Positions 1 to 40,110 of a stretch of DNA of 40,110 nt are shown here, piece after piece (the first letter of the stretch is position 1; each line of letters starts with the position of its first letter). Source of the DNA: Prevotella sp. (GTDB lineage: Bacteria > Bacteroidota > Bacteroidia > Bacteroidales > Bacteroidaceae); assembly GCA_017619375.1 (NCBI GenBank), contig JAFZSL010000065.1, positions 1 to 40,110 of the forward strand, written 5' to 3'. The notes beneath the pieces are model-generated. The model ran no database searches, was not told the origin of the DNA, and saw nothing but the letters and a program-made list of their open reading frames with translations. Made by a program: the position numbers and the translations under genes.

Positions 1-2
1 AG

Positions 3-72
3 ATTGAAAATTGAAAATTGAAGATTGAAGATTGAAAATTGAAGATTGAAAATTGAAAATTGAAGATTGAAC
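3..72. repeat. Heptanucleotide tandem repeat (ATTGAAR)n
   Basis: Ten consecutive 7-bp units of the form ATTGAAA or ATTGAAG (the last is ATTGAAC) run without interruption. The array starts at the window edge, so it may extend further left. It lies in non-coding DNA beyond the 3' end of the SusD gene. A related heptamer array is found at 14564-14605. No function is assigned; slippage-prone intergenic repeats are the simplest reading. Confidence 0.9.
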
Positions 73-123
73 TATGCCGAGTCGCGACAAAAATAAGAGA
101 AGCTAAAAATCTTCAATAAAATC

Positions 124-165
124 AGCGGTGGCTGTCTTCACAGACGACCACCGCTTGCTCTTTTT
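124..165 (+). terminator. Hairpin followed by T-tract
   Basis: Arms agcggtgg (124-131) and ccaccgct (148-155) pair perfectly, with further partial pairing inside the loop, and a run of five T follows at 161-165. This fits a Rho-independent terminator for a plus-strand transcript that ends from left of the window. The other side of the stem is also A/T rich, so it could serve the minus-strand SusCD transcript too. Confidence 0.55.
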
Positions 166-210
166 ACTTACTTAAAAACCTAATACATATACCTATCTGA
201 TATTGCTTTT

Positions 211-261
211 CATGGTCCGCCTCCTACCTTCTACAAAAGTCTTTGTGGGAGGCGGACGATG
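211..261 (-). terminator. Long hairpin just past the susD stop
   Basis: The 10-bp perfect arms gtccgcctcc (215-224) and ggaggcggac (248-257) extend to about 17 bp (211-227 / 245-261) with one mismatch and one G-T pair, with a 17-nt loop. It begins 18 bases after the SusD stop codon on the minus strand. No T-tract follows, so it may be a 3' mRNA-stabilising structure rather than a classical terminator. Confidence 0.5.
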
Positions 262-278
262 AAATGCAATGCGAGATC

Positions 279-2438
279 TTAATAACCCGGGTTCTGCCAG
301 GCCCTCTTCTGCTCGTCGCTCAGATTGGTTCCATCCTCGTTTTGCAGGACGTCGATGAATGCCTGCGGGATGGGACGAAGTTCATGCTTGTTGGCCGTGA
401 TGTTGGGAGCGGCCTCCGGGTTGAACGCCTTGGCACGGCGGATGAGCAAGCCTGCGCGGCTCAATTCCTCCCAGCGGTTCCACTCACCCAACAACTCACG
501 CGTACGCTCGTTGAAGATGAAGTTGAGCATGCGGTCGTAGTCGCCCGTGCAGCCGAGTGCTGCCAAAACAGCCTCATCCTCTGGCGGCAGGTTGTTGATG
601 CTGGCAATCTGAAGACTCGAAGCGTCTGTTGTGCGGGCAATGCCCGTGGAGAGGTAGTAGGAGTTCTTCCAAGGATTGGCGGCCTCCCAAACCTTCTGGT
701 TGGTCATCTTGACGTTGTTCTCATCGACACATGCGCTGGTGGCACCGTTTGTGGAATTGGATGTGAAGGCGATGGAGCCATCAACATAACTCTCCCTGTC
801 CTCGCCGGCCTTCCACTGTCCGCGTGCGCGGAGTTGGTTGACGGTGTTGAGGGCTTCCTGATACTGGCCCAGTCTCACTTGAGCCTCAGCCTTGACGAGG
901 TAGGTCTCGCCGGTACGGGCCATGATGACGTCGCGGTGTGCGTCGCCCTTCTCAGCGGTACGGGAACCGTCGGTGCACTTGTTGATGCCGCAGAACACGT
1001 TGGAGGTGGCGGTGTTGCCACTCACGCCGTAGTTGTACATGGCATACTTTCCACCGAGATAGACGGGGAATACATTGGGCACCCACTTGCCAGTCTCAGG
1101 ATGCACGAAGGAGTGGGCTTGGGCACCACGTCCGTAGGTGCCGTAAGTGCTCTCGTCCTGGAAGCGTGCATCATCCTTCTTATTGAGGATGAAGACGATG
1201 GCGTAGTCACCGATGCCAGGCACCTGGTCGAGGGCGATACCATTGTCGGCAGCCACCTTGTCCCTGTCATAGACAGACACTTCCTTTCCGTCGGCATTCT
1301 TCACCTTCTTCATCACGGGGATGTTGTCCAAGCCATAGACAGTCTTGAAGGTCTTCCACATACGAGCGTCGTTGACGTTGTCGAAGATGGCGTAAGTGTA
1401 TTCCGTAGGACGGCAGCGTTGGAAGTCCATCTCGCCGATGAACTGTCCGCGCCTCACCCATGAGCCGGAGAAGTTGGAGAACTGCGGGCCGAAGTAGTTG
1501 TAGGTGCGGTTGCCGAAGCGTCCCTGTGTTGAGGTGGCGTCGTTGTGCTCGGCACACATCAGCACTTCCTTGGAACTCTCGATGGCGCAGTCCACGCCGG
1601 TCCAGTTGGCATAGAGGTTGGCATAGTCAGCCTCCAGCGGGCAGGCTTCGATGACCTCGTTGCAGAGTGCGATGACACGGTTGAGGTCTGTAGCCTTGTC
1701 ATACTTGCCGTTCCAACTGTTGCAACGCTCGCTCTGACGGAAGAGGAGAGCCTTGGCAAGGAAGTGTGCGGCGGTGTATTTGGTCCATGTGCCGTTGCCA
1801 CGCCACTTGTCGGTGCGGAGCAAGTTATAGGCGTTCTCGAAGTCGGAGATGACCTGTGCGAGGGTTTCCTCCTCGGAGGCGCGGGTGAAGTTCTTTTGCA
1901 CACCCTCTGCAGGTTCGGTCTGGAGCACTACGCCGCCATATTGTGCAAAGAGACGATAGTAGTTGTATCCACGGAGGAAGTAGGCCTCTCCCATCGCACT
2001 CTTGCGAGAGGTCTCGTTAGACACCTGTTCGGCACGTGCGAGGACGAGGTTGGCGGTGGAGATGCCATAGTACATTTGGTTCCAGAGGCCCGACACAGGC
2101 GGGCAGTTGTTGTTGGCTGCTCCAAGGGCCTTGGTGCAGTCGAGCGGCTGGAGGCGGTTGTCGTAGGTGTTCCACGGCTCCGAAGTGAGGTCGGCACCGT
2201 TGGTGAACTCGTCGCATCCATAGAGTGTGATGCCATATGCCCACTCGTATCCAAAGTGCCAGCGGATGTTGCCGTAGAGTCCGGCAGCCATGGAGAGAGC
2301 GCCTTCCTCGGTCTTGAGCAGGTCCTCGGAGAGGAGGTGCCCGCCGTTTTCCTCAAGGAAGCTGTCGGTGCATGAAGTGGAACCGGCTGCGATGAGCAGT
2401 GCGACCACGCCAGTTGTGATTTTATTGATATATTTCAT
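279..2438 (-). CDS. SusD/RagB family starch-binding-like outer-membrane lipoprotein
   Basis: This is a surface glycan-binding lipoprotein that caps a SusC-type TonB-dependent channel and hands oligosaccharides to it. The 719-residue product begins with a lipoprotein signal whose lipobox ends in GSTSC, making Cys23 the lipidated residue, followed by TDSFLEENGG, a typical SusD start. The middle holds the TPR-like helical core (for example SAMGEAYFLRGYNYYRL near residues 148-164). The C-terminal part, with FIFNERTRELLGEWNRWEEL and a final RPIPQAFID...QNPGY, is characteristic of the family. It is rather long for SusD. It lies 36 bp downstream of SusC in the same direction, the usual SusC-SusD order. 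The nearby GH28, GH97 and GH10 enzymes suggest a plant cell-wall polysaccharide as ligand, but the exact glycan cannot be read from the sequence. Confidence 0.95.
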   Translation of the reverse strand: MKYINKITTGVVALLIAAGSTSCTDSFLEENGGHLLSEDLLKTEEGALSMAAGLYGNIRWHFGYEWAYGITLYGCDEFTNGADLTSEPWNTYDNRLQPLDCTKALGAANNNCPPVSGLWNQMYYGISTANLVLARAEQVSNETSRKSAMGEAYFLRGYNYYRLFAQYGGVVLQTEPAEGVQKNFTRASEEETLAQVISDFENAYNLLRTDKWRGNGTWTKYTAAHFLAKALLFRQSERCNSWNGKYDKATDLNRVIALCNEVIEACPLEADYANLYANWTGVDCAIESSKEVLMCAEHNDATSTQGRFGNRTYNYFGPQFSNFSGSWVRRGQFIGEMDFQRCRPTEYTYAIFDNVNDARMWKTFKTVYGLDNIPVMKKVKNADGKEVSVYDRDKVAADNGIALDQVPGIGDYAIVFILNKKDDARFQDESTYGTYGRGAQAHSFVHPETGKWVPNVFPVYLGGKYAMYNYGVSGNTATSNVFCGINKCTDGSRTAEKGDAHRDVIMARTGETYLVKAEAQVRLGQYQEALNTVNQLRARGQWKAGEDRESYVDGSIAFTSNSTNGATSACVDENNVKMTNQKVWEAANPWKNSYYLSTGIARTTDASSLQIASINNLPPEDEAVLAALGCTGDYDRMLNFIFNERTRELLGEWNRWEELSRAGLLIRRAKAFNPEAAPNITANKHELRPIPQAFIDVLQNEDGTNLSDEQKRAWQNPGY

Positions 2439-2474
2439 GATTGTTTCCTTTCTTGGTTGTTATCGACTGAATTA

Positions 2475-5400
2475 TTAGAAATCAAGTTGGAGTCCTACTG
2501 TGAAGCCTCTATTGAAATAGGTGGCTCCGGTGTCGAGGTCCATGAAGTCTACCGAGGAATAGAGCATGCCGAGGTTGCGGCCTTGGATGTAGAACTTGGC
2601 GCCGTTGATGCCGAGGCGGTCGCAGGTGGCCTTGTCGAGGCGATAGCCAAGCGAGAGGTTGCGTACCTTGATGAAGGAGGCGTCCTTGAAGCCGAGGAGG
2701 CTGGAGTAGGAGTCACCGCCGGCGGTGCTGTAGACTGGTTTCTGCCAATCGGCATTGGGGTTGTCGGGCGTCCAGTAGTCGATCTCGCGCTGTGCGTACA
2801 TGCCGTATTGGCCTTCGCCACCGGTATTGACCATGTACTTGAAGCGTCCGAAGAGGTCGAGGGTGAGTTCAAGACCCTTCCATGAGAAGGTGTTGCTCCA
2901 ACCGAGCGTCCAGCGCGGGTTGAGGTTGCCGAGGATGACACGGTCCTTGTCATCGATCTTGTAGTTGCCATCTTGGTCGACAGGCTTCACGCTACCAGCG
3001 GTGAACTTGTGTCCGTTCTCGTTGAACTTGGCCATCTCTGCTGCGTCGCTCTCTTGCCAGAGGCCGTCGTTGTCGTAACCGTAATAAACCCTGATGCTCT
3101 CGCCGATGAACCAAGCGTTGGCGATGTCGTCTTCCTTGCCGTTGGCCAGTGAGACGATTTCATCCTTCTGGTAGGCGGCGTTGATGGTGCTGACCCACTC
3201 GAAGTCGGCCACGCGCACGGGCACCAGATTGAGGGTGAGGTCGAAACCTTTGTTCTTCGTCTCGCCGATGTTGTCCATCATCGAAGGATAGCCGGAGAGC
3301 GAGGGGAGGCTGACGTTGAGGAGCAGGTCCTTGGTCCTCGAGGTGTAGAGGTCGAGGCTACCGTTGATGCGTCCGCGAAGGAAGCTGAAGTCAAGACCGA
3401 GGTTGTATTGCGTGGTCTTCTCCCAGCCGAGTTTCTTGTTGGCCATCATCGTCTGCTTGTTGGTGTAGTAAGGCTCGTTGGTGATGAGGATGCGCTCGTT
3501 GGCGGTGCTGAACGGCATGTAGAACGACTGGATGGTGCCCAGAGTGCCGTAGGCGCTCACGGCGGAGTTGCCGGTGGTACCCACGCCGAAGCGGAGTTTC
3601 AACTGGTCAAGCCATTCGACATCCCTGAGGAAACTCTCCTGTTCCATGCGCCAGCCGAGGGCCATGGAGGGGAAGAAAGCCCACTTGTTGCCTTCTGCGA
3701 GGACGGAGGCTCCATCATAACGTCCTGAGACGGTGAGGAGGTAGCGGTCCATGAAGGAGTAGTTGAGGCGTGCCATGTAGGAGAGCAGGGTGTTCTGTGA
3801 GAAGCCGCTGCTCATTCCGGCCTTGTTGTCTTTGTTGGTGACGTCGATGTCGCCGAAGTTGTTCCAGAGGAAGGAGGGCATGTAGATGCGCTCGGCGCTC
3901 ATGCCGCTGCTCTCGGAACTGTATTTGGTGGCACTGTGGAGGAGGGTCACGCCGATGGAGTGGTCGCCGAAGATGCGGTTGTAGAGCAACATGTTGTCGA
4001 GGGTCCATGTGAAATGGCGGTCATCGTTGCGACGGGCGTAGTTGTTGCTGCCCTTGCGGGTGGCGGAACTGGCGTCGAGGAACATTCCGGAACGTGAGTA
4101 GCGGAAGTCGGGGCCGAACTGCATCTTGTACATCAAGCCTTGCACGGGTTCGAAAATCTTGCCGAAGTCGATTTGTGCGTAGAAGCTACCCATGGCGCGG
4201 AAGTACTCGCGGTTGTCCTTCGACTTCTTCCACTCGTCGATGACGGTGTAGGCGTTGACCACGGAACCGCCGGGCTGGTCGATGATGTCGCCAGACTCGC
4301 TGTAAGGCACGGTGTAGTGCGGCAGGGCCTTGGCGGCGCTGTAGATATCGACGGGGCCTGAGGAGGTGCCCACCTGTCCGGTGCGGGAGTATCCATATTT
4401 CTGCTTGCTCCAGGAAGCGTTGATGGAGCCGCCCATCTTGAACCACTTGGTGGCTTGGATGTCAGTGGTCATGGCTGCGTTGTAACGCTTGTATTCCTGG
4501 CCTTTCTGGGTGCCTTGGTTGTCAAGGTAGCCGAAGGAGAACGAACTCTGGATGTCTTTCGTACCACCTGAGGCGCGGAGGTTGTGCTCCTGGGTGATGC
4601 CGGTCTGGGTGACGAAGCCTTCCCAGTCGGTGTCGCTGACGAGGTTGCCGTTCCAGGTGCCGTTGGCCCATCCCTTGTTCACATTGGCCAAGGCATCGTT
4701 GTCACCAGAGAAGAAGTCCTGGTCGAACTTCTGGTTGGGTTGGTCGCCACGGGGATAGAGTTCGGGGTTGGAGTTGTAGTATGCCCAACGGCGCCAGGTG
4801 ATGTAGTCGCTGGCACTGAAGGCGGGACTCTTGTCCACCAGTTTCTCGAAGGTCATGCTACCCGAGTAGGTGAGTTGCAACTTGCCTTCCTTGCCGCGCT
4901 TGGTGGTGATGAGCACCACGCCGTTGGCACCGCGGCTACCGTAGATGGCGGTGGAGGAAGCGTCCTTGAGGATGTCGATGGCCTCGATGTCGCGGGGGTT
5001 GAGGTTGTCGATACCGTCGCTCACGGGGATTCCGTCCACCACGTAGAGTGGTGAGTTGGAGGCGTTGATGGAGCGTGTTCCACGAATGAGGATGCTACCC
5101 ACCGTACCGGGTCGCTCGCTCGTGGTGATGTCCACACCGGCGGCCTTGCCTTGGAGAGCCTCGAAGGCGTTGCTTACAGGACGGCTGTTGAGTTGCTCTT
5201 CATTGACACGGGTGAGGGCACCGGTAACGTCGCTCTTGCGTTGTATGCCGTAACCGACCACCACCACTTCGTCAAGCAGAGCATTGTCTTCCTTAAGTAC
5301 GATGTTGAGTCGGGAGTTTCCGTTCAACTTCACATTCTGTGTGAGATAACCCACATAACTAAATGTCAGGGTGGCGTTGGACGGAGCATCGAGGGTGAAG

Positions 5401-5600
5401 TTTCCGTCAAGGTCGGTGATGGCACCGACGCTGGCTCCATTCTCCATGACCGTCACACCGATGAGGGGTTCGCCCGACTCATCGGTCACCGTTCCTGTCA
5501 CTTTCTGCTTCTGCGCACCTTGCGCAAACATCGCCTGAGATACGCCGAAAAGCATACCCAGACAGATGAAAAGCATCCAAATCTGATGTTTTCTTGACAT
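2475..5600 (-). CDS. SusC/RagA family TonB-linked outer-membrane transporter
   Basis: This is an outer-membrane beta-barrel that imports glycan oligomers using TonB energy, in complex with SusD. Its 1041 residues start with a signal peptide cleaved at about Ala26, leaving Gln27. A carboxypeptidase-D-regulatory-like beta-sandwich follows at about 33-110 (VTGTVTDESGEPLIGVTV). Next come the family hallmark LDEVVVVGYGIQRKSDVTGA and the plug domain (LIRGTRSINASNSPLYVVDG, then DASSTAIYGSRGANGVVLIT). The remainder is the barrel, ending in GFTVGLQLDF with the terminal aromatic residue expected for outer-membrane insertion. No anti-sigma-interacting N-terminal STN domain is evident, so control by a hybrid two-component or SusR-like sensor outside the window is more likely than a sigma/anti-sigma pair. 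It is followed 36 bp later by susD. Confidence 0.97.
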   Translation of the reverse strand: MSRKHQIWMLFICLGMLFGVSQAMFAQGAQKQKVTGTVTDESGEPLIGVTVMENGASVGAITDLDGNFTLDAPSNATLTFSYVGYLTQNVKLNGNSRLNIVLKEDNALLDEVVVVGYGIQRKSDVTGALTRVNEEQLNSRPVSNAFEALQGKAAGVDITTSERPGTVGSILIRGTRSINASNSPLYVVDGIPVSDGIDNLNPRDIEAIDILKDASSTAIYGSRGANGVVLITTKRGKEGKLQLTYSGSMTFEKLVDKSPAFSASDYITWRRWAYYNSNPELYPRGDQPNQKFDQDFFSGDNDALANVNKGWANGTWNGNLVSDTDWEGFVTQTGITQEHNLRASGGTKDIQSSFSFGYLDNQGTQKGQEYKRYNAAMTTDIQATKWFKMGGSINASWSKQKYGYSRTGQVGTSSGPVDIYSAAKALPHYTVPYSESGDIIDQPGGSVVNAYTVIDEWKKSKDNREYFRAMGSFYAQIDFGKIFEPVQGLMYKMQFGPDFRYSRSGMFLDASSATRKGSNNYARRNDDRHFTWTLDNMLLYNRIFGDHSIGVTLLHSATKYSSESSGMSAERIYMPSFLWNNFGDIDVTNKDNKAGMSSGFSQNTLLSYMARLNYSFMDRYLLTVSGRYDGASVLAEGNKWAFFPSMALGWRMEQESFLRDVEWLDQLKLRFGVGTTGNSAVSAYGTLGTIQSFYMPFSTANERILITNEPYYTNKQTMMANKKLGWEKTTQYNLGLDFSFLRGRINGSLDLYTSRTKDLLLNVSLPSLSGYPSMMDNIGETKNKGFDLTLNLVPVRVADFEWVSTINAAYQKDEIVSLANGKEDDIANAWFIGESIRVYYGYDNDGLWQESDAAEMAKFNENGHKFTAGSVKPVDQDGNYKIDDKDRVILGNLNPRWTLGWSNTFSWKGLELTLDLFGRFKYMVNTGGEGQYGMYAQREIDYWTPDNPNADWQKPVYSTAGGDSYSSLLGFKDASFIKVRNLSLGYRLDKATCDRLGINGAKFYIQGRNLGMLYSSVDFMDLDTGATYFNRGFTVGLQLDF

Positions 5601-5675
5601 AGGTTGTTTAAAATAGGTGAATATTATTAGGTACTAAATCAATCGTTAGATTGTCCAATCATCCTTTTGGTGCTG

Positions 5676-5683
5676 CAAATTTA
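5676..5683 (-). promoter_or_regulatory. Candidate Bacteroidales -7 box upstream of susC
   Basis: On the minus strand this reads TAAATTTG, matching the TAnnTTTG -7 consensus of Bacteroides sigma-70-type promoters. It is 76 bases upstream of the SusC start, leaving a leader of roughly 65-70 nt. A clear TTTG at the expected -33 spacing is not seen, so the call is tentative. Confidence 0.4.
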
Positions 5684-5772
5684 AGGGGAGTCCGCACTTC
5701 ATACCCTATAAAAACGTACGATTTTACATCACAAACGTCCGATAACGTCCCCTCTGCGGAATATTGTTTGCT

Positions 5773-5837
5773 GGAGTTAACGAAGTTGGAGAAGTTAGCC
5801 TCGGAATGTGATTTGCAGAAGTTAACTTCTCTAACTT
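5773..5837. repeat. 9-bp tandem repeat (GAAGTTAAC-like) with inverted copy
   Basis: Units ggagttaac, gaagttgga and gaagttagc lie head to tail (5773-5799), and gaagttaac recurs at 5818-5826, exactly 27 bp later and therefore in the same 9-bp register. The array also contains an inverted repeat: aagttggagaagtta (5783-5797) pairs with taacttctctaactt (5823-5837) over 15 bp with one G-T pair and a 25-nt loop. It lies between the SusC promoter region and the dockerin remnant. Confidence 0.75.
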
Positions 5838-5942
5838 GGCGGACAGCCGAAGGTGTTTTATAAGGATAACGCAAGCACGAACCACGACGGACGGGTGAAC
5901 ATCACCGACATCCCAACCATCGTGGATGCCATGCTCGGATGA
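5835..5942 (+). pseudogene. Dockerin-type C-terminal gene remnant
   Basis: The plus-strand frame open from 5835 encodes, from about 5865, DNASTNHDGRVNITDIPTIV then DAMLG and a stop at 5940-5942. This is a dockerin-like calcium-binding repeat (D-x-N-x-D-G-x-V-N-I-T-D pattern) of the kind that ends secreted enzymes of this group. It closely resembles the end of the PL11 gene in this window; 18 bases (5895-5912) are identical to 37593-37610. There is no start codon, no upstream domain, and a stop at 5832-5834, so only the tail of a lost gene remains. It is antisense to the genes on either side. Confidence 0.7.
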
Positions 5943-5984
5943 TAAGCCATCAAGAAAAAAAGTCTGAGAAGTTGTTTTTCACAT

Positions 5985-7475
5985 TCAGTCGTCGTCCGGC
6001 GTCCTCACATTGCTCATCCTCACATCCTCCACATCATCAGTGAGGATGCAGGGACGGGAATCGGGATTGTCAAGCATGAAGGTGACATCGCTCAAGAACA
6101 AGCCCTTGACATGGCGGGCGAAAAGGCCGTAGGCGGGACAAGTGCCGAGGAACTTGGCTGGTTCGGGATATTTGGTGCCCAGTTCGGGGTAGTCGGTGCT
6201 TACCTTCCTTGTCACCCCGCCTCTGAAGCGCATCGAGATGTTGCTCAGTCGGATGTTCTCCACCGGGTAGCCGGGCATTCCGGTCACCTGAATGCCGGAG
6301 AGTGAGTCACAATCCACGGCCACCACGTTGCTGATGGAGATGTCGCGTGCAGTGGAAACATCCGTGCGCTCCTTGGGACCGCGGTTGCGGCAACCGGTGG
6401 TGATGTAGATGGGATAATGGTGGACGTGGCTCATGGAGATGCCTGTCACCACGATGTTCTCCATCGTGCCTTGGTCCACCTCCTCAAAGGCCAATCCGCT
6501 GCTGTATATGCAGGTGCAATTGCTGATGGTGATGTTGCGATATCCACCATTGCTCTCCGTACCGAGTTTGATGCGCCCGCACACCCAGTTGACGGTCTCC
6601 GGCACATAGGTACCGTCAAGAGCCGTGCCCAACTTGTAACCTGTGACGGTGCAGTTGGTGATGAGGATGTTCTCGCAAAAGACGGGTTTCTTGAGGGCGT
6701 AAGAACTTTTGAGCACCAGGGCATCGTCGTGTGGGGTGTTCACTTTCGTGTTCGACACGGTGACGTGCTTGCAACAGTCGATGTCGATGCCGTCGCGATT
6801 GGTATCGATAAAGACGTTGTCGATGTTGGCGTATTCGCAGCCGGTGATGATGATGGCGAAATGTCCGCCTCGGAAGATGGTGATGTCGCGGATGAGTACG
6901 TTGCGGCAGAGTTTGAGGGCGATGGCCTTGTCAGCCATGCCGATGCTCCCGCCCTGAACGGTGCCGGCATTCTCGGTATCGCGGCGTGTCAGTCCGCGTC
7001 CGTCGATTGTCCCGCGTCCGGTGATTGACACGTTGGTCTGCCCTTCCGCCCAGATGAGGGAGTTATGGAAATAGGTGTGGCCGCCGTCCTGGTATTCGGG
7101 GAAACCGAAGGTCTCCGATGGGTCGTAGGCACCGGCCTCTTCCGTAGCGACGATGGTGGCTCCAGCGTCGAGGTGCAGTTCCACGTTGCTCTTCAAATGG
7201 ATGCTGCCGGAGAGGTAGGTGCCGGCGGGGAGTGTCACGGTGCCGCCACCGCGTTCGGCGCAGGCTTCGATGGCGGCATTGATGGCGGGGCTGTCAAGCG
7301 TAGTGCCGTCGCCCTTGGCGCCAAAGTCTCTCACATCGAAGGAGGCAGTAACCGTCACGGCCGCCACGTTGTAGAGACGGGAAGAATCCCATTTCGGGTC
7401 ATCCAATAAATTGGCATGACACTCTGCGACAGCCACAAGGCATAAGATAACCGTGCAAAAGGCCTTTTTCATCAT
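5985..7475 (-). CDS. GH28 family polygalacturonase / rhamnogalacturonan hydrolase
   Basis: This is an exported pectin hydrolase acting on galacturonic-acid linkages in homogalacturonan or rhamnogalacturonan. The 496-residue protein has a signal peptide (cleavage after about AECHA, residue 21). The fold opens with FDVRDFGAKGDGTTLDSPAI, the usual entry to the right-handed beta-helix. Catalytic motifs are TNRDGIDID, then the paired aspartates of PHDDALVLKS (Asp250, Asp251), and GRIKLGTESNGG, the RIK motif. The usual GHG histidine motif is not obvious, as in some exo-acting and rhamnogalacturonan-type members. Its start overlaps the GH97 stop by four bases (ATGA), so the two are translationally coupled. 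A second ATG at 7472 is an alternative start. Company with rhamnogalacturonan genes elsewhere in the window favours an RG-I substrate, but this is inference. Confidence 0.92.
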   Translation of the reverse strand: MMKKAFCTVILCLVAVAECHANLLDDPKWDSSRLYNVAAVTVTASFDVRDFGAKGDGTTLDSPAINAAIEACAERGGGTVTLPAGTYLSGSIHLKSNVELHLDAGATIVATEEAGAYDPSETFGFPEYQDGGHTYFHNSLIWAEGQTNVSITGRGTIDGRGLTRRDTENAGTVQGGSIGMADKAIALKLCRNVLIRDITIFRGGHFAIIITGCEYANIDNVFIDTNRDGIDIDCCKHVTVSNTKVNTPHDDALVLKSSYALKKPVFCENILITNCTVTGYKLGTALDGTYVPETVNWVCGRIKLGTESNGGYRNITISNCTCIYSSGLAFEEVDQGTMENIVVTGISMSHVHHYPIYITTGCRNRGPKERTDVSTARDISISNVVAVDCDSLSGIQVTGMPGYPVENIRLSNISMRFRGGVTRKVSTDYPELGTKYPEPAKFLGTCPAYGLFARHVKGLFLSDVTFMLDNPDSRPCILTDDVEDVRMSNVRTPDDD

Positions 7476-9517
7476 TTCGTATCTTTAAGGATGGCCGTCC
7501 AACCTCCTCCGCTGCTCAGATGGACGTTGAAGACATCATCTTTCCCTACCGTCTGCAGGGTATGCTTGTAGTCGGTGGCATCCTTCATGGCATTCACACC
7601 ATCGGCAAAGATATCAGCCTGATATCGACCATCCTTGAGAAATCCCAGATCGATGGTCAAGTCGCGTGGCGTCCAATCGGTCATGGCTGCCAGATACCAG
7701 GTGCTTCCCTTGCGACGGGCCACGACCGTATATTCGCCCAATTTTCCATCCAAGGCAATCGTCTCGTCGAAGGTGGTGGGTATCTGTGCGATGAAGTCGG
7801 TACATTCCTGGTTCTGCATGTATTCCGTGGGACTGTCGGCCAACATCTGCAGTGGTGCCTCGAAGGTGGTGTACATGGCCATCTGATGGACACGTGTACC
7901 CTGGCTCATGGGATGGTCGTTGTTGCCAAAAAAGTTGTTCTTCATGGCGTTCATCATAGCACCGGGGGTATAGTCCATAGGCCCCGCCAGCATGCGCAGA
8001 TAAGGCACCGTCACATCATAACGTGGCTGGTTGTGCAAAGGGCCGTCGCCATCTCGTGGCTCCCATTTCGAATTCTCCAACCCCTTGACCCCCTCAAAAT
8101 TGAAGATGTTGGGATAGGCACGCTGGATGCCGAAGGGTTTAAGACCATGGTAGTCAAGATAAAGATGGTGTTCTGCGGCACAGGCGGCTATCTTGTAGGC
8201 AGATGCTATGGCTTGCTGGTCGTCACGGTCGAAAAAATCCACCTTGAACCCCTTCACGCCCATCCCGGCATAATGTTTCATCACCTCGTTGGTGAGAGAC
8301 ATGTCGCCGTCAGGATTGTTGCCAATCAGGTTGCGCCAACTGCTCCACAAGATGATGCCCACACCCTTCTCCTGGCCATGGGCTATCAGTTTCTTCAGGT
8401 CAATCTCCGGACTCAGGTCTTCCATCAGCGATTCCTTGCCGCTCCATCCCTCGTCGATGATGATGTATTCTATCTTGTTCTTGGCGGCGAAGTCTATATA
8501 ATAAAGGTAAGTGTCGGTGTTCATACCCGACTTGAAATCGACACCCGTGACGTTCGTGTTGTTCCACCAGTCCCAGGCCACCTTGCCGGGATGTATCCAG
8601 GAGGTGTCCTTGATACGACACTCTGGAGCCAGCCGTTGCGCCATGTCACAGTTCAAGATGTCGGCATCCTTCTCTGCAATGACAACCGCACGCCAGGGCA
8701 GAGCACGACTTCCATTCAACTTGGCGATATACCCCGCTCTTTTCGTGGGTACGATGTTCAAATAGTCGAAGCCGTCAACCCCCTGCTCCAACGGATAGGG
8801 TGCAAATTCCGCCTTCAAGCCGTTCTGGCCATTGCTCTTGAGGAACATCCCCGGGTAGTCCTCCACCCCGGCATCCATCACGATGGCTTTCATCCCTCCC
8901 GGCAGACAGACGGCCAACGGCGTGATGGCCAGTGAATCCTTGAACATCTTCGACAGAGGCTGTTCGTCGTAATAGGACTCAAAACTATAGCAGTAGCGCT
9001 CACCGCCCCTGTTGTCGTTGACGTAGGGAATGAAAGCGGGATAGTCTTCCGCAAAATTGAACTCCGCCGTCTCATTGGTCACCACCGACACGTCTTTCCT
9101 GTCTATCAAGAAACGATAGGCCGCACCATCGTCATAGACGCGGAATTCCACACTGATGCCGTTTTTAAAAGCTAAGGTCATCGCGTTGTATTCATCCTTC
9201 ACCACCGCCTTTTTATAAAAAGGTGTGGCAAACTGCGACCTGACCTGCCTATTACCGACGGGCTTGCCTAATCCGCCTTTCTTGAAAACATGAATGTCGT
9301 CATCCAACAAGATGTTGATTTCCGAACACTTCAACACCGTTACGCCATTGTGCTCCACACGCCAATTCAGGAATGAATAATTGTGTGTCTCGACGATAAC
9401 CTGTGTCTTCTTGTCAGGAGACTCTATCTTCCAGTTCTTCCCTACACTAAGAGCTTGTGCACGAGAGCCTGCCATCATTAGAAGCAAGGCCACCATGCAA
9501 ATCTTGATTGCTTTCAT
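7472..9517 (-). CDS. GH97 family alpha-glycoside hydrolase
   Basis: GH97 enzymes remove alpha-linked sugars (alpha-glucosidase or alpha-galactosidase; one branch acts on beta-L-arabinopyranosides) in the periplasm. The chosen ATG (MKAIKI...) gives a normal signal peptide; an upstream in-frame ATG at 9535 adds MQHPKK. The N-terminal beta-super-sandwich contains KNWKIESPDKKTQVIVE, and the catalytic barrel contains KVAWDWWNNTNVTGVDFKSG, IIIDEGWSG, GFKVDFFDRDDQ and NFEGVKGLENSKW. The Asp in KVDFFD (433 counted from 9535) is at the place of the nucleophile of retaining GH97 members; the inverting SusB type uses glutamates instead. So a retaining, alpha-galactosidase-like activity is more likely than a SusB-like one. 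The C-terminal beta domain ends in VHLSSGGGWTAILKD. It sits in tandem between GH10 and GH28. Confidence 0.92.
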   Translation of the reverse strand: MKAIKICMVALLLMMAGSRAQALSVGKNWKIESPDKKTQVIVETHNYSFLNWRVEHNGVTVLKCSEINILLDDDIHVFKKGGLGKPVGNRQVRSQFATPFYKKAVVKDEYNAMTLAFKNGISVEFRVYDDGAAYRFLIDRKDVSVVTNETAEFNFAEDYPAFIPYVNDNRGGERYCYSFESYYDEQPLSKMFKDSLAITPLAVCLPGGMKAIVMDAGVEDYPGMFLKSNGQNGLKAEFAPYPLEQGVDGFDYLNIVPTKRAGYIAKLNGSRALPWRAVVIAEKDADILNCDMAQRLAPECRIKDTSWIHPGKVAWDWWNNTNVTGVDFKSGMNTDTYLYYIDFAAKNKIEYIIIDEGWSGKESLMEDLSPEIDLKKLIAHGQEKGVGIILWSSWRNLIGNNPDGDMSLTNEVMKHYAGMGVKGFKVDFFDRDDQQAIASAYKIAACAAEHHLYLDYHGLKPFGIQRAYPNIFNFEGVKGLENSKWEPRDGDGPLHNQPRYDVTVPYLRMLAGPMDYTPGAMMNAMKNNFFGNNDHPMSQGTRVHQMAMYTTFEAPLQMLADSPTEYMQNQECTDFIAQIPTTFDETIALDGKLGEYTVVARRKGSTWYLAAMTDWTPRDLTIDLGFLKDGRYQADIFADGVNAMKDATDYKHTLQTVGKDDVFNVHLSSGGGWTAILKDTK

Positions 9518-9550
9518 CTTTTTAGGATGCTGCATGTCAAGTACTCATTC

Positions 9551-11665
9551 TCACTTTCTTATGACCTTTTTCCCGTTCTTGATGACGATGCCACGGTAGG
9601 CTTCACCGACAGGCATGCCCATGAGATTATAGGTCGGCGTTTCGGGCTCGTCGCTGACAAGGGTTTCGATGCCTACCGGAGTGTCGCTGGTCACCTTCAA
9701 CGGGCATGCACTCGACATTTTCTCCTGACCCTCTGTATTAACGGCAATAGCCACGATGGAGTATGTGCGTTTCTCGGTAGGAGTGAATATGCACTCGTAT
9801 GGACTTTCCGTTGAGGTACCTATCAGCATGTTGTCGGCATAAAACCTCATCTCGCTCATGGTGCCGACTTTCGACGTTACCTTGGCTGAGACAACGACGT
9901 TGTCGCCAACACCATAGGTGCCGGAGAATGGCTTCAACATGCACGTCCCGCCGGCTTCCTCATAACGAGTGAAGGTGATATCCTTGATGTAGAAGCCCCC
10001 TTGCTCCACGAGCAGGGTGAACACATGGCGACCAGCCGTCAACTTCGTCGTCAGTCTGCCGTGCAACGTCTTCCATTCGTTGGCGCCACCTGTCTTGGGA
10101 ACTTCCACGAACTCTGTGAGGTACGACAAGCTGTCAAGGCCATATTCGGCAAGGTGGAACCTGCCGCCGGTCGTTGCCGAGGCCACAGTGACATCAAACG
10201 AATAGTCGCCGTCTTCCTTGACATCGACAGTATAGTCCATCCATTGGTCGGTCTTCATGGCTGTGGCGGTATTGCGCGTGGCATTGCTGTAGGATGTGCC
10301 TGAAACACCCTTGTCGTATTCATCCACCTTGATGGTGCCAGGCAACTCAGGCACTTCACCGTAGGGCTCGTGCTTGGTACTGCCGCTCACCACATTGAAA
10401 CGACCATAACGCTCGTAGGTGGAACCATCGGTGGCGGTAACCACAGCCTTCATGGTCTTCCAACCCAAAGTAATGGTTGTTGGCAATTCATATTCCGTCA
10501 CATAAGGAGCCTCGGTCATCGTGGCAACCAAGTCATTGCCTACATAAAGTTCCACCTTCTCGATGGTCTTGGTGGCAAGACTGGCACGCACCTTGATGGG
10601 AAGCACGTCACCCTTGACGACTTTCAGTGATGCGGGGCGGATATAGACAGAAGCCTCTTTCTTCATATTGAGGAAGGGACTCACAGCGTTCTTGGCGGCA
10701 TCGGTGGCCATATACTCCTTGATCCAGGTCATCGCAGGTCGCTCCGCACCATTCTTGTAAAGGCCTGAGTTGGAGACCCAAGTGTTACCAAAGATATAGC
10801 CCCAAAGGGTGACGCCGGCACAATAAGGGGCTTCCCACATCAGCGGCAATATCTTCTGGTACTGTGACTTCTGCTGGGCGTCATTGGCGATGTCGATGTC
10901 CAATTCCGTGATGTACATGGGCATCTTGAGAGCGTCTTGCTGCTTTTTCAACACATTGGTCAATTCGGTGACACTGATATCGCTCAATTCGTGAGACTGG
11001 TTGCCATAAGCATCAATAGGCGCACCGGCATCGCGCAAAGTCTGGACCAATGTGATGTAATTGTCAACATCCCACCGGATAGAGTTATAGTCATTGTAAA
11101 TCAATATGGCATCCGGCCAACGTTGGCCGGCCATGTCGAAAGCCCTGATGAGCCAGTCGTAACCGGTCTTTCCACCGCCACCCAGCGATTCCTTGATCAT
11201 GGGGTTGCCGTCCTGGTGCCTTCCCACAGCCTCGTTCACCACGTCGATCAAGGGCAGGGTGTTGTATTTTTGCTTTGCTTTGTCAAACCAATTCACGATA
11301 GCGGCGTAACGCTCCTTGGGTGCCAGATCAGGCAACCAGTTCGGATACTGGGCACCCCACACCAGCGCATGGAACTTGTAGGTAAAATTATGCTGCTTGG
11401 CATAGTTGAACGCCCTGTCGCATCCCCAGTTGAAAGAGCCACGAGTTCCTTCCACAGAAGCCCATTTCGACTCATTCTCACACGTGATTTGGTTCCATAA
11501 CAGATAAAAGGCTGGAACACCGTTCCCTGCATCCACATTATTCCTTGTGGTGATGTTTCCCAAGAACTTGTCCGGGTTGGAGGACAGTTGGGCGAATGAT
11601 GCTGTCGGCAACGACAATACCAACAGCAAAAGACAATTCTTGATTATTCGTTGCATCATTTTCAT
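9551..11665 (-). CDS. GH10 endo-beta-1,4-xylanase with CBM6-like and Ig-like modules
   Basis: This is a secreted xylanase that cuts the xylan backbone internally. A signal peptide (cleaved at about Ala25, leaving Gln26) precedes a GH10 barrel at about residues 28-350. The acid/base glutamate is Glu145 in LIDVVNEAVG and the nucleophile is Glu254 in YITELDIDIA. An Ig-like or Big-type segment follows (about 355-430), then a CBM6-like module at about 435-585 (VDEYDKGVSGTSYSNATRNT; DGDYSFDVTVAS; GGFYIKDITFTRY). A second Ig-like domain (about 590-660) leads to a short tail, PTYNLMGMPVGEAYRGIVIK then NGKKVIRK. That tail is a common C-terminal motif of secreted Prevotella enzymes and may be a sorting signal. 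It is first in the GH10-GH97-GH28 operon. The xylanase call is firm; whether it helps degrade arabinoxylan or a xylan-pectin complex is open. Confidence 0.94.
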   Translation of the reverse strand: MKMMQRIIKNCLLLLVLSLPTASFAQLSSNPDKFLGNITTRNNVDAGNGVPAFYLLWNQITCENESKWASVEGTRGSFNWGCDRAFNYAKQHNFTYKFHALVWGAQYPNWLPDLAPKERYAAIVNWFDKAKQKYNTLPLIDVVNEAVGRHQDGNPMIKESLGGGGKTGYDWLIRAFDMAGQRWPDAILIYNDYNSIRWDVDNYITLVQTLRDAGAPIDAYGNQSHELSDISVTELTNVLKKQQDALKMPMYITELDIDIANDAQQKSQYQKILPLMWEAPYCAGVTLWGYIFGNTWVSNSGLYKNGAERPAMTWIKEYMATDAAKNAVSPFLNMKKEASVYIRPASLKVVKGDVLPIKVRASLATKTIEKVELYVGNDLVATMTEAPYVTEYELPTTITLGWKTMKAVVTATDGSTYERYGRFNVVSGSTKHEPYGEVPELPGTIKVDEYDKGVSGTSYSNATRNTATAMKTDQWMDYTVDVKEDGDYSFDVTVASATTGGRFHLAEYGLDSLSYLTEFVEVPKTGGANEWKTLHGRLTTKLTAGRHVFTLLVEQGGFYIKDITFTRYEEAGGTCMLKPFSGTYGVGDNVVVSAKVTSKVGTMSEMRFYADNMLIGTSTESPYECIFTPTEKRTYSIVAIAVNTEGQEKMSSACPLKVTSDTPVGIETLVSDEPETPTYNLMGMPVGEAYRGIVIKNGKKVIRK

Positions 11666-11811
11666 ATATCTTAAATATCAGTAGTTCTTGAAGATAAAAA
11701 GTTTGCAAATTCTTGGGCAACAAGTGAATAGCATAAGATTATTCATCTCAGATTGTTCACTTCTACTTGGAGCCGCAATTCAGTAAAAAGGCAAAATCGC
11801 CAATGATATGG

Positions 11812-11819
11812 CAAAGGTA
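11812..11819 (-). promoter_or_regulatory. Candidate -7 box for the GH10-GH97-GH28 operon
   Basis: On the minus strand this reads TACCTTTG, a full match to TAnnTTTG. It lies about 150 bases upstream of the GH10 start, giving a leader of roughly 140 nt. No good TTTG is visible at -33. The interval 11666-12001 otherwise holds no gene that could be supported. Confidence 0.45.
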
Positions 11820-12001
11820 AGCATTAAAAATGAGAAAAGCACTCCTTTCAGAGAAATTTGCACATAATGGCTCAAATTCGACATCATCAACATCATATCT
11901 CACATCCTGCGTCATTGTCAGATAGGGTCCTAAACCAAAAGCATATGACTGGGTTGAGAAATTATTTTCAGACAAAAATGTGGCATAATGCAAAAAAACA
12001 C

Positions 12002-12009
12002 TATCTTTG
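12002..12009 (+). promoter_or_regulatory. Candidate -7 box (TATCTTTG) for the DUF4252-like gene
   Basis: TATCTTTG is a full match to the Bacteroides TAnnTTTG consensus. It lies 74 bases upstream of the ATG at 12083. The -33 region is weak. It is divergent from the GH10 operon promoter 183 bp away. Confidence 0.5.
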
Positions 12010-12082
12010 TACCCAATATGCTCAAACCAATCAACATTTGGTAAGCAAAAATGAAACCCAAAGAATATTCAAACAAACGATT

Positions 12083-12553
12083 ATGAAAAAACTATTAGCA
12101 TTGCTGGTATTGGTATTCACCTGCCAGATGGCATTTTGCCAAACGTATGATGAATTAATCAACAAGTTCAAGGACAAGCCAGAAGCAGAAGCCGTCGAGG
12201 TTCCCAAGCTGATGCTGAACTTGGCCATTTCAGAGGCTGACGCCAACACCAAGGCACTATTCAAGAACATCGACTGCATGAAAATGCTTGAACTAACCAA
12301 TTGCAGCGAATCCATCAAAAAGGATTTCATGGCACAGGCTGGAAAGTTGGAGGCGAAATACACCACCCTTGCCAATTTAAGTGAAGATGGTGAAACAACC
12401 CTGATGTTTGCCGACGGTGAAGAAGACCCCCTCAAAGCTGTCATCGTCATTAATAGCAACAAAGAAGAATGCGAGATGGTTGTAATAGAAGGCAAGTTGC
12501 AATTAGACCAACTTGAAAACATTTTCGATTCCATGGGCAGTCTTGAAGACTAA
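12083..12553 (+). CDS. DUF4252-like small exported protein
   Basis: The product has 156 residues with a signal peptide MKKLLALLVLVFTCQMAFC; cleavage leaves a Gln at the mature N-terminus. The mature part is acidic and resembles the DUF4252 family found in Bacteroidetes: YDELINKFKDKP, then KMLELTNCSESIKKDFMAQA, then MFADGEED and EECEMVVIEGKLQLDQLENI. Members are small periplasmic or membrane-associated proteins of unknown role. The ATG at 12083 was preferred over an upstream in-frame start at 11858 because it begins the signal peptide exactly and lies downstream of the promoter box. It is a single-gene transcript ended by the strong hairpin at 12579-12616. Confidence 0.8.
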   Translation: MKKLLALLVLVFTCQMAFCQTYDELINKFKDKPEAEAVEVPKLMLNLAISEADANTKALFKNIDCMKMLELTNCSESIKKDFMAQAGKLEAKYTTLANLSEDGETTLMFADGEEDPLKAVIVINSNKEECEMVVIEGKLQLDQLENIFDSMGSLED

Positions 12554-12578
12554 TGGAAGACAAACCGAAGACTCATCG

Positions 12579-12620
12579 AATTTGGGCCTTGGAAATTGGT
12601 TTCCAAGGCCCAAATTTTTC
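12579..12620. terminator. Bidirectional Rho-independent terminator
   Basis: A perfect 17-bp stem (12579-12595 with 12600-12616) around the 4-nt loop ttgg is followed by T residues on the plus strand and by a matching A-rich flank. It lies between two convergent genes: the DUF4252-like gene ending at 12553 and the lipoprotein gene ending at 12646. It probably terminates both. Confidence 0.9.
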
Positions 12621-12645
12621 ATCCAAAGTCATTAGGAAATTCCTA

Positions 12646-13023
12646 TCAATATTTCCGAAATCTCCACTGCTTTTGCCCTTTGCTGAGGACTATCTTGTCA
12701 TTGGAAAGAGTCTCGATTTTCAAGCGTATGTCACCGAAGGGCTGGAAGCCGAAAGAGTTTTCCACGATGGCGGTGTCGCGAGGATAACCATGGATGGAGA
12801 GGCATTGTATGAAGAGGCTGTCGCCTTCATGCTGGAACTTCCCATACACCTCACCCTCCGTGATGGAGCGGAACAGGGTTAGCGACCCCGAGAAACTGAC
12901 ATATTTCGTGTCAGAGTCCGCCAAACGCCACTGACCGAGCAAGTCGCCCGCCTCGCCACCTTCCTGACAAGAAGCAAACAGGAGGAGCGCAAATGACAGA
13001 ATGGTCTTAAAGTATCTTGCCAT
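12646..13023 (-). CDS. Small lipocalin-like lipoprotein
   Basis: The 125-residue product starts MARYFKTILSFALLLFASCQ, with lipobox LFASC, so it is lipid-anchored. The mature part (LLGQWRLADSDTKYVSFSG, then EGEVYGKFQHEGDSLFIQC and KIVLSKGQKQWRFRKY) has the alternating pattern of the small lipocalin-like proteins of Bacteroidales that open with 'xxGxWxL'. The ATG at 13023 was chosen over a TTG at 13032; it overlaps the end of the Wzi-like gene by 17 bases, so translation is probably coupled. The ligand or partner is unknown. It ends at the shared terminator. Confidence 0.75.
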   Translation of the reverse strand: MARYFKTILSFALLLFASCQEGGEAGDLLGQWRLADSDTKYVSFSGSLTLFRSITEGEVYGKFQHEGDSLFIQCLSIHGYPRDTAIVENSFGFQPFGDIRLKIETLSNDKIVLSKGQKQWRFRKY

Positions 13024-14575
13024 GGAAACCAATTTTCAAATTGAATGTGTGACAATCGCCATAGATGTTTCCCTTGTCGAAGGCGTAGGCGGCGGCAAAC
13101 CTCCACGGACCGAGGTCGTAGGCACCTTGCACCATGGCATCGAAGGAGTGATGTTTTACAGTGAGCGGTGCAGAATAGGTGCCCCATCCCTCCCGGTAGG
13201 ACCCTTTGATGAGATAGGACAGCCGGTCGGTGATTTCACCGTTGACACCCAGATGCCAAGCCTTCACACGATTGTCACGGAACGACATCAGTCCATCCTT
13301 GTTATATATGGGCGAGGTGATGAGCGCATTGCCCGGCGTCATGCCATAATGGGAATAGGAGACATAGAACATGTGGTTGTAATAATTGTCGTTGCCGACG
13401 ACAAAATCATCCACCTGACTACGCACCGGCTCAGGATAGTCGCCACTGTCCCAGTGGAGGGGGCCCGACTGGTTGGTAGTCTGGAAAAACTCCACCACGG
13501 CCTTCCTCACCAACTGCCGTCCGGCACCCTTGTTGTCATATTGCAAGCCCCACAGTCCGTCCCAACCGTTGCCCTTGCGTATGCCGGAACCATCCTCAAA
13601 CGGATTGTCGAGATAGGCTTGCAAGAGGTGGTCATGGTTGATGTTCCAACCCACCTGGAGGGTCATCGAACCAAGATGGTTGCCAAAGACCCAGTCTTCC
13701 AACACGTCATTCTCATAATAATTCTTGTCGCCGAAGGATGCGATGACATCGAAGAAAGACTTCAACTTCACGGGTTTCTCGGTGGCTGTCAACTCCCCAT
13801 TGACGGTTTTATACCCCGTGCCGCCGAACTGCACGGCATGCTCCACACCGGCGATGACAAAGAAGCGTTTGGCAGGATTGGTGCGGAAATACAGATGTTT
13901 CTGATGGGCGTAGGCTCCTGTGGCATAGCCCCAATTGACGCTGCCTCCTCGTTGGAACATTTCCTCACGATAACCACTGTCGGTGAACTTGCCATAGCCG
14001 AAGTCAAAGTGCGCCTGAAGCCACCCCTTCGTGAACGGTATGGTCCAGAAGCCGTTGGTGCCAAAATGCACCTTCGGCACCGGTTTGGCGTTGACGCCGT
14101 TGGCGAACAAACCGGAGGATAGTTGCTCATCGCGCAACACCGTCGCCTCCTCACGACTGCCGACCTCTATGAAGAACGACTGCCAGGAAAGGTTGGCATA
14201 GCACTGTTGCAAGAAAGTGTGATGGTCGGCGTGGACGGAGGCGATGCCATCCACGGCAGCCGAGAGTGAGAGGTCGCTCGTAAACGGATGGTCCACTTTC
14301 ACCGCCCCACGCACAAAGGCCGTGTTGGAGCGTGTGCCCAACACGTGGTGGCGGTTGGTGACCAACTGAAAAGCCGTGTAGTCGCCCGTCCCTACCGCCG
14401 TTTCTGCCGCGAGGTCGTAGGTGATGCTGGTAGCCAGGGTATCCTGTCCTTTTGCATATGCCAATGCGTCCTGTGCCGTCAATGCCACAGGAACATCTTG
14501 CGCCTGTGCAGGAATGGCAAGCAAAGAGCAGAAAACAAGCAGCAAGAGATGCCGGTGTATATAGTCAAATGTCAA
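13007..14575 (-). CDS. Capsule assembly Wzi family outer-membrane protein
   Basis: This is a predicted outer-membrane beta-barrel of the Wzi-like family, which in enterobacteria holds capsule polysaccharide at the surface. Its 522 residues contain a signal peptide ending AIPAQA (cleavage leaves Gln26) and many amphipathic aromatic strands such as FWTIPFTKGWLQAHFDFGYG and HKQHLYF-type turns (observed AHQKHLYFRTNPAKRFF). It ends AFDKGNIYGDCHTFNLKIGF then HGKIL. Only a TTG is available as start (14573-14575); no in-frame ATG precedes the signal peptide. That TTG lies within a heptamer repeat. No capsule biosynthesis genes are adjacent, so its polysaccharide partner is unknown. It forms an operon with the overlapping lipoprotein gene. 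Confidence 0.8.
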   Translation of the reverse strand: MTFDYIHRHLLLLVFCSLLAIPAQAQDVPVALTAQDALAYAKGQDTLATSITYDLAAETAVGTGDYTAFQLVTNRHHVLGTRSNTAFVRGAVKVDHPFTSDLSLSAAVDGIASVHADHHTFLQQCYANLSWQSFFIEVGSREEATVLRDEQLSSGLFANGVNAKPVPKVHFGTNGFWTIPFTKGWLQAHFDFGYGKFTDSGYREEMFQRGGSVNWGYATGAYAHQKHLYFRTNPAKRFFVIAGVEHAVQFGGTGYKTVNGELTATEKPVKLKSFFDVIASFGDKNYYENDVLEDWVFGNHLGSMTLQVGWNINHDHLLQAYLDNPFEDGSGIRKGNGWDGLWGLQYDNKGAGRQLVRKAVVEFFQTTNQSGPLHWDSGDYPEPVRSQVDDFVVGNDNYYNHMFYVSYSHYGMTPGNALITSPIYNKDGLMSFRDNRVKAWHLGVNGEITDRLSYLIKGSYREGWGTYSAPLTVKHHSFDAMVQGAYDLGPWRFAAAYAFDKGNIYGDCHTFNLKIGFHGKIL

Positions 14576-14605
14576 TTATCAATTATTTATTGTAAATTAT
14601 CAATT
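14564..14605. repeat. Heptamer tandem repeat at the start of the Wzi-like gene
   Basis: Six 7-bp units read on the plus strand: gtcaaat, gtcaatt, atcaatt, atttatt, gtaaatt, atcaatt. On the minus strand these are AATTGAT/AATTGAC variants, akin to the ATTGAAR array at 3-72. The first two units overlap the beginning of the Wzi-like coding sequence. The rest of the gap to 14902 has only the Lrp promoter and no supportable gene. Confidence 0.75.
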
Positions 14606-14816
14606 ACTTTTCACGCCGCTAAGATAGTGATAAAAATCGGTTCCCCAAAGTGTTTCATGGTTTTTTCTCCTTGCACCTCAGACATGGGGGACTTCTCCAT
14701 GATTCCCCAACCACTTCATCCACGACATCTCGAGGATGTTTTTAGCATTTTTTTCCTTCCTTTTTGTCAATTTTATGCTCCGCGCAGCAAAAAAGCGGAA
14801 AAACTATTGAAAATAG

Positions 14817-14847
14817 TTGCACGATTCACCCAAAATGCCTACATTTG
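14817..14847 (+). promoter_or_regulatory. Promoter for the lrp-dipeptidase-QC genes
   Basis: TTG at 14817-14819 is followed after 20 bases by TACATTTG (14840-14847), which fits the Bacteroides -33/-7 arrangement well. The start codon of the Lrp-type gene is 55 bases downstream. Confidence 0.6.
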
Positions 14848-14902
14848 CTTTCAAATTGTCATCGCATCATAATATTCACTAACAAGACAACCAAACCACC
14901 CA

Positions 14903-15382
14903 ATGGCAATAGACAAAATAGACTATCTGGACAAGAAGATTTTGAGCATCTTATCAAAAAACGCACGCATCCCGTTCAAGGATGTCGCTGCTGAGTGCAA
15001 CGTTTCTCGTGCGGCCATCCACCAGCGCGTGCAACACCTCAAAGAGGCCGGCGTCATCACAGGCAGCGGCTTCGACGTCAACCCCAAAAGCCTAGGTTAC
15101 CACACCTGCACCTACGTGGGCATCACCCTCGAACGCGGAAGCATGTACAAGGCGGTATGCGAAAGGCTACTCCACATCCCAGAAATCGTGGAATGCCATT
15201 TCACCACCGGCCCATACACCATGCTGGTCAAATTGTACGCCCGCGACAACGAGCAACTGATGGACCTGCTCAACAACCAACTACAATCGATTCCCGGCGT
15301 GGTGGCCACGGAGACGCTCATCTCTTTGGAACAGAGCATCAAGCGAGAGATTCCTGTCAAATTAGAAGAAAACGAGAATTAA
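14903..15382 (+). CDS. Lrp/AsnC family transcriptional regulator
   Basis: The 159-residue protein has the two-domain layout of feast/famine regulators. The N-terminal AsnC-type helix-turn-helix is at about 5-65 (DYLDKKILSILSKNARIPFK, then CNVSRAAIHQRVQHLKEAGV). The C-terminal RAM/ligand-binding domain is at about 70-150 (YTCTYVGI-type strands, HIPEIVECHFTTGPYTMLVK, then ETLISLEQS). Such proteins bind amino acids and control amino-acid or peptide metabolism genes. The next gene, a peptidase fusion, begins three bases after its stop codon, so the two are cotranscribed. A role in sensing amino acids to set dipeptidase levels is a reasonable inference. Autoregulation through the promoter at 14817-14847 is likely but no operator was identified. 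Confidence 0.93.
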   Translation: MAIDKIDYLDKKILSILSKNARIPFKDVAAECNVSRAAIHQRVQHLKEAGVITGSGFDVNPKSLGYHTCTYVGITLERGSMYKAVCERLLHIPEIVECHFTTGPYTMLVKLYARDNEQLMDLLNNQLQSIPGVVATETLISLEQSIKREIPVKLEENEN

Positions 15383-15385
15383 AAG

Positions 15386-17236
15386 ATGGCATCTTTCGAC
15401 CTCAACTCACACCTTGAACCCGTCTACGCTTCATTTCCTGAAGGGAAGCGGAAACCCATCATAGGCATCACCTCCAATTTCAATGACGGTGAGGCCACCC
15501 TCGCCCGTGTGTACTACCAGCAAGTGGTCGATGCAGGTGGAATTCCCGTACTCATACCACCCGTGTCGGATACGGACGTCGTGGTGAACTCCCTTTCGCT
15601 CATCGACGGCCTGCTGCTCTCCGGTGGCGCCGACTTCAACCCGTTATGGGCCGGCGAGGAACCCTCGCCGCAACTCAAACGCGTGAACAACATGCGTGAC
15701 CTGCCAGAACTCCTCATCACTCGGCTGGCCTACAATCGGCAAATCCCCATCCTTGGCATCTGCCGAGGCATACAGACGATGGCCATCGCCTTGGGAGGAA
15801 AGATGATGCAGGACATCACCATAGGCCTCGCCACACAGCCTGCAGAAGCAGAAGGCACTGAGAAAGACAAGGAGAAGGAGAAGAAGAAGAAAAACAAGGA
15901 AAAGGACACACCGCCGCCACCCATGGCCATCAAGCACAGCCAGGAAGGCGACCGCGACCTCCTCTCCCACTCCATACAAATCGAGCAGGACTCCATGCTC
16001 CACCGCATATACAAGTGCGAGCGGCTGTATGTCAACTCCTTCCACCACCAAGCGGTGGAGGAGCCAGGACCTCACTTCCGCGTGACCGCCAAAGCTCCCG
16101 ATGGTGTTATCGAAGCGATGGAGAGCAATGAGTTCAAACCGTTCCTCGGCGTTCAATGGCATCCGGAATGCCTTGCTGAAGAGGGACGAAAACTCTTCGA
16201 GTGGCTGGTGGCGCAAGCCAACAATTTCCAGTTGGCCAAGCGACTGCACCGACGCATCCTCACCCTCGACACCCACTGCGACACACCGATGTTCTTCCAC
16301 AAGGACATCAAGTTCGACCAACGTGACCCTCGCATCCTCGTCGACCTCCACAAGATGACCGAAGGCCAGCAGGACGCCGTCATCATGGCCGCCTACCTCC
16401 CACAGCCGAAGATGGGCGAGACCTTCTCTTCTAAAGTGGCATTCGACGTGCAGACCCCGATGGAGTATGCCGACTTCATCTTCGACAAAATCGAGGCCAT
16501 CGTCAGAAGCAACCGGAAATACATCAGCATCGCACGCACACCCGCCGACCTCTTCGAAGACAAGCGCAAGGAGCGCAAGTCCATCATGTTCGCCATCGAG
16601 AACGGCATCGCACTCAACCACAACGTGGAAAACGTGAAGCATTTCTCACAAAGGGGAGTCGTCTACATCACACTTTGCCACAACGGCGACAACGACCTCT
16701 GCGATAGCGCAAAGGGCTGTGACACCAACCACGGCGTGAGCAAGTTCGGCGAGAAAGTCATACGCGAGATGAACAGGGAAGGCATCATGGTTGACCTGAG
16801 CCACGCCAGCGAACAGAGTTTCTACGACGCCCTGGAAATCTCACGCACACCCATCGTTTGCAGCCACAGCAGTTGCAAAGCACTCTGCGACTCGCCACGA
16901 AACCTCTCCGACGACCAACTGCGGGCCCTGGCGAAAAAAGGCGGCGTGGTACACATCACCCTCTATCCCGGATTCCTGGTCAAGGAGGGCGAGGCCACCA
17001 TCCGCCACGCCATCGAGCACCTCAACCACGCCGTGCGCATCATGGGCATCGACCATGTGGGTTTGGGAACCGACTTCGACGGCGACGGCGGAGTGAAAGG
17101 ATTGGCCAACTCCTCCGAACTCATCAATTTCACCTTGGCATTGCTGAAGAACAAATACAGCGAGCGCGACATCCAGAAAATCTGGGGTGGCAACTGGCTC
17201 AGGGTGATGGCCCAAGTACAATCATTGGCTAAATAG
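15386..17236 (+). CDS. Fused C26 gamma-glutamyl hydrolase-like amidase and M19 membrane-type dipeptidase
   Basis: Two enzyme domains are joined in one 616-residue protein. Residues about 20-285 form a class I glutamine-amidotransferase-like C26 domain, as in gamma-glutamyl-GABA hydrolase: DGLLLSGGADFNP, nucleophile Cys126 in GICRG, VNSFHHQAVE, and His259-Pro-Glu261 in GVQWHPE. Residues about 290-616 form an M19 renal-dipeptidase-like domain: metal ligands His297 and Asp299 (DTHCDTP), AIENG, VDLSHASEQ, VCSHSSCKAL and GLGTDFDGDGG. Both sets of catalytic residues look intact. A lysine/glutamate-rich insert (about 159-175) interrupts the C26 domain before its HSQEGDRDLL segment. There is no signal peptide, so a cytoplasmic role is likely: successive cleavage of gamma-glutamyl compounds and dipeptides. 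It follows the Lrp gene by 3 bp. Confidence 0.9.
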   Translation: MASFDLNSHLEPVYASFPEGKRKPIIGITSNFNDGEATLARVYYQQVVDAGGIPVLIPPVSDTDVVVNSLSLIDGLLLSGGADFNPLWAGEEPSPQLKRVNNMRDLPELLITRLAYNRQIPILGICRGIQTMAIALGGKMMQDITIGLATQPAEAEGTEKDKEKEKKKKNKEKDTPPPPMAIKHSQEGDRDLLSHSIQIEQDSMLHRIYKCERLYVNSFHHQAVEEPGPHFRVTAKAPDGVIEAMESNEFKPFLGVQWHPECLAEEGRKLFEWLVAQANNFQLAKRLHRRILTLDTHCDTPMFFHKDIKFDQRDPRILVDLHKMTEGQQDAVIMAAYLPQPKMGETFSSKVAFDVQTPMEYADFIFDKIEAIVRSNRKYISIARTPADLFEDKRKERKSIMFAIENGIALNHNVENVKHFSQRGVVYITLCHNGDNDLCDSAKGCDTNHGVSKFGEKVIREMNREGIMVDLSHASEQSFYDALEISRTPIVCSHSSCKALCDSPRNLSDDQLRALAKKGGVVHITLYPGFLVKEGEATIRHAIEHLNHAVRIMGIDHVGLGTDFDGDGGVKGLANSSELINFTLALLKNKYSERDIQKIWGGNWLRVMAQVQSLAK

Positions 17237-17244
17237 ACGACATC

Positions 17245-18240
17245 ATGAAAAGAAAAATCATCTGTTCATTGTTGGCGATGATCACCATCCTGTTCCTTGG
17301 CGGAGCATCATGCAAGCGTGAACCAAAGATAGTGGTCATCACTGAACCTGCCGTGAACGGTCCGGAATTCAATGCCGACTCCGCCTACGCCTATTGCGCT
17401 GCACAATGCGACTTCGGGCCGCGCACGATGAACAGCGAGGCCCATGACCAATGCGAAGAATGGATAGCAGAGAAATTCAAAAGCCTCGGCTGCGAGGTTG
17501 AATTGCAGAAAGCGGCCCTCACTGGCTACGACGGCACCATGCTTCGAGCCACCAACATCATCGCACACCACAAACCGGAACAAAAACGCCATATCCTCAT
17601 CTGTGCACACTGGGACAGCCGGCCTTGGGCGGACAACGACCCCGACGAGTCCAACTGGAACAAACCAGTGATGGCTGCCAACGACGGAGCAAGCGGCGTG
17701 GCCGTGATGCTCGAGGTGGCACGCCTGCTGCAACAAGTGGACACGCTCAACGTGGGTGTCGACTTCATCTGCTTCGATGCAGAAGACTGGGGCGTGCCAC
17801 AATGGACAGACCGTTCCGACGGCGACTCCTGGGCCCTCGGTGCACAATACTGGGCCACACACCAGCCACAGAAGACATGGGAGACCACCTACGGCATCCT
17901 CCTCGACATGGTGGGAGGCCAAGGGGCGCAGTTCTATCAAGAACAAGTCTCCTTGCACTTTGCACCCAACATCGTTGACCGTGTGTGGCGAGCCGCCCAC
18001 TCAGCCGGTTATAGCGGGTACTTCAACATGGGGAAAGGAGGGGCCATCACCGACGACCACCTGCCCATCAACGAGAAAGCCGGCATCCCCACCATCGACA
18101 TCATACCATACTATCCTGACTGCGAGGCCAGTTCCTTCGGACCCACATGGCACACCATCCAGGACGATATGAACCACATCGACAAGAATACATTGAAGGC
18201 TGTGGGACAAACCCTCATGCAGGTCTTGCTCACAGAGTAG
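17245..18240 (+). CDS. Glutaminyl-peptide cyclotransferase-like M28 lipoprotein
   Basis: This is a zinc-dependent glutaminyl cyclase of the animal-type/Porphyromonas group, which converts N-terminal Gln of exported proteins to pyroglutamate. The 331-residue product has a lipoprotein signal (lipobox GGASC, Cys23). The M28 fold shows the signature CAHWDSRPWADNDPD, zinc ligands Asp147 (AANDGASG), Glu180 (DAEDWG) and His303 (TWHT), plus GGAITDDHLPINEKAG. It lies 8 bp after the dipeptidase fusion on the same strand and is ended by a terminator at 18342-18372. At least seven exported proteins in this window would carry Gln at their mature N-terminus, so substrates are plentiful. An ordinary aminopeptidase is the alternative, but the HWDSRPWAD signature argues for QC. 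Confidence 0.85.
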   Translation: MKRKIICSLLAMITILFLGGASCKREPKIVVITEPAVNGPEFNADSAYAYCAAQCDFGPRTMNSEAHDQCEEWIAEKFKSLGCEVELQKAALTGYDGTMLRATNIIAHHKPEQKRHILICAHWDSRPWADNDPDESNWNKPVMAANDGASGVAVMLEVARLLQQVDTLNVGVDFICFDAEDWGVPQWTDRSDGDSWALGAQYWATHQPQKTWETTYGILLDMVGGQGAQFYQEQVSLHFAPNIVDRVWRAAHSAGYSGYFNMGKGGAITDDHLPINEKAGIPTIDIIPYYPDCEASSFGPTWHTIQDDMNHIDKNTLKAVGQTLMQVLLTE

Positions 18241-18294
18241 ATATTAGAGATACTAAGAATAATAGGGATGCTGGAGATACCAGGAGCACCAGAG
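18241..18294. repeat. 9-bp tandem repeat (ATACTAGRG-like)
   Basis: Six degenerate 9-bp units begin immediately after the QC stop codon: atattagag, atactaaga, ataataggg, atgctggag, ataccagga, gcaccagag. The shared core is ATACTAGRG. The array is untranslated and precedes the terminator. Confidence 0.7.
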
Positions 18295-18341
18295 GCTCTT
18301 CAAAAAACAACCTTGATTCAATACTATTCCTAAAACGACGC

Positions 18342-18372
18342 GGTGCCGGCTCCATAAGGGTCGGCACCTTTT
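18342..18372 (+). terminator. Rho-independent terminator of the lrp-dipeptidase-QC transcript
   Basis: Arms ggtgccggc (18342-18350) and gtcggcacc (18360-18368) form a 9-bp stem with one imperfect pair and a 9-nt loop. Four T follow directly at 18369-18372. It lies 101 bases past the QC stop codon. Confidence 0.8.
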
Positions 18373-18419
18373 CATGATAGTTTTCGGAGTAGTCGGAGTG
18401 GTCAGGATGATAGGAACAG

Positions 18420-19043
18420 TCAAAGCTGCCCCGATTCCACCATGAGCACCACGACCTCGGTGAAACGGTCGGTGGTGTCGGGCTTGTATTGTTTCTTGAG
18501 ACTGGCTCCGAACGTCCAGGCGAAAGCCTGCCAGAAACCGGCGCGGATAGGCCCCATGAACGCCTTCACGATGTCGTAGGAAGAAGAGTTGCACTCTCGG
18601 TTCACCAGTTTGATGAGCAATTTTCCCTGAGAGTAGGTCAACTTCTTCATCTTTGGCTTGTAGGTGGCGTAGATTTCCGCCTCCACTTTCTTCATATGTT
18701 CCTTGCGAGCCTTGTCATTGGGGAGTGTCTGCAGATACTCGTAGGTTTCGATGATAATCTTGTTGGCCTCCTTGGCCATCGGGAGCACCTTCTTCACGTT
18801 TTTCACCAGTCTATTGAAAGCCTTTTGCTGCTTCTCGCTTTTGAATTCACGCCCCACCGACGGGATGATGACATTGCCCAAGTCCATGAGCAGCGCACTG
18901 TCGCCATCGATGACAGTGTACTTCAATTCCAACAACGGGGTGAAGATGGGACTGTCCGTCTCCACCGCATTGTCTTCTGATTGCGCCATGGCAAGCAAAG
19001 GGAAGGCCATGGCGAGCAGCAAGAGAATGACGGTCTTGTTCAT
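18420..19043 (-). CDS. DUF4294 exported protein
   Basis: The 207-residue product begins MNKTVILLLLAMAFPLLAMA and is cleaved to leave Gln21. The mature part matches the DUF4294 family, which is confined to Bacteroidetes: KYTVIDGDSALLMDLGNVII, KQQKAFNRLVKNVKKVLPMA, KEANKIIIETYEYLQTLP and GRKLLIKLVNRE-like (observed QGKLLIKLVNRECNSSSYDI). It ends in VKAFMGPIRAGFWQAFAWTF. The function is unknown. The ATG at 19043 was preferred over a start at 19082 because it begins the signal peptide. It points toward the QC gene and shares no operon with it; the hemolysin III gene upstream is on the same strand. Confidence 0.85.
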   Translation of the reverse strand: MNKTVILLLLAMAFPLLAMAQSEDNAVETDSPIFTPLLELKYTVIDGDSALLMDLGNVIIPSVGREFKSEKQQKAFNRLVKNVKKVLPMAKEANKIIIETYEYLQTLPNDKARKEHMKKVEAEIYATYKPKMKKLTYSQGKLLIKLVNRECNSSSYDIVKAFMGPIRAGFWQAFAWTFGASLKKQYKPDTTDRFTEVVVLMVESGQL

Positions 19044-19122
19044 GGGGGCAAAATTAAGCAAAAAAGGCAGAAAGGGCACCACTTTCCCCTGGGAATTAAT
19101 GTTTTTTAGGAGAAACCATGAA

Positions 19123-19194
19123 GGCTCCAGGTAATCCTAAGGCTACAGTAATTCCAAAGATACTAATAAATCCAAGGATACAAGTTTTCCCAAA
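19123..19194. repeat. 9-bp tandem repeat arranged as an 18-bp higher-order unit
   Basis: Eight 9-bp units alternate between two types. Type A is ggctccagg, ggctacagt, gatactaat, gatacaagt. Type B is taatcctaa, aattccaaa, aaatccaag, tttcccaaa. This makes four 18-bp A-B copies. The array starts five bases past the hemolysin III stop codon and fills most of the gap to the DUF4294 gene. Confidence 0.7.
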
Positions 19195-19199
19195 GTGGG

Positions 19200-19841
19200 T
19201 CACATCTCCAGGAGCATGTCCCAGACGGCCACGATATGGCAGATGGAACCTGCAAGGACGAAGAAATGGAACACGCTATGCATGTATCGTCGCTTGTTGA
19301 AACTATAGAAAACCGCACCGGTGATGTAGCACACCCCCTCGGCGATGATCCATGCGACAGCAGCGGTGCTCACATCTTCGACCAACGGTTTGAAGGCTAC
19401 AAGCACGCTCAGCCCCATCGCCACGAAACATATGGTTTCGAGGTTGCTGTGCTCCTTGAGATGCACGAAACTGGTGATGGTGCCCGCCAATGCGCAAGTC
19501 CATACAAAAATGAAAAGCCCCCATCCCCAGAAGCCGTCCTCCCTGAGAGCGACCAATGTGATGGGTGAATACGAGCCTGCGATGTGCCAGTAGATGGCAG
19601 CATGGTCCCATTTCCTGAGCCTCTCCTTCCACTTGCTTTTTTGAGGAAGGGCATGATAGGCAGTGGAAGTGACATAGGAACCTATCATGCCAAACATGTA
19701 GAGGATGACACCGGCTCTCGCCCAACCCCTTCCTGCGCAAAGGTAGAGGAACACCACCCCTACTGCCACGCCGAGCAGTATGCCTGCGGCATGCGACCAA
19801 GTGTTGATGTGTTCCTCCTTGCGTGTGTATCTGATGCCCAT
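19200..19841 (-). CDS. Hemolysin III family membrane protein
   Basis: This is a 213-residue, seven-helix integral membrane protein of the HlyIII/PAQR superfamily. After MGIRYTRKEEHINTWSHAAG, with the conserved E-x-x-N-x-x-S/T-H-x-x-G entry, come helices such as VAVGVVFLYLCAG and GVILYMFGMIGSYVTSTAYH. The metal-site motif segments are STAYHALP, KWDHAAIYWHIAGSYSPITL and, at the end, HSVFHFFVLAGSICHIVAVW. Those histidines and the serine in SxxxH are the putative zinc ligands of the superfamily. The name 'hemolysin' is historical; the natural role is probably membrane-lipid or stress related. The ATG at 19841 was chosen since the longer frame upstream overlaps RNase R out of frame. It starts 4 bases after the RNase R stop, so they form an operon. 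Confidence 0.9.
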   Translation of the reverse strand: MGIRYTRKEEHINTWSHAAGILLGVAVGVVFLYLCAGRGWARAGVILYMFGMIGSYVTSTAYHALPQKSKWKERLRKWDHAAIYWHIAGSYSPITLVALREDGFWGWGLFIFVWTCALAGTITSFVHLKEHSNLETICFVAMGLSVLVAFKPLVEDVSTAAVAWIIAEGVCYITGAVFYSFNKRRYMHSVFHFFVLAGSICHIVAVWDMLLEM

Positions 19842-19845
19842 GATG

Positions 19846-22038
19846 CTATTGTTCGAGCGTGAAATCGAGTTGACGCTTCTCGATGTTTGCCCGCGCCACC
19901 CTGATGGTGACAGGGTCTCCCAATTGGTATTTGTTGTGATGCCTGCGGCCCACGAGACAGTAGTTGCGCTCGTCAAAGTCGTAATAGTCGTCATCGAGGT
20001 CGTGCATGGGCACCATGCCCTCGCAGTGGTTCTCGTCTATTTCGCAATAGATGCCATAGGGCTGGATGCCGCTGATGTGAGCCGTGTAGACATTGCCTAT
20101 CTTGTCGGCCATGAACTCCACCATCTTGTATTTGATGGAGTCGCGTTCGGCATTGGCCGCCAACTGCTCCATGTCGCTGGAGTGCTCGCACATCTCCTCG
20201 TAATGCTCCTTGTTTGCGCTGCGCCCTCCCTGTTGGTAACGGGTGAGGAGGCGGTGCACCATGGTGTCGGGATAGCGGCGTATGGGACTGGTGAAATGGG
20301 TGTAGTAGTCGAATGCCAAGCCATAGTGCCCGATGTTGTGCACGCTGTATCTCGCCTTCATCATGGCCCTAAGTGCAACCGTCTGTATGAGGTTCTGCTC
20401 TGCCTTTCCCTCACAGTCGGCCATCAGTGCATTGAGGCTCCTTGAAATGGCGCTCTTGGTTCCTGCGGTCTTGAGTTTGTATCCGAACTTGGAGATGACC
20501 TCACGCAAGTTCTCCAATTTGGCGGGGTCTGGTGAGTCGTGTATGCGGTAGGGCAGCGTCTTTGCCTTCACCCCTTTCTTCACACGTCCGATGCTTTCCG
20601 CCACGGAACGGTTGGCAAGGAGCATGAACTCCTCTATGAGTTTGTTGGCGTCTTTCGACACCTTGAAATAACAGCGCACGGGTTTGCCTTTCTCATCGAT
20701 GTCGAAATGCAGTTCCTCACGCTCGAACTTCACCGCGCCATTCTTGAAACGCTCCTCGCGAAGGAGTTTGGCCAGTTTGTCGAGGGTGATGAGTTCGTCG
20801 GCCAATTCTCCCTTGTATCCACCTTTCGGGGCTTTGGGCGCCGGCTGCCCGGTGCCATCCACCACGCCGTTGTCCTCCAGAATCTGCTGCACCTCCTCAT
20901 AGGCGAATCTCCTGTTGCTGCGTATGACGGTGTGCACGAGCCTCCATCGCTTCACGTTGGCGTTGTCGTCCATATCGAAAATGGCGCTGAAACACAACTT
21001 GTCCTCATCGGGGCGCAGGGAGCATACGAGGTTGCAGAGGTGCTCGGGCAGCATGGGGATGGTGCGGTCTACAAGATAGACGCTGGTGGCCCGTCGCTGA
21101 GCCTCCTTGTCGATGACCGACCCTTCCTTGACATAGTGCGACACGTCGGCAATGTGCACGCCGACCTCCCACAGCCCCTTGCCCAAGGAACGGATGGAAA
21201 GGGCGTCGTCGAAGTCCTTCGCATCCTTAGGGTCGATGGTGAAGGTGCAGACGTCGCGGAAGTCCTCGCGACCCACCAGTTCCTCTTTGGAAATCTCGAG
21301 AGGTATCCTTGCCGCCGCATCCTCCACGTTCTTCGGATATTTGTAAGGCAATCCGTATTGTGCGAGAATGGCGTGCATCTCCACGTTGTTCTCACCCTTC
21401 ATGCCCAGGACGTCGACCACCTCTCCGACGATGTTCTTGGAGTCCTTTGAGGGCCAGTGCGTGATTTTCACCACGGCCTTGTCGCCCGTTTTGCCGCCCT
21501 TGAGTTTCTTCTTGGGCACCATGATGTCAAGCACGGAGTTGTTGTCGGTCACGAGGAAGGCGAAGTCGCGTTCCACCTTGAGTTCGCCGACGAAGGTGTC
21601 ACGGGCGCGTTGGAGGATTTCCGTCACCATCGCCTCCTTGATGTGGTGCTGCCTGCGGGCGCTGAAAGTCACCTTCACACGGTCGCCGTCAAGGGCGAAC
21701 ATGGAGTTGCGCTCAGCCACGAAGACAGGCTTGCCGCCATCGTCGGGGATGAAACTGTTCTTGCCGTTGGCCTTCCTGCGGAATATGCCCTCCTGCACCT
21801 GGCCCTTCAGGTTGAGTTTGTAGGAGGTGGACGACGTCTTGCTGAGGAAGTCGTCCCATGCCAGTTCCTCCATCACCTCGATGGCGAGCATCTTGAGGGG
21901 ATGAGTGTCGAAATGCAGCGACCTGAATATGTTTTTGAAAGACAGGTCCACATTGGGTTGCGACTGGAAGAAGCTAACAAGCATCTCCGTCACTTGTCTC
22001 TTGGTCATGCGTTTGCCGCCTTTTTTTCCTTTTGCCAT
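19846..22038 (-). CDS. rnr: Ribonuclease R
   Basis: This is a 3'-5' exoribonuclease that degrades structured RNA, rRNA fragments and mRNA. The product has 730 residues. An N-terminal winged-helix-like region (RMTKRQVTEMLVSFFQSQPN) precedes cold-shock domains (about 60-225). The catalytic RNB domain follows, with the magnesium-binding aspartates in DPKDAKDFDDALS (starting at Asp269), GVHIADVSHYV, YLVDRTIPMLPEHLCNLVCS and HFTSPIRRYPDTMVHRLL. A C-terminal S1 domain is at about 645-728 (NVYTAHISGIQPYGIYCEID). The ATG at 22038 (MAKGKKGGKRMTK) was taken over the upstream ATG at 22140 because of its basic start and family length. It leads the rnr-hlyIII operon. Confidence 0.96.
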   Translation of the reverse strand: MAKGKKGGKRMTKRQVTEMLVSFFQSQPNVDLSFKNIFRSLHFDTHPLKMLAIEVMEELAWDDFLSKTSSTSYKLNLKGQVQEGIFRRKANGKNSFIPDDGGKPVFVAERNSMFALDGDRVKVTFSARRQHHIKEAMVTEILQRARDTFVGELKVERDFAFLVTDNNSVLDIMVPKKKLKGGKTGDKAVVKITHWPSKDSKNIVGEVVDVLGMKGENNVEMHAILAQYGLPYKYPKNVEDAAARIPLEISKEELVGREDFRDVCTFTIDPKDAKDFDDALSIRSLGKGLWEVGVHIADVSHYVKEGSVIDKEAQRRATSVYLVDRTIPMLPEHLCNLVCSLRPDEDKLCFSAIFDMDDNANVKRWRLVHTVIRSNRRFAYEEVQQILEDNGVVDGTGQPAPKAPKGGYKGELADELITLDKLAKLLREERFKNGAVKFEREELHFDIDEKGKPVRCYFKVSKDANKLIEEFMLLANRSVAESIGRVKKGVKAKTLPYRIHDSPDPAKLENLREVISKFGYKLKTAGTKSAISRSLNALMADCEGKAEQNLIQTVALRAMMKARYSVHNIGHYGLAFDYYTHFTSPIRRYPDTMVHRLLTRYQQGGRSANKEHYEEMCEHSSDMEQLAANAERDSIKYKMVEFMADKIGNVYTAHISGIQPYGIYCEIDENHCEGMVPMHDLDDDYYDFDERNYCLVGRRHHNKYQLGDPVTIRVARANIEKRQLDFTLEQ

Positions 22039-22262
22039 AGTTAGTAGGTCTTCAAGATTATCTGTATGTGTCGTCAAGCAGGCATCGGATGGTCTGTAAT
22101 GCCTCTTAGGCGCATCTTTTCCTCTTATCCTCAGTCTCATAGCCCGTTAAGCCCCATCGTCTAAAAGAAAAAGACGGCACCGACAGACGATAAAAAACCA
22201 TCAACTTATTACGGACACCTACTTATTTGTGTTTTGTTTCTGCAAATTAACAAAATAATTGC

Positions 22263-22270
22263 TAACTTTG
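22263..22270 (+). promoter_or_regulatory. Candidate -7 box for the epimerase-PAP2 operon
   Basis: TAACTTTG is a full TAnnTTTG match 48 bases upstream of the epimerase start codon. The -33 region contains only a loose match (TTTCTG at 22237-22242). The divergent 280-bp gap to rnr also has a 7-bp inverted repeat (22156-22162 / 22185-22191) with no clear meaning. Confidence 0.5.
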
Positions 22271-22318
22271 CAAGCAATTAGTGTGAAAAGTTGTGTAATT
22301 TCGCAATAAGAGGCATTT

Positions 22319-23329
22319 ATGGAAAGTATTTTAGTCACTGGCGCCAGTGGTTTCATTGGCAGTTTCATTGTCGAGGAGGCACTCGCAAGAGGCATGGAGG
22401 TGTGGGCCGCCGTGAGGAAGAGCAGTTCGCGCACCTACCTCACTGACAGTAGGATACATTTCATCGAACTTCCCTTATCCAATCCTGGTGGCATTTTGCG
22501 TGAGAATCTTAAAGGCCATTGCTTCGACTATGTGGTGCATGCCGCCGGCGTTACAAAATGCTTGCATGCCAGCGACTTTCACCGCATCAACTCCCTTGGT
22601 ACTGAATACCTCGTGGAAGCCCTCATGGACACCTGTCCCTCGCTCAAGCGTTTCGTCTATCTCAGTTCGCTCAGCATCTTCGGTCCCATCAGGGAGCAAC
22701 AGCCCTACACCGACATCAAGGACAGCGACACTCCGCAGCCCAACACATTCTATGGCCGTAGCAAACTCCACACCGAGCAGTTCCTCGACGGCCTTGCCGC
22801 CAAAGGAAAAGCCTTCCCCTACGTGGTGCTGCGTCCCACCGGTGTCTATGGCCCCCGTGAACACGACTACTTCATAATGGCCAAGAGCATCAGCCAGCAC
22901 ATCGATTTCGCCGCCGGCTACAAGCAACAGGACATCACCTTCGTCTATGTCACCGACGTAGTGCAAGCCGTCTTCCTCGCCCTTGAAAAAGGTCGCATCG
23001 GCGGGAAATACTTCCTCACCGACGGGGAGGTATATCAATCGCGCACCTTCAGCGACCTCCTTCAAAAGGAGTTGGGCAATCCGTGGCTGCTGCGTGTGAA
23101 AGCCCCCATCTGGCTGTTGCGCGTGGCGACCTTCTGCGGCGAACATTGGGGCAGGATGACGGGAAAAGTGACCGCGCTGAACAATGACAAATACCACATC
23201 ATGCGCCAACGCAACTGGCGATGCGACATACAACCCGCACGCGACGAACTGGGGTACGTCCCCCAGGTGAACCTGGAAGAGGGCGTCCGCCGCTCCGTGG
23301 CATGGTACAAGGAAAACAAATGGTTGTAA
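22319..23329 (+). CDS. NAD(P)-dependent epimerase/dehydratase-type short-chain reductase
   Basis: The 336-residue extended short-chain dehydrogenase has the Rossmann dinucleotide motif TGASGFIG at residues 7-14, VVHAAGVT near 73, and the catalytic Tyr145-x3-Lys149 in FYGRSKLHTEQF, followed by LRPTGVYGPREHD. The C-terminal substrate domain is compact. The family covers sugar epimerases but also lipid and flavonol reductases. The PAP2 gene begins one base after its stop codon, so the two proteins probably share a pathway. In Bacteroides a protein of this general type has been reported as the 3-ketosphinganine reductase of sphingolipid synthesis; that role fits the PAP2 neighbour but is inference here. 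The substrate remains unassigned. Confidence 0.85.
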   Translation: MESILVTGASGFIGSFIVEEALARGMEVWAAVRKSSSRTYLTDSRIHFIELPLSNPGGILRENLKGHCFDYVVHAAGVTKCLHASDFHRINSLGTEYLVEALMDTCPSLKRFVYLSSLSIFGPIREQQPYTDIKDSDTPQPNTFYGRSKLHTEQFLDGLAAKGKAFPYVVLRPTGVYGPREHDYFIMAKSISQHIDFAAGYKQQDITFVYVTDVVQAVFLALEKGRIGGKYFLTDGEVYQSRTFSDLLQKELGNPWLLRVKAPIWLLRVATFCGEHWGRMTGKVTALNNDKYHIMRQRNWRCDIQPARDELGYVPQVNLEEGVRRSVAWYKENKWL

Positions 23330-23330
23330 G

Positions 23331-24335
23331 ATGAGAAAGTTGCTCAAAGACCTCTTCACCATCGAGAAGAACCCTCGAAAGAGACTGATGGCATACGAAT
23401 GGGTGGTGCTGGCCTACCTCCTTGCCACCACCGCCATGACACTCGTGTTCCAATCACGCCTGCCCAACGCTCACAGCATGCTGGTGGGTCGCGCCCACGT
23501 GGCCGCCGTATCCATCGCCATGTGGGCTGTCTACAGGATGATGCCCTGCGGACTGACCCGCATCCTGCGCGCCACCGTGCAACTGGTGCTTCTCAGTTGG
23601 TGGTATCCCGACATCTATGAACTCAACCGCATCTTCCCCAATCTCGACCACCTCTTCGCCTCATGGGAGCAGACGCTTTTTGGATGCCAGCCAGCCCTGC
23701 TCTTCTCAAAAGTGATGGACGACGCGTTGACCGGCGAATTGATGTGTCTGGGTTACGCCTGCTACTACCCCATGCTGGCGGTTGTGGCATTAGCCGTCAT
23801 AACATGCCGAAGCGAGGCCTTCGAACGAGTGATGTTCGTCATCGCCGCCACGTTCTTCATCCACTACGTCATCTTCATCGCCTTCCCCGTCACCGGACCG
23901 CAATACTACTACGAGGCGGTGGGCGTCGACAAGATAGCCAAGGGCGAGTTCCCCAACCTGCACGACTATTTCAACCACCATCAGGAAAGGATGGAGTGTC
24001 CGGGATATGCCGATGGCGTGTTCCACGGGATGGTGGCCTCCGCCCATGAGGCCGGAGAGCGCCCCGTGGCAGCCTTTCCCAGCAGCCATGTCGCCGTTTG
24101 CGTCATGCTCTTGCTCGTCACCTTCCACTACCATCTGAGGCGCCTCTTCCGCTGCCTGCTGCCATTCGCCATCCTCCTCTTCTTCTCCACCGTCTACATA
24201 CGTGCCCACTACGCCATCGACGCCATCGCAGGACTCGCCAGCGGCGCACTCTGCTTCGCGGTCTTCATGGCGGTGTCGAAGGGGATGGAGACAAGCGGAA
24301 GGCCAAAAGGCAAGAACAAGAAAAAACGCCTTTGA
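23331..24335 (+). CDS. PAP2 superfamily membrane enzyme, possible inositol phosphorylceramide synthase type
   Basis: The 334-residue polytopic membrane protein has the lipid-phosphatase/phosphotransferase signature: AAFPSSHVAV (His253) and IRAHYAIDAIAG (Arg291, His293, Asp297). The first motif KxxxxxxRP is not clearly present; the segment FPVTGPQYYY occupies the region before it, as in the AUR1/IPC-synthase branch of PAP2 proteins. About six to eight hydrophobic stretches are visible, with a basic tail GRPKGKNKKKRL. Possible reactions are transfer of a phospho-headgroup to ceramide or removal of phosphate from a lipid or undecaprenyl phosphate. It follows the reductase gene by one base. MiaB begins 58 bp downstream. 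Confidence 0.85.
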   Translation: MRKLLKDLFTIEKNPRKRLMAYEWVVLAYLLATTAMTLVFQSRLPNAHSMLVGRAHVAAVSIAMWAVYRMMPCGLTRILRATVQLVLLSWWYPDIYELNRIFPNLDHLFASWEQTLFGCQPALLFSKVMDDALTGELMCLGYACYYPMLAVVALAVITCRSEAFERVMFVIAATFFIHYVIFIAFPVTGPQYYYEAVGVDKIAKGEFPNLHDYFNHHQERMECPGYADGVFHGMVASAHEAGERPVAAFPSSHVAVCVMLLLVTFHYHLRRLFRCLLPFAILLFFSTVYIRAHYAIDAIAGLASGALCFAVFMAVSKGMETSGRPKGKNKKKRL

Positions 24336-24393
24336 AAAAAGCGCCACCCTGCTTGACAAGAAAACACCTCCCGATAATGATATAGCAACAAAA

Positions 24394-25725
24394 ATGAAGA
24401 AATTATACATAGAAACCTACGGATGCCAGATGAACGTCGCCGACAGCGAGGTGGTGGCCTCCGTGATGCAGATGGCCGGTTATGAAACCACCGACAAGGC
24501 GGAGGAGGCCGACGCCATCTTCCTGAACACTTGTTCGGTACGTGAAAACGCCGAGAACAAAATCTACCACCGCCTTGAGGTGCTCCACGGCGAGAACAAG
24601 CGCGGGAAAAAGCGCATCCTTGGCGTACTGGGCTGCATGGCCGAGCGTGTGCGAGAAGAACTCCTCGAGCACCACCACGCCGACCTCGTGGCCGGACCTG
24701 ACGCATACCTCAACCTGCCCGACCTCACGGCACAAGCCGAAATGGGCCTGAAGGCCATCAACATCGAACTCTCCACCACGGAAACCTATCGCAACGTGGT
24801 GCCGCAACGCATCGCCGGCAACCGCGTCAGCGGCTTCGTCAGCATCATGCGCGGCTGCAACAATTTCTGCCACTACTGCATCGTGCCTTACACCAGAGGG
24901 CGTGAACGTTCACGCGATGTGGAGAGCATCCTCCGCGAGGTGGCCGACCTGCAGCAACGCGGATTCCGCGAGGTCACCCTCTTGGGACAGAACGTCAACT
25001 CCTACCACTTCGCCAACGAAGGACGCGACATCGACTTCCCCAAACTCCTGCGCATGGTGGCAGAAGAAGCCCCCTCCATGCGGGTGCGCTTCACCACCTC
25101 GCACCCCAAGGACATGAGCGACGACACCCTCCGCGTCATCGCCGACACACCCAACGTGTGCCGGCACATCCACCTCCCCGTGCAGAGCGGCAGCGACAGA
25201 ATCCTGAAACTGATGAATCGGAAATATACTCGCGAGTGGTACCTTGGACGCGTGGAGGCCATCCGCCGCATCATCCCCGACTGCGGCCTCTCCACCGACA
25301 TCTTCGTGGGCTACCACAGCGAGACGGAGGAAGACCACCAACTCTCCCTCTCCCTCATGCAGGAAGTAGGCTATGACTCCGCCTTCATGTTCAAATACAG
25401 CGAGCGCCCTGGCACCTACGCCTCGAAACACCTGCCCGACAACGTGCCGGAAGAAGAGAAAATCCGACGTCTCAACCAACTCATCCAACTGCAGACGGAA
25501 CTGTCTGCCGAGGCCAACCGCCGCGACGTGGGAAAGACCTTCGACGTGCTGGTGGAAGGCTACAGCAAACGCTCACGCGAGCAACTCATGGGACGCAACG
25601 AACAAAACAAGGCCGTGGTGTTCGACAAGCAAGACCACCACATCGGCGACACGGTGAAGGTGCGCATCACCAGTTCCTCCAGCGCCACACTCCTCGGGGC
25701 TCCCGTCAACGACAATCATCTATAG
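24394..25725 (+). CDS. miaB: tRNA-2-methylthio-N6-dimethylallyladenosine synthase MiaB
   Basis: This radical-SAM methylthiotransferase adds the 2-methylthio group to i6A37 of tRNAs reading UNN codons. The product has 443 residues. The N-terminal UPF0004 domain has the cluster cysteines Cys11 (YGCQMN), Cys47 (LNTCSVREN) and Cys81 (GCMAERV). The radical-SAM core has Cys155-x3-Cys159-x2-Cys162 in GCNNFCHYC, followed by IVPYTRGRERSR. A C-terminal TRAM domain is at about 375-440 (KTFDVLVEGYSKRSREQLMG). The start at 24394 begins directly at MKKLYIETYGC; a longer open frame upstream overlaps the PAP2 gene and was rejected. Confidence 0.97.
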   Translation: MKKLYIETYGCQMNVADSEVVASVMQMAGYETTDKAEEADAIFLNTCSVRENAENKIYHRLEVLHGENKRGKKRILGVLGCMAERVREELLEHHHADLVAGPDAYLNLPDLTAQAEMGLKAINIELSTTETYRNVVPQRIAGNRVSGFVSIMRGCNNFCHYCIVPYTRGRERSRDVESILREVADLQQRGFREVTLLGQNVNSYHFANEGRDIDFPKLLRMVAEEAPSMRVRFTTSHPKDMSDDTLRVIADTPNVCRHIHLPVQSGSDRILKLMNRKYTREWYLGRVEAIRRIIPDCGLSTDIFVGYHSETEEDHQLSLSLMQEVGYDSAFMFKYSERPGTYASKHLPDNVPEEEKIRRLNQLIQLQTELSAEANRRDVGKTFDVLVEGYSKRSREQLMGRNEQNKAVVFDKQDHHIGDTVKVRITSSSSATLLGAPVNDNHL

Positions 25726-25803
25726 ATTGAGACAATAGAAGCCATAGATAACCATAGGAAATCCCTTGGATTACCAGCACCCATAGAAACTATAAAATAG
25801 CCA
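25726..25803. repeat. Degenerate CATAG-rich ~9-bp repeat
   Basis: The gap between miaB and the ABC transporter has repeated ATAG cores spaced at 9 to 10 bp (acaatag, gccatag, accatag, later cccatag and aaatag). The register is less regular than in the other arrays of this window. There is no terminator, so miaB may read through into the ABC transporter gene. Confidence 0.45.
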
Positions 25804-27633
25804 ATGAAAGAATTCCTGCAAGTGCTCAAGCGGTTTGTGCCGCCCTATAAGAAATACCTCGCCCTCTCGGTGCTGTTCAACATCCTCTCGGTGTTGCTCA
25901 ACATCTTCTCCTTCGCCGCCCTCGTGCCCATACTGCAAATCATCTTCAAGACAGGAGACACCGAGACGGCTACCGCCCTCATGGCGTGGGACTGGGAGAA
26001 CGCCAAGGAAGTGCTCACCAACAACATGAACTACTATGTCAACCAGATGATCAGCGAGTTGGGGGCGAGCACCACCCTCCTCCTCATCGGACTGTTTCTC
26101 GCCTTCACCACCATGCTCAAGACAGGAGCCTATTTCCTCTCCTCCGCCACCATCATCCCCATCCGAACCGGCGTGGTGCGCGACATCCGCAACCAACTCT
26201 ACCAGAAAATCACATCGCAATCGCTGGGATTCTTCTCCGAGGAGCGCAAGGGCGACATCATCGCACGAATGAGTGGCGACGTGCAAGAGGTGGAGAACTC
26301 CATCATGTCGTCGCTGGAGATGATCTTCAAAAACCCCATCCTCATCATAGGCTACTTCATCGTGCTCCTGCTCATCTCCTGGCAACTCACCCTCTTCACC
26401 CTGCTCATCGTCCCTGTCATGGGATGGTTCATGGGCATGGTGGGCAGGAAACTCAAACGGAAGTCCATCAAGGCGCAAGCCCTATGGAGCGACACGATGA
26501 GCCAGGTGGAGGAAACCCTCGGAGGACTGCGCATCATCAAGGCGTTCTGCGCCGAAGAGAAGATGAACGCCCGCTTCGACCGCATCAACACCGCCTATCG
26601 AAACGACATCATGAAGGTGAACATCCGACAGTCGATGGCACATCCCATGAGCGAGTTCCTTGGAACAGTGATGATCGTCATCGTGCTCTGGTTTGGCGGC
26701 GTCCTCGTGCTCAACAACCAAACCCTCTCCGGGCCACTCTTCATCTACTACATGGTAATGCTCTACAGCATCATCAACCCGCTCAAGGACTTCTCCAAGG
26801 CTGGATACAACATCCCGAAAGGACTCGCCTCCATGGAACGCGTGGACAAGATACTCATGGCGGAAATCGATATCAAGGAGAAGGAAAATCCCACGCACAT
26901 CAACGGATTCAACCATGAGATAGAGTTCCGACACGTCTCCTTCAAATACGGACAGCAATGGGTGCTGCAAGACATCTGCCTCACCATACCCAAGGGAAAG
27001 ACCGTGGCACTCGTGGGACAGAGCGGAAGCGGGAAGTCCACACTCGTGGACCTCATACCGCGATATTATGACGTGCAGGAAGGACAAGTGCTCATCGACG
27101 GCATCGACGTGCGTGACCTCGGACTGCACGACCTCCGTCAACTCATAGGAAACGTCAACCAAGAGTCCATCCTCTTCAACGACACCTTCTTCAACAACAT
27201 CGCCTTCGGCGTGGCCAACGCCACCCAGGAACAGGTGGAGGAAGCGGCACGCATCGCCAACGCACACGAGTTCATCATCGCCACCGAACAAGGTTACGAC
27301 ACCTCCGTGGGCGACCGCGGCGGACGACTCTCCGGAGGACAGCGACAACGTGTGAGCATCGCTCGCGCCATACTGAAAAACCCGCCCATCCTCATCCTCG
27401 ACGAAGCCACCTCGGCCCTCGACACCGAGAGCGAACGACTGGTGCAGGACGCCCTCGAACGACTGATGAAGACTCGCACCACCGTGGCCATCGCCCACCG
27501 GCTCTCCACCATCCGCAACGCCGACGAAATCTGCGTGCTCCACGAAGGACGCATCGTCGAAAGAGGCACACACGACCAACTGCTCGCCGCCGACGGCTAT
27601 TACAAGAAACTTCACGACATGCAAGCCACATGA
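25804..27633 (+). CDS. MsbA-like ABC exporter (permease-ATPase half transporter)
   Basis: The 609-residue protein joins an ABC type-1 exporter membrane domain (about 18-340, six helices such as YLALSVLFNILSVLLNIFSF) to an ATPase domain (about 360-605). The latter has Walker A GQSGSGKST (405-413), Q-loop NVNQESILF, signature LSGGQRQR, Walker B ILILDEATSALD and the H-loop in VAIAHRLSTI. Such half transporters work as homodimers. The intracellular segment GFFSEERKGDIIARMSGDVQ is typical of MsbA and related lipid flippases. Its stop overlaps the start of the LpxL-like acyltransferase gene by four bases, which supports a role in lipid A or other envelope-lipid export. A drug or peptide exporter is the alternative. 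Confidence 0.93.
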   Translation: MKEFLQVLKRFVPPYKKYLALSVLFNILSVLLNIFSFAALVPILQIIFKTGDTETATALMAWDWENAKEVLTNNMNYYVNQMISELGASTTLLLIGLFLAFTTMLKTGAYFLSSATIIPIRTGVVRDIRNQLYQKITSQSLGFFSEERKGDIIARMSGDVQEVENSIMSSLEMIFKNPILIIGYFIVLLLISWQLTLFTLLIVPVMGWFMGMVGRKLKRKSIKAQALWSDTMSQVEETLGGLRIIKAFCAEEKMNARFDRINTAYRNDIMKVNIRQSMAHPMSEFLGTVMIVIVLWFGGVLVLNNQTLSGPLFIYYMVMLYSIINPLKDFSKAGYNIPKGLASMERVDKILMAEIDIKEKENPTHINGFNHEIEFRHVSFKYGQQWVLQDICLTIPKGKTVALVGQSGSGKSTLVDLIPRYYDVQEGQVLIDGIDVRDLGLHDLRQLIGNVNQESILFNDTFFNNIAFGVANATQEQVEEAARIANAHEFIIATEQGYDTSVGDRGGRLSGGQRQRVSIARAILKNPPILILDEATSALDTESERLVQDALERLMKTRTTVAIAHRLSTIRNADEICVLHEGRIVERGTHDQLLAADGYYKKLHDMQAT

Positions 27634-28562
27634 AAATCGCCTACCGAATCACACGCGCACTGCTGTACCCGATATCGCTTCTGCCCTTCCGGGTGCTCTA
27701 TGCCATCTCCGACTGCCTCTACGTCCTGCTCTACCACGTGGCAGGTTACCGCAAGAAACTGGTGAGGCACCATCTCGAAACCTGCTTCCCGGAAAAGGAC
27801 AAGAAGGAGTTGAAAAACATCGAACGAGGGTTCTATCACTTCCTCTGCGACTATTTCCTGGAGGCCCTCAAACTCCTCTCCATCTCGAAAGAGGAAATGC
27901 TGAAGCATGTCGAACTGCGGGGTATGGAAGACATACAACAATGCTTCGACGAAGGACAGACCTGTGCCGCCATGATGGGACACTACGGCAACTGGGAATA
28001 CCTCACCACACTCAGATTAGGGTGGCCAAGGCATCCCGATGCCATTGAAGCCTTCATCTACCACCCCCTGTCAAACGATGTCTTCGACCAACTCTTCATC
28101 GACCTGCGCCAACACTTCGGAGGCGTCTGCGTACCCAAGAAAGACATCCTGAGATATCTTCTCAACTGCCGTCGCGAGGGGACGAAATTGCTCACAGGAT
28201 ACCTCTCCGACCAAACACCCAAGTGGACCAACATCCACCTCTGGCTCGACTTCCTTGGTCACGACACACCGGTGTTCACCAACGGCGAGAAACTGATGCG
28301 GAAGATGAACAACGCCGTCTTCTACGTCGACATGCAACGGCCGAGAAGAGGCTACTACATCGCTGACTTCAAACTCATCACCAAGACTCCCAACGAGATG
28401 GAGGAGAACGCCATCACCCGACGCTTCTTCGAAATGCTTGAGGAGAACATCCGTCGCGACCCACGCTTCTATCTATGGACCCATAACCGCTGGAAGCGCA
28501 CCCACGAAGAATTCGACCGACGTTTCAAGGTGGTCAACGGGAAAGTCATACCAATCTCGTAA
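27630..28562 (+). CDS. LpxL/HtrB family lipid A acyltransferase
   Basis: The 310-residue inner-membrane acyltransferase belongs to the lipid A biosynthesis (lauroyl/myristoyl-type) family. The start MKIAYRITRALLYPISLLPF is the usual membrane-anchoring segment. The catalytic H-x4-E is His118-Glu123 in MMGHYGNWEYLTTL, followed by the conserved DQTPKW segment (YLSDQTPKWTNIHLWLDFLG) and FYVDMQRPRRGYY. It likely adds a secondary acyl chain to lipid A or to a related lipid. Translational coupling (ATGA overlap) with the upstream ABC transporter suggests a lipid modification and export pair. Confidence 0.9.
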   Translation: MKIAYRITRALLYPISLLPFRVLYAISDCLYVLLYHVAGYRKKLVRHHLETCFPEKDKKELKNIERGFYHFLCDYFLEALKLLSISKEEMLKHVELRGMEDIQQCFDEGQTCAAMMGHYGNWEYLTTLRLGWPRHPDAIEAFIYHPLSNDVFDQLFIDLRQHFGGVCVPKKDILRYLLNCRREGTKLLTGYLSDQTPKWTNIHLWLDFLGHDTPVFTNGEKLMRKMNNAVFYVDMQRPRRGYYIADFKLITKTPNEMEENAITRRFFEMLEENIRRDPRFYLWTHNRWKRTHEEFDRRFKVVNGKVIPIS

Positions 28563-28569
28563 TGCAGGC

Positions 28570-28609
28570 CCCGCAATCCCGTAATACCGTTATATCGTTA
28601 TCCCGCAAC
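28570..28609. repeat. 8-bp tandem repeat (CCCGTAAT-like)
   Basis: Five 8-bp units follow the acyltransferase stop: cccgcaat, cccgtaat, accgttat, atcgttat, cccgcaac. The array fills most of the 91-bp gap before upp. Its unit length differs from the 9-bp arrays at other gaps. Confidence 0.65.
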
Positions 28610-28653
28610 AACATCACAACAACAATAGCCACCTTTAAAAAAGTCAACAAGAT

Positions 28654-29313
28654 ATGAAAATCATCAACCTCAGCGACAACAACAGCATCATCAACCAATA
28701 CATGGCTGAGATTCGCGACAAAGACTACCAGAAAAGCCGCCTGCTTTTCCGTAACAACATCATGCGCATCGGCGAGATGATGGCTTACGAAATCTCAAAA
28801 ACCCTCAATTATGAGACTCGTGACATCGCCACGCCACTCGGCATCGCCAAGGTGAACGTGCCCACCGACAAAATCGTGCTCGCCACCATTTTCCGTGCCG
28901 GACTGCCCTTCCACACCGGCTTCCTCAACATTTTCGACCACGCCGGCAACGCATTCGTCAGCGCCTACCGCGAATATGTGGACGAGGAACACCACAAGGT
29001 GGGCATACACGTGGAATACCTGGCTACACCAAGCATCGACGAGAAGAACCTCATCATAGCCGACCCCATGCTCGCCACAGGAGGAAGCATGGAACTGGGC
29101 TATCAGGCTTTCCTCTCCAAAGGCACACCGAAGCGCATCCATGTATGCTGCGTCATCGCCACGCCGGAAGGCATCGACCACATCCGACGCACCATGCCCG
29201 ACGAGAAGACCACCGTCTGGTGCGCCGCCATCGACCCCGGCATGAACGAGCACAAATACATCGTCCCTGGGTTCGGCGATGCCGGAGACCTGTGCTTCGG
29301 GGATAAGCTATAG
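28654..29313 (+). CDS. upp: Uracil phosphoribosyltransferase
   Basis: This cytosolic salvage enzyme makes UMP from uracil and PRPP. The product is 219 residues, normal for the family. It shows the N-terminal segment TRDIATPLGIAKV-like region, the PRPP-binding loop LIIADPMLATGGSM at about 129-142, and the uracil-binding C-terminal motif YIVPGFGDAGDLCFG. It appears to be a single-gene unit between repeat arrays; convergent with the AlkZ-related gene. Confidence 0.96.
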   Translation: MKIINLSDNNSIINQYMAEIRDKDYQKSRLLFRNNIMRIGEMMAYEISKTLNYETRDIATPLGIAKVNVPTDKIVLATIFRAGLPFHTGFLNIFDHAGNAFVSAYREYVDEEHHKVGIHVEYLATPSIDEKNLIIADPMLATGGSMELGYQAFLSKGTPKRIHVCCVIATPEGIDHIRRTMPDEKTTVWCAAIDPGMNEHKYIVPGFGDAGDLCFGDKL

Positions 29314-29325
29314 TCTTTTGCCAAG

Positions 29326-29388
29326 GGTTCTAGTTTTCCTAGAGGCTCTAGTTTTCCTAGAGCACCTAGAGCCTCCTAAGACCTCCTA
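29326..29388. repeat. 9-bp tandem repeat (NNTCCTAGA-like)
   Basis: Seven contiguous 9-bp units separate the convergent upp and AlkZ-related genes: ggttctagt, tttcctaga, ggctctagt, tttcctaga, gcacctaga, gcctcctaa, gacctccta. Units two and four are identical. This is the clearest of the 9-bp arrays in the window. The array may take the place of a terminator, as no T-tailed hairpin is obvious here. Confidence 0.8.
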
Positions 29389-29402
29389 AAAAATCCTATC
29401 CC

Positions 29403-30140
29403 CTATGAAAAAATCTTTTTCAAGCGCTGCTCTTCCACCCTAGGGAGGAGCTGCTTGAAATGTGCCATCAGCCGTAGGTGGGATTCCTCCGGCGTGCGGT
29501 CGCAACGGCAGGCGTCACGCCCGTAAAGTTGTTCGGGCGTGGTGAGCAAGGACCAGCCCCAGCCATATTCGCGGTTGTGCCTGTCACGAGGATAGACGAA
29601 ATCCTCGGTGACGATGCGGCAGCCCATCTGCAAGCGGGTGACGTAGGCATCGAAACGGCTGCGCATCTTCGGTCCCGTGAAACCACAAGCCGCACGCAAC
29701 TCCCTCGTAATCAGACTGCCATGCTCCTGCAAGGTGAGGAGGATGGCTTCCTCCACAGACCCTTCCTCCGGAGCGGGATGCTTGTGGCGGCGGTAGTTGC
29801 AGAAGTCGGGCCACCACGCTCTGCTGACAAAGCCGGCATGCTTGTCGAAGAACTTGCCATAGACACAGCCTCCGTCGGTGACCACCGGCCCTTTCCATTT
29901 CCACAAAGGCCAGTCCCATCCTCCGTCGGGAAGCCACACATAACGGCAGTCGGAAGCCACCATCTCCTCGGCGGAAAAACCACGTATGCCGCTTTGGAGC
30001 AGAGGCAAGAAGCCCACCTTCTCCACCAACTCAGCCAACTGCGTGGCATTATGAATTTCGAGGGAGGATAGGGAGTATAAGGAGACTTGTGTTCCTTGAG
30101 ATTCTGGATTTTCTATAGAATCCATAGGGTCTTTTGCCAT
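29403..30140 (-). CDS. AlkZ-related winged-helix DNA-binding protein
   Basis: The 245-residue product resembles AlkZ/YcaQ-related proteins of Bacteroidales, related to interstrand crosslink-repair glycosylases. Visible are HNATQLAELVEKVGFLPLLQ, FSAEEMVA, WDWPLWKWKGPV, GCVYGKFFDKHAGFVSR and, in the C-terminal half, a winged-helix segment EEAILLTLQEHGSLITRELR then LQMGCRIVTEDFVY. It may be only a small relative, since full AlkZ proteins are longer and carry a QxQ motif that is not seen here. The ATG at 30140 was chosen; the frame reaches back to 30194 but that extension reads through a repeated palindrome. The first ~28 codons coincide with a degenerate 9-bp repeat, so the N-terminus may be a recent addition. 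Confidence 0.7.
   Translation of the reverse strand: MAKDPMDSIENPESQGTQVSLYSLSSLEIHNATQLAELVEKVGFLPLLQSGIRGFSAEEMVASDCRYVWLPDGGWDWPLWKWKGPVVTDGGCVYGKFFDKHAGFVSRAWWPDFCNYRRHKHPAPEEGSVEEAILLTLQEHGSLITRELRAACGFTGPKMRSRFDAYVTRLQMGCRIVTEDFVYPRDRHNREYGWGWSLLTTPEQLYGRDACRCDRTPEESHLRLMAHFKQLLPRVEEQRLKKIFS
30061..30130. repeat. Degenerate 9-bp repeat within the 5' coding region of the AlkZ-related gene
   Basis: Read on the minus strand, 9-mers such as ggattctat, agaaaatcc, agaatctca, agtctcctt, atactccct and atcctccct follow one another, echoing the CTCCTA/CTAGA units of the neighbouring intergenic array. Nine is a multiple of three, so the repeat stays open and is read as SIENPESQGTQVSLYSLSS-type sequence. 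The repetition is weaker than in the intergenic arrays. Confidence 0.45.
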
Positions 30141-30161
30141 ATTATTTATTTTTTTGGGGGG

Positions 30162-30190
30162 ATACGGGAAGAATCCCGTATCTGCAGTGC
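30162..30190 (-). repeat. REP-like palindromic element, copy 1
   Basis: An 8-bp palindrome with arms atacggga and tcccgtat around a 4-nt loop (30162-30181) is followed by ctgcagtgc. The minus-strand sequence matches 32921-32947 at 24 of 27 positions. It lies between the CE12 stop and the AlkZ-related start. Confidence 0.7.
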
Positions 30191-30209
30191 ACACTGCTAT
30201 GATTTTGTG

Positions 30210-31403
30210 TCAATTTCCATCAGGCTTCTTCACGTCCTTCACCTTGGCGTCATACCAGCGGAAGGCGGCGGGGTCGTCGGGTGAGGCTGGGTCGTAACCC
30301 GGCCAGTCAGGCCTCAGGCCCTTCAAGAAAGGCAGGTTGAGGCGCTGCATTCCAGCCACCACCATCTTCGCCACCTCGTAGGCACCATAGGGGTTGAAAT
30401 GGGTATTGTCGGCCAAGGCCTTGTCCTGCCCCGGATAAGTGTTGGCGGGATAATGCACAAGGGCTTTCTTGCTCCCCTCGAAACCCAGGGTCTCGAAGAA
30501 GGTGCGCGTCATGCTGTTGAGGTCGATGACCGGCACCCCCTCGCGCTCCGCCACGCTGAGCATGGCGGCGGGGAAGTCGCCGTGCGTGTCCTTGAGATGG
30601 ATGTTGTCATCCTGCCATGCCCTCCTCTGCGTGGGAGTGCAAAAGATGATGTGCCCCCCGGCCTGTCGCACTTTGTCGATAAAGATTTTCAGGTTGTACA
30701 CATAATGATACCACGCACCGTCGCCAGGACGTTTCTCCTTCTCATCGTTATGGCCGAATTCGCACACTACGTAGTCGCCGGGCCGCATCATGGAGAGGAT
30801 TTTCTCCAGACGGTTGCCACCGAGGAAGGTTCGCGCGGTGAGACCGCTCTCGGCATGGTTGGAGATAGCCACGGAGGAGTCGAACCATCGTGTGACCATC
30901 TGTCCCCATGAAGCCCACGGCTCACTGTCCTGGTCCACCACGGTGGAGTTGCCACAGAGGAAGATGGTGGTCGCCGTGGTGTCCGGTTCGATTTTGATGC
31001 GGGTGACGGCCGGTGCGGCACCATTGAACTCCAATGTCAGGCTATCGTCCCAGTTGAGGTAGTCATACTCGCGCTCCTTCAGTTTGACACGCTCCTCCCG
31101 CATCCCCTTGTCGGTGGCGACGGCATAGACGGGCGACCGCTTGTTGACGACAAAGGAATAGTCCACCGACTGCCCCTTCCGTGTGGCGGCGTTCTCCACC
31201 ATCAGGCGTCTGGATTCCGCCCTTACCACGGTCTCCGCCTTCCGTTTTTTACTGCCGAGGGTGACGGTGACGAGATAGTTGCCGTCGGGCACCTGCACGG
31301 AGAAATACTGCGGACTGCTGATGCTAACGTCGAACGTGCCGGTCTGCGCCATGGCTGGCAAGGCCGCCATGCAAACCGCAGCAAGGATATGTCTTTTTTT
31401 CAT
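30210..31403 (-). CDS. CE12 rhamnogalacturonan acetylesterase (SGNH hydrolase)
   Basis: This exported esterase removes acetyl groups from galacturonate in rhamnogalacturonan-I so that lyases and hydrolases can act. The 397-residue product has a signal peptide (cleaved at Ala19, leaving Gln20). An N-terminal beta-rich domain (about 25-140; SPQYFSVQVPDGNYLVTVTL) precedes the SGNH domain: block I FLCGNSTVVD with nucleophile Ser153, HAESGLTARTF (Gly oxyanion), FGHNDEK (Asn), and block V DNTHFNPYGA with Asp332 and His335. The order and spacing fit CE12. It starts 6 bp after the rhamnose mutarotase stop codon, and they share the promoter near 31.9 kb. The PL11 lyase lies 1.6 kb beyond on the opposite strand. 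Confidence 0.9.
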   Translation of the reverse strand: MKKRHILAAVCMAALPAMAQTGTFDVSISSPQYFSVQVPDGNYLVTVTLGSKKRKAETVVRAESRRLMVENAATRKGQSVDYSFVVNKRSPVYAVATDKGMREERVKLKEREYDYLNWDDSLTLEFNGAAPAVTRIKIEPDTTATTIFLCGNSTVVDQDSEPWASWGQMVTRWFDSSVAISNHAESGLTARTFLGGNRLEKILSMMRPGDYVVCEFGHNDEKEKRPGDGAWYHYVYNLKIFIDKVRQAGGHIIFCTPTQRRAWQDDNIHLKDTHGDFPAAMLSVAEREGVPVIDLNSMTRTFFETLGFEGSKKALVHYPANTYPGQDKALADNTHFNPYGAYEVAKMVVAGMQRLNLPFLKGLRPDWPGYDPASPDDPAAFRWYDAKVKDVKKPDGN

Positions 31404-31409
31404 AGCCGT

Positions 31410-31727
31410 TCAGTCAAGGTGGAACACTTCCTCGATAGGCACGGTGACAGGGGAGTTGTCGTCGTTCACCTCCATGATGTCGGCCATCATGTCCCACCAT
31501 TTCTGGGTGACAGGGTCCACGTCGGTGGTGTCCTGGCTGTTGGTGTCGCTGCTGCACTCCTGGTAGCCGAAAAGAATGTTGGTGTCCTTGTCCCAATAGA
31601 TGCTGTAGTTGCTCACACCGGAGTCTTTTATCATCTTCACCAACTCCGGCCAGATGGCGGCGTGGCGCCGGGCGTACTCCTTCTCACAACCCGGCTTGAG
31701 GAACATCTTGAATGCAAATCGTTTCAT
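31410..31727 (-). CDS. rhaM: L-rhamnose mutarotase
   Basis: This small cytoplasmic enzyme interconverts alpha- and beta-L-rhamnose, feeding rhamnose released from rhamnogalacturonan into isomerisation. The 105-residue size is normal for the family. It shows MKRFAFKMFLKPGCEKEYAR, then RHAAIWPELVKMI with the catalytic-region histidine, SNYSIYWDKDTNILFGYQEC and the C-terminal KWWDMMADIME followed by PIEEVFHLD. It is first in the operon with CE12. No rhamnose isomerase or kinase is in the window, so the rest of the pathway lies elsewhere. Confidence 0.93.
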   Translation of the reverse strand: MKRFAFKMFLKPGCEKEYARRHAAIWPELVKMIKDSGVSNYSIYWDKDTNILFGYQECSSDTNSQDTTDVDPVTQKWWDMMADIMEVNDDNSPVTVPIEEVFHLD

Positions 31728-31748
31728 AAGTTTTTAGGTTTTTATAGG

Positions 31749-31811
31749 TCGGACTCGTCGAATTCGTCAGACTCATCAGACTAATCGGACTCGTCAGACT
31801 TGTCAAGCTAT
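31749..31811. repeat. 9-bp tandem repeat (TCRGACTCG)
   Basis: Seven 9-bp units run head to tail in the leader upstream of rhaM: tcggactcg, tcgaattcg, tcagactca, tcagactaa, tcggactcg, tcagacttg, tcaagctat. Units one and five are identical. The array lies between the rhaM start codon (31727) and its predicted promoter (31891), so it would be transcribed in the 5' untranslated region. Confidence 0.85.
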
Positions 31812-31890
31812 CTCATGCAAAGGTACACATAAGCGAGCGGAAAGCCAAAAATTATTTTGAACTTTTCGGGCGAAGTACCTTGGGCGAAGC

Positions 31891-31922
31891 CAAAGATAGG
31901 CTTTTTTCTGAAAAACAACAAA
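31891..31922 (-). promoter_or_regulatory. Promoter for the rhaM-CE12 operon
   Basis: On the minus strand this reads TTTG (31922-31919), 20 bases, then TATCTTTG (31898-31891). Both boxes match the Bacteroides consensus and spacing. It is the best promoter in the window. The leader to the rhaM start would be about 155 nt and includes the 9-bp array. Confidence 0.75.
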
Positions 31923-32048
31923 TCAACGTGGAAAAACAACCGATTTTCCATCACTCGGACTGATTTGCAAGCATCCAGCAGCAAATATCGAGTTTGAACA
32001 AAACACCATGGATGTGGTCAAATTCAAAGACACAAAAAATAGCCGCGC

Positions 32049-32083
32049 TTTGACCTCATCATCAAATATTTTAATTATCTTTG
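32049..32083 (+). promoter_or_regulatory. Candidate promoter for the zinc-ribbon gene
   Basis: TATCTTTG at 32076-32083 is a full -7 match, 32 bases upstream of the ATG. A TTTG at 32049-32052 is present but 23 bases away, slightly long. It is divergent from the rhaM-CE12 promoter. Confidence 0.55.
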
Positions 32084-32115
32084 CAAAAAATAAAACCTAA
32101 ACAACTTTAAAACAC

Positions 32116-32895
32116 ATGGCACTCATCAAATGCCCGGAATGCGGGAACATGATTTCTGACAAGGCTGCCCAATGCCCCAGATGCGGCTGTCCAGTGGGAA
32201 ATGCCGGCGTACAGCAAGATACAAGCGACGCACGTGCAAGGTATGAAGATAATGATCGCACACGCATCATTTATGAGAAGAGGAGCAATACCAACAAATG
32301 GTTGTATGCCGCCATCGCCTTGCTGGCAATAGCCTTGCTTGGTGGCGGCACCTATTTCTTCATGAACAAGAATAAAGGCAACGACACTTCTGTTGAGAAT
32401 TATACTGAAGACGTTCCTGCCACCACTACCGTCGACATTAAAAAGGATTCTCCGGCCCCGGCACCCATCGAGCAGCAAGTTCCGGCCACAACCCCGGCAC
32501 CCGCCACGAAAGAAACACCGGCAACCACTTCGTCACCCGTCGAACGGGAAGAACCTGCCACAGTCGTCACTCCCGTCCAAAGGAACAAAGTATCCAACGG
32601 CTTCTACCGTCTCAATGGCTCCATCACATACAAGGAAACCTATTTTGTCGACATGGAGGTCAATGTGAATGGCAACAAGGCGACCGGACGGTATATCGTG
32701 CATAACGGAGAGAACATGTATGTGAACCTCTCCGGTTCCATCGATGCCAATGGCAACATGAAACTCACGGAATACAAAGGCGGGCAACCCACAGGTTATT
32801 ATTTCACTGGCAAATTCAACCAGGTTACATACTCCGGCAAATACCTCTGTACCTACAAGAACCTTCCGATGAGATTCTCGGTGTCAACCTACTGA
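32116..32895 (+). CDS. Zinc-ribbon membrane protein with Pro/Thr-rich linker
   Basis: The 259-residue protein has three visible parts. A cytoplasmic zinc ribbon lies at 3-26 (Cys6, Cys9, Cys20, Cys23 in CPECG...CPRCG). A single transmembrane helix is at about 62-82 (WLYAAIALLAIALLGGGTYF). A proline, alanine and threonine-rich linker (about 105-155) leads to a C-terminal beta-rich domain at about 158-259 (GFYRLNGSITYKETYFVDME; GRYIVHNGENMYVNLSGSID). No signal peptide precedes the ribbon, so the N-terminus should stay in the cytoplasm and the C-terminal domain should face the periplasm. The function is unknown. It sits between CE12 and the PL11 lyase but shares no obvious operon with either. 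Confidence 0.8.
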   Translation: MALIKCPECGNMISDKAAQCPRCGCPVGNAGVQQDTSDARARYEDNDRTRIIYEKRSNTNKWLYAAIALLAIALLGGGTYFFMNKNKGNDTSVENYTEDVPATTTVDIKKDSPAPAPIEQQVPATTPAPATKETPATTSSPVEREEPATVVTPVQRNKVSNGFYRLNGSITYKETYFVDMEVNVNGNKATGRYIVHNGENMYVNLSGSIDANGNMKLTEYKGGQPTGYYFTGKFNQVTYSGKYLCTYKNLPMRFSVSTY

Positions 32896-32920
32896 CACCT
32901 TTGCCATTTGCAACGTATGC

Positions 32921-32947
32921 GCACTGTAGAGACGGGATTCTTCCCGC
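32921..32947 (+). repeat. REP-like palindromic element, copy 2
   Basis: The 27 bases contain the palindrome cggga-ttct-tcccg and match the minus-strand sequence of 30190-30164 at 24 of 27 positions. It lies 26 bp after the zinc-ribbon stop and upstream of the PL11 gene. Confidence 0.7.
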
Positions 32948-33029
32948 CTCCTCCAGAAAAGATTGTGACAAAGCAACCACATCAAAAAATCTCATATACC
33001 AAACAACCTGAAAACCAATCACTATCCAA

Positions 33030-36000
33030 ATGATAAAGAAATCCACCATCCTGTTGTTCATGCTGGGTTTGACGATGACGGTCATGGCACAACGGACGAG
33101 CGACGTGCTGGACCGCGGCCTCGTGGCCATGAAATCGGGCACGGGCATCTATCTCACTTGGCGCGTGCTGGGCGAGGAATACTACGACGTGACCTACAAC
33201 GTGTATCGCAACGGCACGAAACTGAATGACGAACCCCTCAGCGTGTCCAATTTCCAGGATACCGGCGGCAGCACCACGAGCAGCTACACCATACGCGCCG
33301 TGGTGCGCGGCCAGGAGCAGGCCCCATGCGCGGCCGTCACCCCCTGGAGCACCAGCTACAAGGAAATCAAACTGACACATGCAGGCATCAAAAGCCAACT
33401 CGTTCCAAACGATGCCACCTGTGCCGACGTCGATGGAGACGGGGAGTTGGAAATCTTGATGAAGTTCGACAATCAGAGTGAAATGGATGCCTCCTATCCC
33501 CGGGAGGGTTATCAAGGTGAATACACCATCTTCGAATGTCTCAAACTCGACGGCACGCGCCTGTGGTGGGTGAACTGCGGGCCGAACATGGGAGACTTCC
33601 AGAACAACGAGCAAAACATCATCGCCTATGACTGGGACCGCGACGGACGAGCCGAAGCCGTGATGCGTGCCGCCGACGGCACCGTCATCCACATGGCCGA
33701 CGGCACCACCTACACCGTGGGCGACCCTTCAGTCAACGTCCGTGCAGCCACCGGCGGCGGCACCAACTGGTTTGTGACCACCCAGGGCGAATACCTGCTC
33801 TATATGGACGGACTGACGGGCAAACCTTACCAATGCATCCCCTATCCGTTGCCCCTCCTGGAAAGCGGCGAGACCGACTATGCCAGTGCATGGGGAGTGG
33901 CGAAGCATGACGGCGGGCACCGTGCCTCGAAACACTTCTTCGGCGCACCCTGCTTCGACGGCCGCAACGCCAGCATCTTCCTCGCCCGCGGCATCTACAC
34001 ACGTCACAAGATGGTGGCATTTGATGTCAACCCCGCCACCCATACACTGACCCAACGTTGGAAATGGTATTGCAACACCAACGGCCCTTGGTATGGACAG
34101 GGTTATCACAACTACTGCGTGGCCGATGTCGACATGGACGGACGCGACGAAATCGTCTTCGGCGGCATGGTCATCGACGACAACGGCAAGGGACTTTCCA
34201 CCACGGGCCTCGGACATGGCGACGCCGAACACGTGGGCGACCTGAACCCCTACGTCCATGGCTTGGAGGTTTTCGCCTGCATGGAGGACAATCCCGGCAC
34301 GAACTACCGCGATGCCACCACCTCAAAAATCTATCACCGCTACATAGCCGGCAAGGACGTGGGGCGCTGCATGGCAGGCAACTTCACCGACAACTTCCCC
34401 GGTTCGCTCTGCACACCTACCGACGTAGGCCCCATCAGTTCCGTCACCAACGGTGCGGTCAGCGGACTCGGCGACACCGGCATCAATCAAAACATGCGCA
34501 TCTACTGGGACGGCGACCTCTGCGACGAGACGTTCAACTACCTCGACGGGGCCGACACCGAAGGCTGCATCGCCAAATATGGCTCCTGGTCTCCCATCTA
34601 CACCTGTGCCGGCTCCAAGACCAACAACTGGACGAAAGGCACACCCTGCTACCAAGGCGACATCCTTGGCGACTGGCGCGAGGAAATCATCATGCGCACT
34701 GCTGACAACAACATCCGCATCTACTCCACACCCACCCCGACGAAATGGCGCAACTACACCCTCTGGCACGACCATCAGTACCGCAACGCCATGGTGTGGC
34801 AGATGTGCGGCTACAATCAACCGCCGAAACCCAGTTACTTCCTTGGCGAGATGGAGGGCATCACCATGGCCCCGCCGCCACTCATCATGAACGGACGCAC
34901 CGAGGTGGCCAACGGCGGCACAGTCTCATCGGCGCTTAACGGCCAGCATGCCATCGTCTGCAAGACGGGCGACAGCAACATCACCATCGAGGACGGCGCA
35001 CAACCCGCCGTGCTCACCTTCAACGTGCCCACATGGGTGCAAGGCACCGCCTACAGCGAGAGCACCTCGCCCAGTCCCACCATCAACCGCCTCACCTACA
35101 CCTGCACTGTCTCCGGAGGCGGCCTGGCAGGCGATGCACGACTCATCAAACAAGGTGACGGCATCCTCGCCCTGCCCAAGGCCGACTTCCGCCACACCGG
35201 AGAGACCAACATCTGGGGCGGCGTGATGAAGTTCGACGGCACCATGAAGCAGAGTCCATTATGGCTCAACCGTTTTGCCAAACTGGAAAGCGACGGCGGC
35301 GAGTTTCTCAGCATCAAGGCCGACTACGGTTCGGAGATTCGTCCTGGCGGCACCAACCACCAAGGCGCCATCACCACCGGCACGCTGACCCTCGGCTTCG
35401 GCTCTCGACTGGTGTTCGACCTCTACTCTCCTGTTGACGGAGATTTGCAATCCCCGACCGCCGACATCATCAATGTCACCACCCTGACAATTGAGCGCAA
35501 GACCGCCTCGGCATGGGTGAACGGCGGACCAGAATACCTGATGCCCGTCATCGAGGTGGTGGGCCACACGGCAGCGGGAGAATCGAAAATGGCTCCCGGA
35601 AAATATGTCATCGCCAACATCGGCAACATGGAAGGCTCTGTGGACGACCTGATTCTTCAGGGCATCGCGACATCGAAGAAAAAACTCTATGTGGAGGACG
35701 GCCAACTGATTGTCGAGATTTTCGACGTGCGCGACCCGTCCACCGTCACATGGACAGGCAGCGTGAATGGGACATGGGACAATGCCGAGACGGAGAATTT
35801 CAGCATCGAAAATGAACAGACGGGCTTCGTCGCTGGCGACAATGTCATATTCAACGACCAAGGGCAGAACAAGATCGTCACCGTCAAAGAGGACGTCTAT
35901 CCCGCATCCATCACGGTGGACAACACCACCGCCTACACCTTCGGCGGAACGGGCGCCATCGCAGGAACTGCCAAGTTCACCAAGGAGAACACAGGCACCG

Positions 36001-37646
36001 TGACGATGAATGGCAGCAACAGTTATGTCGGCGGCAACTACCTCAAGGGCGGTACGGTGCGCGTCAGCAAGTTGGCCAACCAATATTCCGAAACGGGCAA
36101 CCTGGGCGGAGTCACCAAATATGCCTCACTCTTCACGATGGAGAACGGTGCCGTGCTACAGGCCACAGCCGCAGTAGAGACCGCCTCGCCCATGAAGATG
36201 GTGGGCGATGAGGGCGGGGTCGTCACCAGCAATGCCGATTTCCGCATGAACGCTTCCCTCTCTGGCACGGTACTGACGAAGAAAGGCTCCGGCTGCCTCT
36301 TCGCCATGGCCAACAACACGCTGTCACGCCTTGTCATCGCCGCAGGCTCCGTGGCAGCGCAGAGCGGCAACCCCGCCTCCACGGTAGAGTTCCAAGGTGG
36401 CACGCTGTGGGATGACTCGCAGGCCACCACCCATGCCATCCATGTGCCGAAATACATGTCGGGCACGTGGCAACTGACATATACTTATTACACGGCTTAT
36501 TCCAACAAGTTGACGGGTAGTGGCACGTTGACCATCGTGCCACGCAACACCGTGAGCCGCGTGCGCATCACCGGCGACTGGTCGCAGTTTGAGGGCACCA
36601 TCAAGCACACCAACAAGGACATCTGGCTTCCGCTCGACATGTCGGGTGGCATGCCTAAAGGGACGTTGAACATTGCCGAGGGATGCCTGGTGAGCAATGT
36701 GGCCAAGACCTTCACCATAGGAAGACTGACAGGCAAGGGGATGCTCAACGAACCCGTCTACAACTTCCGCAACTCCAACAGTGTAAGCGGCAGCAACACG
36801 TGGGAGGTGGGCAACAGTTGGGAGGACGGCGGCGACTTCATCTTCGACGGCACCTTCGTCGATGGTGGAGGCTCCAACAAGTGCATCTTCAACAAGATAG
36901 GCACTTGCAAGATGAGCGTCTCCGGCAAGAGCACCCATTCCGGCACCACCACAGTCAAGGGAGGTGAACTGAACGTGAAGTCAGGTGCCCAACTCGGCAC
37001 CGGTTCGCTCACCGTCTGGAATGGAGCGACACTTTCCGGTGTCACCACAACCAACATCCCCCTTGTCAACCCAAGTGTCACATTCAACTCAGGGGCGACG
37101 CTGCAAGTCGGTGCGTTCGTGAACGCCGATTTCGGACAGATGTGCTTTGGAGGCAAGAATGTGACCTTCATGAGTGGCTCCGTGTTGAAAATCGCCGTCA
37201 CGGATTGTGCCACGACCAACTCCACCGGCGGCACATCGATACAGGACATAGGAAGGCTGACCATGAACGGAACCGTCGACGTCCTTGTGCCTGAATACCA
37301 TACATTGAACGTCGGCGACAGCATCTTGCTGTGGAAAAACGTGAACTCTGTCATAGGAACACCCGTACTGAAAACCATCGTCTTCGATGAAGAGCGCGGC
37401 CTCTACTGGGACACCACCGATATCGCCGCAGGCATCCTCCGCGTGGCCCAAACCCAGCGATTCCCATTAGGTGACGTCAATCACGATGGCGACGTGACAG
37501 TGGCCGATGCCTCGCTCGTCGTTGAATATGTCTTGGGCAAAACCCCGGCGGTGTTCTTCATCGAGAACGCCGATGTGAACAATGATGGCTACGTGAACAT
37601 CACCGACATCACGAAAATCATCGAGATAGTGCTCACAGGACAATGA
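33030..37646 (+). CDS. PL11 rhamnogalacturonan lyase with beta-strand-repeat region and dockerin-like tail
   Basis: This giant exported enzyme (1538 residues) cleaves rhamnogalacturonan-I by beta-elimination. The signal peptide ends at Ala20, leaving Gln21. Residues about 21-630 match PL11: an N-terminal Fn3-like strand set (GIYLTWRVLGEEYYDVTYNV), then an eight-bladed-propeller region rich in calcium sites (CADVDGDGELEILMKFDNQS, AYDWDRDGRAEAVMRA, VADVDMDGRDEIVFGG, GDILGDWREEIIMR) and the conserved NYTLWHDHQYRNAMVWQ. From about 640 to 1475 comes a long region of autotransporter-like beta-strand repeats (for example GTVTMNGSNSYVGGNYLKGG). The end has two dockerin-type repeats (GDVNHDGDVTVADASLVVEY; NADVNNDGYVNITDITKIIE). 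CE12 and rhaM next to it support the RG-I substrate. No cohesin is present in the window. Confidence 0.92.
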   Translation: MIKKSTILLFMLGLTMTVMAQRTSDVLDRGLVAMKSGTGIYLTWRVLGEEYYDVTYNVYRNGTKLNDEPLSVSNFQDTGGSTTSSYTIRAVVRGQEQAPCAAVTPWSTSYKEIKLTHAGIKSQLVPNDATCADVDGDGELEILMKFDNQSEMDASYPREGYQGEYTIFECLKLDGTRLWWVNCGPNMGDFQNNEQNIIAYDWDRDGRAEAVMRAADGTVIHMADGTTYTVGDPSVNVRAATGGGTNWFVTTQGEYLLYMDGLTGKPYQCIPYPLPLLESGETDYASAWGVAKHDGGHRASKHFFGAPCFDGRNASIFLARGIYTRHKMVAFDVNPATHTLTQRWKWYCNTNGPWYGQGYHNYCVADVDMDGRDEIVFGGMVIDDNGKGLSTTGLGHGDAEHVGDLNPYVHGLEVFACMEDNPGTNYRDATTSKIYHRYIAGKDVGRCMAGNFTDNFPGSLCTPTDVGPISSVTNGAVSGLGDTGINQNMRIYWDGDLCDETFNYLDGADTEGCIAKYGSWSPIYTCAGSKTNNWTKGTPCYQGDILGDWREEIIMRTADNNIRIYSTPTPTKWRNYTLWHDHQYRNAMVWQMCGYNQPPKPSYFLGEMEGITMAPPPLIMNGRTEVANGGTVSSALNGQHAIVCKTGDSNITIEDGAQPAVLTFNVPTWVQGTAYSESTSPSPTINRLTYTCTVSGGGLAGDARLIKQGDGILALPKADFRHTGETNIWGGVMKFDGTMKQSPLWLNRFAKLESDGGEFLSIKADYGSEIRPGGTNHQGAITTGTLTLGFGSRLVFDLYSPVDGDLQSPTADIINVTTLTIERKTASAWVNGGPEYLMPVIEVVGHTAAGESKMAPGKYVIANIGNMEGSVDDLILQGIATSKKKLYVEDGQLIVEIFDVRDPSTVTWTGSVNGTWDNAETENFSIENEQTGFVAGDNVIFNDQGQNKIVTVKEDVYPASITVDNTTAYTFGGTGAIAGTAKFTKENTGTVTMNGSNSYVGGNYLKGGTVRVSKLANQYSETGNLGGVTKYASLFTMENGAVLQATAAVETASPMKMVGDEGGVVTSNADFRMNASLSGTVLTKKGSGCLFAMANNTLSRLVIAAGSVAAQSGNPASTVEFQGGTLWDDSQATTHAIHVPKYMSGTWQLTYTYYTAYSNKLTGSGTLTIVPRNTVSRVRITGDWSQFEGTIKHTNKDIWLPLDMSGGMPKGTLNIAEGCLVSNVAKTFTIGRLTGKGMLNEPVYNFRNSNSVSGSNTWEVGNSWEDGGDFIFDGTFVDGGGSNKCIFNKIGTCKMSVSGKSTHSGTTTVKGGELNVKSGAQLGTGSLTVWNGATLSGVTTTNIPLVNPSVTFNSGATLQVGAFVNADFGQMCFGGKNVTFMSGSVLKIAVTDCATTNSTGGTSIQDIGRLTMNGTVDVLVPEYHTLNVGDSILLWKNVNSVIGTPVLKTIVFDEERGLYWDTTDIAAGILRVAQTQRFPLGDVNHDGDVTVADASLVVEYVLGKTPAVFFIENADVNNDGYVNITDITKIIEIVLTGQ

Positions 37647-37652
37647 GCAAAA

Positions 37653-37675
37653 GGGCGGTGCGCATATCACCACCC
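37653..37675 (+). terminator. Weak hairpin after the PL11 gene
   Basis: Arms gggcggtg and caccaccc pair with one mismatch around a 7-nt loop, starting 7 bases past the stop codon. No T-tract follows. The rest of the 195-bp gap to ndk has no supportable feature. Confidence 0.3.
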
Positions 37676-37841
37676 ATTCAAAGGGAGGAGTTTGAACGAG
37701 GTCTATAACTTATTGATTTCAAGGCATTTCATCAACTCCATTCTTCAGAATGTGGAGGACATCATTGGGTTCACCCCATACTTTCATTCCATAGTCATAG
37801 GTTAAAATATCTACAATATCATTCATCAAAAAAACATCATT

Positions 37842-38306
37842 ATGGAAAAAACTCTTGTATTACTGAAGCCCAGCTGCGTGCAACGCCAGCTGATAGGCGA
37901 GATTGTGAATCGTTTTGAGCGTCGCGGACTCCGTGTGGCTGGCATGAAGATGATGCAGCTATCCGACGAAATCCTGCGCGAGCACTACGCCCATCTGGTG
38001 GACCGTCCATTCTTCCCCTCATTGGCAGCCTCCATGCAGGCCTCGCCTGTGGTCGCCCTTGCCCTCGAAGGCGTGGATGCCGTACAGGTGGTGCGCACCA
38101 TGACGGGTTCCACCAACGGACGCGAGGCGGCACCGGGCACCATCCGTGGCGACTACTCGATGAGCAACCAGCAGAACATCGTCCATGCCAGCGACTCCAC
38201 CTCGAACGCCGAGATAGAACTGAAACGTTTCTTCCGCGACGAGGAAATCTTCGAATATCCCAGTTGCACCTTCCCCTTCATCTACGGCGAAGGCGAGACG
38301 AAATAA
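37842..38306 (+). CDS. ndk: Nucleoside diphosphate kinase
   Basis: This enzyme moves the gamma phosphate between nucleoside triphosphates and diphosphates through a phosphohistidine. The 154-residue product has the start MEKTLVLLKPSCVQRQLIGE, GMKMMQLSDEILREHYAHL, the MTGSTNGREAAPGTIRGDY nucleotide-binding segment and the active-site His115 in NIVHASDS. All expected conserved residues are visible. It is a single gene, closed by the hairpin at 38330-38368. Confidence 0.97.
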   Translation: MEKTLVLLKPSCVQRQLIGEIVNRFERRGLRVAGMKMMQLSDEILREHYAHLVDRPFFPSLAASMQASPVVALALEGVDAVQVVRTMTGSTNGREAAPGTIRGDYSMSNQQNIVHASDSTSNAEIELKRFFRDEEIFEYPSCTFPFIYGEGETK

Positions 38307-38329
38307 AGACGGAGAACTTCAAACGGAGC

Positions 38330-38368
38330 AACCATTTTGGGCGGGTCTTGTGCCCGCCCAAAATGGTT
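38330..38368 (+). terminator. Perfect 16-bp hairpin after ndk, no T-tract
   Basis: Arms aaccattttgggcggg (38330-38345) and cccgcccaaaatggtt (38353-38368) pair perfectly around a 7-nt loop. No run of T follows, so it is an atypical terminator or another structured element. It lies 24 bases past the ndk stop. Confidence 0.6.
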
Positions 38369-38469
38369 ACCGATATCAGCTATGGGACTATCAATGGGGC
38401 AAAAAGTGGATCACGAGAACCATCCTATCTATAGGATTTTCCGCAAAATAACAATAGACATAGGATTTT

Positions 38470-39702
38470 ATGAGCAAGAAACAAGATACCGACCAAATTG
38501 AACAACCGCGTATGGTGAAGTCTCACGACATCCATATCGATGCGGAATATGCAGAGTGGATAGCAGAATTGAAACATCGCTATCGCTCTGCCCAGGTGAA
38601 AGCTGCCGTCAAAGTGAATGCCGAAAAGTTGCTGTTTAACTGGCAACTGGGACGCGACTTGGTACAAAAGAAAGCCGAGGAACGATGGGGTGCGGGCGTG
38701 GTGGAACAAGTGAGTCTGGATTTGAGGCGAGAGTTCCCAAAAGAGAATGGGTTCTCTACACGCAACCTACATTACATGAAGCAATGGTATCTATTCTACA
38801 CCGACGATAGTCCGTTATTGCAACGACTCGTTGCAGAATTACAATCCTCTATAAATCAGAATCAAATAAAATTGCAACGACCCGTTGCAGAAATTCTGAA
38901 ACAACCTGTTTCAGTTTTGGACATTCATACTAATGTTGAATTCCCACTACCCTTTGCACTTGTTCCATGGGGACAGCATATTGAAATAATGACACGAAGT
39001 AAAAGTCTTGAAGAAGCTCTGTTTTACATCCATCAGGTGGTTGACAAGGGATTAAGCCGACCCGCCCTTATCAACTGCTTCAAGGCTCATCTCTACGAAC
39101 ATCAGGGAAAGATAGTCAACAATTTCTCTGACCATCTGCCAGAGGTACAGAGTCGTCTGGTTCAGGAAGTGTTAAAGGAGAACTACGACTTTAGCTTTGC
39201 CACCGTTGAGCACGACCCGTATGAAGAGCGTGAACTGGAAGATGCACTGACTGAAGACGTGACAAATCTTCTTCTGGAGATGGGGACGGGCTTCGCCTTC
39301 GTTGGCCGGCAAAAAGAAATCGTCGTGGGTGGTCGCTCACGAAAGATTGATTTGTTATTTTACCATATCCGTCTTCGTTGTTACATTGCGTGTGAAATCA
39401 AAGTGAAACCCTTCGAGCCGGAATTTGCTGGAAAACTGAATTACTATGTGAATGCCGTCGACGAATTGTTGAAGACAAATGATGACAACCCCACCATCGG
39501 ACTACTTGTTTGTTCGGATATGAACAAGACCGATGTTCAATGGTCATTCAGGGGAATCAGTACACCGATGGGGGTTGCGACCTACAACAATATCAGAATC
39601 AAAGATGCCTTGCCAAGCCAAGAGCAATTGGCAGAGCGAGTACGGCTACTGCAAAAGGAATTGCAAGAGACAAAGCGACTGATGAATAAGAACAAAGAGT
39701 GA
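38470..39702 (+). CDS. DUF1016 / PDDEXK nuclease-domain protein (YhcG-like)
   Basis: The 410-residue protein has the DUF1016 N-terminal domain at about 28-115 (LLFNWQLGRDLVQKKAEERW, then LRREFPKENGFSTRNLHYMK). The C-terminal PDDEXK-type domain is at about 190-380. Catalytic candidates are Asp294 in RKIDLLFYH and Glu309-x-Lys311 in ACEIKVKPFEP, so the nuclease core looks complete. The linker (about 117-155) carries short palindromic repeats encoding LQRLVAE, LQRPVAE and LKQPVSV. The C-terminus is a coiled-coil-like LQKELQETKRLMNKNKE. Proteins of this family are scattered in bacterial genomes, often near mobile or restriction genes; the biological role is not settled. Base composition is visibly more A/T rich than the neighbouring genes, hinting at acquisition by transfer. 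No partner gene is adjacent. Confidence 0.88.
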   Translation: MSKKQDTDQIEQPRMVKSHDIHIDAEYAEWIAELKHRYRSAQVKAAVKVNAEKLLFNWQLGRDLVQKKAEERWGAGVVEQVSLDLRREFPKENGFSTRNLHYMKQWYLFYTDDSPLLQRLVAELQSSINQNQIKLQRPVAEILKQPVSVLDIHTNVEFPLPFALVPWGQHIEIMTRSKSLEEALFYIHQVVDKGLSRPALINCFKAHLYEHQGKIVNNFSDHLPEVQSRLVQEVLKENYDFSFATVEHDPYEERELEDALTEDVTNLLLEMGTGFAFVGRQKEIVVGGRSRKIDLLFYHIRLRCYIACEIKVKPFEPEFAGKLNYYVNAVDELLKTNDDNPTIGLLVCSDMNKTDVQWSFRGISTPMGVATYNNIRIKDALPSQEQLAERVRLLQKELQETKRLMNKNKE

Positions 39703-39792
39703 ATTCAGAATAAATGGAGGTTCTTCAAAAACATAGTCATAATAGTTTCACCTATATAATGTTAATGAAAGCAACAGATAAAATACACTGAG

Positions 39793-40110
39793 ATGAAAAA
39801 AACATTATCTTGCATTTTTGCCGTGATGTTCGCGCTAAGTTCATTTGCAACACCACAAGAGCCGAATGTCATTTTCATAGGCGGAAAGGCGTGGAGCCTG
39901 TTTACAGCCGAACCTATAAATGAAGACTCTGCCCTGTATAGCAAAATGATGGCGTCTTTGCCAAAAGATAGGTCAATTTTAACATCAAACTGGAACGGCT
40001 ACATCAGTTTTTGGAGCATCAAAAAGGATTGTCTCCATCTCGACAGCATCCAAATGAGATTTTATGACAAAGAGAAGAAACAGTTGCGGACCGAGTGCTT
40101 GGATAAAAGC
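39793..40110 (+). CDS. Partial gene for an exported protein of unknown function
   Basis: An ATG at 39793 opens a frame that runs 106 codons to the window edge without a stop. The product starts MKKTLSCIFAVMFALSSFA, a clear signal peptide with cleavage near Ala19, then TPQEPNVIFIGGKAWSLFTA and a segment with SNWNGYISFWSIKKDCLHLD. The family was not recognised. Only the N-terminal part is present. Confidence 0.7.
   Translation, partial: MKKTLSCIFAVMFALSSFATPQEPNVIFIGGKAWSLFTAEPINEDSALYSKMMASLPKDRSILTSNWNGYISFWSIKKDCLHLDSIQMRFYDKEKKQLRTECLDKS

Follow-up and report, generated by a model that had tools for sequence, protein, structure and literature searches.

Intergenic heptamer repeats have been described in Xanthomonas (GGGAATC) and in Nostoc (GGGGA(C/T)T); according to the parts of that account considered here, the majority of the Xanthomonas heptamers are located between the same genes in two species and are extensively variable in length and sequence (PMC4692102). 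Direct repeats of TAACTGA are reported from Beggiatoaceae, Cyanobacteria and five Bacteroidetes in the sections consulted of another paper, which also describes the long simple-sequence repeats of 1-11 nt that Mrazek and co-workers found in prokaryotes (PMC4679880). In Porphyromonas gingivalis, a member of the Bacteroidales, the MITE minisatellite BrickBuilt is presented, in the excerpt considered here, as an intergenic tandem array with 19 copies in one strain (PMC4596501). For Prevotella, our literature search, from which most subscription papers were outside, found no description of CTAG or 9-bp arrays. The initial annotation of the DNA analyzed here knew of no established name for such arrays, yet their general kind is that of the long simple-sequence repeats, a kind that we take to be also called short tandemly repeated repetitive sequences (STRR). 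The cyanobacterial STRR belong to the same general class as the long simple-sequence repeats.

The window, i.e. the whole stretch of DNA that was analyzed, is an entire contig of 40,110 bases from a Prevotella genome of 4.26 Mb in 78 contigs. Its nearest named relatives, according to the uracil phosphoribosyltransferase, are RUG13201 and RGIG6036, two rumen/omasum Prevotellaceae assemblies. Twenty proteins of the window were scanned and are ordinary where matched (SusC/SusD, GH28, M19 and M28 peptidases, RNB ribonuclease, haemolysin-III-like protein, radical SAM-TRAM protein, ABC transporter, lipid A acyltransferase, uracil phosphoribosyltransferase, AlkZ-related protein, GDSL lipase, rhamnose mutarotase, YhcG-type nuclease and others), and these annotated neighbors bear out the initial statement that no mobile gene is linked to the arrays. 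Neither an Rfam match at the gathering threshold nor a tRNA was found in the window.

Seven arrays of 9-bp units, each with its own consensus, had initially been listed. Each listed stretch was compared with its own dinucleotide shuffles, the best period from 5 to 20 being taken. Five of them exceed their shuffles (p = 0.002 for 18241-18294; p = 0.001 for each of 19123-19194, 29326-29388, 31749-31811 and 30061-30130), but 5773-5835 (p = 0.23) and 25726-25803 (p = 0.27) do not on their own, although the latter is backed by orthologous arrays in the related loci L024 and L025. In the listed arrays, 37-70% of the positions match at lag 9, so that their units fall short of near-perfect repetition; some arrays of sister species are cleaner. 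A lag of 18 bp outscores 9 in the arrays at 18241, 19123 and 29326.

The array at 29326-29388 lies between the convergent genes encoding the uracil phosphoribosyltransferase and the AlkZ-related protein. It harbors CTAG-N5 units, with five intact CTAG at exact 9-bp steps (29330-29369) and an 18-bp higher-order repeat, followed by a worn CCTA tail. Worn CTAG-type 9-bp units are found at 18241-18294, directly 3' of the stop codon of the M28 peptidase gene, and a worn CTAG array with an 18-bp higher-order repeat occupies 19123-19194. The CTAG core that several arrays were said to share is therefore intact or worn in these three, but it is replaced by TCGGA/TCAGA-N4 in the 9-bp array at 31748-31811, between a rhaM-like gene and the gene at 32116, and by a worn (CT)ATAG in the 9-bp array at 25726-25803, which fills the gap from the stop codon of the radical-SAM/TRAM gene to the start codon of the ABC transporter gene. 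Two further arrays had escaped the initial annotation: an 8-bp CCCGTAAT array at 28570-28624, upstream of the uracil phosphoribosyltransferase gene, and a short 9-bp TCGGA-N4 array at 18384-18403. The possible 9-bp GAAGTTAAC array at 5773-5835 is not beyond chance alone over periods 5-20 and has no counterpart by eye 3' of the GH28 orthologues, in the flanks of 8 relatives in which gene order is presumed. The stretch 30061-30130, taken as an intergenic array at first, is in fact a coding repeat on the minus strand: it lies inside the N-terminus of the AlkZ-related gene 29403-30140 (-), whose protein starts MAKDPMDSIENPESQGTQVSLYSLSSL versus MAKDAPYSIESLASR in L024, and this in-frame 9-bp expansion is without counterpart in the sister species L024 and L025. 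A 7-bp ATTGAAR array at 1-71 reaches the contig end. Since two contig ends lie within repeat arrays (window 1-71 and L120 3794-3872), arrays may be the cause of some assembly breaks in these genomes.

The repeats are not confined to the window. The own-genome sample consisted of the window itself and 32 other stretches (615,513 of 4,261,907 bases); genes were called for the lag-excess scan with our own ORF and codon-score caller, a nonstandard annotation with which some "gap" arrays may be coding. Stretches picked for having CTAG arrays (L006-L012 and most of L104-L123) were omitted from the lag-excess, array-per-gap and density counts but were included in the counts of CTAG spacing, column conservation, gene context and linker similarity. 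In the gaps of this sample, 9-bp periodicity is commoner than in shuffled gaps, with a lag-9 identity excess of 0.0249 (z = 18.8), the largest among lags 2-30 except lag 3. Lags 8, 10 and 11 are also in excess, as are lags 6 (0.0160) and 12 (0.0117), the excess at multiples of 3 being probably inflated by missed coding sequence. At a score of 15, 34 of the 321 gaps carry an array, compared to 0.2 per shuffle. The 38 arrays have periods of 7 (n = 6), 8 (n = 1), 9 (n = 7), 10 (n = 5), 11 (n = 10), 12 (n = 2), 13 (n = 2) and 18 bp (n = 2), with one each at 19, 21 and 22 bp. Repeats thus occur across the sampled genome, and the emphasis initially put on 9 bp is justified in that this period is prominent, but it is one of several, units of 7, 10 and 11 bp being also common. 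Likewise, the units differ between arrays as claimed, but they fall into recurring families (CTAG-N5, TCGGA-N4, GGAGTTAAA-N2, TAACG-N3 and ATTGAAR).

The clearest case of change at a fixed site is the gap downstream of the M28 peptidase gene, which consists of the stop codon, a first array, a hairpin, a second array and the next gene. The hairpin (18342-18372), followed by TTTT, is terminator-like and is not itself an array; the short TCGGA-N4 array at 18384-18403 lies on its far side. The first array is of the worn 9-bp CTAG type in the window, of an 8-bp TAACG-N3 type in L184 and L185 (protein identities of 85% and 86%), with unbroken runs of 3 and 9 units, respectively, and of the CTAG-N5 type in L190 (71%), where the units begin inside the M28 stop codon and the hairpin is missing. 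By eye, it is absent from the other seven of the ten relatives, including L186 (79%) and L187 (76%); in L191, the gap apparently carries a G-rich TGAGGGG-like repeat. The second array differs in copy number among the window, L184 and L185, with 8 intact TCGGA units in L184 and 2 in L185, and no such array was seen by eye in L186 and L187. The hairpin stem is present in L184 and L185 and also in the array-free L186 and L187, the L187 hairpin being without a T-run 3' on this strand.

This arrangement bears on the reading of the arrays as transcription terminators or mRNA-stabilizing hairpins, which we hold to be very improbable. CTAG arrays do fold better than their shuffles (mean best z of -3.3 for 14 arrays), as do gaps with 9-bp arrays (-4.3, n = 6) and with 7-bp arrays (-3.4, n = 6), and some Prevotella arrays form inverted pairs. 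However, array-free control gaps fold well too (mean best z of -2.35 in 60 gaps, half of them below -2), gaps with 11-bp arrays do not (-0.75, n = 10), and the hairpin of the M28 site is separate from the arrays and kept in two array-free species. No terminator-like site was found at the arrays within 25600-32200 of the window. Inverted pairs of short arrays are frequent within one spacer (L036, L038, L067, L076, L077, L081, L088 and L124), with, by eye, the purine-rich arm first and the pyrimidine-rich arm second in these eight loci.

Still less credible is the idea that the arrays are rows of back-up in-frame stop codons, CTAG holding TAG on both strands and a 9-bp step keeping the frame. 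In four of the 16 own CTAG clusters, the outermost CTAG indeed contains the stop codon of the gene itself. Nevertheless, where a gene ends no more than 40 bp away, only one third of the nearest TAGs (8 of 24, those four included; phases 8/8/8) are in frame with it, and where it ends at 40-150 bp, 4 of 20 are (phases 4/11/5).

Other orthologous gaps also differ between species. L024 and L025, which come from RUG13201 and RGIG6036, are collinear with the window over 22.6-35.3 kb, with 86-91% DNA identity in all blocks except one of 338 bases at 76%. In both, the arrays at 29326, 25726 and 31749 have orthologues with the same or a similar core but with other copy numbers and linkers. Within the L024 orthologue of the 29326 array, the period passes from 10 to 9 bp, and the 31749 orthologues have a GTCGGAC core. 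The 25726 gap contains a regular ACTATAGAG-type array in L024 and about 3 units in L025; nine further rows were compared, of which L035 was unusable, and in all eight usable relatives the gap measures -4 to 49 bp and shows no array by eye. The gap at 28570 carries the 8-bp unit in the window versus a 10-bp CCTAGAACTT array in L024. In the 19123 gap, L184 has a largely intact CTAG array with CTAGTTTTC/CTAGGGATA units, of which that of the window is a worn version; no array was seen by eye there in L186 and L187. This comparison of orthologous gaps shows that copy number is variable between species.

The initial annotation had left the choice between a repeat-making process acting on spacers and a family of regulatory spacers. 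The former agrees with the finding that orthologous spacers differ in copy number, in period and even in unit, while others are without an array. We favor, with somewhat more confidence than doubt, the explanation that the arrays are degenerate, fast-evolving minisatellites of short units that arise, are resized, switch unit and decay in weakly constrained spacer DNA, apparently without any strong function. Short tandem duplications, mostly of 7-12 bp, would arise there and change in copy number, probably by polymerase slippage, the typical slot in the window being bounded on one side by a stop codon and on the other by whichever conserved feature follows, either a hairpin resembling a terminator or the leader of the downstream gene. 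Local re-amplification of variant units could then give the 18-bp higher-order repeats, the shifts from 10 to 9 bp and the replacement of units at a fixed site, before point mutation would wear the arrays down. In some Prevotella lineages, the CTAG-N5, TCGGA-N4 and GGAGTTAAA-N2 units would have reached numerous spacers, ectopic copying from one array to another being the simplest route. Several components of this scheme are observed directly: (i) the excess over shuffles, (ii) the restriction of the CTAG and GGAGTTAAA families to some lineages, (iii) the separation of arrays and hairpin, and (iv) differences between orthologous gaps, in which arrays are present or absent, vary in copy number, switch unit and decay.

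In the CTAG arrays of the genome of the window, linker similarity is 0.465 at a distance of one unit and 0.629 at a distance of two, versus 0.359 between arrays, and this peak two units apart is what local duplications of one unit or two at a time would give. The values for P. bivia point the same way (0.596 and 0.639 versus 0.374), but three other genomes taken together disagree (0.467 and 0.380 versus 0.428), their linkers being hardly more alike within arrays. The shift from 10 to 9 bp in L024 fits small indels with subsequent re-amplification and speaks against a strict lattice, whether helical or set by a protein. Runs of neighboring linkers shared between arrays are no more frequent than in permuted order (2 versus 5.7 in the own genome, 6 versus 7.3 in P. 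bivia and 0 versus 0.9 in the three others), so that there is no direct trace of block copying. Purely local slippage leaves unexplained the same cores at many unlinked spacers and in distant species. It also counts against the minisatellite reading that CTAG-type arrays occur at the same stop codon of the M28 gene in the window and in L190, with species that lie between them by identity and are array-free.

The spread of the unit families differs from one family to another. CTAG-N5 occurs at 72 places in the genome of the window, compared to 0 for the reversed pattern, and in 54 of 100 genomes of the genus, that of the window included (reversed control, 0 to 5 places per genome). Among the named relatives, in which 50 of the 80 named loci were covered by this count, it was found in 28, at up to 361 places, although some close relatives, L027 and L032 for instance, have none. 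Of 292 genomes from other genera, five contain it, at 1-3 places each, the reversed control reaching 15 places in one genome. The spacing between CTAG in own clusters (n = 85) is 9 bp in 68 cases, 10 bp in 13, 8 bp in two and 18 bp in two. In the unbiased own sample, the six 4-mers that lead at 9 bp do not include CTAG, which thus represents one family among several. The genome of the window has 143 places with the 11-bp GGAGTTAAA-N2 unit, G049 has 305 and G027 has 28 (control, 0); overall, this unit is present in 5 of the 100 genomes of the genus. TCGGA-N4 matches in 22 of these 100 genomes, but its reversed control matches in 31; at least 5 places are found in 11 genomes (17 in the own genome, 45 in G049) versus two for the control (5 in the own genome, 6 in G090). 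In the roughly 11 of 100 genomes that have it frequently, this family therefore exceeds its control and is real; at lower counts, its matches do not stand out from those of the control. An exact GTCGGACNN triple was discarded as a probe of the family because it was too strict (2 of 100 genomes, 0 places in that of the window), and TCGGA-N4 was used instead.

The CTAG family is nearly restricted to the genus, but short arrays in general are not. Array density was compared in small samples, from which L166 and L178 (very short) and L176 and L183 (chosen because of the 11-bp unit) were also omitted. Per 10 kb of gap, it is 4.5 in the own genome, 2.2 in CTAG-free and 13.4 in CTAG-bearing genomes of the genus, 9.3 in the 80 named loci, 1.6 in other genera of the family, 5.0 in other families of the order and 5.0 in other members of the class (six of eight arrays with a 7-bp unit). 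In this count, as in the analyses of 8-bp and 22-bp arrays, inverted pairs, strand, column conservation and leading 4-mers, the gene calls were greedy longest ORFs, likewise a nonstandard annotation under which some supposed gap arrays may be coding. Degenerate tandem arrays with a 22-bp unit abound in the named Prevotellaceae loci (41 arrays in the 80 loci; many loci of L041-L102) and are found outside the genus too (5 stretches' worth), with a consensus that, by eye, varies between species. L015 carries, at 8166-8300, three head-to-tail copies of an element of about 54 bp in which GGAC recurs every 9 bp and which also has a stretch with GCGCC; pieces related to this element are present elsewhere in L015 and in L011.

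The recurrence of the same cores could suggest that each array is a row of sites bound by a nucleoid protein or by a regulator that recognizes DNA or RNA, the core of 4-5 bp being the putative site and the linker being free. This reading is unlikely, in our opinion, but it has points in its favor. The linkers that accompany the recurring cores are diverse (39 different 5-nt sequences in 67 own 9-bp units), CTAG-N5 is found in more than half of the genus genomes (54/100), the spacing is mostly 9 bp, and conservation is uneven between columns (p < 0.05) in 3 of 12 own 9-bp arrays, 2 of 5 own 10-bp arrays and 8 of 25 8-bp arrays of relatives. This unevenness could reflect selection on cores, in a test inflated by the shared ancestry of units. 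Conversely, linkers were counted after selection of exact CTAG, so that the conservation of the core is partly by construction, and CTAG ranks below the six leading 4-mers of the unbiased sample. Moreover, periods from 7 to 12 coexist, there is no consistent orientation rule, the neighboring genes are unrelated and mostly housekeeping, and two arrays of the window, those at 18241 and 19123, have decayed cores. The initial proposal of a family of regulatory spacers meets the same difficulties: the strand of the arrays follows no consistent rule relative to gene direction, only 4 of 45 CTAG clusters lie in divergent gaps, and the two decayed sites are ones at which relatives keep arrays. A related and improbable proposition is that CTAG-N5 and TCGGA-N4 constitute genus-specific multi-site DNA tracts that would be actively seeded next to genes, separate lineages using the same stop codon, and read or written by a putative factor, the core being functional and the linker and period being free.

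The species-specific, high-copy units, such as GGAGTTAAA-N2 (143 places here, 305 in G049, none in 95 of 100 genomes), could also be taken as the product of a dedicated repeat-writing enzyme, for instance a reverse transcriptase adding short repeats at breaks. Reverse transcriptase PF00078 is found in seven of 10 CTAG-rich genomes versus four of 10 CTAG-free ones, and in the genome of the window. It is missing, however, from three of the 10 CTAG-rich genomes, one of them with 113 CTAG places, and the different unit families of one genome would need different templates, which makes this origin highly improbable.

With respect to genes, 48 of 49 CTAG clusters are not wholly within a called gene. 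After removal of identical arrays seen twice, 16 CTAG clusters lie in convergent, 25 in co-directional and four in divergent gaps (n = 45), the comparison being made with the gap bases of the own genome only. Taken together, these CTAG clusters do favor gene 3' ends, but own clusters alone (two, 12 and one, respectively; n = 15) show no such preference. Arrays of all periods in the own sample (six convergent, 22 co-directional and six divergent; n = 34) are close to the gap bases, so that a general preference for gene 3' ends is unsupported. Strand composition follows no consistent rule relative to gene direction, and the annotated neighbors of arrays are unrelated, mostly housekeeping genes.

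In P. bivia, 10 of 18 CTAG arrays are gathered within 33 kb (p <= 5e-5), among genes that are of core type where scanned (10 proteins); this clustering is left unexplained by the minisatellite reading and counts against it. Several P. bivia arrays (L104-L108, C3 1.52-1.63 Mb) are located inside composites made of a heptamer arm (GAGAGTT)n, the CTAG array and an inverted arm (AACTCTC)n, some of which share a ATGCCCGTCC-like flank. Clustering, inverted arms and shared flanks are what argues for the arrays being the internal minisatellite of a mobile miniature element (a MITE, a BrickBuilt-like element or a REP moved by a RAYT transposase), an alternative that we nonetheless consider improbable. 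The 16 own CTAG clusters have neither common flanks nor terminal inverted repeats by eye, and transposition alone does not account for the changes of copy number and of unit that are found at fixed sites. The IS200-type transposase PF01797 has 0 matches in the genome of the window and is found in six of 10 CTAG-rich and three of 10 CTAG-free genomes. A RAYT/IS200-type (Y1) transposase was accordingly rejected as a requirement, being missing from some array-rich genomes, that of the window included.

If the arrays are minisatellites, as we favor, comparisons between sister species with the same gene order and different arrays in the same gap allow one to read directly how bacterial minisatellites are born, change in size, replace their units and decay, and this in a major genus of the gut and rumen. 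They also warn that spacers of this sort may show recurrent cores at a regular spacing without being regulatory. Furthermore, the arrays could serve as fast strain markers.

Overall, the kind of repeat is known, but we found no description of a 4-5 bp core joined to a free linker, of several periods within a single genome and of units that are switched at fixed sites. Like the long simple-sequence repeats and STRR, the arrays consist of short tandem units beyond chance, are often intergenic, belong to a slippage-prone class and vary in copy number between species; those definitions, in the part of the sources considered, rest on near-perfect units, whereas the arrays of the window are mostly too worn. 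Like the TAACTGA repeats, they are short, dispersed between genes, patchily distributed and without an evident transfer mechanism, but TAACTGA, in the sections consulted, is one exact heptamer located mostly just upstream of start codons in the main genome studied, and the present units are degenerate and otherwise placed (PMC4679880). BrickBuilt has, in the excerpt considered, a 23-bp unit, a leader, a tail and inverted-repeat ends (PMC4596501), while the listed arrays of the window have units of 9 or 18 bp and none of these parts was seen there. A likeness in lineage-specific short tandem repeats of spacers, with inverted arrangements and with slippage under discussion, exists with the heptamers of Xanthomonas and Nostoc (PMC4692102). 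These are described, in the parts of the report considered here, as 7-bp, G-rich and quadruplex-prone, unlike the several 7-12 bp units with a free linker, and the unit switching at fixed sites, of Prevotella (PMC4692102). Among the heptamer traits tested, again those given in the same parts of the report, the arrays of the window share all except the perfection of their units (PMC4692102).
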